Shown here: one piece after another, positions 1 to 64,000 of the stretch
How the letters are laid out: every line of letters begins with the position of its first letter
Numbering within the stretch: position 1 is the stretch's first letter
Source of the DNA: Roseobacter sp.
GTDB taxonomy: Bacteria > Pseudomonadota > Alphaproteobacteria > Rhodobacterales > Rhodobacteraceae
DNA: 64,000 nt
Reading direction: 5' to 3'
Assembly (NCBI GenBank): GCA_024636495.1
Contig: JAGXGZ010000047.1
Span: 1-64,000, forward strand
Notes under the pieces: model-generated
Databases searched by the model: none
What the model was told of the DNA's origin: nothing
What the model saw: only the letters and a program-made list of their open reading frames with translations
Made by a program: the position numbers and the translations under genes

Positions 1-95
1 ACAATCCCGGCCTTCACATCATCAGGCCAACGCCGGTTACCCCGACGCGGCTCAACAATCTCCAGCCGACCCACAAGTCCACTTCCATCCGCCAT
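1..95 (-). mobile_element. IS66-type transposase accessory protein (TnpA/OrfA), 5' end only
   Basis: Reading the minus strand from the ATG at 95, the frame stays open to the window edge and gives a short N-terminus containing RLEIVEPRRGNRRWPDDVKA. This resembles the start of IS66-family OrfA proteins, which are small DNA-binding accessory factors of the transposase. Only about 31 residues are visible and the rest of the element lies outside the window. I could not find a terminal inverted repeat in the next 60 bases. IS3-type OrfA starts look similar, so the family call is tentative. Confidence 0.55.
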
Positions 96-150
96 AGCAT
101 CCTCCAACAGCGCCAATGGAAAACATATCAAGCCAACTAAAAATTGACGG

Positions 151-582
151 AAGACACCAAATCAATGGGACGTAGACGGCGCATACAATCAACTGCGTCT
201 TCTGGAAGAGGCACAAACAGCGGCCTCCATCGCTTTAGCGCAAGCTATCCGCGACGGTGAGGATCAATTTGAAGATGATGTCCGCCAGATAGCTGCCTCC
301 GGTGCTGCTCCGCAAAAGGGGGATCAGCTCACCAATGCGACGCCCTGGCTTACCCGGAATTCGATTATCGTGATCGGCGGCTGGTTCGCAATGGAAGTCG
401 CAAGTAATGCTGTTGGCGTGGGTCTTTCGTCCCTGACGAGCTGGCTGGTCGCGAATGAGGCGGTAATCCTGACGCAGGCGCAAGTTTGGGGACAGCCTTT
501 TGTCGCTTGGATCAGTCCCCTGCTGTCGCAAGCGCGTGAAGTACGCGCTGCAGCGTTAGTTATTGCAAACAAACGAACGTAG
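151..582 (+). pseudogene. Truncated membrane-associated ORF beside the IS edge
   Basis: An open frame runs from just after a TGA at 145-147 to a stop at 580-582, but no credible ATG or ribosome binding site exists at its head. The first internal start is a GTG at 370. The amino-terminal part is hydrophilic and acidic (LLEEAQTAASIALAQAIRDG). The C-terminal part has a hydrophobic stretch near IIVIGGWFAMEVASNAVG. The lack of a 5' end next to IS66-like sequence suggests the 3' remnant of a larger gene cut by the insertion. The family is not recognised. Confidence 0.4.
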
Positions 583-594
583 CACGCCCCCAAA

Positions 595-621
595 CGCAAC
601 AGACCAACCGAGGGTGATCTG
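595..621. repeat. Diverged copy of a hairpin-like repeat (partner at 4589-4615)
   Basis: Twenty-four of 27 bases match 4589-4615 in the same orientation. The partner copy forms a 12-bp stem with one mismatch; this copy has lost part of the right arm and folds less well. It lies just after the truncated ORF ending at 582, so it may be an old terminator or a small dispersed palindromic repeat. Confidence 0.5.
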
Positions 622-909
622 CTCTCCCCCGGCGGCTTGGGCTAAGTTTGGCCTAGGTACCTTACCCATGATGCCAGGGTCGACAAGACAACGGTATGAG
701 GAACCACCCCGCCCATCCTGCCCGCCCGAACCACGTCGCAACACAAATCGGGTTGCGCGCGTAGTGAAATAGCCGATGGGTTTTCAACCGGCCCTTGGCT
801 TCAAAACCGTCAGCCCCCTAGCAAAGCAGTTGCCGCAAACGCAACTGAATACCCCGTGTCCAACAAAACCACGACAAGCAAGAACGCAGGCACTTTAAAC
901 CGCGCTCCT
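622..909. other. Intergenic, no gene supported
   Basis: Six-frame reading gives only short frames without start context or recognisable residues. No tRNA, terminator with a T-run or IS end was seen. It is part of the decayed segment that extends to about 3.25 kb. Confidence 0.5.
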
Positions 910-1107
910 TTATGCCAGATGAAGTATGCAGATTTTCTTATCTATCCATAGGCCACCATCCGAAACATGAGGACGAACAGCCATCATTTCCATGGCTAAC
1001 GTTCCAGCACCTGCCAAAAGACAAATGAGGGATTGATGAGTTGATATGTTCCATATAGCGAGCATGAGAAGGCTGGCTGCAAGTGATAACAATGAAACTC
1101 CGGTCAT
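910..1107 (-). CDS. Possible small membrane protein, unknown
   Basis: A 65-codon frame from an ATG at 1107 encodes two hydrophobic stretches (about residues 4-20 and 27-43) followed by a short polar tail. The hydrophobic pattern is protein-like, but there is no clear ribosome binding site and no recognised family. The surrounding sequence is full of broken genes, so this may be a remnant. An in-frame ATG at 1146 would add 13 residues. Confidence 0.25.
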   Translation of the reverse strand: MTGVSLLSLAASLLMLAIWNISTHQSLICLLAGAGTLAMEMMAVRPHVSDGGLWIDKKICILHLA

Positions 1108-1209
1108 AAAGCATCCAGTTTGATCCGGCATCCTTCCTGAATGCACGATATGTCGTGGCTTTGCCGCGCGCTATGCGCGGCGGACTTGGTCAAATGATCT
1201 GGTCCATGG

Positions 1210-1464
1210 TCAGGGCGGGTCGCGGTCCCGGAACTCTAGCAGGTCGTGAAACGCGAGCGTCTCGAGGTCTGGAGTGTTGGCAATCACGTCGCAGAGCAGG
1301 TTTTCCAGCAGTACAGACGGAATGTCCTGAGCTTGCAGCCAGTCGGCCAGTCTGATCAAGATCGCCGCCCCCAACGTGTCACTGCCTCAAAACAAGCGTG
1401 CAGCGGTTGCGTCAAGCAAGGGTTCCTTGCCACGCAACGCACGTGCCTCTCCAAAGGTTGCCCG
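1210..1464 (-). pseudogene. C-terminal remnant of an unidentified gene with an internal stop
   Basis: On the minus strand, one frame reads as convincing protein from about 1464 down to a TGA at 1210-1212. It contains LADWLQAQDIPSVLLENLL and FHDLLEFRDRDPP. A single TGA interrupts it just before GSDTLGAAIL, and a TAA precedes the readable part, so the gene is both truncated and disabled. I do not recognise the family. The frame matters because the longer plus-strand frame at 1246-1677 appears to be its shadow. Confidence 0.45.
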
Positions 1465-1990
1465 TTAGATTGCGGCCTCAGAATTCATATTCGGGCGACT
1501 CTTTTGGTTCGACAAGGGCGCTCCTTTCTTGCTGCACCATTACGCTTGCCGCGCTTATGCAGCATGGCGGTTAGCGCGGCCCGACCAGCGGCACGAAACG
1601 GTAGAATGCTGCCAAAGCATCCTTGGTCACGACTGTTGCGCGTCCCCAGCACGCCGCAGTGGAAAGCCGCTGCCTGACAGCGCTGGACCGGTGTTCGGCT
1701 CTGGCTCCCCTGCAAAGCCAGCTTGGAAGGCCGAACGGCGACGTGCAGTTAATCTGTGGGCAAACTCTGTCGTCGCCCAACGAACAGATGTGGTCACCAA
1801 CGCTTGCACCAAATTGGCTAACAGGTTCATTCACATTTCCAATTTATTGATATTCAGAATGCGGTCATATCCATTCACTTCAGGGTTGGTCGGCAAACAG
1901 CTGCCAGCCCATGGACGTGCGATAAAGCCATCGATAGGTCCTGCCCAATTCAACTTGAAAGCGCATGAAAGCTCTCTCAACAGCGACTGA
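1465..1990. other. Degenerate region, no gene supported
   Basis: Several overlapping frames of 60-150 codons exist on both strands, but none has a start with a ribosome binding site or a recognisable motif. They are mutually exclusive. The segment lies between two pseudogenes, and I read it as decayed coding sequence of unknown origin. Confidence 0.5.
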
Positions 1991-2524
1991 TTACAAATAG
2001 CCGGTTTGGCCGAAGCGGAAGGCAGATACCGCGTCAACTTGGCCCCTCTTCCCGATGGCAAGTTCCACGCCGAGCACGCCGACGGTCAGGGCGAACATGG
2101 ACGGGTCGATCACCGGTGACGCCAGCCAGAACGCCGTGACTGCCGAAAGCGGCACCCCCATGGCAAACAGCGCTGCAATCAGCGGGATTACCCCGCAAGA
2201 GCAAAACGGCGAAAGCCCGCCAAAGGCCGCAGCCGCGAGGATCATCAGCCCCCTGCGCCCGTGAAGGCCCGCGCAATCGGACCGTCTGCGCCCGTTGCAC
2301 CCGCATAGGCGGCAAATCCGATCGACCGCAACAGAAACGGGGCGGTTTCCAGCAAAGTCTGCGTCGTGCAACCGGTACTTTGGGTGTCTTGCGTTGGACC
2401 GAAAAGCGTCACAGCAGGAAAATGGCTGCCGTGGCAAGCCAGCCCCGCTCTTCCGACGAGAGCCGACCGATGGCGATTGTTCTGCGCGATGGCTGGGGTG
2501 AAAACGTGTTCGCCACAACTCCAT
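1991..2524 (-). pseudogene. Permease of the ArsP/DUF318 family, frameshifted
   Basis: The C-terminal part reads cleanly and contains GGLSPFCSCGVIPLIAALF and FWLASPVIDPSMFALTVGVL, which are characteristic of the DUF318/ArsP permeases (eight or more membrane helices; arsenical or metal export in characterised members). Upstream, related sequence is spread over all three minus frames: EERGWLATAAIFLL in one, and fragments matching the next helices in others. At least two frameshifts are therefore present and the N-terminus is missing. It cannot make a working transporter. Confidence 0.75.
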
Positions 2525-2760
2525 AGCCAGTTTTGTGGTTATATTCGGTTCAGAAAAACAGTCGTCATTTCACGCACCCGACGGCGGTTGCCAGGCGGAT
2601 TGGCGTCATTGGCAGACCTTGTTGGGTCTAAATGCTCCAATGCATCCGCTGCGTTTTAGTCAATCTGTCGAATGGGCTGCCTCATGTCACCCACTGCTCA
2701 TTCCCCCAAGGTCAGGCGTGGTGACAAAACGAATTGCCCAAGCACCCGCCTCGATGGCAG

Positions 2761-3254
2761 CTATCGGCAGCCTTCCAACACAGGATGGTTTTCGGATGGC
2801 TTTGTTTTGGGTGATCGGCTGGGCATTCGGTTGCGCAACAGCGACGACTTAACGGTTGATGTCTGCGTTTCGGCGCGCTCATGAAGTGGCAGCCGGATGT
2901 TGTCCAGCTCTGCAACGCTTACCAAAGCCAGCCGGGCGATGAAACAGTCGGGCCCTGTTATGCGGTCGCAGGATGTAAAACGAGGCGCGTTCCGGATCAT
3001 CTGCTGGACATTGTGCAGCTGCCTCGACCGAGGTTTTATCCGGGCAAGAGCCTCCAGCGTGTAGCCAAGAGCTTTGGCATCGACGCGCACAGTCTATATC
3101 CTTCGATCACTCCATCTGACTGTAAACGACGCAACCGCTCGCCCACTGCGGGTCGCGACAGACCAACGACTTTCGCGATCTCGGCCAAGCTGGCGCGCCC
3201 GTCATCCTGAGGGGCGGCGATGACCTTGTGGTCAACGTGATCAATCGCTTTCAT
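2761..3254 (-). pseudogene. Lrp/AsnC-family transcription regulator, single frameshift
   Basis: From the ATG at 3254 the product begins MKAIDHVDHKVIAAPQDDGR and carries a helix-turn-helix (ASLAEIAKVVGLSRPAVGERL), as in Lrp/AsnC regulators. Near 3090 the frame changes by one base. The C-terminal effector (RAM-like) domain continues in another frame (VRVDAKALGYTLEALARIKP) to a stop at 2761. The intact protein would have about 160 residues. It is divergent from the PhzF-family gene at 3383, which it probably once regulated. A sequencing error would produce the same picture. Confidence 0.75.
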
Positions 3255-3382
3255 CGTGATCGCTAAATATGGAAATATACCGTCGATGTGAACGCATAAC
3301 ATGGATATCGCTTACGATCCCGCCGGGACGCCACGCGCGAAAAGAGTGTATGTATTGACCACACCCAAATGGAGAACCAAAC

Positions 3383-4228
3383 ATGGATATTCACCGCATT
3401 GCTGCCTTCAGCACCAACGGCAAAGGCGGCAACCCCGCCGGGGTCGTTCTTCTCGACAGGGCGGCACCCGAGGCGGATATGCAAAAGGTAGCCGCAGAAG
3501 TCGGATACTCTGAAACTGCATTTGCCGTTCCCGTAGAAGGGGCTGATCGGACGTGGCGCGTCCGCTATTTTGCGCCAGAATCGGAAGTATCATTCTGTGG
3601 CCATGCAACAATTGCACTTGGGGTTGCCCTTGGGCAGCGCAGTGGCACGGGAACCTACCATCTAGACTTGAATACGGCATCAATCACGGTCGATGCGATC
3701 ACCTCGGTCGAAGGCATGGCGGCAAGGCTGGCCTCGCCCCCCACCGAAAGCCGCGCCGCAAGCCATGAAGAGACGGATGATGCGATGGCTTTGATTGGCC
3801 TGACCGACGACGATCTGGACATGCGCCTGCCCCCAGCCCGCATTCACGGCGGTGCCGATCACCTTGTGTTTGCGCTGCGTGATCGTGCCCGGCTTGCCAA
3901 AATGTCTTACGATCTTGATGAGGGGCGCGACATGATGCGGCGGCACAAGCTTGTGACGATCATGCTTGTTTATATCGAGGATGATCGCGTCTTTTCAGTC
4001 CGCAATGCTTTTGCATCCGGGGGTGTTCTGGAAGACCCCGCAACGGGCGCAGCGGCGGCGGCTTTTGCCGGCTATTTGCGTGATCGCAGCTGGCCGCATG
4101 CCGGACAGTTTACGATCCGGCAGGGCGAGGACATGGGCGTGCCGTCAATCATCGAGGTGCGGTTAAGCAATGAGGTCGGGTCGTCGGTCCAGGTCTCAGG
4201 CACTGCACGGTTCATTCTGGATGCTTAG
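3383..4228 (+). CDS. PhzF-family isomerase/epimerase-like protein
   Basis: This 281-residue protein has the duplicated diaminopimelate-epimerase-like fold expected for PhzF proteins, which in characterised members isomerise small hydroxylated acids. Visible signatures are NPAGVV (residues 17-22), the catalytic glutamate in GYSETAF (E44), FCGHATIALG (71-80) and the C-terminal LEDPATGAAAAAFAGYL. The phenazine pathway is not nearby, so the substrate is unknown and a phenazine role should not be inferred. It starts with ATG after a purine-rich leader and is divergent from a broken Lrp-type regulator gene. Confidence 0.85.
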   Translation: MDIHRIAAFSTNGKGGNPAGVVLLDRAAPEADMQKVAAEVGYSETAFAVPVEGADRTWRVRYFAPESEVSFCGHATIALGVALGQRSGTGTYHLDLNTASITVDAITSVEGMAARLASPPTESRAASHEETDDAMALIGLTDDDLDMRLPPARIHGGADHLVFALRDRARLAKMSYDLDEGRDMMRRHKLVTIMLVYIEDDRVFSVRNAFASGGVLEDPATGAAAAAFAGYLRDRSWPHAGQFTIRQGEDMGVPSIIEVRLSNEVGSSVQVSGTARFILDA

Positions 4229-4635
4229 GGTTCATCGGCGCAGCGCTCGCACGCGTGTTGCGCATCCATCATTCGCGAAATGACGCACATAGCTTGACGT
4301 GCCCCTTATCACATAGCTGATTGTCCACCCTACTGGCATCCGTGAGCGTTCAACAACCGCTGGCTTTGGGAACGTCCACAAACGATCCTGATTGGCGCAC
4401 CCTAAAACTCCGTTCAAAACCAAGACATCGTTGGCGGTGTTTGCCATTTGGTGTCTGCGGGAATTCATATGCCTGGCAGCATGGGTCAAAGCGGGCCTGA
4501 ACACTACGCCAGACATGCTTTGACGGATACAAATGGGGCACCTGCGCTGTGCAAGAAAAAGACCATACCCGTCTGCCTCAGCCCCGAACGCAACAGACCA
4601 CCCGAGGGTGGCCTGTTGTTCGGCGGCGGCGCGGG
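4229..4635. other. Intergenic region with one strong palindrome
   Basis: No frame here has start context or homology that I can recognise. The frames on the minus strand are read-through of the hairpin region. The only structure is the palindrome at 4591-4618, described separately. Confidence 0.5.
4591..4618 (-). terminator. Hairpin downstream of the secreted-protein gene
   Basis: CAACAG-A-CCACCC pairs with GGGTGG-C-CTGTTG, a 12-bp stem with one mismatch and almost no loop. It begins 18 bases beyond the stop of the minus-strand gene at 4636, the right place for a terminator. There is no T-run, so it may instead be a dispersed repeat; a diverged copy is at 595-621. Confidence 0.45.
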
Positions 4636-5187
4636 TTAGTTCTGACCAAGGTACAGCGCCCATTCCGGGTCAGCCTCGGGGGTGCAATCTTGCGGGAACG
4701 CCCCAAGGAAGACGCGGCCTGTGGCAGTCGCCTCATTATAGACAAACCCCGTCGCTTCCTTGTCGCGCGCCATGCGGAATATGCCGGACATCGACATATT
4801 GGTGATCGGGTCTGATAATTCCATGCCGCAGCCTTCAAAGCCAAAGGCCGCCTTTTGGTAGAACTGGATGGATTTATTGGCCATGTAGACCGGCCAGTTG
4901 CTGACGGGGGGGGAATCGCAATCCGCCGGATAGGGTTCTTTGAACATCACCAGATATTCATTGTCGGCCCAGTACAAGAACCCCGGCGCGCCGGCTTCCT
5001 CGGCCATCTCCATCGCCAGACCCAGCTGGATGTTTTCGATCGTGTCGGTCATGTCGATGTCACAGCCAAGATAGCCCTTGGTCGGGTCCAGCACATAGGG
5101 TGCCGTCTCGTCCGCCTGCACCACCGCAGGGGCCAATGCCGTGCCCATTGCCGCTGCCAGACAAATCGCTTTGGAAAACCGTTTCAT
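4636..5187 (-). CDS. Secreted (periplasmic) protein of unknown function
   Basis: The 183-residue product begins MKRFSKAICLAAAMGTALA with a classical Sec signal peptide likely cut after VVQA. The mature part contains two similar halves, each with a conserved-looking cysteine near its start (YLGCDIDMTD and FEGCGMELSD) and another near its end (ADCDSP and QDCTPE). This suggests an internal duplication with disulfides. No catalytic motif is evident. The ATG at 5187 has a purine-rich AAAAGGAC upstream. The gene stands alone, with tRNA-Asp genes upstream. Confidence 0.75.
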   Translation of the reverse strand: MKRFSKAICLAAAMGTALAPAVVQADETAPYVLDPTKGYLGCDIDMTDTIENIQLGLAMEMAEEAGAPGFLYWADNEYLVMFKEPYPADCDSPPVSNWPVYMANKSIQFYQKAAFGFEGCGMELSDPITNMSMSGIFRMARDKEATGFVYNEATATGRVFLGAFPQDCTPEADPEWALYLGQN

Positions 5188-5422
5188 TCATAATGTCCTT
5201 TTGATCAAAAAATTGTGGCGGCTCCTTAAATTTCCGCCGCCCTGCCAGATCAATAACGGCTAAGGCTTCAGGTTAAGCAAGGCTTATCTCAGACGCTGAT
5301 CAAGACAGAGTTTTTGTTTTAAACCTAAGGGATTGCTGCACGGCTGAGCCAACCGGCGCAAACACGCGCACGCTTCGCCCCCTCCTAGAAGGAGGTAAGT
5401 CATTCACAATGAGAGGGAAAAG

Positions 5423-5499
5423 TGGCGCGGTTGACGGGGCTCGAACCCGCGACCCTCGGCGTGACAGGCCGATACTCTAACCAACTGAGCTACAACCGC
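5423..5499 (-). tRNA. tRNA-Asp (anticodon GTC)
   Basis: The minus strand folds as a 77-nt tRNA. The acceptor stem GCGGTTG pairs with CAACCGC, G is the discriminator and CCA is encoded. The anticodon loop CTGTCAC gives GTC (Asp). It is identical to the gene 180 bases away at 5681-5757. Confidence 0.97.
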
Positions 5500-5680
5500 G
5501 CGATGAGGGCGGGATAGGCCAAGGCCGCGGATGCGTCAAGCCAATATTGAGGCGGAAGAGAATGAATATCATAAAGCGGTGCCGCTGTGCAGTCGCGGCC
5601 CCCTGCGTGGCCCCAAAAACATGCAGCCATCACCCCGGTTAAGGGGTGAACTGACTAAGCATGTTTTGAAAATGCAGCGG

Positions 5681-5757
5681 TGGCGCGGTTGACGGGGCTC
5701 GAACCCGCGACCCTCGGCGTGACAGGCCGATACTCTAACCAACTGAGCTACAACCGC
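5681..5757 (-). tRNA. tRNA-Asp (anticodon GTC), second copy
   Basis: It has the same 77-nt tRNA sequence as 5423-5499, with anticodon GTC and encoded CCA. The two copies are in tandem and probably co-transcribed, separated by about 180 bases of unrelated sequence. Confidence 0.97.
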
Positions 5758-5888
5758 CCACTGCACGCCTTGTCGTAAACTTCAAAGCGTTTGGCGGTAA
5801 TAGGGTCTGGCCCTGCCCCCGTCAAGCGGGGTTTTCATCAGATTGTGCGGTTTTGCAAAAAACTATCCAAAGCGCACCGACAGGACCG

Positions 5889-5917
5889 TAAAAAGCCCAC
5901 GCTGTGAGGCGCGGGCT
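5889..5917 (-). terminator. Rho-independent terminator of the mnh operon
   Basis: On the minus strand, AGCCCGCGC and GCGTGGGCT form a 9-bp stem with one mismatch and a 6-nt loop, followed by TTTTA. It lies directly after the mnhG stop at 5923. Confidence 0.8.
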
Positions 5918-5922
5918 AAGGG

Positions 5923-6282
5923 TCAGGTGTCGGAATATGTACCCCAAACGTGGTCATCGGGCGGCGGTGGTAGCTCTTTCTTGCCGCGCAGGCGGTGCAT
6001 GTTCGCCTTGGCGATGAAGTTGCCGGAAATTGGCGCTGTGACAAACAAAAACGCCATCACCAGTATTTCATGCAGCGACCCGTCGTGGGCCGCAAAGGCG
6101 TAGATCATCGACGCCATCAGCAATGACCCCACGCCCAACGTCGACGCCTTGGTCGGCGCGTGCAGACGTGACATCGCGTTGTCGAGTTTCAGCAGCCCGA
6201 TGGAACCGACAAGGGTAAAGAACGCGCCAATCACCAAAAGGGCCGATATGATGATTTCGCTGATTATGCCTAGATCACTCAA
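5923..6282 (-). CDS. mnhG: Mrp-type Na+(K+)/H+ antiporter subunit G
   Basis: This is a small membrane subunit of the Mrp/Mnh/Pha multisubunit cation/proton antiporter. It has three hydrophobic helices, with the family segments LLVIGAFFTLVGSIGLLKL and FLFVTAPISGNFIAKA. A GAGGTGAT ribosome binding site about five bases before a TTG at 6282 favours that start. A GTG at 6291 is the alternative, and both overlap the end of mnhF. It is the last gene of the operon, with a terminator right behind it. Confidence 0.9.
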   Translation of the reverse strand: MSDLGIISEIIISALLVIGAFFTLVGSIGLLKLDNAMSRLHAPTKASTLGVGSLLMASMIYAFAAHDGSLHEILVMAFLFVTAPISGNFIAKANMHRLRGKKELPPPPDDHVWGTYSDT

Positions 6283-6544
6283 TGATATCACCTCGCAAAA
6301 CAAACCGCGCAATGGCGACGGTCGAGACAAACCCCAGCATTGCAATAATCATCGCGCTTTCAAAATAAACCTGAGTGCCAAGGCGCATGCCCAACAGAAT
6401 GATCAACGCAATCGCGTTGATTACCATGGTGTCCAGCGCCAAAATCCGGTCGCCTGTGTTGGGGCCTTTGACCAACCGCAGCATCGCCAGCAATTGTGAC
6501 AGGGCCACGGCGGCGAAAGCAAAGTTCAAAGCCATAAGGATCAT
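6275..6544 (-). CDS. mnhF: Mrp-type antiporter subunit F
   Basis: The 89-residue membrane protein has three helices and the family core LVKGPNTGDRILALDTMVIN. It belongs to the same cation/H+ antiporter complex and overlaps mnhE upstream by four bases and mnhG downstream, indicating translational coupling. Length and spacing are normal for the family. Confidence 0.92.
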   Translation of the reverse strand: MILMALNFAFAAVALSQLLAMLRLVKGPNTGDRILALDTMVINAIALIILLGMRLGTQVYFESAMIIAMLGFVSTVAIARFVLRGDIIE

Positions 6545-7032
6545 TCAAAAATCTCCTTCAATCGGCGCTCGTAGCGCTGTTTTATTTCATCGCGCACCGC
6601 ATCCGGATCCTCTGCATCCAGCGCGTGCACCAGCAGCGCCTTGCCATCGTCGGACAAATCCGCGCTGACTGTGCCGGGGGTCAGGGTGATCGTGCCTGCC
6701 AGCAACGTGATCGCCTCGGGGGTGCGCAGATCAAGGGGGATGACGACCCAGTTGGGGCGCATGTTTTTGTTGCTTTTGAACAAGACGATCATCGCGACAG
6801 CCACATTTGCTACCAGGATATCCCACAGCACGATCACCAGATAGGACATAAGCTTGATCGGTCGGCCCACCGGGGGGCGATCTGGCCAGTAGGCGGCGGT
6901 GATGATCGGGATCAGCAAGCCAAGGATGATGCCGAACACAACCGTGCCAAGCTTTACCTCGTTGACCAGCAGACACCAGACAATGGCCAGCAACACGGTC
7001 AGCAGCGGGTGGGGTAACAGACGTGCGCGCAT
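6541..7032 (-). CDS. mnhE: Mrp-type antiporter subunit E
   Basis: This is a 163-residue subunit with N-terminal hydrophobic helices (LLTVLLAIVWCLLVNEV) and the cytoplasmic MnhE domain, containing VVIPLDLRTPEAITLLAGTI and LTPGTVSADLSDDGKALLVH. It is needed for assembly of the antiporter in studied species. It sits one base from the mnhD stop and overlaps mnhF. Confidence 0.92.
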   Translation of the reverse strand: MRARLLPHPLLTVLLAIVWCLLVNEVKLGTVVFGIILGLLIPIITAAYWPDRPPVGRPIKLMSYLVIVLWDILVANVAVAMIVLFKSNKNMRPNWVVIPLDLRTPEAITLLAGTITLTPGTVSADLSDDGKALLVHALDAEDPDAVRDEIKQRYERRLKEIFE

Positions 7033-7033
7033 A

Positions 7034-8683
7034 TCAGTTATCCTTTTTCGTTAGACTTGACCCATGCGTTGCATCGGCCCCGCTTGACGCTTCGGGGGCG
7101 TCTTTTTCGGTGTCGCCATGTGTATCATAACCGGCCTTGATTTGCTTGCCCTGCGTGGTCAGCACCACCGAGATATAGGTCTCTGGGTTGAAAAGCTGTG
7201 CAGAGGTCGCCGAAAGCACGCGGGTCACCGGACCAGCCGCAACGGTCAAACCGATGAGCAACGCCAGCAATGCCCCAATCGAGATCATGGGAAGGACCGA
7301 CGCGGCTTGCGACTCTGCATCTTCCTCTGCCTCGTCGGGGGCGCCTTTGTCTGCGGGTTGGTGAGCTTTCCAGAACACCACACTACCCGCGCGGGCAAAC
7401 CCGACAACGGCGACCAGCGATCCGACCAGAATTGTGGCCCAGACCCACCACATCAGATCGGAACTGCGTGCCGCATCAAGGATCAGAAGCTTGCCGATAA
7501 AGCCGGACAAAGGCGGCAAGCCTGCCATGGCGATGGCTGCTACAAAGAACATACCCGCCACCAGCGCGCCGCCCACGATCGGGGGGGCTACATCAAAGCT
7601 CACAGCGGCGGCACCGCGACGCGAGCGGATCACGTCGACAAGCAAGAACAGTGAAGCGGCGGCAAAGGTGGAATGTACCGCATAATAAAGTGCTGCCGTG
7701 ATGCCGGTTTCGGTGAAAACCGCGACCCCGGCCAACAGCATCCCCATCGACCCGATGACGGAAAACGCCACCATCCTGTCAACGGATTTCGCCCCCAGAA
7801 CCCCCAGCATCCCCAACGCGACAGTAAGCAACGCAGCTGGCATCAGCCAGACGTCAAACAGCCCTTGAGTGATTTCAAGATCAGGCGGGAAAACCAGCGT
7901 GAACATGCGGATGATACAATAAGCCCCGACCTTTGTCATGATCGCGAATAATGCGGCCACGGGTGCGGGTGCCTCTGAATAACTGGCAGGCAACCAGAAA
8001 TGCAGTGGCAGAATGGCAGCTTTGACGGCAAAGACCATCAGCAACAGCACCGCCGCCACACGAATGCCCGCACTGTCAGCGGCATCAATGCTTGCGACGC
8101 GCACAGCCAGATCAGCCATGTTCAGCGTGCCGGTTTCAGCGTAGATCGTGCCAAGCGCGAACAAAAACAGCGTCGAGCCAAGCAGGTTGTAAAGCACATA
8201 TTGCGTGCCCGCCCGCAGCCGTTTGGACCCGCCCGCGTGGATCATCAACCCGTAAGAGGCAATCAGCAGCACTTCGAAAAATACGAAAAGGTTGAACGCA
8301 TCGCCAGTCAGAAAGGCGCCGATGATGCCCATCAACTGAAACTGGAACAACGGATGGAAATGTTGCCCGCGCGCATCCCAACCTGACCCGATGGCATAAA
8401 GCAACACTGGTATCGCCAGCGTCGAGGTCAAAAGCACCATCAGCGTGGAAAGACGGTCGGCGACAAGCACAATGCCAAAAGGCGCGGACCAGTTACCGAG
8501 CAAATAAACGCTGACGGTCCCATCCGAAGCCTGCCAGAACAGACCCACCGCAAGGCCAAACACCGCCAGCGTTCCGGCGACGGAAAACACCCGCTGGATC
8601 ATCAGATGGTAACGGGCCACCAGCACAAGCATCGCGGCCAGCATTGCGGGCAGCAAAATCGGAAGAATAAGCCAATGGGTCAT
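7034..8683 (-). CDS. mnhD: Mrp-type antiporter subunit D (proton-translocating, NuoM/N-like)
   Basis: The 549-residue polytopic protein is of the complex I proton-channel (NuoL/M/N) superfamily. Core segments include AAILPLHFWLPASYSEAPAP and the conserved helix containing FAIMTKVGAYCIIRMFTL. It is one of two large subunits thought to form the ion path. The last ~70 residues form a charged tail (DTHGDTEKDAPEASSG) that is longer than usual for the family. It overlaps mnhC by four bases. Confidence 0.94.
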   Translation of the reverse strand: MTHWLILPILLPAMLAAMLVLVARYHLMIQRVFSVAGTLAVFGLAVGLFWQASDGTVSVYLLGNWSAPFGIVLVADRLSTLMVLLTSTLAIPVLLYAIGSGWDARGQHFHPLFQFQLMGIIGAFLTGDAFNLFVFFEVLLIASYGLMIHAGGSKRLRAGTQYVLYNLLGSTLFLFALGTIYAETGTLNMADLAVRVASIDAADSAGIRVAAVLLLMVFAVKAAILPLHFWLPASYSEAPAPVAALFAIMTKVGAYCIIRMFTLVFPPDLEITQGLFDVWLMPAALLTVALGMLGVLGAKSVDRMVAFSVIGSMGMLLAGVAVFTETGITAALYYAVHSTFAAASLFLLVDVIRSRRGAAAVSFDVAPPIVGGALVAGMFFVAAIAMAGLPPLSGFIGKLLILDAARSSDLMWWVWATILVGSLVAVVGFARAGSVVFWKAHQPADKGAPDEAEEDAESQAASVLPMISIGALLALLIGLTVAAGPVTRVLSATSAQLFNPETYISVVLTTQGKQIKAGYDTHGDTEKDAPEASSGADATHGSSLTKKDN

Positions 8684-9060
8684 AAAGCACCTCCGCCGCG
8701 CTGTGCCGGATCGGCGGGATCACCGCTGCCCGGATGCGTTTCGGGGGCATTCACCATATCATCATCCGCGCTTAGGTAGGATCCAAGCGCGATCATCACG
8801 ACCACTGCCGTCATCCCGAACGAGATCACGATCGCGGTCAACACCAGCGCCTGCGGTAGCGGATCTGCATAAACCTCAACACCGTCGCGCAACACTGGCG
8901 GCGCGTTTATTGCCAAGCGGCCAGATGCGAACAAAAACACATTCACCGCGTAGCTCAGCAACGAGGTGCCGATGATCACCGGAAAGGTCCGCAAACGCAG
9001 GATCATATAGATGCCGGCCGCAGTCAAAGCGCCAATGGCGGTTGCAACAAGAAGCTCCAT
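8680..9060 (-). CDS. mnhC: Mrp-type antiporter subunit C (NuoK-like)
   Basis: This NuoK-like subunit has 126 residues and three helices, with the family segments GIYMILRLRTFPVIIGTSLL and VLTAIVISFGMTAVVVMIAL. The ATG at 9060 is chosen because it follows an AGGAGGGGAGAG ribosome binding site that lies within the end of mnhAB. The longer frame to 9132 would run far into mnhAB. Confidence 0.93.
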   Translation of the reverse strand: MELLVATAIGALTAAGIYMILRLRTFPVIIGTSLLSYAVNVFLFASGRLAINAPPVLRDGVEVYADPLPQALVLTAIVISFGMTAVVVMIALGSYLSADDDMVNAPETHPGSGDPADPAQRGGGAL

Positions 9061-9061
9061 A

Positions 9062-11923
9062 TCAGCTCTCCCCTCCTGTTGAAATTTCAGGACGGGACGG
9101 GTCGATATCCATCGCATAATCGCTGGCCTCAATCCCCGCGCGGCGACCGAGCCTCGAGAAGCTTTCCAACGACAGCATCACAGCACCGACAACCGCAAGG
9201 AACACCCCCAGATCAAAGCCCATCGCGGTGGCCAGCTCGAATTCCTCCATCGGGGGAATGCGGAAATAACCGAACGCCGAGCTGAGGAACGGCACACCAG
9301 CAAACCACGCGCCAATCCCGGTCAGGCCCGCACACAGCACCCCTGCCCCGATGATCCCGTGATACGGATAGCGCTGGCGCCGGTCCGCCCAGGTAAAGCC
9401 GCTGGCCATATACTGCATCAGCACCGCAATCGCGACCACAAGCCCGGCGATAAAGCCGCCACCCGGCTCGTTATGACCGCGCAAGAAGATATAGACGCCA
9501 ACCATCAGCACGACGGGCATCAGGACGCGGGTCAAAACCACCATCATCAGCGGATGCGCATTGCCTGCCCGGACTTCCTCGTAACCCCGGTTCAGCAGAC
9601 GCGCGCGCACCGGACCAGACAAAAGGGCCTCTGTCAGCGCATAGATCACCAGCGCTGCGATGCCCAAGACGATGATTTCTCCGAAGGTATCAAAGCCACG
9701 GAAATCAACCAGAATCACGTTTACAACGTTCGTACCCCCGCCACCCTTGTAGGAATTGGCCAGATGGTATTCCGAGATCGACGCAATGGGGAAGTCGGAC
9801 ATCAGCATCGAATAAATCAACCCAGTCGCAGCGATACCGCCAGCCAAGGCCAGCACGATGTCACGCGCCCGCGCCCCTTTGGTGGATTCAACGGGTGTGG
9901 TGTTGGGCATAAAGTTCAGTGCCAGCAACAGCAGGACAATCGTCACCACCTCGACCGAGATTTGGGTAAGCGCCAGATCCGGTGCCGAGAAATAGTTGAA
10001 GCCCACAGACACCATCAAGCCGATGATCCCCATCAGGATCAAGACGGCCAGACGGTTGCGATGGACCGTCACAAGGAACGCGGTTGCAAGGATCAACATC
10101 AACCAGCCTGCAAAACCGACAGGCGTAATCGGCAGCATCTCGCGCGTTGGCGCGGCGTTAACCCCGGTGAACCAGGCATGTGCGCCAACAGCGATCACCG
10201 TTGCCACGAAGATAGACGCGTAGCGGGTGAAAGAATTGTTGTGCAGTCGGTTGGCAAAGACATGCCCGATGCCAACAGCAGCGGTAATGATACGGTCAAA
10301 GATGTCTTTCGCCTCGGGACGCGGCGTTGCGGCCCAAAGCCGCGCCAAAGGCGCAAACGCTGCCAGCAGGATCAAACCCCCGACTACGGCGATCACCGAC
10401 ATCCACAGCGCAGGCACCAGCCCGTGCCAGATTTTGAAATGCGCCGTTGGCACATCAGCGGCGTTTCCGATCACCGCTTGGGTGACGGTCTTGACGAAGG
10501 GTTCTGCCAGAAACGGCGCAACGCCGATCAGGATGACAGGGATCATCAGCAGCGCGGGCGGCAACCACAAACCGACCTCGGGGTCATGCGGCTTTGCCGG
10601 ATAATCATTTCGCACAGGACCCAAAAACGTATGTGAGATGAACCGAAAGCTGTAGGCCGCAGAAAACAGCGCGCCAAGCGTTGCCACGCCCGCAACCAGA
10701 TAAGGCGATCCGAAAAGCGTCGTGTGATACGCCTCTTCCAGCATCATTTCCTTGGATAAAAAGCCGTTAAGCAATGGAATGCCCGCCATCGACAGCGCCG
10801 CAATCGTGGCCACCGAAAAGGTAATCGGCATCAAGCGGCGCAAGCCCCCCAGCCGCTTCATGTCGCGGGTGTGCAGCGCGTGATCGACAATACCCGCAGA
10901 CATAAACAACGCCGCCTTAAAGCTGGCGTGGTTCAAGATGTGGAAAACCGCAGCCATCGCGCCAAAGGGCGTGCCGGTGCCCAGCAAAAATGTGATCAAC
11001 CCCAGATGCGACACGGTCGAGAACGCCAAAAGCGCCTTAAGATCGTCTTTGAACAGGGCAATGACTGCGCCCAAGACCATGGTGATCAGACCCGCTGAAC
11101 ACACAAGGATGACCCAAAGATCGGTGCCCGACAGCACAGGCCAAAGCCGAGCCATCAAGAACAGGCCCGCCTTTACCATGGTGGCCGAATGCAGATAGGC
11201 CGAAACAGGCGTGGGGGCCGCCATCGCGTGGGGCAACCAGAAGTGAAACGGAAACTGCGCGGATTTGGTGAAACACCCGATCAGGATCAGGATCAGCGCT
11301 GGCACGTAAAGCGGCGACGCCTGCACCAGATCCCGCTTCTCAAGGATCACCGTCAGATCGTAGCTGCCAGCAATCTGCCCCAGCAACAACATCCCGCCAA
11401 TCAACGCAAGACCGCCCATACCCGTTACGGTCAAGGCCATCCTCGCGCCCTGTCGGCCTTCGGCGGTGTGCTTCCAAAACCCGATCAGAAGAAAGGAAGA
11501 CAGCGACGTGAGTTCCCAGAAAATCAGCAACATCAATATGTTGTCAGACAGAACAATGCCCACCATCGCCCCTTGGAACAACAACAGATAGCTGTAGAAT
11601 TCGCCCATGTTGTCATCACGCGACAGATAAAACCGTGCGTAGGTAATAATCAGCAACCCGATCCCAAGGATCAGCCCTGCAAACATCAGGCCCAAAGGAT
11701 CAAGGAATAAATTGACGTTCAGCCCCAGCGACGGCAACCAATTCAGCTGCGCTGTGACAACCTCTCCGGCCAGAACGGCGGGGGCGTGGGTTGCAAGCCC
11801 GATCGCCGCCGAGGCTGTAACCAGAAATGTGATGATAAAGCAGCTTTGACGGCCAGCCTGAATCATCAGGCCGGGCAACAATACGCCAAGAAACGGGAGG
11901 GCAATGATCAGAAATAATGACAT
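9062..11923 (-). CDS. mnhA: Fused Mrp antiporter subunits A and B
   Basis: The 953-residue polytopic protein consists of an N-terminal NuoL-like MnhA part, with signatures such as FHFWLPHAMAAPTPVSAYLH and SATMVKAGLFLMARLW, and a C-terminal MnhB part (about residues 800-930, around GHNEPGGGFIAGLVVAIAVL). This A-B fusion is the arrangement of rhizobial/rhodobacterial Pha systems. It is the first gene of the A-to-G operon, which exchanges protons for Na+ or K+ and supports pH and salt homeostasis, fitting a marine host. Confidence 0.93.
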   Translation of the reverse strand: MSLFLIIALPFLGVLLPGLMIQAGRQSCFIITFLVTASAAIGLATHAPAVLAGEVVTAQLNWLPSLGLNVNLFLDPLGLMFAGLILGIGLLIITYARFYLSRDDNMGEFYSYLLLFQGAMVGIVLSDNILMLLIFWELTSLSSFLLIGFWKHTAEGRQGARMALTVTGMGGLALIGGMLLLGQIAGSYDLTVILEKRDLVQASPLYVPALILILIGCFTKSAQFPFHFWLPHAMAAPTPVSAYLHSATMVKAGLFLMARLWPVLSGTDLWVILVCSAGLITMVLGAVIALFKDDLKALLAFSTVSHLGLITFLLGTGTPFGAMAAVFHILNHASFKAALFMSAGIVDHALHTRDMKRLGGLRRLMPITFSVATIAALSMAGIPLLNGFLSKEMMLEEAYHTTLFGSPYLVAGVATLGALFSAAYSFRFISHTFLGPVRNDYPAKPHDPEVGLWLPPALLMIPVILIGVAPFLAEPFVKTVTQAVIGNAADVPTAHFKIWHGLVPALWMSVIAVVGGLILLAAFAPLARLWAATPRPEAKDIFDRIITAAVGIGHVFANRLHNNSFTRYASIFVATVIAVGAHAWFTGVNAAPTREMLPITPVGFAGWLMLILATAFLVTVHRNRLAVLILMGIIGLMVSVGFNYFSAPDLALTQISVEVVTIVLLLLALNFMPNTTPVESTKGARARDIVLALAGGIAATGLIYSMLMSDFPIASISEYHLANSYKGGGGTNVVNVILVDFRGFDTFGEIIVLGIAALVIYALTEALLSGPVRARLLNRGYEEVRAGNAHPLMMVVLTRVLMPVVLMVGVYIFLRGHNEPGGGFIAGLVVAIAVLMQYMASGFTWADRRQRYPYHGIIGAGVLCAGLTGIGAWFAGVPFLSSAFGYFRIPPMEEFELATAMGFDLGVFLAVVGAVMLSLESFSRLGRRAGIEASDYAMDIDPSRPEISTGGES

Positions 11924-12141
11924 GCCGCTAACTATCGACGAGCAGCGTCAAAACAGCCAGCCCCTATTTGCCAAATTCTGTCGGTAATATGCTGTTTAGA
12001 TGCAGTTTCTTGTTCAAAAACATGGATTTGCCCGTCAGCCAAGCGCCTAAGATAAGGCCTGTCTTTTGATATTGAAGGGGCGGTTTGCCGACCTGCGTCA
12101 AAATATCCATCCCCCACGTCCTAACGGGCGGGATCCACGAT

Positions 12142-12912
12142 TTAGCCCTGGGGTGATTCATCCGTCTCATTATCGCCAAGCGGCCCCTTAAAGCCGGTGG
12201 CGACAACGAATTTTTCCGAACTGTCCTGACGGCTTGCAGGCGGTTTGATATTGGCAACCTTGGTAAACCGTTGCTTGAGCAGTTTTTGCAGATCGCCTTC
12301 TGCACCGCCGGCCAGAACCTTGGCAACAAACGTGCCGCCCTCCTCGAGGACGTCAAACGCAAAATGGGCGGCCGCCTCGCACAGGGCGATGATGCGGTTG
12401 TGGTCGGTCTGCTTGTGACCAGAACTGGACGCGGCCATATCGGACATAACCACATCGGCCCTACCGCCCAGCCAGCCTTTAACGATCTCGTCCGCATCGT
12501 CTTCCATGAAATCCAGCACGTGCAGTTCGCACCCTGCAATCGGCTCCATCTCTTGCAGATCGATGCCCAGAATGGTGCCGACGTTCTTGCCGGGCTTTTC
12601 ACCCAACACGTTGCAGCGTTTCACCGCGACCTGACACCAGCCACCGGGGGCGGCCCCCAGATCGACGATCCGCGCACCGGGCACCAGAAAGCGGTATTTA
12701 TCGTCCAGTTCCATAATCTTATATGCCGCACGCCCGCGATAGCCTTCGGCATTGGCGCGTTTGACATAGGGGTCGTTCAATTGCCGTTGCAACCAGCGGG
12801 TCGAGCTAAGCTTGCGCCCGCGGGCGGACTTTACCTTGACCTTCAGCTCGCGCTGGCCGCGCCCCGAAGTATTCTTGCCTGACGGCGTTTTGCCTGTAGG
12901 TGTCTTGCCCAT
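12142..12912 (-). CDS. rlmE: 23S rRNA (uridine-2'-O) methyltransferase RlmE
   Basis: This FtsJ/RrmJ-type SAM methyltransferase acts on U2552 of 23S rRNA in late 50S assembly. The SAM site [10 protein letters not shown] is at 83-92. The K-D-K-E set is visible as K65 (AAYK), the aspartate in VVMSDMAA, the lysine in FVAKVLAGG and the glutamate in [12 protein letters not shown]. An extra basic, low-complexity N-terminus ([19 protein letters not shown]) of about 30 residues precedes the catalytic domain, as in many alphaproteobacteria. Its start abuts the stop of the Ppx/GppA gene, so the two are co-transcribed. Confidence 0.93.
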
Positions 12913-14027
12913 CAGCTTGGTCCTTCTTCCAGAACGCCATCCGCGCTCATCTGGGCATATAGCAGCCCCTCGCGCAGACCCCGGTCCGCGACACTTAGTC
13001 TATCTGTCGGCCAGCAGCGCATCAACGCCTGCAAGATCGCCGCCCCCGACATGATCAACGCCTGACGGTCCAGCCCAATCCGAGGATCGGCGCGCCGCCC
13101 GCCCGGCCCCATCGCCAGATAGGAATGGATCACCTTGTCAATCTGGGCGCTGGTCATGCGCAAGCCGTCAACTTTGGTCCGGTCATAACGCTTTAACCCC
13201 AGATGACTAGCGGCAACCGTTGTTACGGTGCCGGATGTGCCGACAATCTGGAAGTGATCTTGCGATTGAGCCGATTGATAGGGGGTGAAGTCGGTCAAGT
13301 TCTCCTCGAAGAACCAGCTCATCAAGGCAAAACGCGCGGCGTCATCCTCGACGTCCGAGAATTGGTCGCGCAAGGTCGCCACCCCAAGCGGCACACTGAT
13401 CCAATCGACGACGCGGGCCTCTGGAATATCGGTCTTGGCCTGATGAAAGCCACCATGCAGCCGCATGATCGATCGCGCACGGTCAGCTTTGGGCACTTTG
13501 GAGATATCGATCCACACCAGTTCGGTCGATCCGCCACCAATATCCACCACCAACAGATTATGGGTCTTGCGATTCACCAAGGGTGCGCAGGAAATAACCG
13601 CAAGCTGTGCTTCTTCCTCGGGCCGGATGATATCAAGCTTGAGGCCGGTTTCACGCTGGATGCGCGCCATGAACTCGGCACCGTTGCTGGCGCGACGACA
13701 CGCCTCGGTCGCGACCAGACGCATCCGGCGCACCTTGTTGCGTCGCAGTTTTTGCTGACAGATACGCAACGCCTGAATGGTGCGCGTCATAGATCCGCGC
13801 GACAAGCGCCCGGTCTTTTCAAGCCCTGCCCCTAGCTGGACAGACTTTGAAAAACTGTCGACGACATGAAAACCGCTCCCCTTAGGTTGAGCGATCAGCA
13901 TGCGACAACTATTTGTGCCCAGATCAAGGGCCGCATAGAGTTCGGTCGATCTGGGCGGAACTGGCGCGGGGCTCAGAGCCGGCGGTGTGTCGAGCGCGCC
14001 CGCACCTTTGGGACGCTGTGGCGCCAT
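12912..14027 (-). CDS. Ppx/GppA-family phosphatase
   Basis: The 371-residue ASKHA-fold enzyme is related to exopolyphosphatase and pppGpp phosphohydrolase. Visible motifs are the phosphate-1 loop [14 protein letters not shown] near the N-terminus, [15 protein letters not shown] and the later [13 protein letters not shown]. This short single-module form is typical of alphaproteobacteria, and the substrate (polyphosphate or pppGpp) cannot be settled from sequence. It is encoded directly upstream of rlmE, linking it with translation or stringent-response functions. Confidence 0.9.
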
Positions 14028-14289
14028 GGTTTGCGCCTTTCATTACGAGTTGGCTTGAGGGTAGTGTTAATCCCCTCACGGGGCAAGCGGGAAACGCGCC
14101 AAGCCCTTCGCGACTTACGGTTTCGCTCACAACCATCTTGAGAATTATGACCCCACGCCCCTCTCGCCCCTTTCGGCGGACCGATGTAGGGTTGCGACGT
14201 CGCAGACGCCGTTTTGAATGTCGAAAAACGGCGACGGGGACAGATCAACAGCCGCTAGAAAACCTTCAGCGCATCCAGAGGAATCAATC

Positions 14290-14592
14290 ATGCCAGACGT
14301 TACCATTGTTTATTGGCGCGACATTCCCGCTCAGATCATCGTTGGCAAAGGCCGTCGCGGATCAAAGCGCCAGTTGCCTGAACGTTTTGAACAAGCCATC
14401 GACCGTGCCGCCATGAAAACCGGCGCTGCGGGGACCGATGAATATCTTGCCGAATGGCGCAAGGCAGACCCCTATTCCGTAGACGGGGAACCCGATGCTA
14501 TCGCCGACGCCGAAGCCGCGCGCATTGATGCAGAATACGACCAAGAGCGTATCAAGGCACTGATTGCGACGGATGGCTGGGCAAAAAGTTGA
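14290..14592 (+). CDS. Virulence-factor-domain protein, co-operonic with MetF
   Basis: The 100-residue soluble protein begins MPDVTIVYWRDIPAQIIVGK and matches the small 'virulence factor' domain (Pfam PF13769) as I recall it. The ATG at 14290 follows AGAGGAA; the longer frame from 14218 lacks a site. Despite the domain name, in Rhodobacteraceae this gene regularly precedes a MetF homologue and a pterin-binding methyltransferase, so a role in C1/methionine metabolism is more likely than virulence. The biochemical function is unknown. Confidence 0.75.
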   Translation: MPDVTIVYWRDIPAQIIVGKGRRGSKRQLPERFEQAIDRAAMKTGAAGTDEYLAEWRKADPYSVDGEPDAIADAEAARIDAEYDQERIKALIATDGWAKS

Positions 14593-14615
14593 TCCCTTTC
14601 ATGAAAGACAAAATC

Positions 14616-15545
14616 ATGTCCCTTCTCAATTTCCGACGCAAAGAATCCCCTGCCCCCGATTTGCCCAACCCGGCAGTCGAGGCATTCTTGCAGGACTATT
14701 CCATCGAGGTGATGCCGCGCACCGCCGAGAAGGTCGACAATTTTCGCGATCTTCTGCCCGCTGGCACCCGCGTCTACATCGCCCATATCGAAGGAACCCC
14801 CATCGAGGACATGGTCGCCACTGCTGCACGCCTGAACGCCGACGGCTACAAGGTCATGCCGCACATGCCCGCGCGCATCATCAAGGACAAGGCGACGCTT
14901 GAGAATTGGATCGCAATGTATCAAGGCGAAGCCGATGTGAAACAGGCCCTGTTGCTGGCTGGTGGCGTGAGCACGCCTTACGGTGATTTTAGCGATTCCA
15001 TGCAGTTGATGGACACAGGTCTTTTCGACAAGCACGGATTTGAACGCCTGCACATCGCGGGCCACCCAGAAGGCAACCGCGACATCGACACCGACGGCAC
15101 GCGCCTGCGCGTCGATGATGCGCTGCGCTGGAAAATGGGCTTTTCCGAACGCACCGACGCCAAGATGGCCATCGCCACGCAATTCGCGTTTGAGGCACAA
15201 CCGATCATCGAATGGGCCGACAGCCTGAAACACGCTGGCATCGACCTGCCGATACATATCGGCATCGCGGGCCCCGCCAAGCTGCAAACCCTGATCAAAT
15301 TCGCCATCGCCTGCGGTGTCGGCCCATCCCTGAAAGTTCTGCAAAAGCGCGCGATGGATGTGACCAAGCTGCTGTTGCCTTACGAGCCCAATGATGTGAT
15401 CACCGAACTTGCCGCGCACAAAGCGGCCAACCCGGAATTCAATGTCTCCCATGTGCATTTCTTCCCGCTGGGCGGGATCAAGACCAATGCAACCTGGGCG
15501 ATTGAAAACGGCGGAGCATCTGCACGCCCTGCCAACGCCACGTAA
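14616..15545 (+). CDS. Methylenetetrahydrofolate reductase (MetF family)
   Basis: The roughly 310-residue FAD-dependent TIM-barrel reductase is expected to convert 5,10-methylene-THF to 5-methyl-THF. Recognisable segments are VYIAHIEGTPIEDMVATAAR, GHPEGNRDID, ATQFAFEAQPIIEW and HIGIAGPAKLQTLIKFAIAC. The ATG at 14616 (MSLLNFRRK) is preferred by family length; ATG 14601 and a TTG overlapping the previous stop are alternatives. It lies between the virulence-factor-domain gene and the methyl-THF methyltransferase gene, which would use its product. Confidence 0.88.
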   Translation: MSLLNFRRKESPAPDLPNPAVEAFLQDYSIEVMPRTAEKVDNFRDLLPAGTRVYIAHIEGTPIEDMVATAARLNADGYKVMPHMPARIIKDKATLENWIAMYQGEADVKQALLLAGGVSTPYGDFSDSMQLMDTGLFDKHGFERLHIAGHPEGNRDIDTDGTRLRVDDALRWKMGFSERTDAKMAIATQFAFEAQPIIEWADSLKHAGIDLPIHIGIAGPAKLQTLIKFAIACGVGPSLKVLQKRAMDVTKLLLPYEPNDVITELAAHKAANPEFNVSHVHFFPLGGIKTNATWAIENGGASARPANAT

Positions 15546-15571
15546 ACAGCCGTCTGAAGGATAGCACACCC

Positions 15572-16651
15572 ATGACCAGAACCGTCGTCGAATCCAAAAC
15601 CAAATCCGCGATCATCGGCTTTGACGAGCCCTTCTGCGTCATCGGGGAACGCATCAACCCCACAGGCCGCAAGATCCTGGCCGAGGAACTCGAGCGCGAC
15701 GATTTCAGCCGCGTCGAAGCCGACGCCATCGCGCAAGCGGCCGCGGGTGCGAATATCCTCGATGTGAATTCGGGCGCTGTGTTTTCCAACAAAATGGCCG
15801 AAGACCCGCGCTATGCGGATAACAACTTTGTCGAACCCACCTTGATGCGCAAGCTGATCGAAGTCGTGCAGCGCGTCGTGGACATTCCGCTGTGCATCGA
15901 CAGTTCGGTTCCCGGCGCACTGGAAAACGGCCTTGCCGCTGCCGAAGGACGTCCGCTGTTGAATTCGGTAACCGGCGAGGAAGAACGCCTTGAGCTGGTT
16001 CTGCCGCTGGTCAAGAAATACAACGTGCCAGTGGTTGCCATCTCGAACGACGACACCGGTATTTCCGAAGACCCCGACGTGCGCTTTAACGTGGCCAAAA
16101 AGATCGTCGAACGTGCTGCCGATTTCGGCATCCCCGCGCATGACATCGTGGTCGATCCGCTGGTCATGCCCATCGGTGCCATGGCAACGGCGGGCCACCA
16201 AGTCTTTACCCTTGTGCGCCGTCTGCGCGAGGAATTGGGCGTGAACACCACCTGCGGCGCGTCCAACATCAGCTTTGGTCTGCCCAACCGTCACGGCATC
16301 AACAACGCGTTTTTGCCGATGGCGATGGGCGCTGGCATGACATCAGCGATTATGAACCCGATCACCCTGCCCGTGAACCAGACCAAAATTGCGGAACATA
16401 AGGCGCTGATCATGGCAGCAGGCATCATCCTGCCCGAGGATATCGACGACGAGACTTTCGTGACCCTGTTCGGCCTTGGATCGACCAAAGCGACCCCCGG
16501 CAAGGAAATGGAAGCCATCCGCGCCGCAAACTTCCTCTATGACCGCGACCCCAACGGCACCGAATGGATCAAGTTCAACAAGGTAGCCCCCAAAGCCGGC
16601 CAAGAAGGCCGTGGCCGCGCAGGTCGCGTCGGCGGACGCCGCCGTGGGTAA
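15572..16651 (+). CDS. Methyl-THF:corrinoid methyltransferase domain protein (split MetH-like)
   Basis: The 359-residue protein has a dihydropteroate-synthase-like pterin-binding barrel, with FCVIGERINPTGRKILAEEL near the N-terminus, ILDVNSGAVF, LCIDSSVPGALENGL and GASNISFGLPNRHGINNAF. These correspond to the methyl-THF-binding module of cobalamin-dependent methionine synthase. There are no homocysteine-, B12- or activation domains, so it probably works with separately encoded partners, as reported for split MetH in roseobacters. The C-terminus ends in a basic RGRAGRVGGRRR tail. A terminator follows. Confidence 0.85.
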   Translation: MTRTVVESKTKSAIIGFDEPFCVIGERINPTGRKILAEELERDDFSRVEADAIAQAAAGANILDVNSGAVFSNKMAEDPRYADNNFVEPTLMRKLIEVVQRVVDIPLCIDSSVPGALENGLAAAEGRPLLNSVTGEEERLELVLPLVKKYNVPVVAISNDDTGISEDPDVRFNVAKKIVERAADFGIPAHDIVVDPLVMPIGAMATAGHQVFTLVRRLREELGVNTTCGASNISFGLPNRHGINNAFLPMAMGAGMTSAIMNPITLPVNQTKIAEHKALIMAAGIILPEDIDDETFVTLFGLGSTKATPGKEMEAIRAANFLYDRDPNGTEWIKFNKVAPKAGQEGRGRAGRVGGRRRG

Positions 16652-16682
16652 GTTTTTCCCCATTTTGATCTGAGTAGAGAAG

Positions 16683-16718
16683 CCCCTGATGACGATGGTC
16701 TTTCAGGGGTTTTCTTTT
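16683..16718 (+). terminator. Rho-independent terminator of the MetF/methyltransferase operon
   Basis: CCCCTGA and TCAGGGG form a 7-bp stem around a 13-nt loop, followed by TTTTCTTTT. It lies 32 bases after the methyltransferase stop codon. Confidence 0.9.
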
Positions 16719-16815
16719 GGTATACTTTTATATCGCGACGGTCCGCTTTGCGGACAAAGCGACTATTTGGATTTATAAGGCTGTGATGAAGCCTGAATTT
16801 TCGAAGGATTGAGAG

Positions 16816-17145
16816 TTGGATATTCACTGCCACTGTCGGAAAGTTTCTATTAGGCTCCCCGGTCAGCCACTAAAATTAAACCGCTGCACGTGCAGTATCT
16901 GCCGTCGGTATGGCGCTCTTTGGTCATACTACCCGCCAGAAAGCGTGCTAATATCAGGCGCGACCGATACCTATATCTGGGGGGACAAAATGATCGCGTT
17001 TCACCGCTGCCAATGTTGTGGCGTTCTGACACACTGGATGCACATCGATGGTGATATTGGAGATATCGGCGTAAATTTGCAGAACTCCGACCCCGCACTG
17101 CTTGACGGTATCGCCGAATATGATGGTCATATGAAAGCGATCTAA
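16816..17145 (+). CDS. GFA/CENP-V-type zinc-binding protein
   Basis: The 109-residue protein shows the full cysteine pattern of the GFA (glutathione-dependent formaldehyde-activating) family: CHC near residue 5, RCTCSICRR near 23 and FHRCQCCGVLTHW around 63. Members bind zinc and some act on S-hydroxymethylglutathione, but most are uncharacterised. It begins at TTG 16816 after GAAGGA. It is the last chromosomal gene before the prophage. Codon use is somewhat AT-richer than in the operon upstream. Confidence 0.8.
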   Translation: MDIHCHCRKVSIRLPGQPLKLNRCTCSICRRYGALWSYYPPESVLISGATDTYIWGDKMIAFHRCQCCGVLTHWMHIDGDIGDIGVNLQNSDPALLDGIAEYDGHMKAI

Positions 17146-17285
17146 CCGACACAGTGGGCTCCAAGCAGACCTTAAGCAGCTTTAAACGCGCGGATTAACA
17201 CCGGCCTGAACATCTCTCAACTTTCCTACCATACGCGAAGAAAATGAAAGTCTGAAAAGACGCTTACTTGGAAATATAAAGGAAA

Positions 17286-17301
17286 ATGGTGAACCCAGCT
17301 G
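17286..17301 (+). repeat. attL: 16-bp duplicate of the tRNA-Arg 3' end
   Basis: ATGGTGAACCCAGCTG is identical to 56540-56555, where it covers the CCA, discriminator, acceptor stem and the first T-stem bases of tRNA-Arg(CCG). The direct orientation and the integrase next to the other copy fit an integrase-mediated duplication. Confidence 0.85.
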
Positions 17302-17416
17302 TTCTACGCTTATCCTGCGATTTCAAATAGTTGGATTGGAAACAGACGCAATCACCGTTAACCAAGTATCAATGACTTAGAAGACAGTTTGGAAACTGAA
17401 GATGCAATATCTTTGG

Positions 17417-17866
17417 CTATTCGGATCCGCTCCTAGGGAAACCTTCTCCGAAAAGGCCGTCTTGTCCCGGCCTGTAGGGCTCTTGAACTACGGGCGGCCC
17501 AGAGAAAATTCCCCCATCAAGCCCTTTGCCGAATTGCCCATCAAATCCCCAGAAGTTTAGGCTGCGTGATCTGAGTTCCTGCGCTGCTGAGGCATTTAGA
17601 GGGATGACCTCCCCTGGTTTTTCGAGCACCGTTATGGCCCATTCCCTTAGCGGGTCAGAGCCTTCAAGATCGCCGTCCGGCTTTTCCGAAAGAATGCTTA
17701 CGGCGATCGATGCCATTTGAGCAGACGTGTCTCGCTTACTGTTTTCTGAGTTGATCACGACTGTTACCACGCCAATCGCGAGCGGTATGAGGATCGCCCC
17801 CACGAACTTTCCGACAATCTCGAGCTTGTCCCAACAATCTTTTTCCAACGCCTGCCCCTTGCCCAA
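17417..17866 (-). CDS. Cargo protein with one N-terminal membrane helix, unknown
   Basis: The 149-residue product has one hydrophobic helix (about residues 18-40, FVGAILIPLAIGVVTVVI) followed by a polar region with a Gly/Pro-rich end (PYRPGQDGLFGEGFP). It starts at TTG 17866, since no ATG is available near the helix. It is the first gene inside attL, and the gap to the nuclease gene is 15 bases, so the two may be one transcript. It is not recognised as a known family. Its low GC compared with the chromosome agrees with recent acquisition. Confidence 0.55.
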   Translation of the reverse strand: MGKGQALEKDCWDKLEIVGKFVGAILIPLAIGVVTVVINSENSKRDTSAQMASIAVSILSEKPDGDLEGSDPLREWAITVLEKPGEVIPLNASAAQELRSRSLNFWGFDGQFGKGLDGGIFSGPPVVQEPYRPGQDGLFGEGFPRSGSE

Positions 17867-17881
17867 CTCATACCCAGATTA

Positions 17882-18946
17882 TCAAGCGTACGATTTGATG
17901 ACCTTTTCGATCACATCAGCGAATCTGTAGAGATCTGCGGGCCCAGCCACTTTGTGCTTCGCCTCATTTTTATCCACATCGAACAAACCCACATGACGGG
18001 TCGTTGCGGAGTTGAAGTACAAGCGGCAGATTGGCTTTCTATTGTTGTTATCCATCAAAATTGCACAGTAGCTTTTGGCATCACGGATAACAATTCTGTC
18101 CACAGGAACGTGACGAGCACCTATCGCTCGGACTATCATATGGGCCGAAATTTCCTCATCGGTAGTCACTATATCGTCTTCAGGAATTTCATCTGTCGCC
18201 AGCCCTTCTGGCTCCGAAGTCACCTTTTTCTCACCACTGAAAGCAACACCAAGTTTATCTTGGATCCTGTCTCGGATCACCTCATCCAATGCGGCTTGGA
18301 CTGCTGGACGCAGCTGCTCAGATACACTTTTTGTGATTGAGCCTTCATGAATTTGCCGACCGACCAATCGAATGAAATCTTCATCCGGATCGTCCAGCTG
18401 CTTCCGGAGGTAATTGGCTGCAGCACGGGTATATTTTAAGTTTGAGGCCGCTTCCACAATTTCATCTATAGCAAAGTTCGGCTTCTGGAATCGCGCCAGC
18501 TCTTCGACCTGATCTCGATCGAAGTTTTGGAAATCAAATTTGAAGAATGGCCGCTTGTCCATTTTGTTTGGTTCGTCTGTGTCTGAGAAAAACCAAGCCT
18601 CCCTCCCGTTTGTAAGAATCGCCAGACGAGCCTCGGTGACAGTGAAGTAACGGAAAAGCTGGTTGAACTGCGTATCCCCAAGCTTTGCGTTCACGGGCTT
18701 TGCCTCAATCAGCATCGCAATTTTGCCGTCAATCTTAACTGCAAAGTCGACCTTTTCCCCCTTCTTTGTACCGACATCAGCAATAAACTCGGGGATTACC
18801 TCATCAAGGTTGAAGACATCGAAGCCAAGTGTCTGCAAGAATGGAAGGATCACAGATGTCTTGGTCGCCTCTTCGGTGAGAGCCTGCCGCTCGGCAACCT
18901 TTGACCGGCTCGAAATCTGGGAAATACGATCAAAAAATTCGCTCAC
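17882..18946 (-). CDS. Stand-alone HsdR-N-like (PD-(D/E)xK) nuclease-domain protein
   Basis: The roughly 354-residue protein begins with a type I restriction HsdR N-terminal domain: LTEEATKTSVILPFLQTLGF, then KKGEKVDFAV and IAMLIEAKP, which supply the D...ExK nuclease residues (D67, E81, K83 from this start). The helicase/translocase part of HsdR is absent, and no HsdM or HsdS is near. The C-terminal ~130 residues (KSYCAILMDNNNRKPICRLYF) form the conserved domain seen in free-standing relatives. GTG 18946 follows GAGGAT; GTG 18961 and ATG 18955 are alternatives. A defence role is plausible but not shown. Confidence 0.8.
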   Translation of the reverse strand: MSEFFDRISQISSRSKVAERQALTEEATKTSVILPFLQTLGFDVFNLDEVIPEFIADVGTKKGEKVDFAVKIDGKIAMLIEAKPVNAKLGDTQFNQLFRYFTVTEARLAILTNGREAWFFSDTDEPNKMDKRPFFKFDFQNFDRDQVEELARFQKPNFAIDEIVEAASNLKYTRAAANYLRKQLDDPDEDFIRLVGRQIHEGSITKSVSEQLRPAVQAALDEVIRDRIQDKLGVAFSGEKKVTSEPEGLATDEIPEDDIVTTDEEISAHMIVRAIGARHVPVDRIVIRDAKSYCAILMDNNNRKPICRLYFNSATTRHVGLFDVDKNEAKHKVAGPADLYRFADVIEKVIKSYA

Positions 18947-18981
18947 GATGGCCATCCTCACAAAAAATAAGAAGCTTTATA

Positions 18982-19170
18982 TCAATGTGACGCCAGTTCC
19001 CCGTATAATTGCAACATCTCTCTCTCTTTTCCCTCTGGTGCGACGTTGAGTGCTGTTCGCCGTGACGCAATCGCAACACAGCCGCTCCACTGATTATTAG
19101 AAGGATCGGTATCCGAACGTTCGCTTCTTGAGACTGCTATGCCGAGCTGGCCATCGTCCTTTTGGAACAA
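18982..19170 (-). CDS. Possible short ORF upstream of the nuclease gene
   Basis: The 62-codon frame from TTG 19170 encodes a hydrophilic peptide beginning MFQKDDGQLGIAVSRSERSD. The composition is protein-like and the frame stays open further upstream, but there is no ribosome binding site. It overlaps the leader of the opposite-strand gene at 19217. It may be a remnant of a larger gene or chance. Confidence 0.2.
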   Translation of the reverse strand: MFQKDDGQLGIAVSRSERSDTDPSNNQWSGCVAIASRRTALNVAPEGKEREMLQLYGELASH

Positions 19171-19216
19171 CTGAATTTTCTCAAGATCGAAATATATGAT
19201 GTATAGGAGTGGCTTT

Positions 19217-19591
19217 ATGGCTGACTATCGGGAAATTTCTCAACAATATGCCCAAGGTGCGATTAAAGCTGTTATTCTGGTGAATGGCGGCGCTGCAGTT
19301 GCAGTTCTGAGCCAAGTCTCGACGCTTTTGCGGCTGTTAGATCATCAATTGGTCGGGTACGCGTTGCTTGCGTTTTTAGGCGGGGTCAACTTCGGTCTCA
19401 TGACGTGGCTTTTCGGATTTTTTAGCACCAGATACGTCGATATTGCAGAGCGATCTAAAACCCCAGACTATCGGGTCGCGGACCGCTTCCAAGGGCTTGG
19501 ATCGCTCTCCTTGGTTCTTGGAATATTTTGCTTCCTTGGGGGAGGATCTGTGCTCGCTATCAGCTTTGCGTATTCAGTTCCCTTGCCCTGA
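19217..19591 (+). CDS. Small three-helix membrane protein, unknown
   Basis: The 124-residue protein has hydrophobic segments at about 10-32, 40-62 and 95-118. It begins MADYREISQQYAQGAIKAVI. ATG 19217 is preferred because TAGGAG lies eight bases upstream; an in-frame ATG at 19196 has none. It sits in the attL cargo block between the nuclease and the toxin-antitoxin pair on the opposite strand from the nuclease. No function can be assigned. Confidence 0.6.
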   Translation: MADYREISQQYAQGAIKAVILVNGGAAVAVLSQVSTLLRLLDHQLVGYALLAFLGGVNFGLMTWLFGFFSTRYVDIAERSKTPDYRVADRFQGLGSLSLVLGIFCFLGGGSVLAISFAYSVPLP

Positions 19592-19832
19592 TCAGAGCAG
19601 ATATTTTGGCGGACAGCATCGTGTCGGCACACGCTTTAGGCCGTAAATTCTGTGAAAAGAGCGACAATCAGGAGTTCATGGAAAGGTTTTGGAGCACGAG
19701 TTCCAGATTTTCACCCAGACCTAGACCAGAATTCTGAAATAGATAGCGAAATATTTACTGGATTTTAGTTGCTGCTATGTATCATGGTGATATATAGGCC
19801 TTCAGAGGTGAGTCGGGACAGGAATTTTAATT
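19592..19832. other. AT-rich intergenic leader of the toxin-antitoxin operon
   Basis: No supported gene was found here. The stretch just before 19833 (around ATGTATCATGGTGATATATAG) is AT-rich and is the likely promoter region of the DUF4258/HTH pair. Confidence 0.4.
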
Positions 19833-20183
19833 TTGGCTGAAAACGAACCTTGGGACAGCAAAACGGCAACCATAAAAATCCGAGAGATGGCGTCGTCAAG
19901 AAAATTTGGCGTAGCTTACAAACTTCATGCAATGGAAAGGCTGGCTGAGCGGAACTTGATCATGTCTGACGTGTTATTCGTTCTAAGGAACGGGCTCATT
20001 CATAGCCAAGCCGTGGAATCAACCAGACCTGACTTTTACAAATATTCCGTTGAAAGCAGATCACCAAATAGCGGGGGACGAGAAGTAAGAGTTATTGTGA
20101 TCCCAGACTTGCCGAGATGCCAATTGAAGATTGTGACTGTGATGTGGGTCGATGAAACATCGACCAAAGCGGGTACAATGTGA
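19833..20183 (+). CDS. DUF4258-type toxin (RelE/MqsR-like fold)
   Basis: The 116-residue protein carries the DUF4258 hallmark H-x3-R-x3-R in YKLHAMERLAERNL (H32, R36, R40), followed by the strand pattern KYSVES...REVRVIVI...LKIVTVMWVD. DUF4258 members are toxins or toxin-like, related to RelE/MqsR mRNA interferases. It starts at TTG 19833 after AGGA. The HTH gene starts nine bases after its stop, a toxin-first order as in MqsRA. Confidence 0.75.
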   Translation: MAENEPWDSKTATIKIREMASSRKFGVAYKLHAMERLAERNLIMSDVLFVLRNGLIHSQAVESTRPDFYKYSVESRSPNSGGREVRVIVIPDLPRCQLKIVTVMWVDETSTKAGTM

Positions 20184-20192
20184 GGAAAGAAG

Positions 20193-20642
20193 ATGAAATA
20201 CCACTATACTGAATGTGGACTTAACAACGTAATTATTGAAGGTCTCAACGTCTTCCCCGATGACGAGGGTGATGATGTCGTGGAAATTCCATTCATCAAC
20301 GAACTTCACCTAGCAATTGCTTCTGGTATCGTCATGCACGATCAAGGGATCAGCGGAGCTGAACTCCGATTCCTGAGGAGTGAGATGGGTATGACACAAG
20401 CAGAGCTTGCTGCGCTGGTTCACAAAGACAAACAAACTGTCGGTCGTTGGGAGCGGGCTGAGTGGGAGATAGATAGCACCTCTGAGACGATTATTAGGAG
20501 GTTTGCGATCGAAAAACTCGACTTAGATGTAACAGACGGCATTGACGTTTTGTCTCAGAAAAGTGTTGCGACAGCTCACGAACAAACAATTTCTATTATT
20601 GCTAATGATAATAGTTACAGCCTAGCCCCCAAGGCTGCGTGA
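20193..20642 (+). CDS. HTH antitoxin/repressor partner of the DUF4258 toxin
   Basis: The 149-residue protein has an N-terminal segment (MKYHYTECGLNNVIIEG) typical of regulators paired with DUF4258 genes, and a central XRE-type helix-turn-helix (GMTQAELAALVHKDKQTVGRWE, about residues 69-90). The classic MqsA zinc CxxC pairs are missing. It is expected to bind both the toxin and the operon promoter. A perfect hairpin lies right after the stop. Confidence 0.78.
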   Translation: MKYHYTECGLNNVIIEGLNVFPDDEGDDVVEIPFINELHLAIASGIVMHDQGISGAELRFLRSEMGMTQAELAALVHKDKQTVGRWERAEWEIDSTSETIIRRFAIEKLDLDVTDGIDVLSQKSVATAHEQTISIIANDNSYSLAPKAA

Positions 20643-20646
20643 GACG

Positions 20647-20674
20647 ATAAGCTGGTCCTTAGGGACCAGCTTAT
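20647..20674 (+). terminator. Strong hairpin closing the toxin-antitoxin operon
   Basis: ATAAGCTGGTCC and GGACCAGCTTAT form a perfect 12-bp stem with a 4-nt loop (TTAG), five bases after the antitoxin stop. There is no T-run, so termination efficiency is uncertain. Confidence 0.65.
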
Positions 20675-20709
20675 GCTGAAAAGTAGATCAATCAGTGTTA
20701 GCTGTCTTT

Positions 20710-20928
20710 CTACCAGCTCCGCCGGTCCTTCGGCAACTGCGACACATGCGGCCACCCTACCCCGCATCGACACTTCGCCCGGCTCTCGAAATCATGGGAC
20801 AGAATCCCCGCCGGCAGATGATCAGGCTTAAGCTCGACCGCATGCCCACAGGACCAGCACTCGACCTTGATGTGGGTGCAGCCGGGCGGGAATAGGGCGT
20901 CAGCGGGCGAGTTGGAAGCCATGCGCAT
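20710..20928 (-). CDS. Small zinc-ribbon-like protein
   Basis: The 72-residue protein has a CxxC pair (CWSCGH) and a CxC pair (AKCRCG) flanking a helix-like spacer (LKPDHLPAGILSHDF), indicating a zinc ribbon. Small proteins of this layout are common in Rhodobacteraceae and their phages. It lies beyond the late-operon terminator, so it needs its own promoter. ATG 20928 or 20922 could be the start. Confidence 0.6.
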   Translation of the reverse strand: MRMASNSPADALFPPGCTHIKVECWSCGHAVELKPDHLPAGILSHDFESRAKCRCGVGWPHVSQLPKDRRSW

Positions 20929-20971
20929 CAGGTATCCGATTCCGCCGTGGGTTCAAGCCACCCCAGAACGC

Positions 20972-21012
20972 AAAAAAGAAGCCCGCTCACCAATGAAGGT
21001 AGGCGGGCTTTT
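20972..21012 (-). terminator. Bidirectional terminator at the end of the phage late operon
   Basis: AGCCCGC (20980-20986) pairs with GCGGGCT (21003-21009). On the minus strand the stem is followed by TCTTTTTTG; on the plus strand it is followed by TTTTCC. It lies behind the lysis cassette. Confidence 0.85.
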
Positions 21013-21060
21013 CCATTGCTTGCACTTTTCGGCCAGATCCGACCGATTGCTTTCAGTCGA

Positions 21061-21435
21061 TCATCGAGCGGGCAGTGAAGGCTCACCCAGCTTCGCCAGC
21101 GCCTCACGCGCGTACCGCTCAATCAGTCGATCGAGAACACCATCACCGGGCGTCAGGGCCGTCAGCGCATCGGGCACACTGCGCTGAATGTAGTCGAGTG
21201 TATTCGCTTTCAGGTAATCAAACCCCACATCTGGTCCATGTTTGATGGAGCTTTCAACGGACGTCAAAATCGCTTGGTGCAACGCCTCACGGTGCTTTGC
21301 CTCGATCTGGATCCCGGTCGCAGCCGCAAAAGCGCCAGCAGCGCGGTTGATGATAAAGGTCAGGATCATGCCGATGATACCGATGATAACCGCCTGCATG
21401 TCAGCACTGGCGAAAAGTTGAGATAGAAAATCCAT
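21061..21435 (-). CDS. Phage holin-like protein
   Basis: The 124-residue product has one strong hydrophobic helix (about 13-33, MQAVIIGIIGMILTFIINRA) followed by an amphipathic helical region (EAKHREALHQAILTSVESSI). This is the layout of superfamily-6 (LLH) holins. It is next to the endolysin gene and last in the late operon, which supports a lysis role, though the sequence alone cannot separate it from other small phage membrane proteins. Confidence 0.65.
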   Translation of the reverse strand: MDFLSQLFASADMQAVIIGIIGMILTFIINRAAGAFAAATGIQIEAKHREALHQAILTSVESSIKHGPDVGFDYLKANTLDYIQRSVPDALTALTPGDGVLDRLIERYAREALAKLGEPSLPAR

Positions 21436-21451
21436 AGTCGTTCCTTTCAGA

Positions 21452-21538
21452 TTATTTGCGCGAAAGCGCGATGATCACTGCCACAACGACAGCAAGGGGA
21501 ATTACAAAGATCAGGAGGGTGACGATCTCGGCCGTCAT
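21452..21538 (-). CDS. 28-residue single-helix membrane peptide in the lysis cassette
   Basis: ATG 21538 overlaps the endolysin stop by four bases (ATGA), suggesting translational coupling. The product is almost entirely one transmembrane helix (LLIFVIPLAVVVAVIIAL) with a basic SRK end. It could be a pinholin, a spanin-like piece or a lysis regulator. Confidence 0.6.
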   Translation of the reverse strand: MTAEIVTLLIFVIPLAVVVAVIIALSRK

Positions 21539-22248
21539 GCTTCGTTGACCGACAGGGCACCGGTGTGGGCCAACACCGCGGGCACACCCTTCCAGCCCTT
21601 CGGGCCACGGAACCCAAGCAGCCGGTCGCGCGCGATCCAGGTCTCTGTGACGTTGTCGGATTGATTGCCGCCGATAACGCGCACAGCGGTTTTGCTCTGG
21701 CCTGTCACGATCGCGACATGCCCGTTCCAGCTTGTCTTGGGATGGGTGCGCCAGAAGACAGCGATGGCACCGAGATCTGGGCCGCACTCCTCGCCATATT
21801 CCAGCCAGTTGCGTGCGCCCAGACGGTTGAAAGCCTGAGGCTCGTCCGGCGCACCGACAGAGATGCAATGCGCCACAAACAGGCCGCACCAGGGCACGTC
21901 ATCGCCGGGATACCACTGGTCGAGATTGCGGGCCCATTCCATGATGGCGGGATTGCTGGCAGATCCGGGCGTCTCGCGCGTGCCAAGCAGGCTGCGCGCT
22001 TCGGTCAGCCAGGGCGGCTCATTGCCGATCGCTACGGGCACCGGCGCGGCCTTGGCCCCTGCCCCCCACAGCACTTCCAGCGTCAATGGCCCGGGATAGG
22101 GCCGTGCGCGGTAGCCATGCGCCTCCTTGAAGCGCGTGAAGGCGTTCTGGGTCATTGGGCCGTCCAGCCCGTCGATCAGGCCCTTGTACCAGCCGAGGTC
22201 CGCCAGACGGCCTTGATGCGCTGCCAGCAGCTGCTGCGTGAAGTTCAT
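21535..22248 (-). CDS. Endolysin: peptidoglycan-binding plus NlpC/P60-like domain
   Basis: The 237-residue protein has an N-terminal peptidoglycan-binding-like repeat (LGWYKGLIDGLDGPMTQNAF) and a C-terminal cysteine amidase/peptidase domain of the TIGR02594 type. The likely nucleophile is the Cys in DDVPWCGLFVAHCI and the likely partner His is in SWNGHVAIVTG. ATG 22248 follows GGAGAGACG; the longer frame to 22266 lacks a site. It is placed between the membrane proteins of the lysis cassette. Confidence 0.82.
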   Translation of the reverse strand: MNFTQQLLAAHQGRLADLGWYKGLIDGLDGPMTQNAFTRFKEAHGYRARPYPGPLTLEVLWGAGAKAAPVPVAIGNEPPWLTEARSLLGTRETPGSASNPAIMEWARNLDQWYPGDDVPWCGLFVAHCISVGAPDEPQAFNRLGARNWLEYGEECGPDLGAIAVFWRTHPKTSWNGHVAIVTGQSKTAVRVIGGNQSDNVTETWIARDRLLGFRGPKGWKGVPAVLAHTGALSVNEA

Positions 22249-22264
22249 GTCGTCTCTCCAATGC

Positions 22265-22312
22265 AAAAAAAGACCGCCGAAGCGATCTGTGGTGGGTCAA
22301 ATTGTGGGTTGG
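22265..22312 (-). terminator. Possible weak terminator/attenuator before the endolysin gene
   Basis: On the minus strand, a GC-rich imperfect hairpin ending GGCGGTC is followed by seven T residues just before the endolysin ribosome binding site. The stem is short and imperfect, so this is uncertain. Confidence 0.3.
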
Positions 22313-22627
22313 TCAGCGGTTTCGCGTGCGGTCTTCGATCCTGGTCACTTGCTCCGCCACGCGATCGAGCTTTGCGTCGATGTCGCGCAGATGCAGGATT
22401 TCTTCAAACTGCACTTGTGAGATGTGCTCGATCTTTCCCTGCAGCATGGGTGCACCGCAGCTGATCTGGGCGATCGCCTGTGCCGTGGCGGCGCTAGACG
22501 GCTTGCCGCGCTTGTATCCCCGCATTGCCATTACACAGGTCGACAGGAACGTCGCCACGCCAACCGCCAGCAACGTCATAACTTCCTTATCGATGCTCTT
22601 TAAAAACGCACTGAACCATTCTGGCAT
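22313..22627 (-). CDS. Phage membrane protein with coiled-coil tail, unknown
   Basis: The 104-residue protein has one transmembrane helix (about residues 16-36, MTLLAVGVATFLSTCVMAM) and a helical C-terminus rich in heptad-like acidic/basic residues (LRDIDAKLDRVAEQVTRIED). ATG 22627 follows AGGAG; it overlaps the end of the upstream gene by 41 bases. Its position in the lysis region suggests a spanin- or holin-related role, which is inference only. Confidence 0.6.
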   Translation of the reverse strand: MPEWFSAFLKSIDKEVMTLLAVGVATFLSTCVMAMRGYKRGKPSSAATAQAIAQISCGAPMLQGKIEHISQVQFEEILHLRDIDAKLDRVAEQVTRIEDRTRNR

Positions 22628-23036
22628 CTGCACCGCTCCTGTACGCAGAAAGCCCATCAAACAGGGCGAGTATAAGATAGGTGAAAACACCGGAGGAAAG
22701 GGGCGATCCGTAAGCCAAGGTCGGCCAGAGGAACGCCATCGCCAGCGTCGAAAAAATGACTGACCCAAACACCGCGCCGGCCATCCGCAGATATGGTGAT
22801 CTGTGCCAGTTGCCGTTGATATGGAGCCCACAAAGCCGGAACGCAGCGATCAGAGCCATAGGCGTTCCGATCGAGGCCTCATCGAGGCCCATCGATAAGA
22901 ATGCCCTAAACCCGCTCGATGATGTGAGCGTGTTGCCGGGCATAGCAAGGCAGATTGCAAAGAACAGCAAGACTAGACTGCACAACCACTCGGTTGCCCT
23001 GCCCTGCTCCATGATGTTGAGACGGATAGTACTCAT
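22587..23036 (-). CDS. Polytopic phage membrane protein, unknown
   Basis: The 149-residue protein has hydrophobic stretches at about 16-34, 56-72, 84-105 and 114-127, giving three or four helices. It contains FAICLAMPGNTLTSSSGF and LRMAGAVFGSVIFSTLAMAF. It precedes the lysis genes and follows the tail fibre. No family was recognised, and holin-like or superinfection functions are both possible. Confidence 0.6.
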   Translation of the reverse strand: MSTIRLNIMEQGRATEWLCSLVLLFFAICLAMPGNTLTSSSGFRAFLSMGLDEASIGTPMALIAAFRLCGLHINGNWHRSPYLRMAGAVFGSVIFSTLAMAFLWPTLAYGSPLSSGVFTYLILALFDGLSAYRSGADARMVQCVFKEHR

Positions 23037-23162
23037 AGTAAAACACCTTTGGACTGGCCGGCCCGTTTCAAAATGAGTAGACAGTTTTCACGCATATCAG
23101 CCTCCTATTTTGGTGTTGGTCAGACGGGGGATATGGGATGCAACCCTGCCCCCGTCGCTCGT

Positions 23163-26100
23163 TTACCGTTTGTGGGGATAGCGAAACGCCACGACCATGT
23201 GAGACGTGGCTACATTTGCTGCGAGAGTAGGTTGCACCTCGGCGTGACACAGATAAATCTCGTCATCTTGAAACGCCTTTTTGAGTGGGCAGTAACCAAC
23301 ATTCCGTTCAAGGTCGAAAAGCTGGTAATTGTTGCCAAGCGTCATGTCTATGTCATAGGCCGACTGGACCTTGTGCCCGCTATCCCCGCCCTTTGTAGAA
23401 CGGGCGATAATGAAGCGACCCAACCGCCCGTACTTCCCGTCAGGGTCATCCTGAATAAATCCGTTATTGACAAGGTTGGTTTCGCTGTCGCCCGCACATT
23501 CGACAGGTTCAGTCCAAGTGTTTCCATTGTCCGTCGAAATGGAGAACGCCACATCGCCGCCGCCAGTGTTGCGGAAAAACATGACGATTGAACCGTCTGG
23601 CCGATGCTGAATAGCAGGCTCGGAAAGAGACCCGATAGTGCCTGACGCAATCGCATCCGAAACAGGGTTGGATGAAACGAACCAATTATCACCGCTCCCA
23701 TCTCCCCCAACTTTGAAGTCGTCGCACCACATTGCGGCAAAATTTTGGTTTTGGATATTTAGCGCCGCCCAAACACGGCCATCAGGCATCTGATAGATGT
23801 TGCCATTTTCACCAGTTGCTAGGAAACCAACGGTGAAGCCGAAGTCATCAAACAGGTCCAACACTTTGTTTGCGGCAGACCATGTGCGGCCATTATCATC
23901 GGAGTACATTTTCCAGATGTTGCGATAATCGGGTGACTTTGTTCCTGTTGGGCTATCTTGTTGAATAAAAACCATCACAAGACGGCCTCTAAATGGGCCA
24001 TTTATGATTTTGCAAGTGGTGTATCCCTGAGCACCCCCAAGCGATGATGCAAAGCCAGGAGGCTCATAGATCACTGCCAGACGTTCCAATGTCGTAATCT
24101 CGTTGGTTGCACGATTAAACTCAAAGCGACCTTGAATGATCCGCTTGGGCTGTTCGCTGGTGTACCCGTTTTCGTCCTTCTCGCCTGAGAAAGTGATGAA
24201 ACCGCAAACGTCACCGCGCTCATAAAGAACTTCAATATCTGGAATGCGGACTTTATCGAAGCCCGCACGTTCCCCTGCACGGTACACAAGCTGAGTTGCA
24301 AGAAGCTGTTTGTTGACGTTCTCAGCATCTGCATCAAGGTAGAATTTGCGCAGATCGTCGTTGGCGTCGTCAATCGCCTCTGGAACAACTACCATTCGGT
24401 TGAGCCAGATACATTCGTTAGTTTCCAGACCCACATGTGTCATAACCGGAGCGCCCGGATTTGGATCGTACCACGGTGCCCCGCCGTTGAAGCTAAGTGC
24501 GTGATTGTTCGCCGCAACACGCATTGACATCTGCATCCGACCGCCAGCGTAGAAGTTACCAAAATTGGACAATAGCCCGGCAGTTTGGTGCTGCACACGC
24601 AAGGTCGTAACGCCTAGCTGGGTAATGACGAAACAGGCAGTCTCGGTGTTACCATCAAAGAACCCAATACGTGTACTACCTGCGGTGTCCCCGATTTTTT
24701 CAGTAGGATACCAAATATCCACATACACGCTCATTGGGTCGCCACTCGGAAAGCTGGTCAGAGGGATTTTTTGTTGCTCCGAAATCGTGGTCACATCCGC
24801 CGTATTGCATGGAACTGCTGGCGGAACGTGACCACCAAAAATCACGTTGAACAAAGCCAACTCAATCTCGTCACCGCTTTCAGCCAGCCGGAAAACAACA
24901 GTCGGGTTTGCAACGGTGGTGCGCACCCAAACAGGGGTAAACGAACCAAGCCCGATTTCATCCGTCACGTCCTTGTAGGTCGATCCGCCATCGGCAGACA
25001 TTTCAACCGCACCTGTACCTGTCTTGCGACGAACCCAAGCAAACGACATTTGACGGGTGCCCGCGGACGTAACAGCCTGCGTTACCGTACCATTTGCTAC
25101 GGTTGACGTGAGGGTGCTGCAAGGCTCCCCATGTGGCCCTACCGCGTCAAGCGCTGCCGTGGCGTTTGCCAGCGTCCAATATGTTGCATTCGTCAGGTCA
25201 TCAGATGCGCGGCCCTTGTAGGTGTAAGAGAGGTCAAACCGGATTGCGCGATGGCTTGGTGTCCAGTCATAGGCAACCCCCGTGCGACGTGCTGTCGTTG
25301 TCGGGAGATACCCCACGCGCCCCATGCCACGATGCGAGTGTGCTTCGCTGGCAAATACCGTTTTTCCCGACGTGACAGCCGTGGAAGCATCAGCATTACA
25401 TACACCAAGGACAATTTTTGTATTAGAAGATGCTAGCTTAAGCGATGCTGAGATATTATAAACGCCCGTGTTGTAAGGAAACCCATCCGCATCATTCTCG
25501 GAGATTGCAGCGGTCAGGCCCGCGTCAACAGTTCCAACCACGCCAGTCGCCAAATTGAAGTACGCGCGACGGATCACCGCATTGTCTGAGATTTCAATAT
25601 AGCACCATCCCGAAGACCCTGCCTTTACAACAAATCCGCTCGTCCAGAAGAACCCTGCCACAAGCGTAAGGTTTTGCGTGATATAAGACGTAGTGCTACT
25701 TGTCGCGGTCAGCAAAGACATGCGCTTTTGACGCCCTACAGGCCCGTCATATCCTGCAACCGCACTCAGGTTAGGCCGCGCCCATGAGGTGTTAAAATCC
25801 TCGGATCGCAGAACATAATTATGCGATTGATAAAGCAGACTACCGTTTTCTTGCAGGCATAGCTTGGGGTTTATGAATGTGGTTGAAGGGAAGAAGTCCA
25901 GTGGAGAACCTTCAAAGTTGTTCGCGGGTGTCACCAAGTCCTTCACAACAATAGCGCTGCTTTTAATGTCGCTTGTCGCATCAATGAACAGGCCATCTTC
26001 ACGCCCCTGCACCAGATCGTTTGCGCTGGTTTTGACGAACTCAGTCAGATCAACAATCTGATCGTCAACAGCTTCAAAAGCGCCGTACACCTCAGATTGC

Positions 26101-26822
26101 AGAAATGCCCTTTGGTCAGCCGCATAGGCCGAATTTTCAAACCGCGCACCGGGGATAGCGGTCGCCGTGCCTGCGACAATCTCATAGAACACCATATCGG
26201 TTCCGTCGATTGTCCAGAAGGTATCACCGTCGATCAACGCGGCCTCGCCCGCCGCCAGTGTTGCATAGTAGCCCGATGATGCTGCCGCCAGCAAAGTAGC
26301 GTCACGCGCAGCCTCTGCGCTGACCACAGCATCAGCCGTGGCAATGCGGTTTAGGTCTGTTTGCGCGGCTGCCTCCTGCGCGAGGGTGGCGTTGCCTTCG
26401 CTGTCGGCTAGGGCGGCGCTTGCTGCGGCCTCCAATGCCCACGTCTTGCTCGATTTGCTGCCCTCTTCGCCGTCTGGCGATGTATCGCTTTCCGCCCAGG
26501 CTTGGGCCAGCAAGGCAAATTCATCAGTCGTCAACGTAGCAGGCAGGGCGGATATCTTATCCCAGGCGTCCGGCTGTTCGGCAGTGTCCCATTTGTAGAT
26601 GCCGCCATCGGTGCCACCGACCATTACCGCAAAGATGTCGCCCGTCGTGTTCCCTGTCGTGGGCAAGGCATCCAGCGCACCGACAAAGCCCTTGAGGATC
26701 TGCGTGGTAGCAAGAGCCTGCGTCTGCTCAAAGATCCGGACCAGATCCGGCTTTTCTGGCAAGTGACCGGAAGTCGCAGGATTGCCATAATAAGCATCCC
26801 GTGGCGTTGGAAATGTGGGCAT
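23163..26822 (-). CDS. Tail fibre/spike with sialidase-like (BNR) domain
   Basis: The 1219-residue protein has an Ala-rich helical region of about 150-250 (ALAQAWAESDTSPDGEEG), a long middle part rich in Asn/Thr and beta structure, and a C-terminal sialidase-like propeller with two clear Asp boxes (SDDNGRTWS and STDNGNTWT). The likely job is host-surface polysaccharide binding or cleavage. From about 26 kb downward, codon use is clearly AT-richer than in the tail genes upstream, typical of a swapped receptor-binding domain. It lies last in the tail module. Confidence 0.82.
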   Translation of the reverse strand: MPTFPTPRDAYYGNPATSGHLPEKPDLVRIFEQTQALATTQILKGFVGALDALPTTGNTTGDIFAVMVGGTDGGIYKWDTAEQPDAWDKISALPATLTTDEFALLAQAWAESDTSPDGEEGSKSSKTWALEAAASAALADSEGNATLAQEAAAQTDLNRIATADAVVSAEAARDATLLAAASSGYYATLAAGEAALIDGDTFWTIDGTDMVFYEIVAGTATAIPGARFENSAYAADQRAFLQSEVYGAFEAVDDQIVDLTEFVKTSANDLVQGREDGLFIDATSDIKSSAIVVKDLVTPANNFEGSPLDFFPSTTFINPKLCLQENGSLLYQSHNYVLRSEDFNTSWARPNLSAVAGYDGPVGRQKRMSLLTATSSTTSYITQNLTLVAGFFWTSGFVVKAGSSGWCYIEISDNAVIRRAYFNLATGVVGTVDAGLTAAISENDADGFPYNTGVYNISASLKLASSNTKIVLGVCNADASTAVTSGKTVFASEAHSHRGMGRVGYLPTTTARRTGVAYDWTPSHRAIRFDLSYTYKGRASDDLTNATYWTLANATAALDAVGPHGEPCSTLTSTVANGTVTQAVTSAGTRQMSFAWVRRKTGTGAVEMSADGGSTYKDVTDEIGLGSFTPVWVRTTVANPTVVFRLAESGDEIELALFNVIFGGHVPPAVPCNTADVTTISEQQKIPLTSFPSGDPMSVYVDIWYPTEKIGDTAGSTRIGFFDGNTETACFVITQLGVTTLRVQHQTAGLLSNFGNFYAGGRMQMSMRVAANNHALSFNGGAPWYDPNPGAPVMTHVGLETNECIWLNRMVVVPEAIDDANDDLRKFYLDADAENVNKQLLATQLVYRAGERAGFDKVRIPDIEVLYERGDVCGFITFSGEKDENGYTSEQPKRIIQGRFEFNRATNEITTLERLAVIYEPPGFASSLGGAQGYTTCKIINGPFRGRLVMVFIQQDSPTGTKSPDYRNIWKMYSDDNGRTWSAANKVLDLFDDFGFTVGFLATGENGNIYQMPDGRVWAALNIQNQNFAAMWCDDFKVGGDGSGDNWFVSSNPVSDAIASGTIGSLSEPAIQHRPDGSIVMFFRNTGGGDVAFSISTDNGNTWTEPVECAGDSETNLVNNGFIQDDPDGKYGRLGRFIIARSTKGGDSGHKVQSAYDIDMTLGNNYQLFDLERNVGYCPLKKAFQDDEIYLCHAEVQPTLAANVATSHMVVAFRYPHKR

Positions 26823-26833
26823 CTTATGCCTCC

Positions 26834-27362
26834 TTATGTAACTGTGATTTGTTCTGGGCCAACAAGCGTGCTTTCGACGCCCGAGGCGTTCGCGCTGGTC
26901 GCCCAGTATTCGTATGTCGCGGGTGAAAGGCCGCTGTTTTCGATCGACTGCACCAAGTTTGCGGGCCCGAAGATCGAGGCAACAAGCGTCGCCGATCCGA
27001 ATGCCGCGCCCGCTCCGGTCGCACGATAGATCCTTGTGCTGTCATGGTTTGGATCGTTCGGTGTTGCCCACTCGATCACGACCGGGGCACCGCCTGCCCC
27101 GCCCGTCACTTCAAGCCCCTCGACCGGCGCCGGCGGCGTGCTGTTTGCGACCGCAGTGACGGTGCCAGAGGCGACCCATGCACTTGGCCTGCGTGCTGCG
27201 GTCACGTTGCGAATTTCGGCCTCATAGCTGTCGCCATCCACAAGCCCCGGTGTGATCAGATCGACAGCACTATCCGTGATTAAAATGGATGGCTGCCACT
27301 CAGCGTCACCCGTCTTGCGGATGCGAAACTCTTGATTGAGCGCCGCTTCCTGCGCCGGGCCC
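26834..27362 (-). pseudogene. C-terminal segment of the tail tip protein, out of frame
   Basis: The frame reads EFRIRKTGDAEWQPSILIT, then DGDSYEAEIRNVTAARRPSAW, then a fibronectin-III-like repeat (NDPNHDSTRIYRATGAG) to a stop at 26834. It continues the tip protein one base out of register, the switch lying at the GGGCCC at 27357-27362. There is no start codon with a ribosome binding site, so this part is made only if the ribosome shifts or if the sequence has a 1-nt error. Confidence 0.75.
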
Positions 27363-28955
27363 GGCCACGGCGGTGCCGGTCAGGGTTGCGACCGCTGGAA
27401 CGGTGTTGTCGTTGGTCACCTCGGCCAGGACGGGGCGGTCAGGCTCTTCTGTGCTGGCAACAAAGTCCCAGTCTGACGCCGATGTTGAGCTGACAACGAT
27501 CTCAAAGGTGGCGTCATCTTCAGCGGGAGTGATCTTGCTGATCTCGCCAACAAAGTCGCGGCCTGCGATCTGGAGCCTCACAAACCTGTGCTCAAGCAGA
27601 TCAAGCGCAATCGGTCCAATCTGCCCGGTCACACGATACTGCGGACGGGATGCCTTGGCTGTCCTCTTGACCGCCCGTGATGTCTGGTTGTGGCTGTCCG
27701 AAAAGTACATGGACACTGTTTCGCGGTTGGCCCGCGCCGCGTCATCTTCGACCCATACACCGGATGCGCTTTCGTTCCAGTCATTGGCGGGTTCAACGTA
27801 TCGGGCTGCGAATTCTGTTTTCGGATCTTGGCCCCAGTCATTTTCCGCTATCTCGAAGCCGAAGAAATCATCATCTGTCAACGTCAAGGTCGGGGCTTCA
27901 AAGCGCCCAACCTTAAACCCGACCGTACCGTTGGGGCGCTCGAACACATAGCCATCGCAGGCCAAGATCATCTGCTGCACGAGTGTGTCGTAGCTTTGGC
28001 TGTCAGGAAAAGTGCCGTTCAGGGTCCACTTGCGCTGCGTGCCGCCCTCTTTGTTGGTGACCAGCACGTCAGCCGCATCCGCTTCAATCGCGACATCACC
28101 CCAGTCGACCGTTCCAGCGCCCAGACGGTTCTCTGTTACCCACGCCCAGACCAGCGCGGCATTGTTGCTATAGACGGTCGTTCCACTGCGTGGATCGTAC
28201 ACCAGTGCACCCCGAATGACCGGCGTAAGCACCGGCCCGGTCTGCCCGCTGTTGCCATAGACTTCCGCAAAGGACGCATCAGCCACGCGCTTGGCAAAGG
28301 CAGCGACATGAGCAAGGCCTGCCAAATCGTGCGCCGTGGTCCACTCTGGGATCGCCGCAACCATCACGGGGTCCGCAACCTGCCCTGTGCCGCCAGTGTA
28401 TTCTTTGAGCCGTATGTGCGGGCTATACGGGGCGGTCTCAACGATATCATCGCCGCCCACCAGCACCGGCACGCCGTCGACAAACCATTGTTCCACCCCA
28501 TCGATCTCATGCGCGGCAAGGATCACCGAATAATGCCGACGGTCCACCTGGAAGGATGTCACCGAAAAAGGCCCACCTTTCCGGACGCGACCAAACACCC
28601 ATTCCATCGGCGTGACCGGCTGCGCAAAGTTGACCAGCCGTTCAGAAGGGCTTGGTGCGGCGGGCGGTTTCGGGGCCAAGGCCTGCGCGATTGCAGATAG
28701 ACCGTATGAAATCGCCGCATTCACAAGAAACCCGCCGATGGTCGTGCCAGCAAAAGCAAAGACCGAAGCCCCGGCCAGATAGGCCGTTGTCCCCAAGGTA
28801 CCGCCAATCACGCCGGCGGCCCCGACAGCGGCACCCGCGCCGGTGATACCCGCTAAGAATTGGCTAGCTAATATCGTAACTGGATCAGCACGGGCTGGCA
28901 TGGGTGTCAGGGCTGTTGTCGCAAGTAACGCGGCAATGGCAAAATTACGGCGCAT
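27306..28955 (-). CDS. Phage tail tip/baseplate hub protein, frameshifted near its end
   Basis: The 549-codon frame begins MRRNFAIAALLATTALTPMP, a signal-like hydrophobic N-terminus followed by a Gly/Ala-rich helical hairpin (GITGAGAAVGAAGVIGGTLG). It continues into the tail-tip body (NFAQPVTPMEWVFGRVRKGG, YDPRSGTTVYSNNAALVWAW). After TAVAGPGAG it leaves the coding frame and stops at 27306, while the homologous C-terminus goes on in the next frame. The undisrupted protein would have about 700 residues. The position after the DUF6950-type gene and before the fibre fits the central tip. Confidence 0.78.
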   Translation of the reverse strand: MRRNFAIAALLATTALTPMPARADPVTILASQFLAGITGAGAAVGAAGVIGGTLGTTAYLAGASVFAFAGTTIGGFLVNAAISYGLSAIAQALAPKPPAAPSPSERLVNFAQPVTPMEWVFGRVRKGGPFSVTSFQVDRRHYSVILAAHEIDGVEQWFVDGVPVLVGGDDIVETAPYSPHIRLKEYTGGTGQVADPVMVAAIPEWTTAHDLAGLAHVAAFAKRVADASFAEVYGNSGQTGPVLTPVIRGALVYDPRSGTTVYSNNAALVWAWVTENRLGAGTVDWGDVAIEADAADVLVTNKEGGTQRKWTLNGTFPDSQSYDTLVQQMILACDGYVFERPNGTVGFKVGRFEAPTLTLTDDDFFGFEIAENDWGQDPKTEFAARYVEPANDWNESASGVWVEDDAARANRETVSMYFSDSHNQTSRAVKRTAKASRPQYRVTGQIGPIALDLLEHRFVRLQIAGRDFVGEISKITPAEDDATFEIVVSSTSASDWDFVASTEEPDRPVLAEVTNDNTVPAVATLTGTAVAGPGAGSGAQSRVSHPQDG

Positions 28956-29364
28956 AGCCGACCCCCCAAATTTTTACTGGTGAAACCAAGTGCGTAATCA
29001 TCAAACCATTTCCGCTGGTCTTCATCGCCCACTGCGGTTTACCCTTAGGGGTGTCCTTGATCCGGATCGCGCCGCACATGAACTGATTACCGCGCACTTT
29101 CACGAACGCCACGTCACCGAACGCAGCCTTGTTGACCACGGGCAGACCAGAAAGGAACCTGTCGCCCAGTGGAACAGGGTCAGCACGATAGGTCCGCGCC
29201 AAAGGGCACACATCAGGATCGCCATATGTTCCGCGCAGCCCAACCGCTGGGTCATAGCCCTTGATGACCTGCACCCAATCGGCAAGCACCATGTAGCAGT
29301 CGCAATATGACCATTCATGCGCCATGCCTGCCCAAAGGTGCAGATGCGCGTAAAGCTTATCCAT
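28945..29364 (-). CDS. DUF6950-type tail assembly protein
   Basis: The product has about 139 residues, with YCDCYMVLADWVQVIKGYDP and GLRGTYGD near the N-terminus, the signature of the DUF6950 family found between the minor tail and tip genes of many phages. That family takes the place of the lambda K/NlpC-like step, but the catalytic residues are uncertain. The ATG at 29364 has AGGA 11 bases upstream; ATG 29376 is an alternative. Both overlap the upstream gene, and the 3' end overlaps the tip gene by 11 bases. Confidence 0.75.
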   Translation of the reverse strand: MDKLYAHLHLWAGMAHEWSYCDCYMVLADWVQVIKGYDPAVGLRGTYGDPDVCPLARTYRADPVPLGDRFLSGLPVVNKAAFGDVAFVKVRGNQFMCGAIRIKDTPKGKPQWAMKTSGNGLMITHLVSPVKIWGVGYAP

Positions 29365-29956
29365 AGAGCTTTTCATCCTGTCGTCCGTCTTGCGGCATGA
29401 ATTGGAGAGACGGGTTTGCGGCACCGATCAGGCGGGCGTGATCTTCGACGTTGTAAAACATGCCCCGCGACGACACTCGCGCCCGGAATGGCCCCTCAAG
29501 CTGCACCGCGATGCTGCGCACGGTGTCGCCTTGGAATTTGACCTTCAGGCCACTCGCAACCACACGCGTTGCACGCAGAATGGGCGGCAGCTGCGGCTTG
29601 TAGAAGTCCGCCATATCCGTGAGCGGTTGCAAATAGATGCGCACGATCGATCCGGCGATGGCGCTGTCCCCGCTTTCGTTGATCTGGTCGATCAGGTCAG
29701 GCGCATCCGGATCTTGGAAATACGACAGACCGATCATCGCTGCAGGTGCGACGGCCTCCCGTGGCAACTCAATCTCAGATACTTGAATAAGCTGCGAACC
29801 GATCCATGCGTTGCCATCGATGTCGATAAACCGGCCGTCTTGCCCAATCATGAACCGCGCAAGGCCGGACGGCGCATCGATGGACGCCAGCCGCAGATAG
29901 CCGACAATCTCCCCCCGCGCGTCAAAACCTTCTGGCCAGAACGTCATCGCAGCCAC
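29357..29956 (-). CDS. Minor tail protein
   Basis: The 199-residue protein (from ATG 29956; ATG 29947 also possible) contains DGNAWIGSQLIQVSEIELPR and RARVSSRGMFYNVEDHARLI. It lies in the position of lambda gene L, between the distal tail protein and the DUF6950 protein. Exact family assignment is not possible by eye. It overlaps both neighbours. Confidence 0.7.
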   Translation of the reverse strand: MAAMTFWPEGFDARGEIVGYLRLASIDAPSGLARFMIGQDGRFIDIDGNAWIGSQLIQVSEIELPREAVAPAAMIGLSYFQDPDAPDLIDQINESGDSAIAGSIVRIYLQPLTDMADFYKPQLPPILRATRVVASGLKVKFQGDTVRSIAVQLEGPFRARVSSRGMFYNVEDHARLIGAANPSLQFMPQDGRQDEKLYG

Positions 29957-30591
29957 TCTTGCAGCTGCATTGATGCGCTCGTGAGACGTTGCCTCGCAGA
30001 ATAGGCAGGGTTCCCTTGCATTGGGCTTACCATCTCGAACAGGCCGCGCCCTTGAAGCTGGATCAGCGCCCCCGCCGGGATGTCCGACCGCAGCGGCATT
30101 TCGATCTCAAGCTCACTGCCGATGATCGATGTCACTGCGAACGGAAAGTCATCGTAGGACAACACCTGACCCTGCGATATCGGGCCGTTTGCGGTGTCCA
30201 TGTTGACCGTGATGACCTCATCGCCACGGGACGCGCCAGCATCGCAGCGGACCGTGTATTCATCCGCAAAGCCCGTGCCGTCAGCAAAGAGCGTGCCGTC
30301 CGAGAACTGGATGGCTGCCTTTTTCGGCGCGCAAAAGACCTGCCGGTCCAGCATCGTGATCCGAAAGACCCCGGTCATCCCACGACCGCGCAGGATATGC
30401 GCCCGAAACGCACCGATGCCCTTATCATACGCGTTAAAGCTTGGGTTCCCAATCCAGCGCGGAAAGCTGTTGATATTGATGTTTCGCCGCCCCGCCACCG
30501 ATGTGCCGGATGATTGCTCACGCCAATCGATGTTCCAGTCAAATACCGTCTGGTTCTGCGAAGGCGGTATCGTAATGATACGTCTTTGCAT
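29944..30591 (-). CDS. Distal tail/minor tail protein
   Basis: The 215-residue protein begins MQRRIITIPPSQNQTVFDWN and is followed by a beta-rich body (GIGAFRAHILRGRGMTGVFR, FADEYTVRCDAGASRGDEVI). It starts one base after the tape measure stop, the usual slot for a distal tail (lambda M-like) protein. No signature motif was recognised, so the role comes from position. Confidence 0.65.
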   Translation of the reverse strand: MQRRIITIPPSQNQTVFDWNIDWREQSSGTSVAGRRNININSFPRWIGNPSFNAYDKGIGAFRAHILRGRGMTGVFRITMLDRQVFCAPKKAAIQFSDGTLFADGTGFADEYTVRCDAGASRGDEVITVNMDTANGPISQGQVLSYDDFPFAVTSIIGSELEIEMPLRSDIPAGALIQLQGRGLFEMVSPMQGNPAYSARQRLTSASMQLQEWLR

Positions 30592-32955
30592 CTACACACC
30601 CCTCATTTGGGTATCTGTCAGCTGCCTGGGCAGCGCCTCGCGGGATTTCTTCATCCCGCTGCGCATGACCTGGACCGACACGCCGGCGGCGATCTGACCG
30701 ACCTGCTCGACCGTCACGCCATCGGCGGCATGAATGCGCAGATTGATGTTTTGAGTTCCACCGCCTTGGTTCATTATGCGTGCGGTCTGCGCACCGCCGG
30801 TAACTTTTGCAGGGCCGCGAACAAGAATGCCGTTGACCAACTCATCGCGCTTTTCAGATACTATTGCCTTTTGACCCGCGCCGATGCTTCCTCCAGCATC
30901 CAAAAAGCCCAGAAAGCCCCCCATTCCGAGCAGCCCTTTCCCTCTGGTGCCCCCGCCGCCGATCAGCCCACCCAAAAGGCCGCCAAAACCACTGCCCTTT
31001 TTGCCACCACCCGCAAGCATGCCCTTGCCGAAGAAGATGTATTCAAGCGCAGCCCTCTTAATACTGTTGGTGAACTGATCCATAGCGTCTTTGCCGCCCA
31101 TGGCTGCGTCGATGACGCTGTCCTTCCATTCACCCTGGATCTTCTCCATGGCAGCAATACGATCACGGGCCTGATCGTATTGTTCCGCCAACTTGCCGAC
31201 ATTTGCGGCCTCGGCATCAATCTTCGCGGTCAGCTCCTCAGTGATCGTCAGGCCACGCTTTTTCGCCTCATCCAGCAGCTTATGCTTGACCGTCAGCGCG
31301 GCGACTTCACCCTTGGACTTGCCCAGCATGTCAATCGACTGTTGCAGCTTTTGCAGTTCGTCCTCTGCAATGCTGAAAAGTGGCTCTTGTTCGCGCCCGC
31401 CTCCGCTTCTGCCGCCGCCCTTACTCCCACCGCCACCCCTTGCGCCTTTGATCTTTGGCAAAGGAATGCCAGCGGACCCTCCAGGTTGGTACGCCAACTG
31501 AGCGCCAAGGTTGTTTGTTTGGATGTCCGACGCGCTGCCGCCAAATTTGCGAGGATCGCCGCCGCGCCCGCGCCCTGCCCCATTCGCAGCCGCAGCGTTT
31601 GCGACCAACTGACGGGCAAGGCTAAGAGCAATACCGAAATTCTCGGCCAGCTTGCGGGCTTCTTCGACGGCGGGGGAAATGCCGCTTGCCATATCGACCG
31701 ATGCAATGCCCTCGGCAGCTACTTCGCCTTCTTCGAGCCGCGCTGCCATTTCACGCGCTACGGCCTCGGCATTTGTCACACCGTCCAAAACGTCCTGGCT
31801 TACAGTATCCCCGGCCTCGACAAGTAGATCCCGAATTTCGCCAAGCTGCGCAGCCATTTCTGAGAAGTCGCCCGCGTTGCGCGCTGCTTCAAGCCCCGCT
31901 TGTGCCTCGGATATCTGGCGCAAAAGGTCAGGCGAAATGTTAATTTCATCGACAAGCGAACCGATGTTGGCAAAGTCGCCCTGCATGGCCGCAAGCTCTT
32001 CACGCATGACGCGCAAGTTTTCGATATCTATAGGATCAACAAACTGCCCCGCCGCCTGACGGTCTGCAATGATGCCAGCAATCTTTTCAATCTCAAGGCG
32101 GTAAGCTTCGGCCTCTGCCTTGCCCGCGTCTGTGCCTGCGCTGGCAAGTGCCGCCGATACCGTGCCAGCCGTCGATTCCGCCGCCTTGGCGATTTCCGCC
32201 GTGACTTCGGTAATAATCCCGCTGACCTTTGCAACCGCTTCACGCTTGTCGATCTCAAACAGCGCCAGCGCCATTTGCTGTACTTCTTCGGTCAATTCGC
32301 CGTATTTCTTGCGCAAACCCTCAAGGTCGGACACATTCGCAGCCGTTGCCGACATGGCGGATAAGGCTGCGTCTGCCTCCCCTACTCGATCAGCAAACGT
32401 CTTGGCTTTCTCCTTGGTTTCCTCTGTCGCGTCACCCATTTGCCAAAGTACGCCAGCCAGAGACGAACCAACAGCCAGCGCAGCGCCCATCACCGCGCCC
32501 CATGGGCCAAACACGCCCAAAAGCTGCGAACCCTGCTGAGAGAACGCCACAAGCGCAGATTGCCCGCCTTGCACCTGAACCGCAAAGTCACCGATCTGAT
32601 AACCAGCTTGTTGAAATACAGACCTGTTGCGCGTCATAAAGCCCGTTTGAGCGGCCACGCTGCTATTCATGGCGACGACATTGCTTGTCAGGCGCTTTGC
32701 GCGCTCCGAAGTCTGGTCATATTCGCGCTGCACAAGATCCATACCCTTGGCATGTTGCGCCGCGTCAATCGTGCCAGCTTCAAGGGCCGCATTGAAACGA
32801 AGCTGCTGCTTTTCTAGCTTTGCTTCTGCCGCCGCCAAGGGCGTAAACTTGCGCTCAAGCCGATCAATAGCCGCGCCAGCAGACTTGGCCCGCTTTTCAA
32901 ATTGCTGTTGCTCAAGTTCAAGCAGGATCGCAATGCGTTCGGTTGGTTCAGCCAT
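30592..32955 (-). CDS. Tail tape measure protein
   Basis: The 787-residue protein is mainly alpha-helical with long Ala/Glu/Lys-rich coiled coil (AAAEAKLEKQQLRFNAALEA). Near residues 150-170 there is a hydrophobic segment (FGPWGAVMGAALAVGSSLAG), and a Gly-rich stretch lies around 620-690 (GGLLGGLIGGGGTRGKGLLG). It sets tail length and carries the membrane-insertion function in injection. The start overlaps the end of the small chaperone ORF (ATGGCTGA), as is usual for TMP genes. Confidence 0.88.
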   Translation of the reverse strand: MAEPTERIAILLELEQQQFEKRAKSAGAAIDRLERKFTPLAAAEAKLEKQQLRFNAALEAGTIDAAQHAKGMDLVQREYDQTSERAKRLTSNVVAMNSSVAAQTGFMTRNRSVFQQAGYQIGDFAVQVQGGQSALVAFSQQGSQLLGVFGPWGAVMGAALAVGSSLAGVLWQMGDATEETKEKAKTFADRVGEADAALSAMSATAANVSDLEGLRKKYGELTEEVQQMALALFEIDKREAVAKVSGIITEVTAEIAKAAESTAGTVSAALASAGTDAGKAEAEAYRLEIEKIAGIIADRQAAGQFVDPIDIENLRVMREELAAMQGDFANIGSLVDEINISPDLLRQISEAQAGLEAARNAGDFSEMAAQLGEIRDLLVEAGDTVSQDVLDGVTNAEAVAREMAARLEEGEVAAEGIASVDMASGISPAVEEARKLAENFGIALSLARQLVANAAAANGAGRGRGGDPRKFGGSASDIQTNNLGAQLAYQPGGSAGIPLPKIKGARGGGGSKGGGRSGGGREQEPLFSIAEDELQKLQQSIDMLGKSKGEVAALTVKHKLLDEAKKRGLTITEELTAKIDAEAANVGKLAEQYDQARDRIAAMEKIQGEWKDSVIDAAMGGKDAMDQFTNSIKRAALEYIFFGKGMLAGGGKKGSGFGGLLGGLIGGGGTRGKGLLGMGGFLGFLDAGGSIGAGQKAIVSEKRDELVNGILVRGPAKVTGGAQTARIMNQGGGTQNINLRIHAADGVTVEQVGQIAAGVSVQVMRSGMKKSREALPRQLTDTQMRGV

Positions 32956-33082
32956 GCTTCGCCTTCAATTCTTCGAACTGTTCCCACGTTGGCGGGGATG
33001 TCGTTTCGCTTGCGTGTGATTCATTCCAGCCCTCAACAAAGAGGGACCAATCGGCGGGCGTCATTTGCCGCCAATCGGACAT
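32948..33082 (-). CDS. Second tail assembly chaperone (T-domain), likely a frameshift product
   Basis: The 44-codon frame from ATG 33082 encodes MSDWRQMTPADWSLFVEGWN and ends on the tape measure start. It lies in the -1 frame of the upstream chaperone gene. Reading back, that -1 frame is open without a stop to the run of nine A residues at 33175-33183, so the natural product is probably a G-GT type fusion. Independent initiation at 33082 cannot be excluded. Confidence 0.75.
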   Translation of the reverse strand: MSDWRQMTPADWSLFVEGWNESHASETTSPPTWEQFEELKAKHG

Positions 33083-33084
33083 GC

Positions 33085-33510
33085 TTAAACCTGCGCTGAT
33101 TGCGCTTTTGATCTTCGCTTGCGCTTCGTAGCTGTTTGGTCTGTCTTGTTTGACGATCCAGCTAAATCGGCGGCTTTTTTTTTATCCTCTGCCGGGATAA
33201 ACGCGGCCAACAGAAGATCCTGCGCCATTGCGCGGATACGGTGATTTTCGCTTGGTGGCATATCGTCAACCAGCTTGTCAGCCGACTTGTCGTTAAGACC
33301 ACCACCAACCAACCCAAGCGCCACAAGATCGCGGCAATGACGGGCTTGCGGCTCACCACGACCTAACAACTGATCCAGCATCGCAAAGATGCCCAAGCCG
33401 TGCTGGCGTTCAAATCGCTCAATCTCGCCGTTGCGTAGAACCAGCGGGCGACTTTCGCCGCCCAACTGTTCAATCGTACCGCCTGCCGGGGCGTCCGCTG
33501 TGATCGGCAT
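33085..33510 (-). CDS. Tail assembly chaperone (GTA_TAC-like)
   Basis: The 141-residue protein has the fold signature of gene-transfer-agent-type tail chaperones: LVLRNGEIERFERQHGLGIF and a helical centre (LVALGLVGGGLNDKSADKLV). After AEDKKK the zero-frame tail is short, basic and low complexity, as in proteins that are the unshifted product of a frameshifting pair. It coats the tape measure during tail assembly. Its start abuts the major tail gene stop. Confidence 0.8.
   Translation of the reverse strand: MPITADAPAGGTIEQLGGESRPLVLRNGEIERFERQHGLGIFAMLDQLLGRGEPQARHCRDLVALGLVGGGLNDKSADKLVDDMPPSENHRIRAMAQDLLLAAFIPAEDKKKAADLAGSSNKTDQTATKRKRRSKAQSAQV
33175..33183 (-). promoter_or_regulatory. A9 slippery site for programmed -1 frameshifting
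   Basis: On the minus strand, GAT-AAA-AAA-AAA-GCC gives a homopolymeric heptamer in the correct phase. Slipping by -1 yields an open frame of about 78 codons that runs through the second chaperone ORF to 32948. This arrangement matches the conserved tail-chaperone frameshift of long-tailed phages. Confidence 0.8.
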
Positions 33511-33956
33511 TATACAGCCGCTGTAAAGGCGATATAGCCGGAGGATGCGAGGGAAAGGCTATAGGTTGCTGGCCCCTCCTGTTCCCCGCCAAACTCCACA
33601 TTATCGACATGGAAAGCGCCCTCGAATGTGCCAAAATCAGGCACAATCACTTGGAATTTGCCGATGGCATCAGCGGTATCGGTTACGGCAGAGCCAAACG
33701 CGATTGCTTTGAAACGCGTCAAAGAATTGCCACCCTCGAAAATGCCGTTGCCAGAGAATGAGATAGAACGCATCCCGGTCATGACCTCCTGCCACAACTG
33801 ACTGCCCGGTGCTGTGCAATCCATCGTGGTAACGTCGAAATTGTTGTTGTTCAGGGTGATGGTTTTCGACTGAATGCCGCAGAGGGTGGTGAACACCTCA
33901 GCTACTTCACCGTCACCGATTTTGATCAGCAGAAGCCGACCTTGCTGCTTTGCCAT
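33510..33956 (-). CDS. Major tail tube protein (TP901-1/GTA type)
   Basis: The 148-residue protein is beta-rich with the family core GDGEVAEVFTTLCGIQSKTI, FDVTTMDCTAPGSQLWQEV and FEGGNSLTRFKAIAFGSAV. It forms the tail tube. ATG 33956 is chosen over the longer frame to 33995 because AGGAG lies upstream. It is followed directly by the chaperone genes. Just upstream lies a gene on the opposite strand, an interruption of the module. Confidence 0.85.
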   Translation of the reverse strand: MAKQQGRLLLIKIGDGEVAEVFTTLCGIQSKTITLNNNNFDVTTMDCTAPGSQLWQEVMTGMRSISFSGNGIFEGGNSLTRFKAIAFGSAVTDTADAIGKFQVIVPDFGTFEGAFHVDNVEFGGEQEGPATYSLSLASSGYIAFTAAV

Positions 33957-34043
33957 GATTAGGCTCCTATGTAGGTTGAACGATCGCTTGCCCAAGGCGA
34001 TGGTAAGGGCTTACCCTTGCGAAAATTATACAAAGGAAATTCT

Positions 34044-34295
34044 ATGAAATATGTTATTCTGATTTCAGCGCTGTTGGCCGGTCCTGCAATGGCGCAAGAT
34101 GACTGCGAAGCGTCGCTGGATTTGTATGATACCTACACCAGCACCCTTGATTTCGTGCTGGCCTTTTCTCAGTCCTGTGAGACCAAACCAACATCGACTT
34201 GCGCCGAAGTTATTGAGCCACTCAATAAACTCATCGGTAGCATGGCCGAAGATAACGCAGAATTCATATCGGCCCTTCGCTCAAAGTGCCGCTAA
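34044..34295 (+). CDS. Small secreted four-cysteine protein (prophage moron)
   Basis: The 83-residue product has a clean Sec signal peptide (MKYVILISALLAGPAMAQ). The mature part of about 66 residues holds four cysteines (DDCEAS, QSCETK, STCAEV and SKCR), likely forming two disulfides between helices. ATG 34044 follows AAGGAAA. It is the only plus-strand gene in the 28-kb late region, and its stop overlaps the stop of the convergent DUF3168 gene. This suggests an autonomously transcribed lysogenic-conversion gene. No family is recognised. Confidence 0.75.
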   Translation: MKYVILISALLAGPAMAQDDCEASLDLYDTYTSTLDFVLAFSQSCETKPTSTCAEVIEPLNKLIGSMAEDNAEFISALRSKCR

Positions 34296-34702
34296 CCATC
34301 CAGCAGGGCGGTAAACGCCGCGATGGCTGTATAACTTTCGCCGTCGCTGTCTTGCGCGACGGTTTGGGTCTGCCAGTGGACCTGCACAGTATCGAAGCCT
34401 GCCACGGTCAAAGCAGCCTCATTTAGAGCAGCCACGATAGCCTCTGCGCATCTGGTAGCCTCTACACGCCCAGACGTTAGGGGGCGGCTGTGTGCCTCAA
34501 TTGCAAAGGTTAAGGATGCAGCCGATTTTCCATCAGTGCGAAGGGGGCGCGGCTCAATCCCGCCAATGCGGATATAGGGGCGTGTCGCAGTCTGTGGGGG
34601 CTGGTCATAAACCCGCGCACCGACAAGCGCAGTCACGCCAGCGTCAGCCTTTAGAGCCGCAACAAGCGACTTTTGCAAGGCGAGTGCGTAACTGTCAGCC
34701 AT
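34292..34702 (-). CDS. DUF3168 tail completion protein
   Basis: The 136-residue protein of the DUF3168 (GTA gp8-like, tail terminator) family has ALVGARVYDQPPQTATRPYI and EAHSRPLTSGRVEATRCAEA. It caps the tail tube for joining to the head. It overlaps the small upstream ORF by a few bases and is convergent with the moron gene. Confidence 0.83.
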   Translation of the reverse strand: MADSYALALQKSLVAALKADAGVTALVGARVYDQPPQTATRPYIRIGGIEPRPLRTDGKSAASLTFAIEAHSRPLTSGRVEATRCAEAIVAALNEAALTVAGFDTVQVHWQTQTVAQDSDGESYTAIAAFTALLDG

Positions 34703-34865
34703 TGGAGGATTCGACCTCCTGCACAGTTAGGTATTTCTTCCAACGTCCAGTTTCTACTCGGCCCCGTGTTAAATTGGCGATGATAAAATCCAGCCAGATT
34801 AAAGGGTCGCGAACTGCTTTTTTAGCGTCAACGCTAACCCTGAGATTGATATTCAGTTTAGCCAT
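34695..34865 (-). CDS. Small phage protein between the gp10-like and DUF3168 genes
   Basis: The 56-codon frame from ATG 34865 begins MAKLNINLRVSVDAKKAVRD and contains DFIIANLTRGRVETGRWKKY. It overlaps both neighbours by a few bases, as expected for a translated phage gene. Function unknown; it was recovered by reading the gap between the two recognised genes. Confidence 0.65.
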   Translation of the reverse strand: MAKLNINLRVSVDAKKAVRDPLIWLDFIIANLTRGRVETGRWKKYLTVQEVESSNG

Positions 34866-35203
34866 TACTTCACCGCCTTGATTGCGTCACGAATGGCCTT
34901 GCGATTGCGCGCAGCCCGTTTGTTCTTGGTCGCCGCCAATGCCGGATTGACGAACGGACGCGGCCCGCTCCTGCCTTCGATCACCTTCGCCTTGGGGCCG
35001 AAGTCGATCAGCTGCGACCCATCAGCGCCGGGCAGGTTGCGGATCAGCGCCCTGTTTGTTCCCGTCGCCTCTGGGATAAGCACCTTTGCCAGATCAACCA
35101 CCATTTCGGCGTTGTCTTGGTTGGCCTGAGCAAACTTCGCCTCAATCGCTGGCGTGATCCGGTTCAGAATAGATTTTGTCGCTGCAAAGCCAGTCTTTTT
35201 CAT
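34865..35203 (-). CDS. HK97 gp10-like tail component
   Basis: The 112-residue protein has the family end pattern RPFVNPALAATKNKRAARNR and an N-terminal helix (ILNRITPAIEAKFAQANQ). gp10-like proteins act in head-tail joining or tail completion. It overlaps the head-tail adaptor gene upstream by four bases. Confidence 0.78.
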   Translation of the reverse strand: MKKTGFAATKSILNRITPAIEAKFAQANQDNAEMVVDLAKVLIPEATGTNRALIRNLPGADGSQLIDFGPKAKVIEGRSGPRPFVNPALAATKNKRAARNRKAIRDAIKAVK

Positions 35204-35532
35204 TGCGCACCGCCCGCCTCAACCAAAAGATCCAGCATCGCCCCCTTGTCATCAGCGTTCGCAATGCCTCTGATATTCCATGTCTCACCACGGGCAACCG
35301 CCTGGTCAGCTTCGTTCAGCCCACGCGATTGCAAACTCGATCTGATGCGGATCGTGGCGGTCCGGACGTTTTCGACAGATCCTGCAGCGACACGTTCCTT
35401 GCCAGTGGCCTCGCGCACATTGCCCCAGACCGTGAATAACGTCTCGAATGCGCCTTTGACGTTGCCATATTCATCAACTTCATCACTCTGACGGTTGAAA
35501 GTTACGCGATGGCGCAACTTGCCCGCCCTCAC
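35200..35532 (-). CDS. Head-tail adaptor (head closure) protein
   Basis: The 110-residue protein of the SPP1 gp16/phage head-tail joining family begins MRAGKLRHRVTFNRQSDEVD, the typical strand at the start, followed by VWGNVREATGKERVAAGS. It overlaps its neighbours by four bases each, indicating coupled translation. Confidence 0.85.
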   Translation of the reverse strand: MRAGKLRHRVTFNRQSDEVDEYGNVKGAFETLFTVWGNVREATGKERVAAGSVENVRTATIRIRSSLQSRGLNEADQAVARGETWNIRGIANADDKGAMLDLLVEAGGAQ

Positions 35533-36104
35533 AGCATCACCCGGTAGCGCGCAAGAAGGGCATTCACTGCCATGGGAAGTTCCGCGACAGACATACCCAG
35601 CACCACCGTCTCGCGGTTGTCATACCAGTGGCCGACCATCATCTTGATTGCGACCTTGATACCTTCAGTTACATCAGCTGCGGCACCGAACCCCGCTGTG
35701 ATCGTAATCTTCACCGGGTAGCGCGTGTCGCTGAGCTCCGGCGCCTGAAACCCGTCTACCCACTCCAAGACGGTTCGGGCTGACGGTGCGTCGATAATGA
35801 CCAGCTGGTTTTCAGGCACGTCTGTTGCTGTGCCGATTTTATCCAAATACTGGACAGTGACCGACGACACCGGCTCGATCGGCAAAGCAAGACGATTTGG
35901 CCAGGCGTCCAGCTCCAACAGCCATTCCTGTTCGATAATGGCCCGCCCGAGAATACCGGACGGGCCATCAAGATAACCGACTGCGGCGGCGATGAGTGAT
36001 TCAATCAGGGAATCCTCATCATCGTGATCGACACGACAATAGAGCTTCGCATCTTCTAGGGAGATTGGCAGCTCAGCAGGATCAAATGTGCGTGTCAGCC
36101 GCAT
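35529..36104 (-). CDS. Head-tail connector protein (gp6/gp15-like)
   Basis: The 191-residue protein has the family pattern ISLEDAKLYCRVDHDDEDSL near the N-terminus, AAVGYLDGPSGILGRAII and a C-terminal helix containing AIKMMVGHWYDNRETV. It forms the ring that joins portal and adaptor. Length and position are normal. Confidence 0.86.
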   Translation of the reverse strand: MRLTRTFDPAELPISLEDAKLYCRVDHDDEDSLIESLIAAAVGYLDGPSGILGRAIIEQEWLLELDAWPNRLALPIEPVSSVTVQYLDKIGTATDVPENQLVIIDAPSARTVLEWVDGFQAPELSDTRYPVKITITAGFGAAADVTEGIKVAIKMMVGHWYDNRETVVLGMSVAELPMAVNALLARYRVML

Positions 36105-36107
36105 TGA

Positions 36108-36635
36108 TCAGCCCTTTTTCCCAGCGGGATTTGCGGCAGCATCAGCTTTGGCCTTTGCGGCTGCATCGGCGTCGGCCTTCTTGGCGTCAGCTTCTTCCTG
36201 CGCTCTGGCGTCAGCATCCGCCTTTTCCTTGGCCTGAGCATCGGCTTTAGCTTTGGCGTCGGCATCTTCCTTGGCCTTGGCATCCGCGTCTGCTTTGGCC
36301 TTGGCGGCAGCAGCTGCCTTTTCCTTAGCATCCGCGTCGGCGCTGGCCTTGGCATCAGCCTTGGCTTTGGCGTCAGCTTCCTCCTTAGCCTTGGCGTCAG
36401 CATCGGCTTTGGCTTTAGCCTTTTCCTTCGCCTTGGCATCGGCCTCTTCCTGAGCCTTGGCGTCCGCGTCAGCTTGGGCTTTAGCCGCTGCTTTCTTGGC
36501 GACCTGACGCTCATATTCAGCCGGATCAATTGCGGTACCAGACGCGATCAGCTTTTCAGCCAGAGCATCGTTGAAGCCCGCAGTCTCACCCGCCTGATAC
36601 ATCTGATACGCCTTGATCAGGCGTACGATCTTCAT
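36108..36635 (-). CDS. Head-region protein with a long Ala/Lys/Asp/Glu repeat
   Basis: The first ~45 residues look like a small globular phage head protein (KIVRLIKAYQMYQAGETAGF, then LAEKLIASGTAIDP). From about residue 50 to 165 the sequence is a degenerate KAKADADAKAKEEADAKAK repeat, predicted to be a single long charged helix or coiled coil, ending AANPAGKKG. The DNA repeat is visible as iterated gccttggcgtcagc-like units, so copy number may vary between relatives. It lies between the capsid-region protein at 36632 and the connector gene. Confidence 0.75.
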   Translation of the reverse strand: MKIVRLIKAYQMYQAGETAGFNDALAEKLIASGTAIDPAEYERQVAKKAAAKAQADADAKAQEEADAKAKEKAKAKADADAKAKEEADAKAKADAKASADADAKEKAAAAAKAKADADAKAKEDADAKAKADAQAKEKADADARAQEEADAKKADADAAAKAKADAAANPAGKKG

Positions 36636-37093
36636 TGTGGCAGGCGGTCAAAACCGCCAAAGACCATCACCGACGACAACGCCGCTGTGTCGGCTCCGGA
36701 TGCGCTCAGGTTCGGGGTGAAGTTCGCCCGGACATAGCGACCAGCGCCTGCCAGCAGAAGATCAACCTCGACGGTACCCGCCACGGTGCCGCCACCCGCT
36801 GGGCCCGTAGCGACAACGGCGCTCGCGCCGGATACCAGCGAAGTCGCATCGCCCAGGTCATCAGCGTTGCCGCTCTCGACCTCATAGGCGATAGACAGGG
36901 TTTCACCTGCTGCAAGCGTGGCGGTATAGGGGATCGCCAGCACGCCGGACAGCGGGTGGCCGCTCTCCATCAGGTCGAGGATCCCCCCCGTGACGGCTGT
37001 TGCATCACCGGTGCCGCCTGCCGTGGCCGCAACGTTGGCCGAGGCACGCAACACTGCGATCAGCGCCCCGATGTTTCGCAATTGAGTGGTCAT
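36632..37093 (-). CDS. Probable capsid decoration/structural protein
   Basis: The 153-residue protein is beta-rich and Gly/Ala/Thr-rich (SIAYEVESGNADDLGDATSL and AGAGRYVRANFTPNLSASGA). The ATG at 37093 follows AAGGAGAAAGTGA. It lies right after the major capsid gene, a frequent position for decoration or head-fibre proteins. The family is not recognised. Confidence 0.6.
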   Translation of the reverse strand: MTTQLRNIGALIAVLRASANVAATAGGTGDATAVTGGILDLMESGHPLSGVLAIPYTATLAAGETLSIAYEVESGNADDLGDATSLVSGASAVVATGPAGGGTVAGTVEVDLLLAGAGRYVRANFTPNLSASGADTAALSSVMVFGGFDRLPQ

Positions 37094-37184
37094 TTCACTT
37101 TCTCCTTGGGCAAGGCCCATTTAGGCTTCGGCTGGGATTGCCCGAGCCAAAGCGTGTTAGGTTCAGAAGTCGGTCAGGGAAGGT

Positions 37185-38495
37185 TTAGCCGGCTGTGCCC
37201 CAGGTCACGCCGGTCATGATGGACAGAGCCGCCAGATGACGCAGGCCGATGTCATGCTGCATAATCATGCGCATCAGGGTTTCGTCACGGCTGAAGGCTG
37301 CCTGCATGGTGCCGCTGGCATCCTTATAGGCCGCCTCTGTCGACATGGCGATTTCGATGCCCATGTGTTCGCCGACCATGACGTGCGCGGGGTGAACCAG
37401 CATGATTTCCGAAGCGATACCGCCACCGCCGAGGTTGTCCGGGATTTCGGTCGTGATGTGGACAGGCTTCTTGCGCAGCATGTTTTCGCCCATCTCGGGA
37501 TAGACCTTGTTGCCATTGCCGTCCCGCAGGTTGGTCAGGAACATCGCCGAGCGTGGCGACATGATCCAATGCGCCCCGGTGTAAACGATGTTGTTGTTGC
37601 CAAGGGCCAGCTCCATCGCGCCAAGATCGTTGTCGACCTTCTGGACATCAGGCACCGCCGTCATCGTCAAGATATGCGTGGCCTCAAACGGTGTGCCGAG
37701 GTGCTGGTAACGGAAGCCCTTTGGCTTGTATTCGGTACCGGCACCGCGCAGGAAGTGACGATCCTGAATTTGTGCGGCATCTTCGACGGCATCGTCGCGG
37801 ATCATCCGATCGACAGCCGTTGAGCTGGAGCGCAGCAGATCATTCGAGACCGGGATGATCCCGCTCAGCTTCTTCGCCGACAGTTTGACTTGGCCATATT
37901 CGTAGCCGGTTGCCGGCGCATCTTCCTGCTCGCCGCCATAACCGAAGTTCGCACCACTGACGCGGCGGTTGGTGGTCATGTTACCGTTCGGCATCGGCAC
38001 GATGCGCGGCCCCATTGCCGTCACGACGCTGACAGGGCGCAGCAGTTCAATCACTTCGGTCGATACGTCTTCGGGCACAAGGAAACCACCGGCGGTACCG
38101 GTGCTCATGTTCTGGTTGGCAAAGAGACCGCTGTCGCCGTTAGCTTCAGCCATCTGCTGCGCGACATAGTGATTGCCACCCGCTGCCGCGATCGTGCGGA
38201 CCATGCGGCCAAAGGTCAGACCCTTTTCGGCTGGTTTCGCAGGCGTGGTGCCAGCAACCGGCGGGGTGCTGCCGGGAAGTGGCTCAGGCGTGCGCGCAGC
38301 AGCAGCGCGGCGGCGCTCTAGATCTTCGAGGCGTGTCAGTTCCGTGGCCGCCTTGTCGTCCTGCGCTTTCAGCTCATCAAAGGCAGTCAGTTGCTCGGCG
38401 GTCATATCTTCACCATCGGGCACCTTTGCGAGCAGCGCATCCATCTGGTCGATAATACCCGCGCGGCGGGTTCTCAGCTCAAGGATTTTATCCAT
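37185..38495 (-). CDS. HK97-fold major capsid protein
   Basis: The 436-residue protein has an N-terminal coiled-coil delta domain (LRTRRAGIIDQMDALLAKVP, up to about residue 65), a Pro-rich linker near 70-95 where the protease likely cuts, and an HK97-type body (GGFLVPEDVSTEVIELLRPV and KLSGIIPVSNDLLRSSS). It is preceded by the S49 protease gene, the usual maturation enzyme. Confidence 0.92.
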   Translation of the reverse strand: MDKILELRTRRAGIIDQMDALLAKVPDGEDMTAEQLTAFDELKAQDDKAATELTRLEDLERRRAAAARTPEPLPGSTPPVAGTTPAKPAEKGLTFGRMVRTIAAAGGNHYVAQQMAEANGDSGLFANQNMSTGTAGGFLVPEDVSTEVIELLRPVSVVTAMGPRIVPMPNGNMTTNRRVSGANFGYGGEQEDAPATGYEYGQVKLSAKKLSGIIPVSNDLLRSSSTAVDRMIRDDAVEDAAQIQDRHFLRGAGTEYKPKGFRYQHLGTPFEATHILTMTAVPDVQKVDNDLGAMELALGNNNIVYTGAHWIMSPRSAMFLTNLRDGNGNKVYPEMGENMLRKKPVHITTEIPDNLGGGGIASEIMLVHPAHVMVGEHMGIEIAMSTEAAYKDASGTMQAAFSRDETLMRMIMQHDIGLRHLAALSIMTGVTWGTAG

Positions 38496-38497
38496 GA

Positions 38498-39442
38498 TCA
38501 GCTCCTTATTGCGGCACGCCGCGTTTCAATGTCGGTGGAAGCGCGCGCACGGCTCCCCACCACTGGTTGCCGGGTGCGCCCGGATTTCTCTGACAGCAGC
38601 GCCTCAAGGGTGCCCACACGGTCAGCCATGCCTGCCTTCACGGCACGGGCAGCTGAAAGCATCGCCCCTTGTCCGAATTCAGCGCGGACCCGTGCTTCGG
38701 TCACTTTGCGACCGGCGGCGACGTCCGCGATGAAGATCTCTTCGATCGCGTCAATGTCGCGTTGAATGGCGGCCTTGCCCTCTTCGGTGCTGGGATCTGG
38801 CCGCTTCATCGGAGCGCCGGTGCTGACCACCTCATAGGACCGGCGACCGTTGGCATCCGGTGCCTCTTGGCGGGACATCGAGGCGACAACTCCGATCGAG
38901 CCCACGGCAGCGGATCGATCCATCACGATCTCGCTGGCCTGTGATGCCAGCCAATATGCAGCCGATGCGCCGTTGCCCGTGATGTATGCCGTGATTGGCT
39001 TGGTGGATGCGCGCAGCGTCTCTGCGGCCTCGCCCAGACCCGAGACCACGCCACCCGGGCTGTCGAACAGCATCACGATCCGTTCGACATCAGCTGATGC
39101 CAGCGCCACGCGATGATCACGCATGACGGCGTCTAGAGACGTGCCATCTGTCGATGCGCCCACCATACTGGCCCGCGGGAAGATCGCACCGATCACAGGT
39201 ATCACCGCGCAGCCGTCACGAATGGTCGACATACGCGCACCCTCCAGCCGCGTGCCAACAGCAGCGATTGCCATCCTGGACGCGTCGACGTTCTCGATGT
39301 GACCGTCGCGCGCAATGCGCTCAAGAACATCATCATCCAGCGCGCGCGCCGCGATCGCCTCGATTGCGGCCAGATAATCGGGAAGGATCGCCCACGGCTG
39401 CGACCGGATAGCTGCAATAAGTGCAGTCAGATCTTTGCTCAC
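38498..39442 (-). CDS. S49-family (SppA/ClpP-fold) prohead protease
   Basis: The 314-residue protein has IVMLFDSPGGVVSGLGEAAE, the catalytic serine in GNGASAAYW (S160), and MDRSAAVGSIGVV, as in phage S49 peptidases that process the capsid delta domain. It overlaps the portal gene by four bases and sits two bases before the capsid gene. Confidence 0.9.
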   Translation of the reverse strand: MSKDLTALIAAIRSQPWAILPDYLAAIEAIAARALDDDVLERIARDGHIENVDASRMAIAAVGTRLEGARMSTIRDGCAVIPVIGAIFPRASMVGASTDGTSLDAVMRDHRVALASADVERIVMLFDSPGGVVSGLGEAAETLRASTKPITAYITGNGASAAYWLASQASEIVMDRSAAVGSIGVVASMSRQEAPDANGRRSYEVVSTGAPMKRPDPSTEEGKAAIQRDIDAIEEIFIADVAAGRKVTEARVRAEFGQGAMLSAARAVKAGMADRVGTLEALLSEKSGRTRQPVVGSRARASTDIETRRAAIRS

Positions 39443-40710
39443 TCGTTTTCTCCATTTGCAGGGGGGCTTTCGGCAGACTTGCCAGCCACTTGAAAGTTGG
39501 ACGGCATCCAGTAATCAGTGCCTGCTGCGCCCTTGATGTCCGGCTTGTTCTCATAGCTGCGCAGCTCGTTGCCGTTGACCATGCCCATCTGGCGCTGGAG
39601 CCAGAACGCTTCCATGCGGCTCTTGAGATCGCCCTTCACAAGCGCGTCGGTGACGTGCTCGAAGTAGAAGCCTTCGCGCGCAAAGGCCTTGGTTGCCGCC
39701 TGCGCCAGACGCGCATAGTGCGGGCCAAGGTGATAGATCACGAACTCAAGCGATTGCTGCTCGATGTTCCCAAAGGTTGCCTTTGACAGATCAAAGATCA
39801 GGTGCGGCGGCACGCCCCAGATCCGTGCAAGGTCTACCACCTGAAACTGGCGCGTTTCCAAGAACTGGCTTTGGCGCATGTCATGGGTCAGGAAGTTTGC
39901 CTTCAGATCCTGATCGAGGACGGCGATCATCTCACCGTCCTGCCCTGCGTAGAGTTTCGACCAATCCTCTTTGATCCGGCGCTTGTCATCCGTCCCGACC
40001 TTTTGCTCAGTCGAAAGGACCGTCGACGGCCTGCCGCCCTTGTTCCAGAAGCGTGCCGTGTGGTCCGATGTGGCAATCGCGCCGCCAAGCGCATCCCGCG
40101 CATACTGAATCGGGTTCAGACCATTCAGACCATTCCGGGAGAACCCAGGCACATGGAAGATATCCCGCGCCGGGAACCGCTCATGTGATCCATCCGGCAA
40201 GGTCGCATCGTAAAACAGGATCATTCCATCTTGCCGATCGAAGTATTCAGCGACCAACACAGTGCCGGGCTTGAGACGCGTCAGAACCCGTGCCCTGCCA
40301 TCAAGACCCCGGCTGACATAGGCGTAGAAGTCACCGGCCAGCAGGATATCGGCCAGAAGCAGTTCCAGAAAGGCAAACGGCGTCTGATGGCTGTTCGGCG
40401 AGACCTTGAAGAGCTTTCCTTCGGTCTCTTCGAGGGCGGCAAACCGGCCACCTTGCCGGCGCTCGTAATAGTGCAGCGGCGTCATCGCAAAGACGCCCGT
40501 CAGGATCCGCAGGGCTTGCAAAGTGGCCGGAATGGACAGAGCGCTCTTTTCATCAACACGAACGCCGGTTTTCGAGCGACCGGCGGTGACAATGCCGTTC
40601 CACTGGCGTTCGCTCTGGACATCCGCACCCGACGCCTGAAGCGGAGGCTCGGCGCGCACGGATTGCGTCGCCTGCCCGCGGGCTGGCTTCCAGAAGTCCA
40701 TAATTCCCAT
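39439..40710 (-). CDS. HK97-type portal protein
   Basis: The 423-residue protein has IPATLQALRILTGVFAMTPL, LLADILLAGDFYAYV, ARDIFHVPGFSRNGLNGLNP and IWGVPPHLIFDLSKATFGNI, all features of HK97-family portals (DNA gate and packaging docking ring). The order terminase-portal-protease-capsid is canonical. Confidence 0.92.
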   Translation of the reverse strand: MGIMDFWKPARGQATQSVRAEPPLQASGADVQSERQWNGIVTAGRSKTGVRVDEKSALSIPATLQALRILTGVFAMTPLHYYERRQGGRFAALEETEGKLFKVSPNSHQTPFAFLELLLADILLAGDFYAYVSRGLDGRARVLTRLKPGTVLVAEYFDRQDGMILFYDATLPDGSHERFPARDIFHVPGFSRNGLNGLNPIQYARDALGGAIATSDHTARFWNKGGRPSTVLSTEQKVGTDDKRRIKEDWSKLYAGQDGEMIAVLDQDLKANFLTHDMRQSQFLETRQFQVVDLARIWGVPPHLIFDLSKATFGNIEQQSLEFVIYHLGPHYARLAQAATKAFAREGFYFEHVTDALVKGDLKSRMEAFWLQRQMGMVNGNELRSYENKPDIKGAAGTDYWMPSNFQVAGKSAESPPANGENE

Positions 40711-40712
40711 GA

Positions 40713-42413
40713 TCAGATCCCTGTGTACTCAAAAGCCTGCGCACCGGCGGCGACCGGGTTGCGCGACATCATCATGAAGGCATCGAACGTCGCCATGAGC
40801 GGATCGATCTTTGCCTTGCCGGCTGTTTCTTTCGTGATCAGGACAGCATTGCCCCGTTGTTCAGTCTTGGCGTTACCAAGCACCCACGCCATCATCGGCG
40901 AACCGCAGTGCCGGAACGTCCCATTCTTGAGCTTGCGCTCCATCCCGTTGATCGCAGGCGTGAGCCTGTACCCCTGCCCCACGGCCACCATCATCTTGTG
41001 CTCGACGCCGCGTGACGCCATTTCATCGACCAGCGCGCTGACACCCATCGGATCGAGGCCGACAGCGCCCTCTTCGGGCAGCAATCCGGATTCGAGCAGC
41101 TGCTCGACGATATCCGCAACCTCGACAATGTCCCTGGTCGGCTCATCATCGCCAACTGTGACCAGATCCCCAGCTGCTGCAAAATCCTGCAGCGTCGGCG
41201 CGATCTCTTTGCGCTTGAAGACTTCCGGATGCGCCCAGGCTTTCGCCCAATGCAGCCAGTCTTTGGTTTCCCTGTCCCGACCGATCACTGCCAGCCCCAT
41301 CAGATCGTCCAGACCGCCGCCATCAATGCCGACCACTGCAACCTCGCAGCGCTCAATCAGCGATTTGAGGTCGAGACCCGCCAGCGCAGCGCCTTCCCAG
41401 TAGTTTGCGCCGACCCAACTGTTCGACTTCAAACCGAGGCCGATCTGCACATTGAAGTGCTGGGACGCCAGAAGCGCCAGTTCGGCGGGTCCATCCCGCA
41501 GCGCCGTGGTCAGCTGATCCGCCAGAAACGCCTTGTCGACCGATCTGTTCAGGTTCGGATTGACCAGCCCCCAAGTCGCAGCATCCTTCCAGCCGCCCGA
41601 CTTCTGCATCTTGGCCGGAAGTTCATATAGAACCGCCAGCAGCGGCAGCACCAATTCACCGTCCCGCACCGCGCGGGCCCGATCGAGTTCTTTCTTGAAC
41701 ACGCCCGCCGGCGGCGCTTTCGACTGCGTCGTGATCTGCAGCAAGAAACCGTCAGGCCGCGCCGCCAGTGCCCCGCGCACCTCGATGAATACCGCATCGG
41801 CCTTCGACTTGGTCGCAAACTCGTGCGTCTCATCAATCAGCGTGAACGTGGACTTGCCGCCAGTGATCGCATCCGTGTCAGCCGCTTTGATCACGATCTC
41901 GGCCAGCGAAATTCGATGTGTGATTTTCTTCAGGTGGTCCTGAAGGTGAAACGTGCGCGTCAGATCCGGGTCCAGGCGAATGATGCCCTTGGCCTGCTTA
42001 AACGCGATCGCCGCAATCGTCTTGGTTGGAGCGATCAGCAGCAGCTCGGCTTCGGGCCGCTCGTTCATGATCGCCGCCGTGACGATGATCGCGGCGGCGA
42101 TGCTCGACTTCCCGTTCTTCTTCGGCACCATCATGAAGAATTCACGGATCATCCGGCGCTTGGTGACCGGGTCATAGGATCCGAAGATTGCCCGCACGAA
42201 TGAGAACACCCATTCGTCACAGGCTTCGCCATAGGTCGGCGTCCCGATGATGTCCGGCACTCGCAGGCGCTTGAATATCCGGAGCGCCTTAGCCGCGACC
42301 TCATCGAAGAGCGGCAGGTCCGGAATCAGCGAACGCCCCTGGACGATCCTTTCTTCCCAGTCCGGGACAGCCGTTGACCAGTTCGCCGGTTCTTCGGGCA
42401 ACGCGTCCAGCAT
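40713..42413 (-). CDS. Terminase large subunit
   Basis: The 566-residue packaging ATPase/nuclease has a Walker A variant VPKKNGKSS (residues 96-104), a Walker B ending in the acidic pair of TLIDETHEF (D194, E195), coupling-motif-like LLQITTQSKAPPAG, and a C-terminal RNase H-like nuclease with acidic residues in VVGIDGGGLDDLMG. The HK97 gp2-like type with an HNH gene nearby suggests cos packaging, not headful packaging. Confidence 0.92.
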   Translation of the reverse strand: MLDALPEEPANWSTAVPDWEERIVQGRSLIPDLPLFDEVAAKALRIFKRLRVPDIIGTPTYGEACDEWVFSFVRAIFGSYDPVTKRRMIREFFMMVPKKNGKSSIAAAIIVTAAIMNERPEAELLLIAPTKTIAAIAFKQAKGIIRLDPDLTRTFHLQDHLKKITHRISLAEIVIKAADTDAITGGKSTFTLIDETHEFATKSKADAVFIEVRGALAARPDGFLLQITTQSKAPPAGVFKKELDRARAVRDGELVLPLLAVLYELPAKMQKSGGWKDAATWGLVNPNLNRSVDKAFLADQLTTALRDGPAELALLASQHFNVQIGLGLKSNSWVGANYWEGAALAGLDLKSLIERCEVAVVGIDGGGLDDLMGLAVIGRDRETKDWLHWAKAWAHPEVFKRKEIAPTLQDFAAAGDLVTVGDDEPTRDIVEVADIVEQLLESGLLPEEGAVGLDPMGVSALVDEMASRGVEHKMMVAVGQGYRLTPAINGMERKLKNGTFRHCGSPMMAWVLGNAKTEQRGNAVLITKETAGKAKIDPLMATFDAFMMMSRNPVAAGAQAFEYTGI

Positions 42414-42892
42414 CAGTGGGTCTGCCCACCGCTGAACTGTAGATCTTCACCCCAGGTGTCGCTTTCGCCCGCCTCTCTCGCCTCGATGGCGGCCCGTTCC
42501 TTCTTGCCCAGCTTTTCCTTTGGATCGTCATCACTTTGCGCACGCTCGAGCCTGCGCTCGGCGTACATGCGATCGTTTTTATCCATCATCTGGTCCAGCA
42601 GCTTCAGCGCCGTCATGTTGCCTGCGTTCGCCTGCTCAAGTGCGATCTCGAATTGACGCGCAACCAGCCGGTCGCGCATCACGTCCCGAATTTTCAGATC
42701 GGCTCTAAAATACCGCTTCAGAGTGGCCAGTGAGATGTCCAAAGCGTTAGCAATCCGTTGGTTGCCCCAACCCAAAGCCAGTAACATCTTGACTTTGTTA
42801 CGATCTTTTTCTGTTGCCTCATATCTTGGCCGCCCGCGCTGCCCGAGACCGGGCTGCACAGGGTTACCAAAGAGGTCAAAATGTTCATCCAC
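42413..42892 (-). CDS. Terminase small subunit
   Basis: The 159-residue protein has an N-terminal helix-turn-helix (LALGWGNQRIANALDISLATLKRYF) and a helical oligomerisation part (AGNMTALKLLDQMMDKNDRM). It recognises the packaging site. It overlaps the start of the large subunit by one base. The gap of about 90 bases upstream, up to the HNH gene, is a good place for the cos site. Confidence 0.85.
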   Translation of the reverse strand: MDEHFDLFGNPVQPGLGQRGRPRYEATEKDRNKVKMLLALGWGNQRIANALDISLATLKRYFRADLKIRDVMRDRLVARQFEIALEQANAGNMTALKLLDQMMDKNDRMYAERRLERAQSDDDPKEKLGKKERAAIEAREAGESDTWGEDLQFSGGQTH

Positions 42893-42982
42893 CGAAAAAA
42901 ATTCTCCGCGTGAGGGAAGGTGCCGGTCTAGATGTCGATCAGGGCCTAGGGATTTGACCCCCCATACCCCTACGCCAACCGG

Positions 42983-43336
42983 CTATCGTGCCGAGCGCTC
43001 TGCCCGCTGCTTTTCGCCGTTGTGACAGGGCGCGCAGAGGCACTGAAGGTTCTGGGCATCCCAGAACAGTGCCGCGTCACCGCCGTGTCTGATCGTGTGG
43101 TCCGCAACAAGTTGCGATGTGTCTGACCGAACATCACCGCACATCTTGCAGGTGAAGCAGTCACGAACGAGGACTGACCAGCGAAGCCGTTGCCAGCGCG
43201 CCGTCTTGTACCAGCTGCGCCAAGACAGCCGCTGGTCACGTTCCCTGCTCTGATCGTTCCGCGTCTGTGGTGCGAGATAGCCAAGCTTCGGTGCGACACG
43301 GTGCAGGCCATCAGGTAACTGACGAAGCTTTCCCAT
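42983..43336 (-). CDS. HNH endonuclease (packaging-associated)
   Basis: The 117-residue protein has a zinc-type HNH fold: CKMCG, VADHTIRHGGDAALFWDAQN and CLCAPCHNGEKQR. HNH genes next to terminase are part of the packaging machine in many cos phages. The N-terminal 60 residues are basic (RERDQRLSWRSWYKTARWQR). Confidence 0.88.
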   Translation of the reverse strand: MGKLRQLPDGLHRVAPKLGYLAPQTRNDQSRERDQRLSWRSWYKTARWQRLRWSVLVRDCFTCKMCGDVRSDTSQLVADHTIRHGGDAALFWDAQNLQCLCAPCHNGEKQRAERSAR

Positions 43337-43417
43337 GCGAGACCCCCAAACGCAAAGCGCCCGGAGCGGGTTTACCGTCCGGGCGCAGAAGTGTTGTTGG
43401 CATGATGTCTAGGGGGG

Positions 43418-44125
43418 CTAACCCTGAGGCGCAATACCTTTCTTCCATGGCGTCATCGGTGGCATGCAGTCATCCACTGACCATCTTGACAGATTAGTGT
43501 GTATTTCAAATGTGATACGCAGTTCACTTAATGCAGACCACCACTGCAAATAATTACGCCGAGCCGCTGCTACCTGCCCACCATCAGGCCGATACACGAC
43601 AGGACAGACCTGCACATCGTGACGCCGAGGCCTCAGACCCGAGGAATCAATCTCAATGCCGAGGCTCATGGTCTTTGCCCTGCGACCATACGGATTGACG
43701 TGCCAGTCCTTCGGTTCACATCGTGGCTGCACCCCGACGAACGCGTCAGGCATCGCCCTCGCCCGCGCCAGCTCAGCGATCTGCACCGCCATGCGCCGGC
43801 CACCGCAACCCTCTGGCAACACAGCCACAGCAGCAGCGACCAGATCAGCATCAGGATCCGGCAGTGAATAGCCACCGCCATCGACCCGACAACCAAGCGC
43901 ACCACGCTGTGCCATCAGGTAAGCGTTCCCCACAGCGCCATATCCCATTGCCAGCGTGCCTTCATCTTCAAAGTCGATCGAGGCGCATTCATCCGCGAAT
44001 GCCCATTCCAGCAAAGACTGGATGCTGATCGGTCTGCGCATGCGCCCAAGGCCATCCTGTGACGTCTGCGCTGCCATTGTTTTGCCAACCCGTCGACCCG
44101 ATTGAAAAGCCCGGTGCACCATCAT
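43418..44125 (-). CDS. Phage protein of unknown function upstream of HNH
   Basis: The product has 235 residues from ATG 44125, which overlaps the upstream stop. It contains FADECASIDFEDEGTLAMGY, LPEGCGGRRMAVQIAELARA and a C-terminal LQWWSALSELRITFEI. It appears soluble. No motif identifies a role; the position between replication genes and terminase is typical for antitermination-like (Q-type) or endonuclease proteins, but the sequence does not show this. Confidence 0.6.
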   Translation of the reverse strand: MMVHRAFQSGRRVGKTMAAQTSQDGLGRMRRPISIQSLLEWAFADECASIDFEDEGTLAMGYGAVGNAYLMAQRGALGCRVDGGGYSLPDPDADLVAAAVAVLPEGCGGRRMAVQIAELARARAMPDAFVGVQPRCEPKDWHVNPYGRRAKTMSLGIEIDSSGLRPRRHDVQVCPVVYRPDGGQVAAARRNYLQWWSALSELRITFEIHTNLSRWSVDDCMPPMTPWKKGIAPQG

Positions 44126-44712
44126 GAAGCATCCTCCGTCACACCGGACTGGTTGCCAACCAACCCTTCCACATAGGCGACCTTGTCCTGATACCAATCA
44201 AGCCACTGCGCATCGTCATCAGGGATACTATGCCCGCGCGAGATGCGATCCTTTGCCAACTCGACACGCCGCCGCCAATCATCTGCCTTGTCAGCGACCA
44301 TCTTCTTATCCATCGGCTTGACCGGTGGTCGCTTGTGCTGCGTCCAAAACCAGTATTCAGCGACCAGCCGATCCCCGAGCAATGCCGCACCGCCCGCAGC
44401 AGACGCGAACCACCTCAGCAGCTGGGGCAGTTCATCCAATGGCCGGCGCTGAAAGCTTTCCGCCAAGCCAAGCACCGTGGCAGGCACAGGCCAGAAGCAT
44501 CTGGACGTGCCTTCACCCTTAGTCCGCAACGAAATGCGCAAGGCGACCAGCCCGTCATCCTTGAGATAGGCCAGATCATCCGCCAAGCGATCCAAGCGCG
44601 TCTTTGCATCCTCAACCGTCACGCCCTTGGAAAACCGAAACCCGTCAGCCTTCAACGGATTGATCAGCAGCCTGCGCACACGGTCCCGTTTGGTCTCTGT
44701 CGCCTCTTCCAT
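44122..44712 (-). CDS. Phage protein of unknown function
   Basis: The 196-residue soluble protein is rich in Arg/Lys/Asp and helical (RVRRLLINPLKADGFRFSKG, then a helical segment ending RRVELAKDRISRG). It overlaps the downstream gene by four bases. Upstream lies a 200-bp non-coding stretch with repeats. No family is recognised. Confidence 0.6.
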   Translation of the reverse strand: MEEATETKRDRVRRLLINPLKADGFRFSKGVTVEDAKTRLDRLADDLAYLKDDGLVALRISLRTKGEGTSRCFWPVPATVLGLAESFQRRPLDELPQLLRWFASAAGGAALLGDRLVAEYWFWTQHKRPPVKPMDKKMVADKADDWRRRVELAKDRISRGHSIPDDDAQWLDWYQDKVAYVEGLVGNQSGVTEDAS

Positions 44713-44779
44713 GCCGTTCCCCTTTTCTCAGCCTAATCCCCTGTCAGCACCCGCATCTCTGGCGGTGTGCTACGCCGTT

Positions 44780-44881
44780 TCTGTTCCGTGCTGTCTCTTT
44801 CGTTTCATTTCATTTCCTTTCCTTTACGCAGAACTGTTCCAATCTGTGCCAGTCTGTTCCGGAACTGTTCAGAACTGTTCC
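44780..44881. repeat. Iterated GAACTGTTC motif beside a polypyrimidine tract
   Basis: GAACTGTTC occurs at 44831-44839, 44862-44870 and 44872-44880, with TCTGTTCC variants at 44780-44787 and 44853-44860. Two copies are spaced ten bases apart, one helical turn. The nearly palindromic unit and the adjacent pyrimidine-rich tract (44790-44825) resemble iterons or a regulator-binding cluster in a non-coding gap next to putative replication genes. Confidence 0.55.
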
Positions 44882-44912
44882 GGTAACAAACGCCCCGATT
44901 TATCCAATCAAT

Positions 44913-45563
44913 TCAGACCCTGCGAACAGTGCGCCCCATCCAACCCTGTTCAGCCGCGTGCCGAAGCGCTCGTGTAATCGATGCTTCGAACTGTGGCATG
45001 CGCCGCTGACCGTGGTGGTTTTCCAGCAGCCAAGCATCCAGCCGCTCAATCAGAACCCGATCGGCACAGACGGCCTTATCACAGCCAACGTCGCGCATTG
45101 CTTCGGACAGACGCTGCTGGCGCTGATAGACCGCCTTGCCTTCACTACTGGCCTTGCGAACATCGCGGCGGTCCAGCGCATCGCGCACCACCTCAGTCAC
45201 GACAGGATGTACCAGTCGCACTTCGCCGTTGTCGCAAAGCGCCTGCGTCCAGTTGTGCAGCGGTGTGATCTTGCGCGCGCAAAGCTGACGCCAACGCTCG
45301 ATGGTGATGCCGAGCGCCTTTGCAAGCAACTCTTCCGATACTGGCAATGTGCCGACTGGCGTTTCGTCGTGCGCTTCGCAGAACAGCAGGAACCCGAACC
45401 AGCCAACCTCAGGCTCTGCCAGCTGACGGAATTGGCTCTTGCGCCAGCGCTTAAGGTTCCACTGGATGAAATAGTGACTGTCGAGCCGTTCGTCTGCCGA
45501 TACCGTGTGTTCAGGCAGCGCGCTTGAATCGACAAGCTGGAGTATTGGAAGCGGGCCGCTCAT
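44913..45563 (-). CDS. Putative phage replication protein
   Basis: The product has 216 residues from ATG 45563, which overlaps the upstream TGA. It contains YFIQWNLKRWRKSQFRQLAE, a pattern like the N-terminal winged-helix domain of DUF1376-type replication proteins, then LAKALGITIERWRQLCARKI, and ends in a helical basic region (ASITRALRHAAEQGWMGRTV). The role rests on this resemblance and on the repeats just downstream. It could instead be a regulator. Confidence 0.5.
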   Translation of the reverse strand: MSGPLPILQLVDSSALPEHTVSADERLDSHYFIQWNLKRWRKSQFRQLAEPEVGWFGFLLFCEAHDETPVGTLPVSEELLAKALGITIERWRQLCARKITPLHNWTQALCDNGEVRLVHPVVTEVVRDALDRRDVRKASSEGKAVYQRQQRLSEAMRDVGCDKAVCADRVLIERLDAWLLENHHGQRRMPQFEASITRALRHAAEQGWMGRTVRRV

Positions 45564-46477
45564 CAAGCACCGGCCCGCTGGCGCAGGATCCTCAGCAACC
45601 GCGACTGATGACCGATATCACCGACCTTTGTGTTTAGAGCCCGGAACCGCGAAACGATGTCGCCCACCTCGACCCCCAGCTCATCCGCCACCAGCGCAGC
45701 AGCTTTGCCAGTCGTCAGACCTGTCAGGATCTCGAAGTCCTTTTCGGCTGACCAGCCACCGGAATAATCCAAAGCATCCAGATGGGTGACAACGGCACGA
45801 TCATCAGCGCATAGCTTGGGCAGTTCCTGCGCAGGCTCTGGCAGAGGTGCAGGTTTGGGCATCGCTTTGGCTTCTAGCTTCACTGGCGCTGGCGTAGCGG
45901 CCACAGGGCGCGGCTTTTTCGCCCGCTCTACCTTGATCGCCTTGATCTTCATACCCACGGAGATCTTGCTCCGATTGACCATTTCAGCAATCTCATCACG
46001 GCTTTTCCCGGCATCCAGCGCCTTGGCAATGCACTCGATCTCATTTTCGGTGAACGGCCCAACCTTGTACTCACGCGGCCCCGCCTTCATCGCTTTAGCA
46101 CCACTGCGGGGTTTCTTGATCGGCTCGGCAGCCTTGCGACGCGCAAAGGGCGGCGCTGAAGGCAGATCGTCAGCCTCAGCGGGTGTTGTCTCAGGCAACG
46201 GTGCAGCATCAATCGCAGGCGCTGGTTCAACCGCCTGCGGTACCAGCGACTGCACCACCGGCAACACAAAGCTGACCGAGACGCGCGCACTGGCATCGAA
46301 CGTCACATCGGCATTGAGGCCAATGCGCTCAAGATCATCCTTAGCAGTGCGCAGGAAAATCAGGACATCATCGACCTGCTTCACCGCGCTTTCGAATTTG
46401 GCGAGATCGGCCTTGATGACTTCGAGAGAGGCACCGCCCTGCTCTCGCATTCCCTGAAGCTGTTCCAGAACGTTCAT
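45563..46477 (-). CDS. Phage protein with a GcrA/Myb-like DNA-binding segment
   Basis: The 304-residue protein has an N-terminal helical region, a Pro/Ala-rich linker (about 80-125), then GPFTENEIECIAKALDAGKS followed by a helix-turn-helix-like SRDEIAEMVNRSKISVGMKI. After a second Pro/Ala linker there is a C-terminal helical domain (FEILTGLTTGKAAALVADEL). The central part resembles GcrA- or Myb-type DNA-binding helices. It may link phage gene expression to the methyltransferase encoded just upstream, but this is inference. Confidence 0.55.
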   Translation of the reverse strand: MNVLEQLQGMREQGGASLEVIKADLAKFESAVKQVDDVLIFLRTAKDDLERIGLNADVTFDASARVSVSFVLPVVQSLVPQAVEPAPAIDAAPLPETTPAEADDLPSAPPFARRKAAEPIKKPRSGAKAMKAGPREYKVGPFTENEIECIAKALDAGKSRDEIAEMVNRSKISVGMKIKAIKVERAKKPRPVAATPAPVKLEAKAMPKPAPLPEPAQELPKLCADDRAVVTHLDALDYSGGWSAEKDFEILTGLTTGKAAALVADELGVEVGDIVSRFRALNTKVGDIGHQSRLLRILRQRAGA

Positions 46478-47202
46478 AGCACTTGCTCCTCTTGCAGTTT
46501 ATGGGCATCGACCGCCGCACGCACCCGCGCGCAGGCAGTCTCAAAATGCTTTGGTGATTTCTCGATACCGATCGCGCCCCGGCCCGCCTGGACGGCAGCG
46601 ACCAGTGTGGTGCCCGACCCCATGAAAGGATCAAGGACCAGCTGACCGGGCAGCGATGAGTTTTCGATGTAGAGCTGCATCAGCGCAACCGGCTTTTGCG
46701 TGTTGTGGACCGCGTCAGCGGGGCGATGCCCGCGCCAAACACGCTTGCTGCCACCGTTGTTGATATCGACCGCACGGCCCTTCCAGAGGTACAACGTGAA
46801 TTCGCTGTCCTTCATGTAATACCGCGTTCGGTTCGGCACGATCTTGTCCCAAACCAGCAGGCTGTGAAACTTGAACCCCGCACCGATAAACCCGCTATGA
46901 GCGGCAAACAGATTGCTGTCATCAGACATCACATAGGCATCGGCATTTGGTTTCAGAGACCGAAAGATAGGCCCGCCAATTTCAGACCATGCAACAACAT
47001 CCATCAGCAGCCCTGAATTGTCGTAATTCTCGGCTGACAGCTTGCCGCCCAATGCCCCCGGACATGAACCGCCCGAAGACAGTTTATAGGGAACATCCGT
47101 CACACACAGATCGGCTTGCAGGCGCAGCTCAGGCAAAACCGCCCGCGCATCGCCCTGAATCAACCTGCACCCGCCGATGGTGATATCGCGCTCGATGGTC
47201 AT
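46474..47202 (-). CDS. Phage DNA methyltransferase, beta-class (N4/N6) with DVPY motif
   Basis: The 242-residue enzyme has motif IV as DVPY (residues 36-39) in place of DPPY, followed by the SAM motif DPFMGSGTT (191-199), the order of beta-class amino-methyltransferases. Other conserved parts are HNTQKPVALMQLYIENSS and AIGIEKSPKHFE. It has no restriction partner, so it is an orphan modifier, probably protecting phage DNA or affecting regulation. It overlaps both neighbours. Confidence 0.85.
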   Translation of the reverse strand: MTIERDITIGGCRLIQGDARAVLPELRLQADLCVTDVPYKLSSGGSCPGALGGKLSAENYDNSGLLMDVVAWSEIGGPIFRSLKPNADAYVMSDDSNLFAAHSGFIGAGFKFHSLLVWDKIVPNRTRYYMKDSEFTLYLWKGRAVDINNGGSKRVWRGHRPADAVHNTQKPVALMQLYIENSSLPGQLVLDPFMGSGTTLVAAVQAGRGAIGIEKSPKHFETACARVRAAVDAHKLQEEQVL

Positions 47203-47696
47203 CAGCTACGCCCCGCCTTTGCAGCGGCCTGCGCTGACAATCGCATCGCAGCAGACAAAATACGCTGACGGCCCTCTTTTGATTTATACCGCAGCGCATG
47301 CGAGATAAATCCTGGCTTAAAGCCAAGCGCGCGATCTGCCTCGCGCATGGAGACAAAAAACATCCCACCGATCTCGAAAGGCTTGGCGTTGTTCAAAACA
47401 CGCCTTGGGGCCGTGCCGAAGCGATCCTCGCACCCCCGAGATATCGACGTATAAATGGCAGATTTTGTTACTTTGAAATGCTTGGCAGCCGCCGCCGCAC
47501 TTGGAAAGTCCTTACCACCAATACGCACAGGCATCGGCTCAACACCACCATGGCCTGTTCCGACCCGATGCAAAGTGCCATTTCGTACCGCGTGCCTCAC
47601 CGTCTCGGGGCTGACCCCATGGGCAGCCCCAGCCGACCGCAAATCCGCATATTTAACACCACGAATTTCGATGGTGATGTCGCGCTTTATTGGCAT
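47202..47696 (-). CDS. DNA-binding protein with NUMOD-like repeats
   Basis: The 164-residue protein has two or three repeats of a small helix-turn-helix unit: YADLRSAGAAHGVSPETVRH, then FPSAAAAAKHFKVTKSAIYT, then FVSMREADRALGFKPGFISH. This resembles NUMOD1-type DNA-binding modules of intron and phage endonucleases, but no nuclease domain is attached. ATG 47696 overlaps the upstream stop. Confidence 0.6.
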   Translation of the reverse strand: MPIKRDITIEIRGVKYADLRSAGAAHGVSPETVRHAVRNGTLHRVGTGHGGVEPMPVRIGGKDFPSAAAAAKHFKVTKSAIYTSISRGCEDRFGTAPRRVLNNAKPFEIGGMFFVSMREADRALGFKPGFISHALRYKSKEGRQRILSAAMRLSAQAAAKAGRS

Positions 47697-48172
47697 CAAC
47701 GCATCTCACCACAACCGCGACCGACCTCGCCGGGCTTGTCCGCGCCCACAAAATCCTTCCAGTGACGCCAACCCTGATGGCACAGGAAACCCCACTGGCG
47801 AACGCGCGGTCCTGTAATAAAAACGGTAAGCGCCGGCGCATCCCGAACCATCAGCCGATGGGCAAATTTTGCATCCCGGTAGACCCACTGCATCGGCTCA
47901 ATCACTCGCAAATGCCGTTCCTGCGAGCCCGCTTGATACTCCTCAAGCAAGCCCGCCTCGACCATCAGCGACAAGCTGGCCCACGGGTGATCATGCAGTG
48001 GGCGGTCATCATCATCCCGCAAAACGCGATGCACATAGACGTTGAAAATGCGATTGCGCGGAATCCAGAACCAGCGAAGCATGTACGGATCATCAGACGA
48101 ACCGATAATGAAGTCGGGTGCGCGGCGTTTCGTAAGCGCAACAGCGCGCTTTGCAATGAGGCGGGAGATCAT
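47696..48172 (-). CDS. Cupin-fold-like phage protein
   Basis: The 158-residue protein has a cupin-like pattern: HDHPWASLSLMVEAGLLEEY (two His and a Glu in the first half) and YRDAKFAHRLMVRDAPALTV (a third His). ATG 48172 overlaps the upstream stop. Small cupin proteins of this type occur in many proteobacterial phages, with no known function. Confidence 0.6.
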   Translation of the reverse strand: MISRLIAKRAVALTKRRAPDFIIGSSDDPYMLRWFWIPRNRIFNVYVHRVLRDDDDRPLHDHPWASLSLMVEAGLLEEYQAGSQERHLRVIEPMQWVYRDAKFAHRLMVRDAPALTVFITGPRVRQWGFLCHQGWRHWKDFVGADKPGEVGRGCGEMR

Positions 48173-48447
48173 CGGATTGCACCCGTCATTAGAGCCATCG
48201 CTTCGCGATTGCTGTACCCGTCCAATGCATTGTCGGCGCTTGCAGCGTATGAATTTCCACCAGCCCCGCGATAATGCGCCTTTGTCGTGCGCAGCCGCCC
48301 GCCCCAATTCTTCAACTTGATCACAGCCCGCACGGTGGCAACCGGTTCATCCACCGCCTCGGCAACCTCCGCCAGGGTGCAATCCCATGCCAGCGGCTTG
48401 CAGAGCTGCCATATACGAAAGGCTATTGCGTGGCCGCGTGGGGTCAT
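48169..48447 (-). CDS. Small winged-helix-like phage protein
   Basis: The 92-residue protein has a possible helix-turn-helix (CTLAEVAEAVDEPVATVRAV) followed by a basic wing (KNWGGRLRTTKAHYRG). It overlaps its neighbours by four bases on each side (ATGA-type). A regulatory or replication role is likely but not specific. Confidence 0.6.
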   Translation of the reverse strand: MTPRGHAIAFRIWQLCKPLAWDCTLAEVAEAVDEPVATVRAVIKLKNWGGRLRTTKAHYRGAGGNSYAASADNALDGYSNREAMALMTGAIR

Positions 48448-48581
48448 CTGTCATCCCCCTGAGAGTTTGCAGAAAGTTTTCCAAGCCGACGGGCAGCCGA
48501 AGCTGCCCACCAGTCGCCAACCGCACCAAGGTGGTTAGCAACGATGATTTCCTTGATGATGACCCAGCGAACAAACCGCAT
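48444..48581 (-). CDS. 45-residue phage ORF
   Basis: The ATG at 48581 follows AGAGGTCG and overlaps the upstream TAA; the stop overlaps the next ATG. The product begins MRFVRWVIIKEIIVANHLG. It is amphipathic and helical with no family. Tight stop-start overlaps on both sides support its reality. Confidence 0.55.
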   Translation of the reverse strand: MRFVRWVIIKEIIVANHLGAVGDWWAASAARRLGKLSANSQGDDR

Positions 48582-48841
48582 TACGCGACCTCTTTCAGTT
48601 GCACCGTGGCCTGTTTGGGAAACTGCGCATAGGCATAGCCCACGGCAAACCCCGACGGCGCGTGACTGCCGACCCACCACTTCTTGGCGGTCGATCCGTC
48701 CACCCCGAACACCATGGCGGCCTCTTCCGGGCTTTCAAAGTTTGCGCGGATGAAATCCGACCACCGCGCCGCGAATTGCTGGCGATAGGTCAGAACCTTG
48801 TGACGCTGGGAAAACTTTCCTGAAAACTTTAATGCAGACAT
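48581..48841 (-). CDS. Small HTH phage regulator (CII/replication type)
   Basis: The 86-residue protein contains FESPEEAAMVFGVDGSTAKK, a helix-turn-helix-like stretch. It is the second gene after Cro and in the position of lambda cII/O. ATG 48841 is preferred over the longer frame to 48925, which would read through the cro-cII gap. Confidence 0.55.
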   Translation of the reverse strand: MSALKFSGKFSQRHKVLTYRQQFAARWSDFIRANFESPEEAAMVFGVDGSTAKKWWVGSHAPSGFAVGYAYAQFPKQATVQLKEVA

Positions 48842-48921
48842 ACCTGTACTCCGATCACATGTTGGGAACTGTGAAGTGCAAACATTTTGAACATTGGGAA
48901 GGTGACGAGGGGATGCAGCGG

Positions 48922-49128
48922 TCATGCTGCGTCCTCTTGATTTTCTGGAATGGGATGCGCGGCCATGTAGCTGCGCACTTTATCCGTGGTCCGATGGGTT
49001 GCGGTCCCGCCCGCTTCCCATTTTGCCCAGGTCGATCCGTTCCCCGCGTCTGCACGCTGGATGATCGTGGTGGGGAGAACACCTATCGCAGCCGCATAGG
49101 CCCGAACTTCTGCCATGAATTGTTCCAT
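48922..49128 (-). CDS. Cro-like small DNA-binding protein
   Basis: The 68-residue protein is divergent from the CI-like gene, with an 86-base operator region between them. AAAIGVLPTTIIQRADAGNG and STWAKWEAGGTATHRTTDKV form a helix-turn-helix-like layout in which the basic, polar second helix fits an XRE fold. It is the first gene of the minus-strand early operon. Confidence 0.65.
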   Translation of the reverse strand: MEQFMAEVRAYAAAIGVLPTTIIQRADAGNGSTWAKWEAGGTATHRTTDKVRSYMAAHPIPENQEDAA

Positions 49129-49139
49129 AGGGTCCGATG

Positions 49140-49180
49140 TAGGTATTTAGTTCTACCTAAGTCAAGAACTTTGTACCTAT
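49140..49180. promoter_or_regulatory. Operator pair between cI and cro
   Basis: TAGGTATTTAGTTCTA at 49140-49155 (with a TACCTA dyad arm to 49159) and, on the other strand, ATAGGTACAAAGTTCTT at 49164-49180. Both match the two sites at 50541 and 50569. Their position between divergent regulator genes makes them the probable CI/Cro operators. Confidence 0.75.
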
Positions 49181-49214
49181 GGAGAGAGATTCCTATTGTC
49201 GGCATAAATAAGGA

Positions 49215-49577
49215 ATGAATGATCTTGGCATCACTGACCCATTCTTGAAACGTTTGCGGCGCCGGATCGACGAAGATCCGACGTTGACCGAGGCTGGATT
49301 AGCTAAAAAAGCTGGGCTTTCGGATAGCGCAATCCGCCAATATTTCTCAAAACCCAACAGAACGCCAAGGGTTGAAAATGCACGCAAGATCTGCGCCGCA
49401 CTTGGCACGACTCTCGAAGAGTTCATGTCCGAGGCTCAAACCCCAGAAGAAAAAGAGATTGTTCGCCTAACACTTGCGCTACCCGATCACTTGCGCCGCC
49501 AGCTTCTAAGCTATGCAAAAGGGCTTGTTGATGCGTCGGAGAGCGTGTCTCGACCAGATGATGCAACAGATCAATGA
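49215..49577 (+). CDS. CI-like phage repressor (XRE family)
   Basis: The 120-residue protein has an N-terminal helix-turn-helix (LTEAGLAKKAGLSDSAIRQY, then LGTTLEEFMSEA) and a short helical C-terminus. There is no LexA-type protease domain, so induction would not occur by RecA-stimulated self-cleavage; another signal or an antirepressor would be needed. It is the only plus-strand gene at the switch, facing away from Cro. Confidence 0.8.
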   Translation: MNDLGITDPFLKRLRRRIDEDPTLTEAGLAKKAGLSDSAIRQYFSKPNRTPRVENARKICAALGTTLEEFMSEAQTPEEKEIVRLTLALPDHLRRQLLSYAKGLVDASESVSRPDDATDQ

Positions 49578-49660
49578 TTTCCTTGTCCAGCATAATCCAC
49601 CCCTCACCTTAGAGAACAAAACCGGAACAAAACCGCAATACAACTGAAAGTAGGATTATT

Positions 49661-49852
49661 ATGTCAGATAATGACAAGTCGAAACGTAATTTACCCCCAT
49701 CGCCCAAGTACGAGCAGCGCAGCGCGCAACCGATGCGCGTATCGCCCATTCAATCACCGCAACGCATCGTCACCGGCGGCCAACAGCCTTTGCGAGACGT
49801 GCAGACAGGTCAGACCACTTCCCCGAAACCCAAAAAGCCGAAGGAAGATTAG
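49661..49852 (+). CDS. Small Pro/Gln/Lys-rich ORF
   Basis: The 63-residue hydrophilic product (MSDNDKSKRNLPPSPKYEQR) has no predicted fold. GTAGGA lies seven bases before ATG 49661. Its 3' end overlaps the convergent membrane-protein gene by 83 bases, which lowers confidence. It may be a disordered regulator expressed with the repressor. Confidence 0.4.
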   Translation: MSDNDKSKRNLPPSPKYEQRSAQPMRVSPIQSPQRIVTGGQQPLRDVQTGQTTSPKPKKPKED

Positions 49853-50462
49853 GATCGACGCGCACTTCGATCCGCTTGATTTCTTCTTTTGAAATATAGG
49901 TCACGAGCAAACCGTATTCCGCTGAAAAAATATCCGTTCGCACCAGTTCCTTACCGGTAGGCGATACCTCATCCGTAACTGCCATTAGAACATCACCTGA
50001 AGGGCCTAGTGAAAGCTTTGACATCGAAGGCTTGCTGATTTCAGGGGCCAAGTCTGGGTCAAGATGGAGTTCGCGCCCGTCTTTTAGGTAGACCCTCACT
50101 TCCGTGGCCTCGTGATCATCCATCGCTGCACAAAGTGTGTCCCACGCCGAGGCTTGGCCATCTTCCTTGTGCACGCCTAGTGCCTTCATGGCCCCGTACC
50201 ACCAGCCCCTGTAGACGCTGCGCCAGCCGACCCCGAGAACAAGAGGCACCATTACAGCCGCGCCGAATTGGACCGCCAATCCCCACCCGCCCGCCAGCTC
50301 AAAAAACATCAGCGATATACCGCTGAATATCCCCGTGATTATGATAGCATCCTGCGCCCGGTGATTGTGCCGCAACCCGGCATAGGAAGCAGCATAGGCA
50401 GCGAAGCCCGCTGCAATCGAGATCTGAATTTGTAGCGGCAGTGCAAGTAGATCTGGTGACAT
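49770..50462 (-). CDS. DUF6338-like membrane protein in the lysogeny region
   Basis: The 230-residue protein has three N-terminal hydrophobic helices (about 5-25, 38-58 and 62-85), then a cytoplasmic domain with EVRVYLKDGRELHLDPDL and TDIFSAEYGLLVTYISKEEI, resembling the DUF6338 family. It lies between cI and the second operator, on the opposite strand to both, where lysogenic conversion or superinfection-exclusion genes are often found. Expression in the lysogen is likely. The function is unknown. Confidence 0.65.
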   Translation of the reverse strand: MSPDLLALPLQIQISIAAGFAAYAASYAGLRHNHRAQDAIIITGIFSGISLMFFELAGGWGLAVQFGAAVMVPLVLGVGWRSVYRGWWYGAMKALGVHKEDGQASAWDTLCAAMDDHEATEVRVYLKDGRELHLDPDLAPEISKPSMSKLSLGPSGDVLMAVTDEVSPTGKELVRTDIFSAEYGLLVTYISKEEIKRIEVRVDPNLPSAFWVSGKWSDLSARLAKAVGRR

Positions 50463-50540
50463 TGGGTATCCTTTGAGATCAGCCTAGCCGACAATTATGG
50501 CGAGGACAGCCCCACGGATAACACAATCGACACAATGCAA

Positions 50541-50610
50541 ATAGGTATTAAGTTCTATTTTAGTTGACATAGGTATTTTGTTCTAATACCGATAGCCTCA
50601 CCTAAAGGAG
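50541..50610 (+). promoter_or_regulatory. Operator-controlled early promoter
   Basis: ATAGGTATTAAGTTCTA (50541-50557) and ATAGGTATTTTGTTCTA (50569-50585) flank a TTGACA -35 box at 50564-50569; a -10 box is not clear (TAATAC follows at a short spacing). A perfect AAGGAGG at 50604-50610 precedes ATG 50617. The repressor should silence this promoter in the lysogen. Confidence 0.75.
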
Positions 50611-50616
50611 GCTGAC

Positions 50617-50880
50617 ATGCAAACACCCATCGACAAAGCAAAACACGTCGTCACCCACCCGCAGCACTTCGCGCGGGTTCCTGCGGTGCTGGCGATCAAC
50701 TGGGAACGGCTTAAGAACGCACGCGGCCAGACGGTCGATTACAATCGTATCGGCCCACCCGCCTACGTGATCGGCCCCGAATGCCCCGGCATCGCCGCCG
50801 CCCGCATGTCTCGCATCCCCGCCAAAGTCCGCGAGATCGCCAGAGCAAAGGGCTATGACATGCCGCCGAGTGCCGCATGA
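50617..50880 (+). CDS. Early phage protein, unknown
   Basis: The 87-residue basic protein is the first gene after the operator-controlled promoter and has the strongest ribosome binding site in the prophage. It contains VPAVLAINWERLKNARGQTV and ends in a helical basic stretch (IPAKVREIARAKGYDMPPSA). No family is known. Strong, immediate-early expression fits a host-takeover or anti-defence factor, but nothing in the sequence proves it. Confidence 0.6.
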   Translation: MQTPIDKAKHVVTHPQHFARVPAVLAINWERLKNARGQTVDYNRIGPPAYVIGPECPGIAAARMSRIPAKVREIARAKGYDMPPSAA

Positions 50881-51206
50881 TGCACGAACGCCTCGCCACC
50901 TTTGTTTCGGGCCTCGACAAGATCGATGCCGAGGACACAGAAACGCTGAAAGACGCGTTCATGAACGAAGTGATCGAGAACGGCGGGACATACGATCCAC
51001 CGGACGGCGCGGGACGCTCCTATTTTGAGATCAGCCTGCACGATGTGACCGCCACCGGCGCATCCGAACTGCTGGCCATCCGCAATTGGCGCATCGCCGC
51101 CACCGCACGACTGCTCAACCCCGACGGCCGCGATGTCGAGGCTGATGGTTTCATTACCATGCACCCGCCCTGCGACCTGCTGACAGACACGGGGGTCAGC
51201 ACATGA
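50877..51206 (+). CDS. Early phage protein, unknown
   Basis: The 109-residue acidic protein overlaps its neighbours by four bases. It contains DKIDAEDTETLKDAFMNEVI and ASELLAIRNWRIAATARLLN. It appears soluble. No motif is recognised. Confidence 0.6.
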   Translation: MMHERLATFVSGLDKIDAEDTETLKDAFMNEVIENGGTYDPPDGAGRSYFEISLHDVTATGASELLAIRNWRIAATARLLNPDGRDVEADGFITMHPPCDLLTDTGVST

Positions 51207-51385
51207 AAACCGTTGCCCAACTCTCCGCGACCGAAATCAGAGACGCATTGCGCGAATACGTAGAACGTAAAACAGGCGGCAAGGTCATCCAGAATGGCGT
51301 TCTTATCAGTGCGCGGCGCGCCGATGGAAACGACCAGCGCGAGCGCGTCGAACTGACCACAAAGATCACCTACGAGACCAGCTAG
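51203..51385 (+). CDS. Early phage protein, 60 residues, unknown
   Basis: The small alpha/beta-looking protein (SATEIRDALREYVERKTGGK) begins on the stop of the previous gene (ATGA). It is last in a three-gene unit closed by a tandem-hairpin terminator. Confidence 0.6.
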   Translation: MKTVAQLSATEIRDALREYVERKTGGKVIQNGVLISARRADGNDQRERVELTTKITYETS

Positions 51386-51399
51386 CCCCCGTTACCTGC

Positions 51400-51461
51400 T
51401 GCGGCACACCTCCTCCCGTGCCGCACACTTGCCGGCGGGCCTCAATGCCCGCCGGTCTTTT
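51400..51461 (+). terminator. Tandem hairpins ending the first early unit
   Basis: The first stem is TGCGGCAC/GTGCCGCA (51400-51407/51418-51425). The second is CCGGCGGGC/GCCCGCCGG (51432-51440/51447-51455), followed by TCTTTT. The second is a standard Rho-independent terminator. Genes downstream need read-through or antitermination. Confidence 0.88.
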
Positions 51462-51483
51462 CCAAATCAAATGGATATGCGTC

Positions 51484-51726
51484 ATGGACATCTTTCGAGA
51501 TCACGACAAAGAAACGCCGCCCAACCGGATTGAACGGTGCCAGCAATGGCCCGAATGCGGCTGCATCAGCGGCCACTCAAAGGCGTCCTGCACCAACATC
51601 ACGCACCGCCAGTCACGCGGGACGCATGGTGCCGCGATCATCGTCCCGATCGCCACCGCCTTTGCCCTAGCCTTTGCCTACGGCCTGACCCAACTGGCAG
51701 CCCTCACGATCGGCATGCTGCCATGA
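51484..51726 (+). CDS. Small phage protein with a C-terminal membrane helix
   Basis: The 80-residue protein has an N-terminal Cys/His-rich part (CQQWPECGCISGHSKASCTN), possibly zinc-binding, and one C-terminal transmembrane helix (AIIVPIATAFALAFAYGLTQ). ATG 51484 is chosen because the upstream frame crosses the terminator. Function unknown. Confidence 0.55.
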   Translation: MDIFRDHDKETPPNRIERCQQWPECGCISGHSKASCTNITHRQSRGTHGAAIIVPIATAFALAFAYGLTQLAALTIGMLP

Positions 51727-51998
51727 CCTCCAAAATCCGCCAGCGCCTGGACGACATGCAGCCCGCGCAACAGGCGGGCATCCTATGCAACGACCCAAGG
51801 TTCCAGCGCTTCGCCGCGATGCGGTGCGGCCTGTCCGGTCAGCAGTTCAGCGCCAGCGCATCCGCCGAATATCTGCGCGACTGCTGCCAGATCGACAGCC
51901 GCACCGCGCTGAACACAAGCGGCCCCGCCCAATCCAAATTCGCCGCCCTGCGCACAGACTTCGACGCATGGACCGGCAAGATCGCCAGCCCCAGATAA
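51723..51998 (+). CDS. Small phage protein, unknown
   Basis: The 91-residue protein begins at ATG 51723, overlapping the previous stop (ATGA). It contains MQPAQQAGILCNDPRFQRFA and AEYLRDCCQIDSRTALNT. The longer frame from 51537 is a shadow of the upstream gene. It may be single-strand DNA or replication related, but no motif shows this. Confidence 0.55.
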   Translation: MTSKIRQRLDDMQPAQQAGILCNDPRFQRFAAMRCGLSGQQFSASASAEYLRDCCQIDSRTALNTSGPAQSKFAALRTDFDAWTGKIASPR

Positions 51999-52015
51999 AA
52001 AGGAATCCCAAAGTG

Positions 52016-52438
52016 ATGGCAAAGAAAACACCTGGCACCGAGATTGCCAAACCCGCCCCGCATGATCCGTACAAAATGCGCACCCTTGAACAGATCCTTG
52101 CCCTGTTTGATGGCGGTGATTTCCTCGAAGAAGTCATGGACGGCCATAAGAAGCTTCAAATCGATCTTTTGGAGCACAAGGCAGAACACGGCACCAAGGG
52201 GTGTGGCGGTTCCATGACACTTCAGGTCAGCTATGCCCTTGGCAAATCCGGTGACGTCGCCATGGGCGCAACCGTCACCTTCAAAGCGCCGAAAAAGCCA
52301 CCCAGCAGCGCCGCAGCCTTCATCAACGATAACGGCGAACTGACGCTCTATAGCCCGTTCATGTCCCGCATGCATCAGCCCGTCCGCGATGTCAGCGACT
52401 ATGACCCGGACACAGGCGAAGTACGCGACACCGACTAA
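52016..52438 (+). CDS. Phage protein preceding DUF2303, unknown
   Basis: The 140-residue protein (ATG 52016 after AAAGGA) contains MRTLEQILALFDGGDFLEEV and HKAEHGTKGCGGSMTLQVSY. Genes of this type regularly precede DUF2303 genes in alphaproteobacterial phages and are probably recombination or replication accessory factors. Biochemistry is unknown. Confidence 0.6.
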   Translation: MAKKTPGTEIAKPAPHDPYKMRTLEQILALFDGGDFLEEVMDGHKKLQIDLLEHKAEHGTKGCGGSMTLQVSYALGKSGDVAMGATVTFKAPKKPPSSAAAFINDNGELTLYSPFMSRMHQPVRDVSDYDPDTGEVRDTD

Positions 52439-52462
52439 CCCAAACCGAAAAGGAGCCGAGAA

Positions 52463-53452
52463 ATGGCCGAAAAACCAATCTACACCATGGAAAACCCCGC
52501 ACAGACAATGCGCGATGTGATGGAAGAAATCGGGGGCAGTGAACATATCGCCGCACCAACTGATTTTGATCTGACCAAAGCGCACGTGATAACCATTCCA
52601 GAGAAACGCACGGTCGCAGACCTCACGAAGTATCACCGTGACGCGGCGGAATACCTGAAGCCGGCGCGCCGCAAGGGCACTGCCCGCTTTGACGATCTGG
52701 AAAGCCTCATCATGTGGGCGAACCGCTTCAAAGGCGAAACCTCGGCACTGTTTGCAAAACCCGACATGACCGCCCCGACACTGAACTGCATCGCAGACTA
52801 TCACGCACAGGGCCCAGTAACGGTGAACACCCAGACAGGCGACCCTACCGCGATGCACTGCAATCATCGCGCCATCTACAATTTCCCGCTTTCCGACGAA
52901 TGGAAGGCATGGATGGCAATTTCAGGCGCTGCGCTGGACAAAGATGAAATGGGCGAATTCATCGAAGTGCAGGCAAAAGACATCATGGACCCCACGCCAG
53001 CAGTCCTGCGCGGTCAGCCGTCGGACAACAATGAAAAGTGGGAAAACAAGCTGATTGAAACGGCCCATCAGATTGAAGGCCGGTATGGCCAATTGACCCA
53101 GCTGCTGGCGATGTCCAAGAAGTTTCAGGTTTTCGAGACAAGCGACCTGAAAGTCGCCACAAACCGCGATACAGGCGAGGCGGAGATCCAGTTCCTTAAC
53201 GAACACAAGGACGCAGACGGGCAACCGCTGAAGATTCCGAACCTGATCATCATTGCGATCCCGGTGTTCCTGGGCGGCGCGCTGTACCGGATGCCCGTCC
53301 GCTTCCGGTATCGGAAGTCAGGCGCATCGGTGAAATTCATCCTGTCGATCTACAACCCCGAAAAGGCATTCGAAGCTTCATTCGAGGAGGCAATCACAGT
53401 CGCCAAAGAACAAACAGATCTTCCATTGTTTCTTGGCACTCCGGAATCCTGA
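52463..53452 (+). CDS. DUF2303 (YfdQ-like) family protein
   Basis: The 329-residue protein matches the DUF2303 layout: AHVITIPEKRTVADLTKYHR near residue 35, ADYHAQGPVTVNTQTGDPTA, and a C-terminal beta-rich domain (YRMPVRFRYRKSGASVKFIL). The family is common next to recombination genes in phages but uncharacterised. A perfect hairpin follows its stop. Confidence 0.82.
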   Translation: MAEKPIYTMENPAQTMRDVMEEIGGSEHIAAPTDFDLTKAHVITIPEKRTVADLTKYHRDAAEYLKPARRKGTARFDDLESLIMWANRFKGETSALFAKPDMTAPTLNCIADYHAQGPVTVNTQTGDPTAMHCNHRAIYNFPLSDEWKAWMAISGAALDKDEMGEFIEVQAKDIMDPTPAVLRGQPSDNNEKWENKLIETAHQIEGRYGQLTQLLAMSKKFQVFETSDLKVATNRDTGEAEIQFLNEHKDADGQPLKIPNLIIIAIPVFLGGALYRMPVRFRYRKSGASVKFILSIYNPEKAFEASFEEAITVAKEQTDLPLFLGTPES

Positions 53453-53463
53453 TTTCTCTTTCT

Positions 53464-53483
53464 GGCCCCCTGACATGGGGGCC
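53464..53483 (+). terminator. Hairpin after the DUF2303 gene
   Basis: GGCCCCC and GGGGGCC form a perfect 7-bp stem with a 6-nt loop (53464-53470/53477-53483). There is no T-run, so it is a possible terminator or RNA-stabilising hairpin. It separates the phage early genes from the cargo that follows. Confidence 0.5.
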
Positions 53484-53513
53484 ATCGACAGAAACCAGAC
53501 TGGGAGAACTCCA

Positions 53514-53645
53514 ATGTCGAAGAAAAGCATGGCCGTGCCGCGCCAGCCCACGAGCGCGCCGGTCGAGCGTGAGAACAGTGAGGTGCAGGCTTTTATCTTT
53601 TCACACACAAGGATGGAGATAGCTTATGATCACTCAACCGCTTAA
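53514..53645 (+). CDS. 43-residue ORF overlapping the RelA/SpoT gene start
   Basis: ATG 53514 follows GGGAGAAC. The product (MSKKSMAVPRQPTSAPVERE) is short and partly disordered, and it overlaps the next ATG by 20 bases in another frame. It could be a leader peptide or a small antitoxin for the downstream gene, but evidence is limited to position and spacing. Confidence 0.4.
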   Translation: MSKKSMAVPRQPTSAPVERENSEVQAFIFSHTRMEIAYDHSTA

Positions 53646-54846
53646 TCTCGCGGCAATCCAAAAAAATTGCACTGAGGTATTTGATGTGTCCGACTTCCCG
53701 CGCCTTGAGTTTTCAAAGAAAGACGTTGTCCGCGCAGGCAGCTCACTCAAAGGGCGCATCCTGTGGACATCAGAGAACGAAGCAGAAATTCTTCGGGTTT
53801 TTCAGATCGCAAACAGCTGGCGTGCATCCCATGCATTTCCAATGCACAGAATGCGGGCTGAGCTTCATGGCCGCATGAGTGCGTTGAAGATCAGAGGGCT
53901 GACCGCCGCACGCCTAAAGCAAATGACCTCAATTCGGGGAAAACTAATCCGGATTAGCAGCAACCTTAGACAGTTGCAGGATCTTGGTGGCTGCCGAGCT
54001 GTCGTGCCCACCATAGCGGAAGCTAAAGTTTTAGCCGCTGAGATCGGTGAGAAATATCCACACTATTTGAAGCGTGAAGACGCATACATGGATTCGCCAC
54101 GGCCGAGCGGTTATCGGAGTCACCATCTGGTGTTTGCATTTACACCCCGCAATATCCACGAAACAGAGTACGAAGGTCGATTGATAGAAATTCAGATACG
54201 TAGTCGACTTCAGCATTCATGGGCGACAGCTGTCGAGGCTGTAGGTCTTTATCGTGGAGAAAACTTAAAGGCTGGTTACGGCAGCAAAGATTGGCTCCGC
54301 CTGTTTGAACTTATGTCTTTTGAATTTGCCCTGAGTGAAGGATGTGAATTTGCACAAGATGGGTCAAATGAAAGAGTTGCTGAGATTATTGATCTAAATA
54401 ATTCGTTGAATGCAGCGCAAACTCTAGACACGCTTAGTCATGCAGTTCTTGGCCTTGATAGAATTGAGCGTGATCGCAATCACAAGCCAAAATATTGCCT
54501 GATTACCTATGACCATCAAAACCGAAAAGTTGGGGTAAAATATCTCGATGGTCCTTCAAATATTGGGTCGGCTCTTGAACGCGGTAATGCAAATAGCGAC
54601 GACGAAAATAGATATAGCGCTGTGGTAGTCGAGTTAGACAAAATTGAAAATCTAAAGAGCGCATACCCTAATTACTTTGGAGATGTTCAACTTTTCAAGT
54701 CAGCGCTGTCAGACGTAGTAAGTGGAAAGCCTCCAAGAGAGTATTCCTTACCTCCAATTGAACGTGTGCCACCACCACCCAAGGAGATCCCTGACGATTC
54801 ATGGCTTCGATATCCGAACCGTCGCAATCGTCGTTGGGATGAGTAG
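53626..54846 (+). CDS. RelA/SpoT-domain protein, toxSAS/CapRel-like candidate
   Basis: The 406-residue protein has a single RelA/SpoT nucleotidyltransferase domain at about 55-210: SWRASHAFP (64-72), RLKQMTSIRGKLIR (96-109), QDLGGCRAVV (118-127), SPRPSGYRSHHLVF (157-170) and IEIQIRSRLQHSWA (187-200). This retains the (p)ppGpp-synthetase-type GYRS and EIQIR motifs. There is no HD hydrolase, TGS or ACT domain. The ~200-residue C-terminal extension includes KSAYPNYFGDVQLF and a Pro-rich, Arg-rich end. Small alarmone synthetase toxins (toxSAS) and fused CapRel anti-phage sensors have this build. The gene is AT-richer than its phage neighbours, indicating cargo. Confidence 0.85.
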   Translation: MITQPLNLAAIQKNCTEVFDVSDFPRLEFSKKDVVRAGSSLKGRILWTSENEAEILRVFQIANSWRASHAFPMHRMRAELHGRMSALKIRGLTAARLKQMTSIRGKLIRISSNLRQLQDLGGCRAVVPTIAEAKVLAAEIGEKYPHYLKREDAYMDSPRPSGYRSHHLVFAFTPRNIHETEYEGRLIEIQIRSRLQHSWATAVEAVGLYRGENLKAGYGSKDWLRLFELMSFEFALSEGCEFAQDGSNERVAEIIDLNNSLNAAQTLDTLSHAVLGLDRIERDRNHKPKYCLITYDHQNRKVGVKYLDGPSNIGSALERGNANSDDENRYSAVVVELDKIENLKSAYPNYFGDVQLFKSALSDVVSGKPPREYSLPPIERVPPPPKEIPDDSWLRYPNRRNRRWDE

Positions 54847-54849
54847 AAA

Positions 54850-55230
54850 ATGACTAAGTCGCCGTTATTTCACGATGATTGGTTTTGTCGGCCCATACGC
54901 ATCCAGCTGCAGCGCACCAAAGGATGGCGCATGCCGACCAACACAGTGAACGTTGCGCGTGGGCCCGGTCGCGAATGGGGAAACCCTTGGATCATTGGCA
55001 ACAAACGTTGCGGGCGCGACGCACTTGGAAATTATCAGGAAGAGCTGATCAAAGACGCCGAAACAGCGGTGCACTTCTTTTCGGAAATGCTTGAATACGA
55101 ACTGCGGCGATACCCCAGCAACGATGAAATCCGCGCCGAGCTGCGCGGCAAGAACCTCGCCTGCTGGTGCAAGCTGGATGCGCCCTGCCATGCAGACGTT
55201 CTGCTGCGAATTGCGAACGAGGACACCTGA
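54850..55230 (+). CDS. DUF4326 family protein
   Basis: The 126-residue protein shows the DUF4326 core: IRIQLQRTKGWRMPTNTVNV, then WGNPWIIG and LACWCKLDAPCHADVLLRIA with its conserved Cys/His. The family is frequent in phages and of unknown function. It begins four bases after the RelA/SpoT-domain gene and abuts the excisionase-like gene, so the three genes may be co-expressed. Confidence 0.78.
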   Translation: MTKSPLFHDDWFCRPIRIQLQRTKGWRMPTNTVNVARGPGREWGNPWIIGNKRCGRDALGNYQEELIKDAETAVHFFSEMLEYELRRYPSNDEIRAELRGKNLACWCKLDAPCHADVLLRIANEDT

Positions 55231-55233
55231 CCC

Positions 55234-55455
55234 ATGCCAGTCACCCTTGATTTTGCCCCAAGGCTGATGCCCGCACCCCAGGCAGCACACTATATAGGTG
55301 TGTCAGCCAGCACGTTGCGAACCCTGCCGATCCCACGGAAAGAGAACGGCACCAAGCGCCTCTATGACAAACGCGACCTTGACGACTACGTTGACGCGCT
55401 GCCCTATGAAGGCCAGACAGGGGAAAACACATGCGACGCGGTATTCAGCGATTGA
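55234..55455 (+). CDS. Excisionase-like (AlpA/MerR-type) HTH protein
   Basis: The 73-residue protein has MPAPQAAHYIGVSASTLRTL, a winged-helix excisionase pattern, then KRLYDKRDLDDYVDAL, the typical second half. It overlaps the integrase start by 25 bases. It is expected to steer the integrase towards excision. Confidence 0.78.
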   Translation: MPVTLDFAPRLMPAPQAAHYIGVSASTLRTLPIPRKENGTKRLYDKRDLDDYVDALPYEGQTGENTCDAVFSD

Positions 55456-56510
55456 AGGGCATCAAGGTCATCACAAAGCCGAACGGCAACCGGTATGTCT
55501 ATCGCCGGGTCGGATCCTCTCTGATACCTCTGCCAGACCTGCCAGAAAACCACCCGGCGTTCCTTGCAGCCTATGCAGCTGCTGGAGACGTAGAACCCAA
55601 ATTCAAAAGCAAGCACAAGACAGGATCGATCGCAGCACTCTGCGAGGCCTATCTGGGATCTGGCGCATTCCAGAAGAACGCAGCAAGCACCCGCAATGTC
55701 CGTCGTCTGATCGTGGATCAGATCAGCCAAAAACGTGGCACCGGCATGCTGAAGGATCTTAGACCAGACCACGTCCGCAAGGACGTCCGAAGCCTGACAC
55801 CAGGTGCCGCGTCCAACAGGCTCAAGGCATGGCGGGCAATCCTTTCGTTCGCCGTCGACGAAGGGATGATCGAGGCGAATCCGGCGCGCGACGTCAAAGC
55901 GCCGGCCAGCGTGAGCGTGTCACGCCACCAGTGGACGGAAGACGAGATCAAGCAATTCAGAAAGCACTGGAAGATCGGCACACCCGAGCGCACCGCGATG
56001 GAGGTGATCTACTGGACCGGCGCGCGATGTGTGGACGCTGTCCGGCTTGGCACGCAGATGGTCCAAGGCGGCTGGCTATCATTCATCCAGGTGAAGACAG
56101 GCGGGCCCGCCACCTGCCCAATCACAACCCTGCCGACGTGGTGCAGCGGCCTCGCCCCGGATCATGCACACTTTCTCGCCTGCCTGCCATCCGATCGAAT
56201 TCAGTGGATCGTGACGTCATCAGGAAAGCCGCGTAGCGTCAAAGGCCTGTCGCAATGGTTCAGCCGCATTGCCAGCGATGCCGGCCTGCCAGATCATTGC
56301 ACCGCCCACGGGCTTAGATCCGCACGGGCGGCCGCGCTGGCAGAAACAGGCGCAACAACCCACCAGATCGGCGCATGGACCGGGCACGCGAGCCTGTCCG
56401 AAATCGCCCACTACACGCGGGCAGCAGATCAGATCGGGATCCTGTCTGGGGGAGAACAAAGAACGAAAACGGGAAACCGCGTCCAAGAGTTTCCAAAATC
56501 CTCTAAATAA
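55431..56510 (+). CDS. int: Tyrosine-type site-specific integrase
   Basis: The 359-residue tyrosine recombinase carries the catalytic set: R199 (TGARCVDAV), K222 (VKTGG), H293 and R296 (AHGLRS), H319 (TGHAS) and Y328 (IAHYTRAAD). The N-terminal SAM-like core-binding domain lies around 68-160. The gene ends 30 bases from the 3' end of tRNA-Arg, consistent with integration there. ATG 55431 lies within the excisionase-like gene, so translation is coupled. Confidence 0.93.
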   Translation: MRRGIQRLKGIKVITKPNGNRYVYRRVGSSLIPLPDLPENHPAFLAAYAAAGDVEPKFKSKHKTGSIAALCEAYLGSGAFQKNAASTRNVRRLIVDQISQKRGTGMLKDLRPDHVRKDVRSLTPGAASNRLKAWRAILSFAVDEGMIEANPARDVKAPASVSVSRHQWTEDEIKQFRKHWKIGTPERTAMEVIYWTGARCVDAVRLGTQMVQGGWLSFIQVKTGGPATCPITTLPTWCSGLAPDHAHFLACLPSDRIQWIVTSSGKPRSVKGLSQWFSRIASDAGLPDHCTAHGLRSARAAALAETGATTHQIGAWTGHASLSEIAHYTRAADQIGILSGGEQRTKTGNRVQEFPKSSK

Positions 56511-56539
56511 CTCAATAAAATCAATGGTTATTTGTGAGG

Positions 56540-56555
56540 ATGGTGAACCCAGCTG
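56540..56555 (+). repeat. attR: 3' end of tRNA-Arg, phage-chromosome junction
   Basis: Same 16 bases as attL at 17286-17301. Here the sequence continues as the intact tRNA, so this side holds the restored gene. Confidence 0.85.
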
Positions 56556-56617
56556 GATTCGAACCAGCGACCTCTGCCTTCGGAGGGCAGCGCTCTATCC
56601 AGCTGAGCTATGGGTCC
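56541..56617 (-). tRNA. tRNA-Arg (anticodon CCG), prophage attachment site
   Basis: The minus strand folds into a 77-nt tRNA. The acceptor GGACCCA pairs with TGGGTTC with one G-U, A is the discriminator and CCA is encoded. The anticodon loop CTCCGAA gives CCG (Arg). Its 3' end faces the integrase. Confidence 0.95.
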
Positions 56618-56690
56618 ATCTAGGGGCGGTATAGCCAGCCACGCCGCCCCCTGCAATTACAAAATCAACCGTCCTGACATCAGTAAGGCA

Positions 56691-57911
56691 TCAGGCGAAC
56701 AGATCGTGTGCCAACTCAAGCGCCTCGATCAGCGTGTCGACCTCGGACGTGGTGTTGTACATCCCGAAAGACGCGCGGCAGGTGGCGGTTTGGTCCAGAT
56801 GGGTCATCAACGGCCCGCAACAATGTTGCCCTGCCCGCACCGCCACGCCCTTTTTATCCAGGATTGTCGAGATATCATGTGCATGCGCCGCCCCGTCCAG
56901 CGTGAAGCTGAAGATCGCGGCCTTAGTTGGTGTCGTGCCTTGGACCTGCACCCAATTCAACCCTGCGAGACGTTCAACTGTGTAATCGCGCAAGGTGGTT
57001 TCATGGGCGGCGATGTTATCCATGCCGATCCCCATCATATAGTCGAGAGCCACGCCAAGGCCGATGGTCTGGACAATACCGGGGGTCCCGGCCTCGAACT
57101 TCATCGGCGCGTCGTTATAGATGACCGTGTCTTTGGTCACTTCGCGGATCATATCACCGCCGCCCATAAAGGGGCGCATCTCGGCCATGCGGTCTTTCTT
57201 GATGTAGATCGCGCCGGACCCTGAAGGACCGTAGAGCTTGTGCCCCGTGATGGCGTAGAAATCGCAGCCGATGTCTTGGACATCGACGGCCATGTGCACT
57301 GCGGCTTGCGATCCGTCAACCAGTACGGGCACGCCCTTGGCATGGGCACCTGCAGTGATCGCTTTGACGTCCACAACCGTGCCAAGCACGTTTGAAACCT
57401 GGGTGATCGCAATCAGCTTGGTCTTGGGCGTAATCGCGTCCAATACCGCTTGCGGGTCCAAGGCCCCTGCCGCGTCAACGTCTACCCACTTGATCACGAC
57501 GCCCTGACGTTCGCGCAAAAAGTGCCAGGGGACGATATTGGCATGATGCTCCATGACCGACAGGATAATCTCGTCCCCCGGTTGCAGGTTCGGCGTCGCC
57601 CATCCGTAAGCGATGAGGTTGATGCCTTCGGTGGTGCCCGAGGTAAAGACGATCTCGTCCTCGTCGCCCGCGTTCAGGAACTTTGCGATGGTGCCGCGCA
57701 CGGATTCGTAGCGGTCGGTCGCAAGATTAGAAAGATAGTGTAAACCCCGGTGAACATTGGAATATTCATGTGAATAGGCATGGCTGATCGCGTCAATCAC
57801 GACCTGTGGCTTCTGTGCCGATGCCCCGTTATCCAGATAGACCAACGGCTTGCCGTTTACCTGCCGCGACAGGATCGGAAAATCGGCGCGGATTTTTTCG
57901 ACATCAAACAT
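56691..57911 (-). CDS. sufS: Cysteine desulfurase SufS
   Basis: The 406-residue PLP enzyme removes sulfur from cysteine for Fe-S assembly. Signs are VYLDNGASAQKPQVVID near the N-terminus, the PLP lysine in AITGHKLYGPSG, and the catalytic cysteine region RAGQHCCGPLM near residue 364. Group II (SufS-type) features fit its place as the last gene of the suf operon. ATG 57911 overlaps the Yip1-like gene by eight bases. Confidence 0.95.
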   Translation of the reverse strand: MFDVEKIRADFPILSRQVNGKPLVYLDNGASAQKPQVVIDAISHAYSHEYSNVHRGLHYLSNLATDRYESVRGTIAKFLNAGDEDEIVFTSGTTEGINLIAYGWATPNLQPGDEIILSVMEHHANIVPWHFLRERQGVVIKWVDVDAAGALDPQAVLDAITPKTKLIAITQVSNVLGTVVDVKAITAGAHAKGVPVLVDGSQAAVHMAVDVQDIGCDFYAITGHKLYGPSGSGAIYIKKDRMAEMRPFMGGGDMIREVTKDTVIYNDAPMKFEAGTPGIVQTIGLGVALDYMMGIGMDNIAAHETTLRDYTVERLAGLNWVQVQGTTPTKAAIFSFTLDGAAHAHDISTILDKKGVAVRAGQHCCGPLMTHLDQTATCRASFGMYNTTSEVDTLIEALELAHDLFA

Positions 57912-58503
57912 TTGGCACCACTCCTTGGGCTGCGATGCCGACGATCGACAACAAGAAACTAAGACCTAGCACGATCATCGCCATTGCAATAAGCAAGGTG
58001 CCGATTGCGCGCCCAAGGGTTTCGAACCTGTGGGCAGCAGCGATGAAATTCACCAAAAGCCACATCCCGAAGATCCCGGTGGCCAACGACAGCAGCAGTG
58101 AAATCCCCGGTGAAACGAACATCAACACGAAAATCACGATCTGCGCCAGAATGCGCAGGATTTGCAAGAAGACGATCAGCGATAGCATATCGCCCAGTTC
58201 CCCCTGCCCGCCAATGGCGCGGCCCGTCCAATAAAGCCCATGGGTCGTGACGACCAACACGCCGGACAAAAGCACAAACATCGCAAGCGGGCTGGTGAAA
58301 AACGCCGGCATCGCCTCGGATGGCTGCAACACGACGCTTAGCGAAAAGATCAGCGTGTTCACGGACGCCGCCAGCGCCAACGCCGTCCAAAGCGTGTCAC
58401 GGTCCAACCGCCAGCCGATAATCTGGTCGGCCGCTTTACGCGGCTCTCGCAAGGCCAGCACGACCATGTTGGTCAAAAGAATGCGAAGATCCGTACCGTT
58501 CAT
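57904..58503 (-). CDS. Yip1-like membrane protein (second of two)
   Basis: The 199-residue protein has five hydrophobic helices in its last 150 residues (for example LAMFVLLSGVLVVTTHGLYW and FLQILRILAQIVIFVLMFVS), an organisation seen in Yip1-domain proteins. It overlaps its neighbours by a few bases on each side. Its role within a suf operon is unknown. Confidence 0.75.
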   Translation of the reverse strand: MNGTDLRILLTNMVVLALREPRKAADQIIGWRLDRDTLWTALALAASVNTLIFSLSVVLQPSEAMPAFFTSPLAMFVLLSGVLVVTTHGLYWTGRAIGGQGELGDMLSLIVFLQILRILAQIVIFVLMFVSPGISLLLSLATGIFGMWLLVNFIAAAHRFETLGRAIGTLLIAMAMIVLGLSFLLSIVGIAAQGVVPNV

Positions 58504-58985
58504 GATGCCTGCCTATAAGTGACCAGTAAGCCGCTGATCCAAAACCATAAAAATATGCAAAGCCAAAACAGCCCAACAACCTGAAGTTCGATCCCCGGCC
58601 CGATAAACCCCGCCGTAAGCCCATGCAATAGCACGATAGGGCTCGAGGCCAGCAGCGCCCAGAACAGCGCCAATCTCGTGGCATAGGCCGTTGGATTGCC
58701 ACGCAGCAGCTTGAGGATCAGATGCGTCAGCGCCGCCAATGCGTATAAAATCAAAGGCGCGATAAACAGCCAAGCCATCAAGGACGCGCCCAACAGCATG
58801 TTCAATTCTGTGCCGTCAATAAAAGACTGACGTGCCAAACGCGGGGTTTGTGCGACGAAAAAGATCAGGCACGCGACCATCAGGTAGATCAGGTTGCGAT
58901 CCTCACGGGTTCCCTGCCCCAACAGCCTCCTGACGACGGCTGCGGGGTTGCGATAGCTTGCAACGATTTCGCGCGTGGCCGCCAT
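58500..58985 (-). CDS. Yip1-like membrane protein (first of two)
   Basis: The 161-residue protein has about four helices (NLIYLMVACLIFFVAQ, LLGASLMAWLFIAPLILYAL, and FWALLASSPIVLLHGLTAGF) preceded by a short cytoplasmic start. It is encoded directly after sufD with a one-base overlap and is related in layout to the next gene, suggesting they act together. Confidence 0.72.
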   Translation of the reverse strand: MAATREIVASYRNPAAVVRRLLGQGTREDRNLIYLMVACLIFFVAQTPRLARQSFIDGTELNMLLGASLMAWLFIAPLILYALAALTHLILKLLRGNPTAYATRLALFWALLASSPIVLLHGLTAGFIGPGIELQVVGLFWLCIFLWFWISGLLVTYRQAS

Positions 58986-60268
58986 CAGCTGGCGTGCCGC
59001 TCAAGCCACGCGCCAAGCCGACCTGTGATTTCTTCGCGCAGGGCTTCGTCTTCGACCTCCATCACGGCTTCGGCCAGAAACGCCAAAGTCAAAAGATCGG
59101 TCGCCGGACCGTGTGGCACACCGCGCGAACGCAGGTAGAACAAGGCGTCCTCGTAAATCGCGCCAGAGGTAGAGCCATGCGAACAGGCCACATCATCGGC
59201 GTAGATCTCAAGCTCTGGCTTGGCGAGAAACTGGCTGTCTTCGTCCAGCAACAACGACTGGCTGATCTGGTAGCCGTCAGTTTTCTGTGCCCCGGCCTTG
59301 ACCAGTATCTTGCCTTGGAACACGCCCGTCGCGCCGTTGCGCAATACCTTTTTGAACACCTGACGGCTTTCGCAATTCACCGCGTCATGGGTGATAAAGA
59401 CCGTGTCATCGTGGTGAAAGTCTGCGCCATCGCCAACACAGGCGCCCGCCACATGGGCCGCAGCATCGTCACCGGTCAGTTCAATCACACAATCGTTGCG
59501 CGTCATCATGCCATTCGCGGTCAGCGTGAAAGACTTGAAGGTCGATTCCGTGCCAAGCCGGGTAAAGATATGCGTGGCGGCGCGTTGTTCATGGTCGCGA
59601 CCTTGGGCGCGCACATGGTGAAATGCAGCCTTTTCCGCAATCTCTACCTCAAGCACACCGTTATAGCGCGCGGCAACGGGGCCGTTTTCCAGCAGGGTCA
59701 TTTCGGCCCCGGCATCGATTTTAATGCAGTGATGCAGCATGGCATCGGCTGTCTCGGACCCCCGGCGATAAATGATATTGACGGGCTTGGACGGCTTACC
59801 CGTCACGTGGATCAGGATGCCATCCTGGGCAAATGCCGTGTTCAACGCTGCCAAGGGACGTGCCACAGGCGTCTGGCCACGGGTCTCGAGCACACCGTAA
59901 AGGTCGCGGGCCCAATGAAGATCAGAAGTCGCATCGGCCAACCGTTCAATCGTGATGCCCTCAAGGGTCAGGTCGTCAGACGCAGCCGCGTCAAAAACAC
60001 CGTCCACAAAGACGATCTTCAGGCGATCGATCTGATCAAACAGCGGTGTTTCATCTGATGCACGCAGCGCTGCGGGTGCAGCCAGAACCTGAACCAGCGT
60101 ATCGGGCCGGGTGTATTTCCAATACTCGTCACGGCGCTGTGGCAGGCCCATCGTCTTGACCCGCGACAGCGCATCCTTGCGGGCCGCCTCGGACCAACCA
60201 CCTTGCGGCATTTGAAGCGACGCGATCATCATGTCGGTCGGAGTTTGTTTCAATGCTGCCTCGGCCAT
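58985..60268 (-). CDS. sufD: Fe-S cluster assembly protein SufD
   Basis: The 427-residue SufD partner of SufB and SufC shows the family's beta-helix core and the C-terminal CSHGSTSGAIYEDALFYLRS and SRGVPHGPATDLLTLAFLAE. It forms the SufBC2D scaffold on which clusters are built. It overlaps sufC by one base. Confidence 0.93.
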   Translation of the reverse strand: MAEAALKQTPTDMMIASLQMPQGGWSEAARKDALSRVKTMGLPQRRDEYWKYTRPDTLVQVLAAPAALRASDETPLFDQIDRLKIVFVDGVFDAAASDDLTLEGITIERLADATSDLHWARDLYGVLETRGQTPVARPLAALNTAFAQDGILIHVTGKPSKPVNIIYRRGSETADAMLHHCIKIDAGAEMTLLENGPVAARYNGVLEVEIAEKAAFHHVRAQGRDHEQRAATHIFTRLGTESTFKSFTLTANGMMTRNDCVIELTGDDAAAHVAGACVGDGADFHHDDTVFITHDAVNCESRQVFKKVLRNGATGVFQGKILVKAGAQKTDGYQISQSLLLDEDSQFLAKPELEIYADDVACSHGSTSGAIYEDALFYLRSRGVPHGPATDLLTLAFLAEAVMEVEDEALREEITGRLGAWLERHAS

Positions 60269-61023
60269 TACGCCACCTCGGCAAGGATGTCTGCGTATCC
60301 GTTGTTTTCGACTTCAAGCGCCAGCTCTGGGCCGCCCGTCTTGATGATGCGACCGTCTGCCATGATGTGCACGACGTCAGGTTTGATGTGGTCAAGCAGA
60401 CGCTGATAGTGCGTGATGACCAAAAAGCTGCGCCCTTCCGAGCGCAAGGCGTTCACGCCATCGGCAACCAGCTTCATTGCATCAACGTCCAGACCGGAAT
60501 CCGTTTCATCAAGGATGCACATCTTAGGCTCCAGCATCGCCATCTGCAGGATTTCATTACGCTTTTTCTCACCGCCAGAAAAGCCGACATTAACCGGACG
60601 CTTCAGCATTTCAGCGTCGATTTGCAAATCTTTCGCGCGCGCCCGAACGACCTTAAGAAACTCGGCCGCTGACATTTCATCTTCGCCGCGCGCCTTGCGC
60701 TGTGCGTTCACGGCAGTGCGCAAGAACGTCATGTTGCCCACGCCGGGGATTTCGACGGGGTATTGGAACGCCAAAAACAGGCCAGCGGCCGCGCGCTCTT
60801 CGGGTTCCATATCCAGCAGGTCAACACCTTCGAGAGATGCAGAACCCCCCGTGACCACGTAGCCGTCCTTGCCGGACAGCACATAAGACAGCGTCGACTT
60901 ACCAGAGCCGTTGGGCCCCATGATCGCATGGACCTTGCCCGCTTCAATCTCAAGATCGACCCCTTTGAGGATCTGCTTGTCTTCGTCTTCCAGTTTGACC
61001 TTCAGGCCTTTGATGCTCAGCAT
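60268..61023 (-). CDS. sufC: Fe-S cluster assembly ATPase SufC
   Basis: The 251-residue ABC-type ATPase has Walker A GPNGSGKSTL, the ABC signature NVGFSGGEKKRNEI, Walker B MCILDETDSGLDVDA and a switch histidine in VITHYQRLL. The variant LDETDSGLD is typical of SufC. It drives conformational change in SufBC2D. Upstream a 90-base gap contains a short GC hairpin. Confidence 0.96.
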   Translation of the reverse strand: MLSIKGLKVKLEDEDKQILKGVDLEIEAGKVHAIMGPNGSGKSTLSYVLSGKDGYVVTGGSASLEGVDLLDMEPEERAAAGLFLAFQYPVEIPGVGNMTFLRTAVNAQRKARGEDEMSAAEFLKVVRARAKDLQIDAEMLKRPVNVGFSGGEKKRNEILQMAMLEPKMCILDETDSGLDVDAMKLVADGVNALRSEGRSFLVITHYQRLLDHIKPDVVHIMADGRIIKTGGPELALEVENNGYADILAEVA

Positions 61024-61114
61024 GGGATGGTCCTTTTCTTATGCGTCTGCGCTGCAATGACAGCGAATGGATTAAATGAAAAGCCCGCGTTGGCGGTGTT
61101 TTCGTTGAAGTATT

Positions 61115-61921
61115 TCACGCGTTAGCTCCCGCCTTTAAGGCTTTGGGAAAGCTTGCATAAAGTGCGTTTCGACAGGCATCTATACCCGCCTGATAGGCCA
61201 AGGGCGCATCCGGCTTGGGCAGATCAGCCATCGGGATCTCTTCGATCTGGATAGGGCTTGGCATCGCGCGGCCCACAGAAGCTGCATAGTCCAGGTATTT
61301 CAATCGCGACTGACCCGATGGTGCCAGCCAGGTGTTCGAGACGCCGTAGGCATCGGCCACGATCAACCCATGCAGCGAAGACGCGAAAACATGGTCGCAC
61401 GCGGCAATTGCCGCACAGACCTGTTCGGCAGGGTCGCGCGGATCAATCAGTTGGTACTTCGGGTCGCTGTCCAGCAGGGCCGTCAGCATCAGATCATCCA
61501 TCAGCGTATGATGCGGCACGATCCCGATCTTGCCGTTCGGGTTTCGTGACGCAGGCCATACATCGCTGATCAGCAACCCCGGATCGCCAAAGCGCGATAC
61601 CTCAAGCTCAAGCAAGGCCGCCGTGATCGGGCCGCGTACCAGCGCGATATTCACATGTTTGGTAAATTTCACACCGTGAACGGGATGCAAAAGCCCCGCC
61701 CCCCAGATCGTGGGACGTATGTCTTTTGCAGCCGTATAGGTCCGCTTGACCACCTGCAAAAGCGACCCAGCAGCCCAGACCTGCGCACGATTGACACCGG
61801 CGTGCACGACCTTGCGGCCTGACACATGCGCCAATACCACAGGGCTGATCGCGTCCCCGAAATTCGGGACCGCCTTCCACCAATGCAGGGACAAGGGATT
61901 TGTGTCGGCAACAGAAGTCAT
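61115..61921 (-). CDS. Polysaccharide pyruvyl transferase family protein
   Basis: The 268-residue protein of the GumL/CsaB type has HWWKAVPNFGDAISPVVLAH at the start, PTIWGAGLLHP, ALVRGPITAALLE, and FASSLHGLIVADAYG, which holds the conserved SLHG. Members transfer pyruvate to sugars of cell-surface polysaccharides. Its location inside the suf operon is unexpected and implies either co-regulation or a neutral insertion. Confidence 0.83.
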   Translation of the reverse strand: MTSVADTNPLSLHWWKAVPNFGDAISPVVLAHVSGRKVVHAGVNRAQVWAAGSLLQVVKRTYTAAKDIRPTIWGAGLLHPVHGVKFTKHVNIALVRGPITAALLELEVSRFGDPGLLISDVWPASRNPNGKIGIVPHHTLMDDLMLTALLDSDPKYQLIDPRDPAEQVCAAIAACDHVFASSLHGLIVADAYGVSNTWLAPSGQSRLKYLDYAASVGRAMPSPIQIEEIPMADLPKPDAPLAYQAGIDACRNALYASFPKALKAGANA

Positions 61922-62235
61922 CAGGCCAGCTTTACCGCCGTGCCCGATACCGAATCCATCATCATGCTATCGCCAATGATTTCATAATCGATATCAATGC
62001 CCAAAACGGCATCTGCCCCCTTGGAGCGGGCTTCGACTTCCAGCTCGACCATCGCGGCTTCGCGGGCGTGGCGCAGTTTATTCTCGTACTGTCCGGACCG
62101 ACCGCCTACGATGTCAGTGACCCGCGCAAACATATCGCGCACGAAATTTGCCCCCATGATCGTCTCGCCGACGACAATGCCCTGATAGGCAGTGATGGTG
62201 CGCCCTTCGATCGTGTTTGTAGTGGTCAGAATCAT
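61921..62235 (-). CDS. YbjQ-family (UPF0145) heavy-metal-binding-like protein
   Basis: The 104-residue protein matches the YbjQ family: [40 protein letters not shown] and AEARSK-type stretch [20 protein letters not shown]. Members form pentamers of unknown function. It is tightly packed between neighbours with one-base overlaps. Confidence 0.85.
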
Positions 62236-62423
62236 TTGTCATTCCCTTCCCGAAACACAACCAAGGCCACGCGGATCGCGGCATAGACCATAGCGAAGAT
62301 CAGCATCGAAAAGAATGTTGATTTAAACCCCTCGATCGAAAACCCATCCGCCCGAAACAAAGTGATCAACACCCAGAACACCACCGCCGCAACGGACACA
62401 TCCCATGTTAATTTACGCATCAT
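62232..62423 (-). CDS. Small membrane protein in the suf operon
   Basis: The 63-residue protein has two hydrophobic helices ([15 protein letters not shown] and [20 protein letters not shown]). It lies six bases after sufB and overlaps ybjQ by four. No family is recognised. Conservation of the arrangement in relatives would tell whether it belongs to the pathway. Confidence 0.65.
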
Positions 62424-62429
62424 GTCGCG

Positions 62430-63944
<1,515 letters not shown>

Positions 63945-63969
63945 GATCGTCTTCCTCTCGCTGTCGGCG

Positions 63970-64000
63970 TTACGCCGCCCGCATCTGGTGTTTCTCGAAT
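63970..64000 (-). CDS. C-terminal end of the gene upstream of sufB (partial)
   Basis: One minus frame entering from the window edge reads FEKHQMRAA and stops at 63970-63972, 25 bases before sufB. In related genomes the preceding gene is often a cysteine desulfurase or regulator of the suf operon, but nine residues are too few to tell. Confidence 0.3.

Follow-up and report, generated by a model that had tools for sequence, protein, structure and literature searches.

A predicted CapRel-family fused toxin–antitoxin in a Roseobacter prophage, with a C-terminal tail specific to its clade

In characterized CapRel proteins, a pseudo-zinc-finger blocks the ATP site of the enzyme through a YXXY motif, a phage protein that binds the finger and the anchors opens the enzyme, and the opened enzyme pyrophosphorylates the 3′ ends of tRNA, whereupon translation stops (PMC9712102, PMC11578894, PMC11782079, PMC11559606). 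CapRel-SJ46 from Salmonella phage SJ46 (PDB entries 7ztb and 9erv; PMC9712102, PMC11578894) is, like the protein described here, encoded by a single ORF that comprises a toxSYNTH domain, anchors and a pseudo-zinc-finger. Its trigger is a capsid protein or Gp54. Activating changes are described at six interface positions (A77, R116, V338, L339, A341 and A351), A341K being one of them (PMC9712102). CapRel-Ebc from Enterobacter chengduensis is reported in PMC13423816 to be 70% identical to CapRel-SJ46 and to be triggered by T7 Gp0.4 bound to host FtsZ. FaRel2/ATfaRel2 is a tRNA-modifying toxSAS whose ATP site is blocked by a YXXY pseudo-zinc-finger (PDB entries 8pu1, 8pu3 and 8pu4; PMC11782079), an arrangement also proposed here. 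In this study, we analysed the window, the whole stretch of 64,000 nucleotides at the start of contig JAGXGZ010000047.1 of Roseobacter sp. (assembly GCA_024636495.1), in which one ORF had been predicted from the letters to encode a toxSAS- or CapRel-type protein. The CapRel-type build is backed by sequence, predicted fold, phylogeny and residue-level mapping; the architecture, key residues, predicted fold, prophage setting and phylogeny of the ORF are established below.

The gene within its prophage

The locus comprises the following features.

17286–17301, + strand: left att core copy, 16 bp, repeat of ATGGTGAACCCAGCTG
37185–38495, − strand: major capsid protein of the prophage (Pfam Phage_capsid)
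53463–53484, + strand: G+C-rich hairpin between the DUF2303 gene and the CapRel ORF, upstream of the latter
53626–54846, + strand: predicted CapRel-family fused toxin–antitoxin ORF, intact, ATG start, 406 codons (406 aa)
54850–55230, + strand: DUF4326 gene, beginning 3 nt past the CapRel stop and carrying the CWCKLDAPCHADVLL motif
55234–55455: 73-aa ORF between the DUF4326 gene and the integrase gene
55431–56510, + strand: tyrosine integrase of the prophage
56540–56555, + strand: right att core ATGGTGAACCCAGCTG, 16-bp repeat, overlapping the 3′ end of tRNA-Arg(CCG) at 56541–56617 (− strand)

The att repeats at 17286 and 56540 bound a prophage of approximately 39.3 kb that carries genes for terminase, portal, protease, major capsid, tape measure, repressor and integrase, and the CapRel gene lies within this element of phage genes, as had been proposed. 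Its G+C content is 47.0%, against 56.5% for the prophage, and drops to 43.4% in 54276–54846, so that the gene is indeed AT-richer than the phage genes around it. The hairpin noticed ahead of the gene is also real and strong (z −3.2 for 53450–53520), though it is followed by no T-run and the terminator scan makes no call there; a site scan gave no sigma-70-type promoter-like site directly upstream of the ORF. Of the proposed location next to the integrase, proximity stands but adjacency does not, the DUF4326 gene and the 73-aa ORF intervening. The identified packaging, head and tail genes are read leftwards and the repressor, CapRel and integrase genes rightwards; an orientation opposite to that of the lytic genes would suit expression in the lysogen.

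The DUF4326 gene is probably co-transcribed with the CapRel gene. As a partner gene it was rejected: among the frames of the compared loci, many of which include only part of their surroundings, and with own-genome copies left out, its only match at E 1e-4 was L001 (IMGVR_UViG_3300033553_000827, IMG/VR), a copy of the same stretch with 7830 bp 100% identical to window positions 47626–55455. L001 is likewise the only match among those frames to a 43-codon ORF (53514–53645, + strand), which is preceded by a ribosome-binding-like GGGAG, overlaps the start of the CapRel ORF and could couple CapRel translation. The start codon itself is uncertain. GTG at 53686 is a candidate alternative that, on reading the sequence, has GAGG 8 nt upstream; in the alignment it falls at the ATG with which the three nearest homologues begin, would give 386 amino acids and may be the real start, the 20 residues ahead of it having an AlphaFold pLDDT of ∼54–61.

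Two further observations concern the left side of the prophage. A GC-poor stretch adjoining the left att site carries a restriction-type endonuclease gene (17882–18961, − strand; HSDR_N; phrog_4225 endonuclease, 5.2e-104), which has no PADLOC match and is a candidate for a second cargo or defence gene. At 19833–20642 (+ strand) a DUF4258 gene and, immediately after it, a helix-turn-helix gene have the layout of a toxin–antitoxin pair.

Domains and key residues

The Pfam RelA_SpoT domain covers residues 96–210 (E 4.1e-17; 62.9 bits against a cut-off of 27), and the GYRS and EIQIR motifs lie at 162–165 and 188–192. Hydrolase, TGS and ACT domains are absent from the Pfam matches up to E 1, the sole other row for the ORF being Zot, below its cut-off. 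Pfam and the motif positions thus confirm a single synthetase-type domain with both motifs and without hydrolase, TGS or ACT domains, as originally read. The parts of the protein, assigned from Pfam, alignment and model, are as follows.

53713–54270, + strand: toxSYNTH (RelA/SpoT-type pyrophosphokinase) domain, residues ∼30–215, from Pfam and mapping to CapRel-SJ46
53911, 53995, 54112 and 54187–54195, + strand: toxSYNTH residues R96, R124, G-loop Y163 and E188/Q190, respectively
54271–54486, + strand: anchor-1 helices, residues ∼216–287 (model helices 221–237, 247–261, 263–273 and 275–279; alignment to 7ztb/9erv)
54487–54633, + strand: pseudo-zinc-finger, predicted antitoxin/sensor, residues ∼288–336 (strands 290–296 and 301–307, helix 310–322, strand 330–336)
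54634–54723, + strand: anchor-2, residues 337–366, with the putative autoinhibitory YXXY motif Y347-P-N-Y350 (54664–54675), from alignment and model

Residues R96, G122, R124, Y163, E188 and Q190 are invariant across 65 sequences, in which position 347 is Y in 59 and F in six and position 350 is Y in 58, F in six and L in one. In the alignment, R79, R116, Y155, Y352 and Y355 of CapRel-SJ46 correspond to R96, R124, Y163, Y347 and Y350. The six CapRel-SJ46 interface positions named above are identical here in four cases; L339 is conservatively replaced by V334, and A341 is E336, which is strongly different. The structural check against CapRel came out positively, the predicted fold aligning to 7ztb through residue 367. 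The pseudo-zinc-finger has strand–strand–helix–strand topology in the model, with one cysteine only in residues 288–366, and is among the fastest-changing regions of the protein. AlphaFold confidence drops to a pLDDT of ∼63 in 271–290 and is 56 in the YXXY block (341–350), and because the model is unsure around this motif the closed state is a prediction.

The C-terminal region had been thought a possible new type of sensor or antitoxin. This idea must be given up, since residues ∼216–366 match the CapRel anchors and the pseudo-zinc-finger with its YXXY motif, which rules out a new C-terminal domain; only the last 40 residues are without a CapRel-SJ46 counterpart.

Relatives and the clade-specific tail

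The three next homologues after L001 (L002, L003 and L004) share 66–71% identity with the ORF in the alignment. L002 (IMGVR_UViG_2788500467_000002) is a related phage with a 66% identical CapRel and with relatives of window genes near 43–48 kb and 51.5 kb. When 330 prophage frames of the window were compared, the CapRel gene's own frame being left out, approximately 12 matched L002 frames at E 1e-4, a number that includes overlapping or opposite frames; the top match (44916–45617, − strand) has 51% identity over 217 residues. L003 and L004 matched the window only in frames opposite the CapRel gene itself and, judged by eye, their CapRel genes lie beside glmU- and glmS-like frames (L003) and phage-like genes (L004). 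A comparison of 13 chosen neighbours had given no match in L002–L004; the resulting view that all of the nearest homologues have unrelated surroundings is ruled out by the several prophage genes shared with L002. With L002 in a related phage and L003 and L004 elsewhere, the gene therefore moves with this type of phage and is present in other settings as well.

Matches were found in 9 of 295 family genomes at E 1e-20 and, at E 1e-15, in 4 of 385 class genomes and 13 of 398 phylum genomes (each set drawn from a larger group, with the genome under study included); a second protein with the Pfam RelA_SpoT domain occurs in 3 of 36 genus genomes, again with this genome counted. Among viral contigs 192 stretches matched, 166 of which encode a relative, and 80 of these relatives were kept. 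The named members of the clade described below (L003, L004, L008, L009 and L010) are alphaproteobacteria, and the licensed part of PubMed Central yielded no literature linking CapRel to Alphaproteobacteria, or to prophage together with Roseobacter. Split relatives, in two reading frames, are seen in Escherichia phage vB_EcoM-673R5 (L013, 4992–6091) and in a Bradyrhizobium plasmid (L010, 5875–7118).

The part of the ORF beyond the CapRel-SJ46 plan is the following.

54724–54843, + strand: clade-specific C-terminal tail, residues 367–406, with a Pro-rich linker, DDSWLR (390–395) and RRNRRW (399–404)

Beyond YXXYF, CapRel-SJ46 ends after 17 residues, whereas the window protein extends for 55. In a tree of 84 proteins built with the tails excluded, the window protein falls in a clade of 29 with support 100/100, the bootstrap not being fully settled and eight near copies being left out of the 84 rows; 19 of the 29 sampled members come from viral contigs. 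The tail motif [STGDVQ]W[LIFWT], scored more than 16 residues after YXXYF, is present in 22 of 29 proteins inside the clade and in 0 of 62 outside it (1 of 63 when motif-bearing L085, a near copy of L055 that was absent from the clade list, is counted as outside). Identical proteins were taken once in this count, and L006 and L015 (window copies) and L013, L014, L065, L107, L109 and L116 (partial or not CapRel) were dropped beforehand. Any W at all in that region was seen in 2 of the 62 outside proteins. With a looser pattern in which F is also allowed, 24 of 84 rows bear the motif, with six changes on the tree and one bearer (L111) outside the clade. Shuffling the tails 2000 times gave a mean of 2.1 and a maximum of nine motif bearers against the 22 observed; as the pattern was written after the tails had been viewed, this demonstrates order in the tails and not an unbiased probability. 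Seven clade members are without the motif (L009, L105, L017, L029, L033, L037 and L053), and two of these, L009 from a Mesorhizobium plasmid and L105, are without such a tail, which is therefore not essential everywhere.

A further W or Y is found in 20 of the 22 motif tails, and the residues after the motif are mostly basic (net charge 0 to +8, median +4), typical endings being DDSWLRYPNRRNRRWDE, DLSWLKDWGKKKG and DFSWLRDYRTKRR. Among the window protein, L002 and L003, with dS mostly saturated, dN is 0.11–0.17 in the tail (389–406, an estimate from 18 codons), 0.18–0.24 in the toxin region, 0.38–0.56 in anchor-1 and 0.36–0.64 in the pseudo-zinc-finger. The tail is thus as tightly constrained as the enzyme, with the sensor diverging meanwhile; on these 18 codons, this would favour a conserved partner over a phage-sensing role. 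Its pLDDT is ∼51–61 in the window protein and ∼50 in L036, which has a short linker; these low values in both models give no tail docked on the enzyme, without speaking against docking as such. The D-L-S-W-L-K version may resemble sliding-clamp-binding peptides, an identity that we do not claim because the usual leading glutamine is missing. No such CapRel tail was found described in the titles and abstract openings listed from the licensed part of PubMed Central, and no characterized member of this clade was found in the literature examined.

We would guess that this tail serves as a flexible handle for some conserved partner, be it the enzyme itself, tRNA or a host protein, and that it does not sense phage. 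A more specific reading, which we offer tentatively and regard as doubtful, is that the Trp/Arg tail gives one CapRel clade a second control module with no part in sensing, a tethered peptide docking on a conserved partner (tRNA, the closed state of the enzyme or a host protein attacked by phage), so that the clade would guard a host component through a dedicated peptide and not through the variable sensor face, much as CapRel-Ebc guards FtsZ. The well-supported clade with a conserved tail absent from CapRel-SJ46 is the new detail here. Binding of tRNA or a host protein would mean an extra layer of control on one of the best-understood phage-sensing toxins; a tail that is a spare latch would show how autoinhibition can be tuned.

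Proposed function and comparison with known systems

Every part needed for the CapRel mechanism is present in the ORF, which is very probably a CapRel that combines toxin–antitoxin and phage sensor in one polypeptide as prophage cargo, a self-inhibited tRNA pyrophosphokinase opened by a phage protein. By analogy with characterized CapRels, from which its autoinhibition, tRNA target and phage triggering are taken, the pseudo-zinc-finger would fold back at rest, with Y347 and Y350 lodged between R96 and R124 and plugging the pocket for ATP, the pyrophosphate donor. Binding of a protein made by the phage, perhaps joined by one from the host, to the pseudo-zinc-finger and anchors would open the enzyme, which would then pyrophosphorylate tRNA 3′-CCA ends and halt translation; the infected cell would make no phage, and the prophage and the host lineage would be protected from superinfection. 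The trigger is not inferable from the family, and the capsid is not claimed as such, because CapRel-SJ46 and CapRel-Ebc, although reported to be 70% identical, sense unrelated triggers (PMC13423816). Moreover, with a major capsid protein gene present in the same prophage, capsid sensing by its CapRel would need self-tolerance.

The RelA_SpoT domain is shared with housekeeping small alarmone synthetases of the RelQ/RelP kind that make (p)ppGpp, and in NCBIfam the ORF weakly matches YjbM (33.8 bits, the cut-off being 320) and long RSH models. The Pfam, NCBIfam and structure-match evidence nevertheless rejects both a housekeeping synthetase and a long RSH; RelQ and RelP are stand-alone proteins of ∼200–230 aa without an antitoxin domain, a description that the ORF does not fit, and such a role is hardly credible. 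A fused toxSAS that targets metabolism by producing (pp)pApp and depleting ATP, in the manner of FaRel and Tas1, would have the same toxSYNTH fold, from which alone the substrate is not readable; we consider this activity, in place of tRNA modification, unlikely. A relic that the prophage passively carries along, either inactive or without a role in defence, could explain the AT-richness, the lack of a promoter-like site just upstream and the split or shortened copies among relatives (L010 and L013; L009 and L105), but the ORF is intact with all named catalytic and autoinhibitory residues, and dN is low against the mostly saturated dS among the window protein, L002 and L003, which makes a relic highly improbable.

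The CapRel reading assigns this divergent prophage gene securely to a known family and does away with the notion that its C-terminal domain is new; tests can therefore be aimed at once at Y163, at Y347/Y350 and at trigger screens. The PADLOC model PDC-S33, a candidate family, and the unnamed PHROG phrog_4773 both cover residues ∼26–365, with the tail outside both matches, and neither has a stated function. PDC-S33 also covers CapRel-SJ46 and three further relatives tried, so that its candidate label is probably resolvable to CapRel; no literature on PDC-S33 was found in the licensed part of PubMed Central.

In bicistronic toxSASs of the FaRel2 and PhRel type the antitoxin is a separate neighbouring ORF, whereas here it would lie within the same ORF and the downstream gene is the DUF4326 gene. 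CapRel-Ebc belongs by its description (PMC13423816) to the same family as the ORF and, with its reported 70% identity, to the lineage of CapRel-SJ46. CapRel-SJ46 and the ORF have the same active-site and YXXY residues and the same predicted fold, and both are borne by a phage or prophage; they differ in overall sequence (∼27% identity), particularly in the pseudo-zinc-finger and anchor-1, and CapRel-SJ46 is without the 40-residue C-terminal tail. As judged from sequence and model, the ORF is a CapRel of ordinary plan with a divergent sequence and one clade-specific tail.
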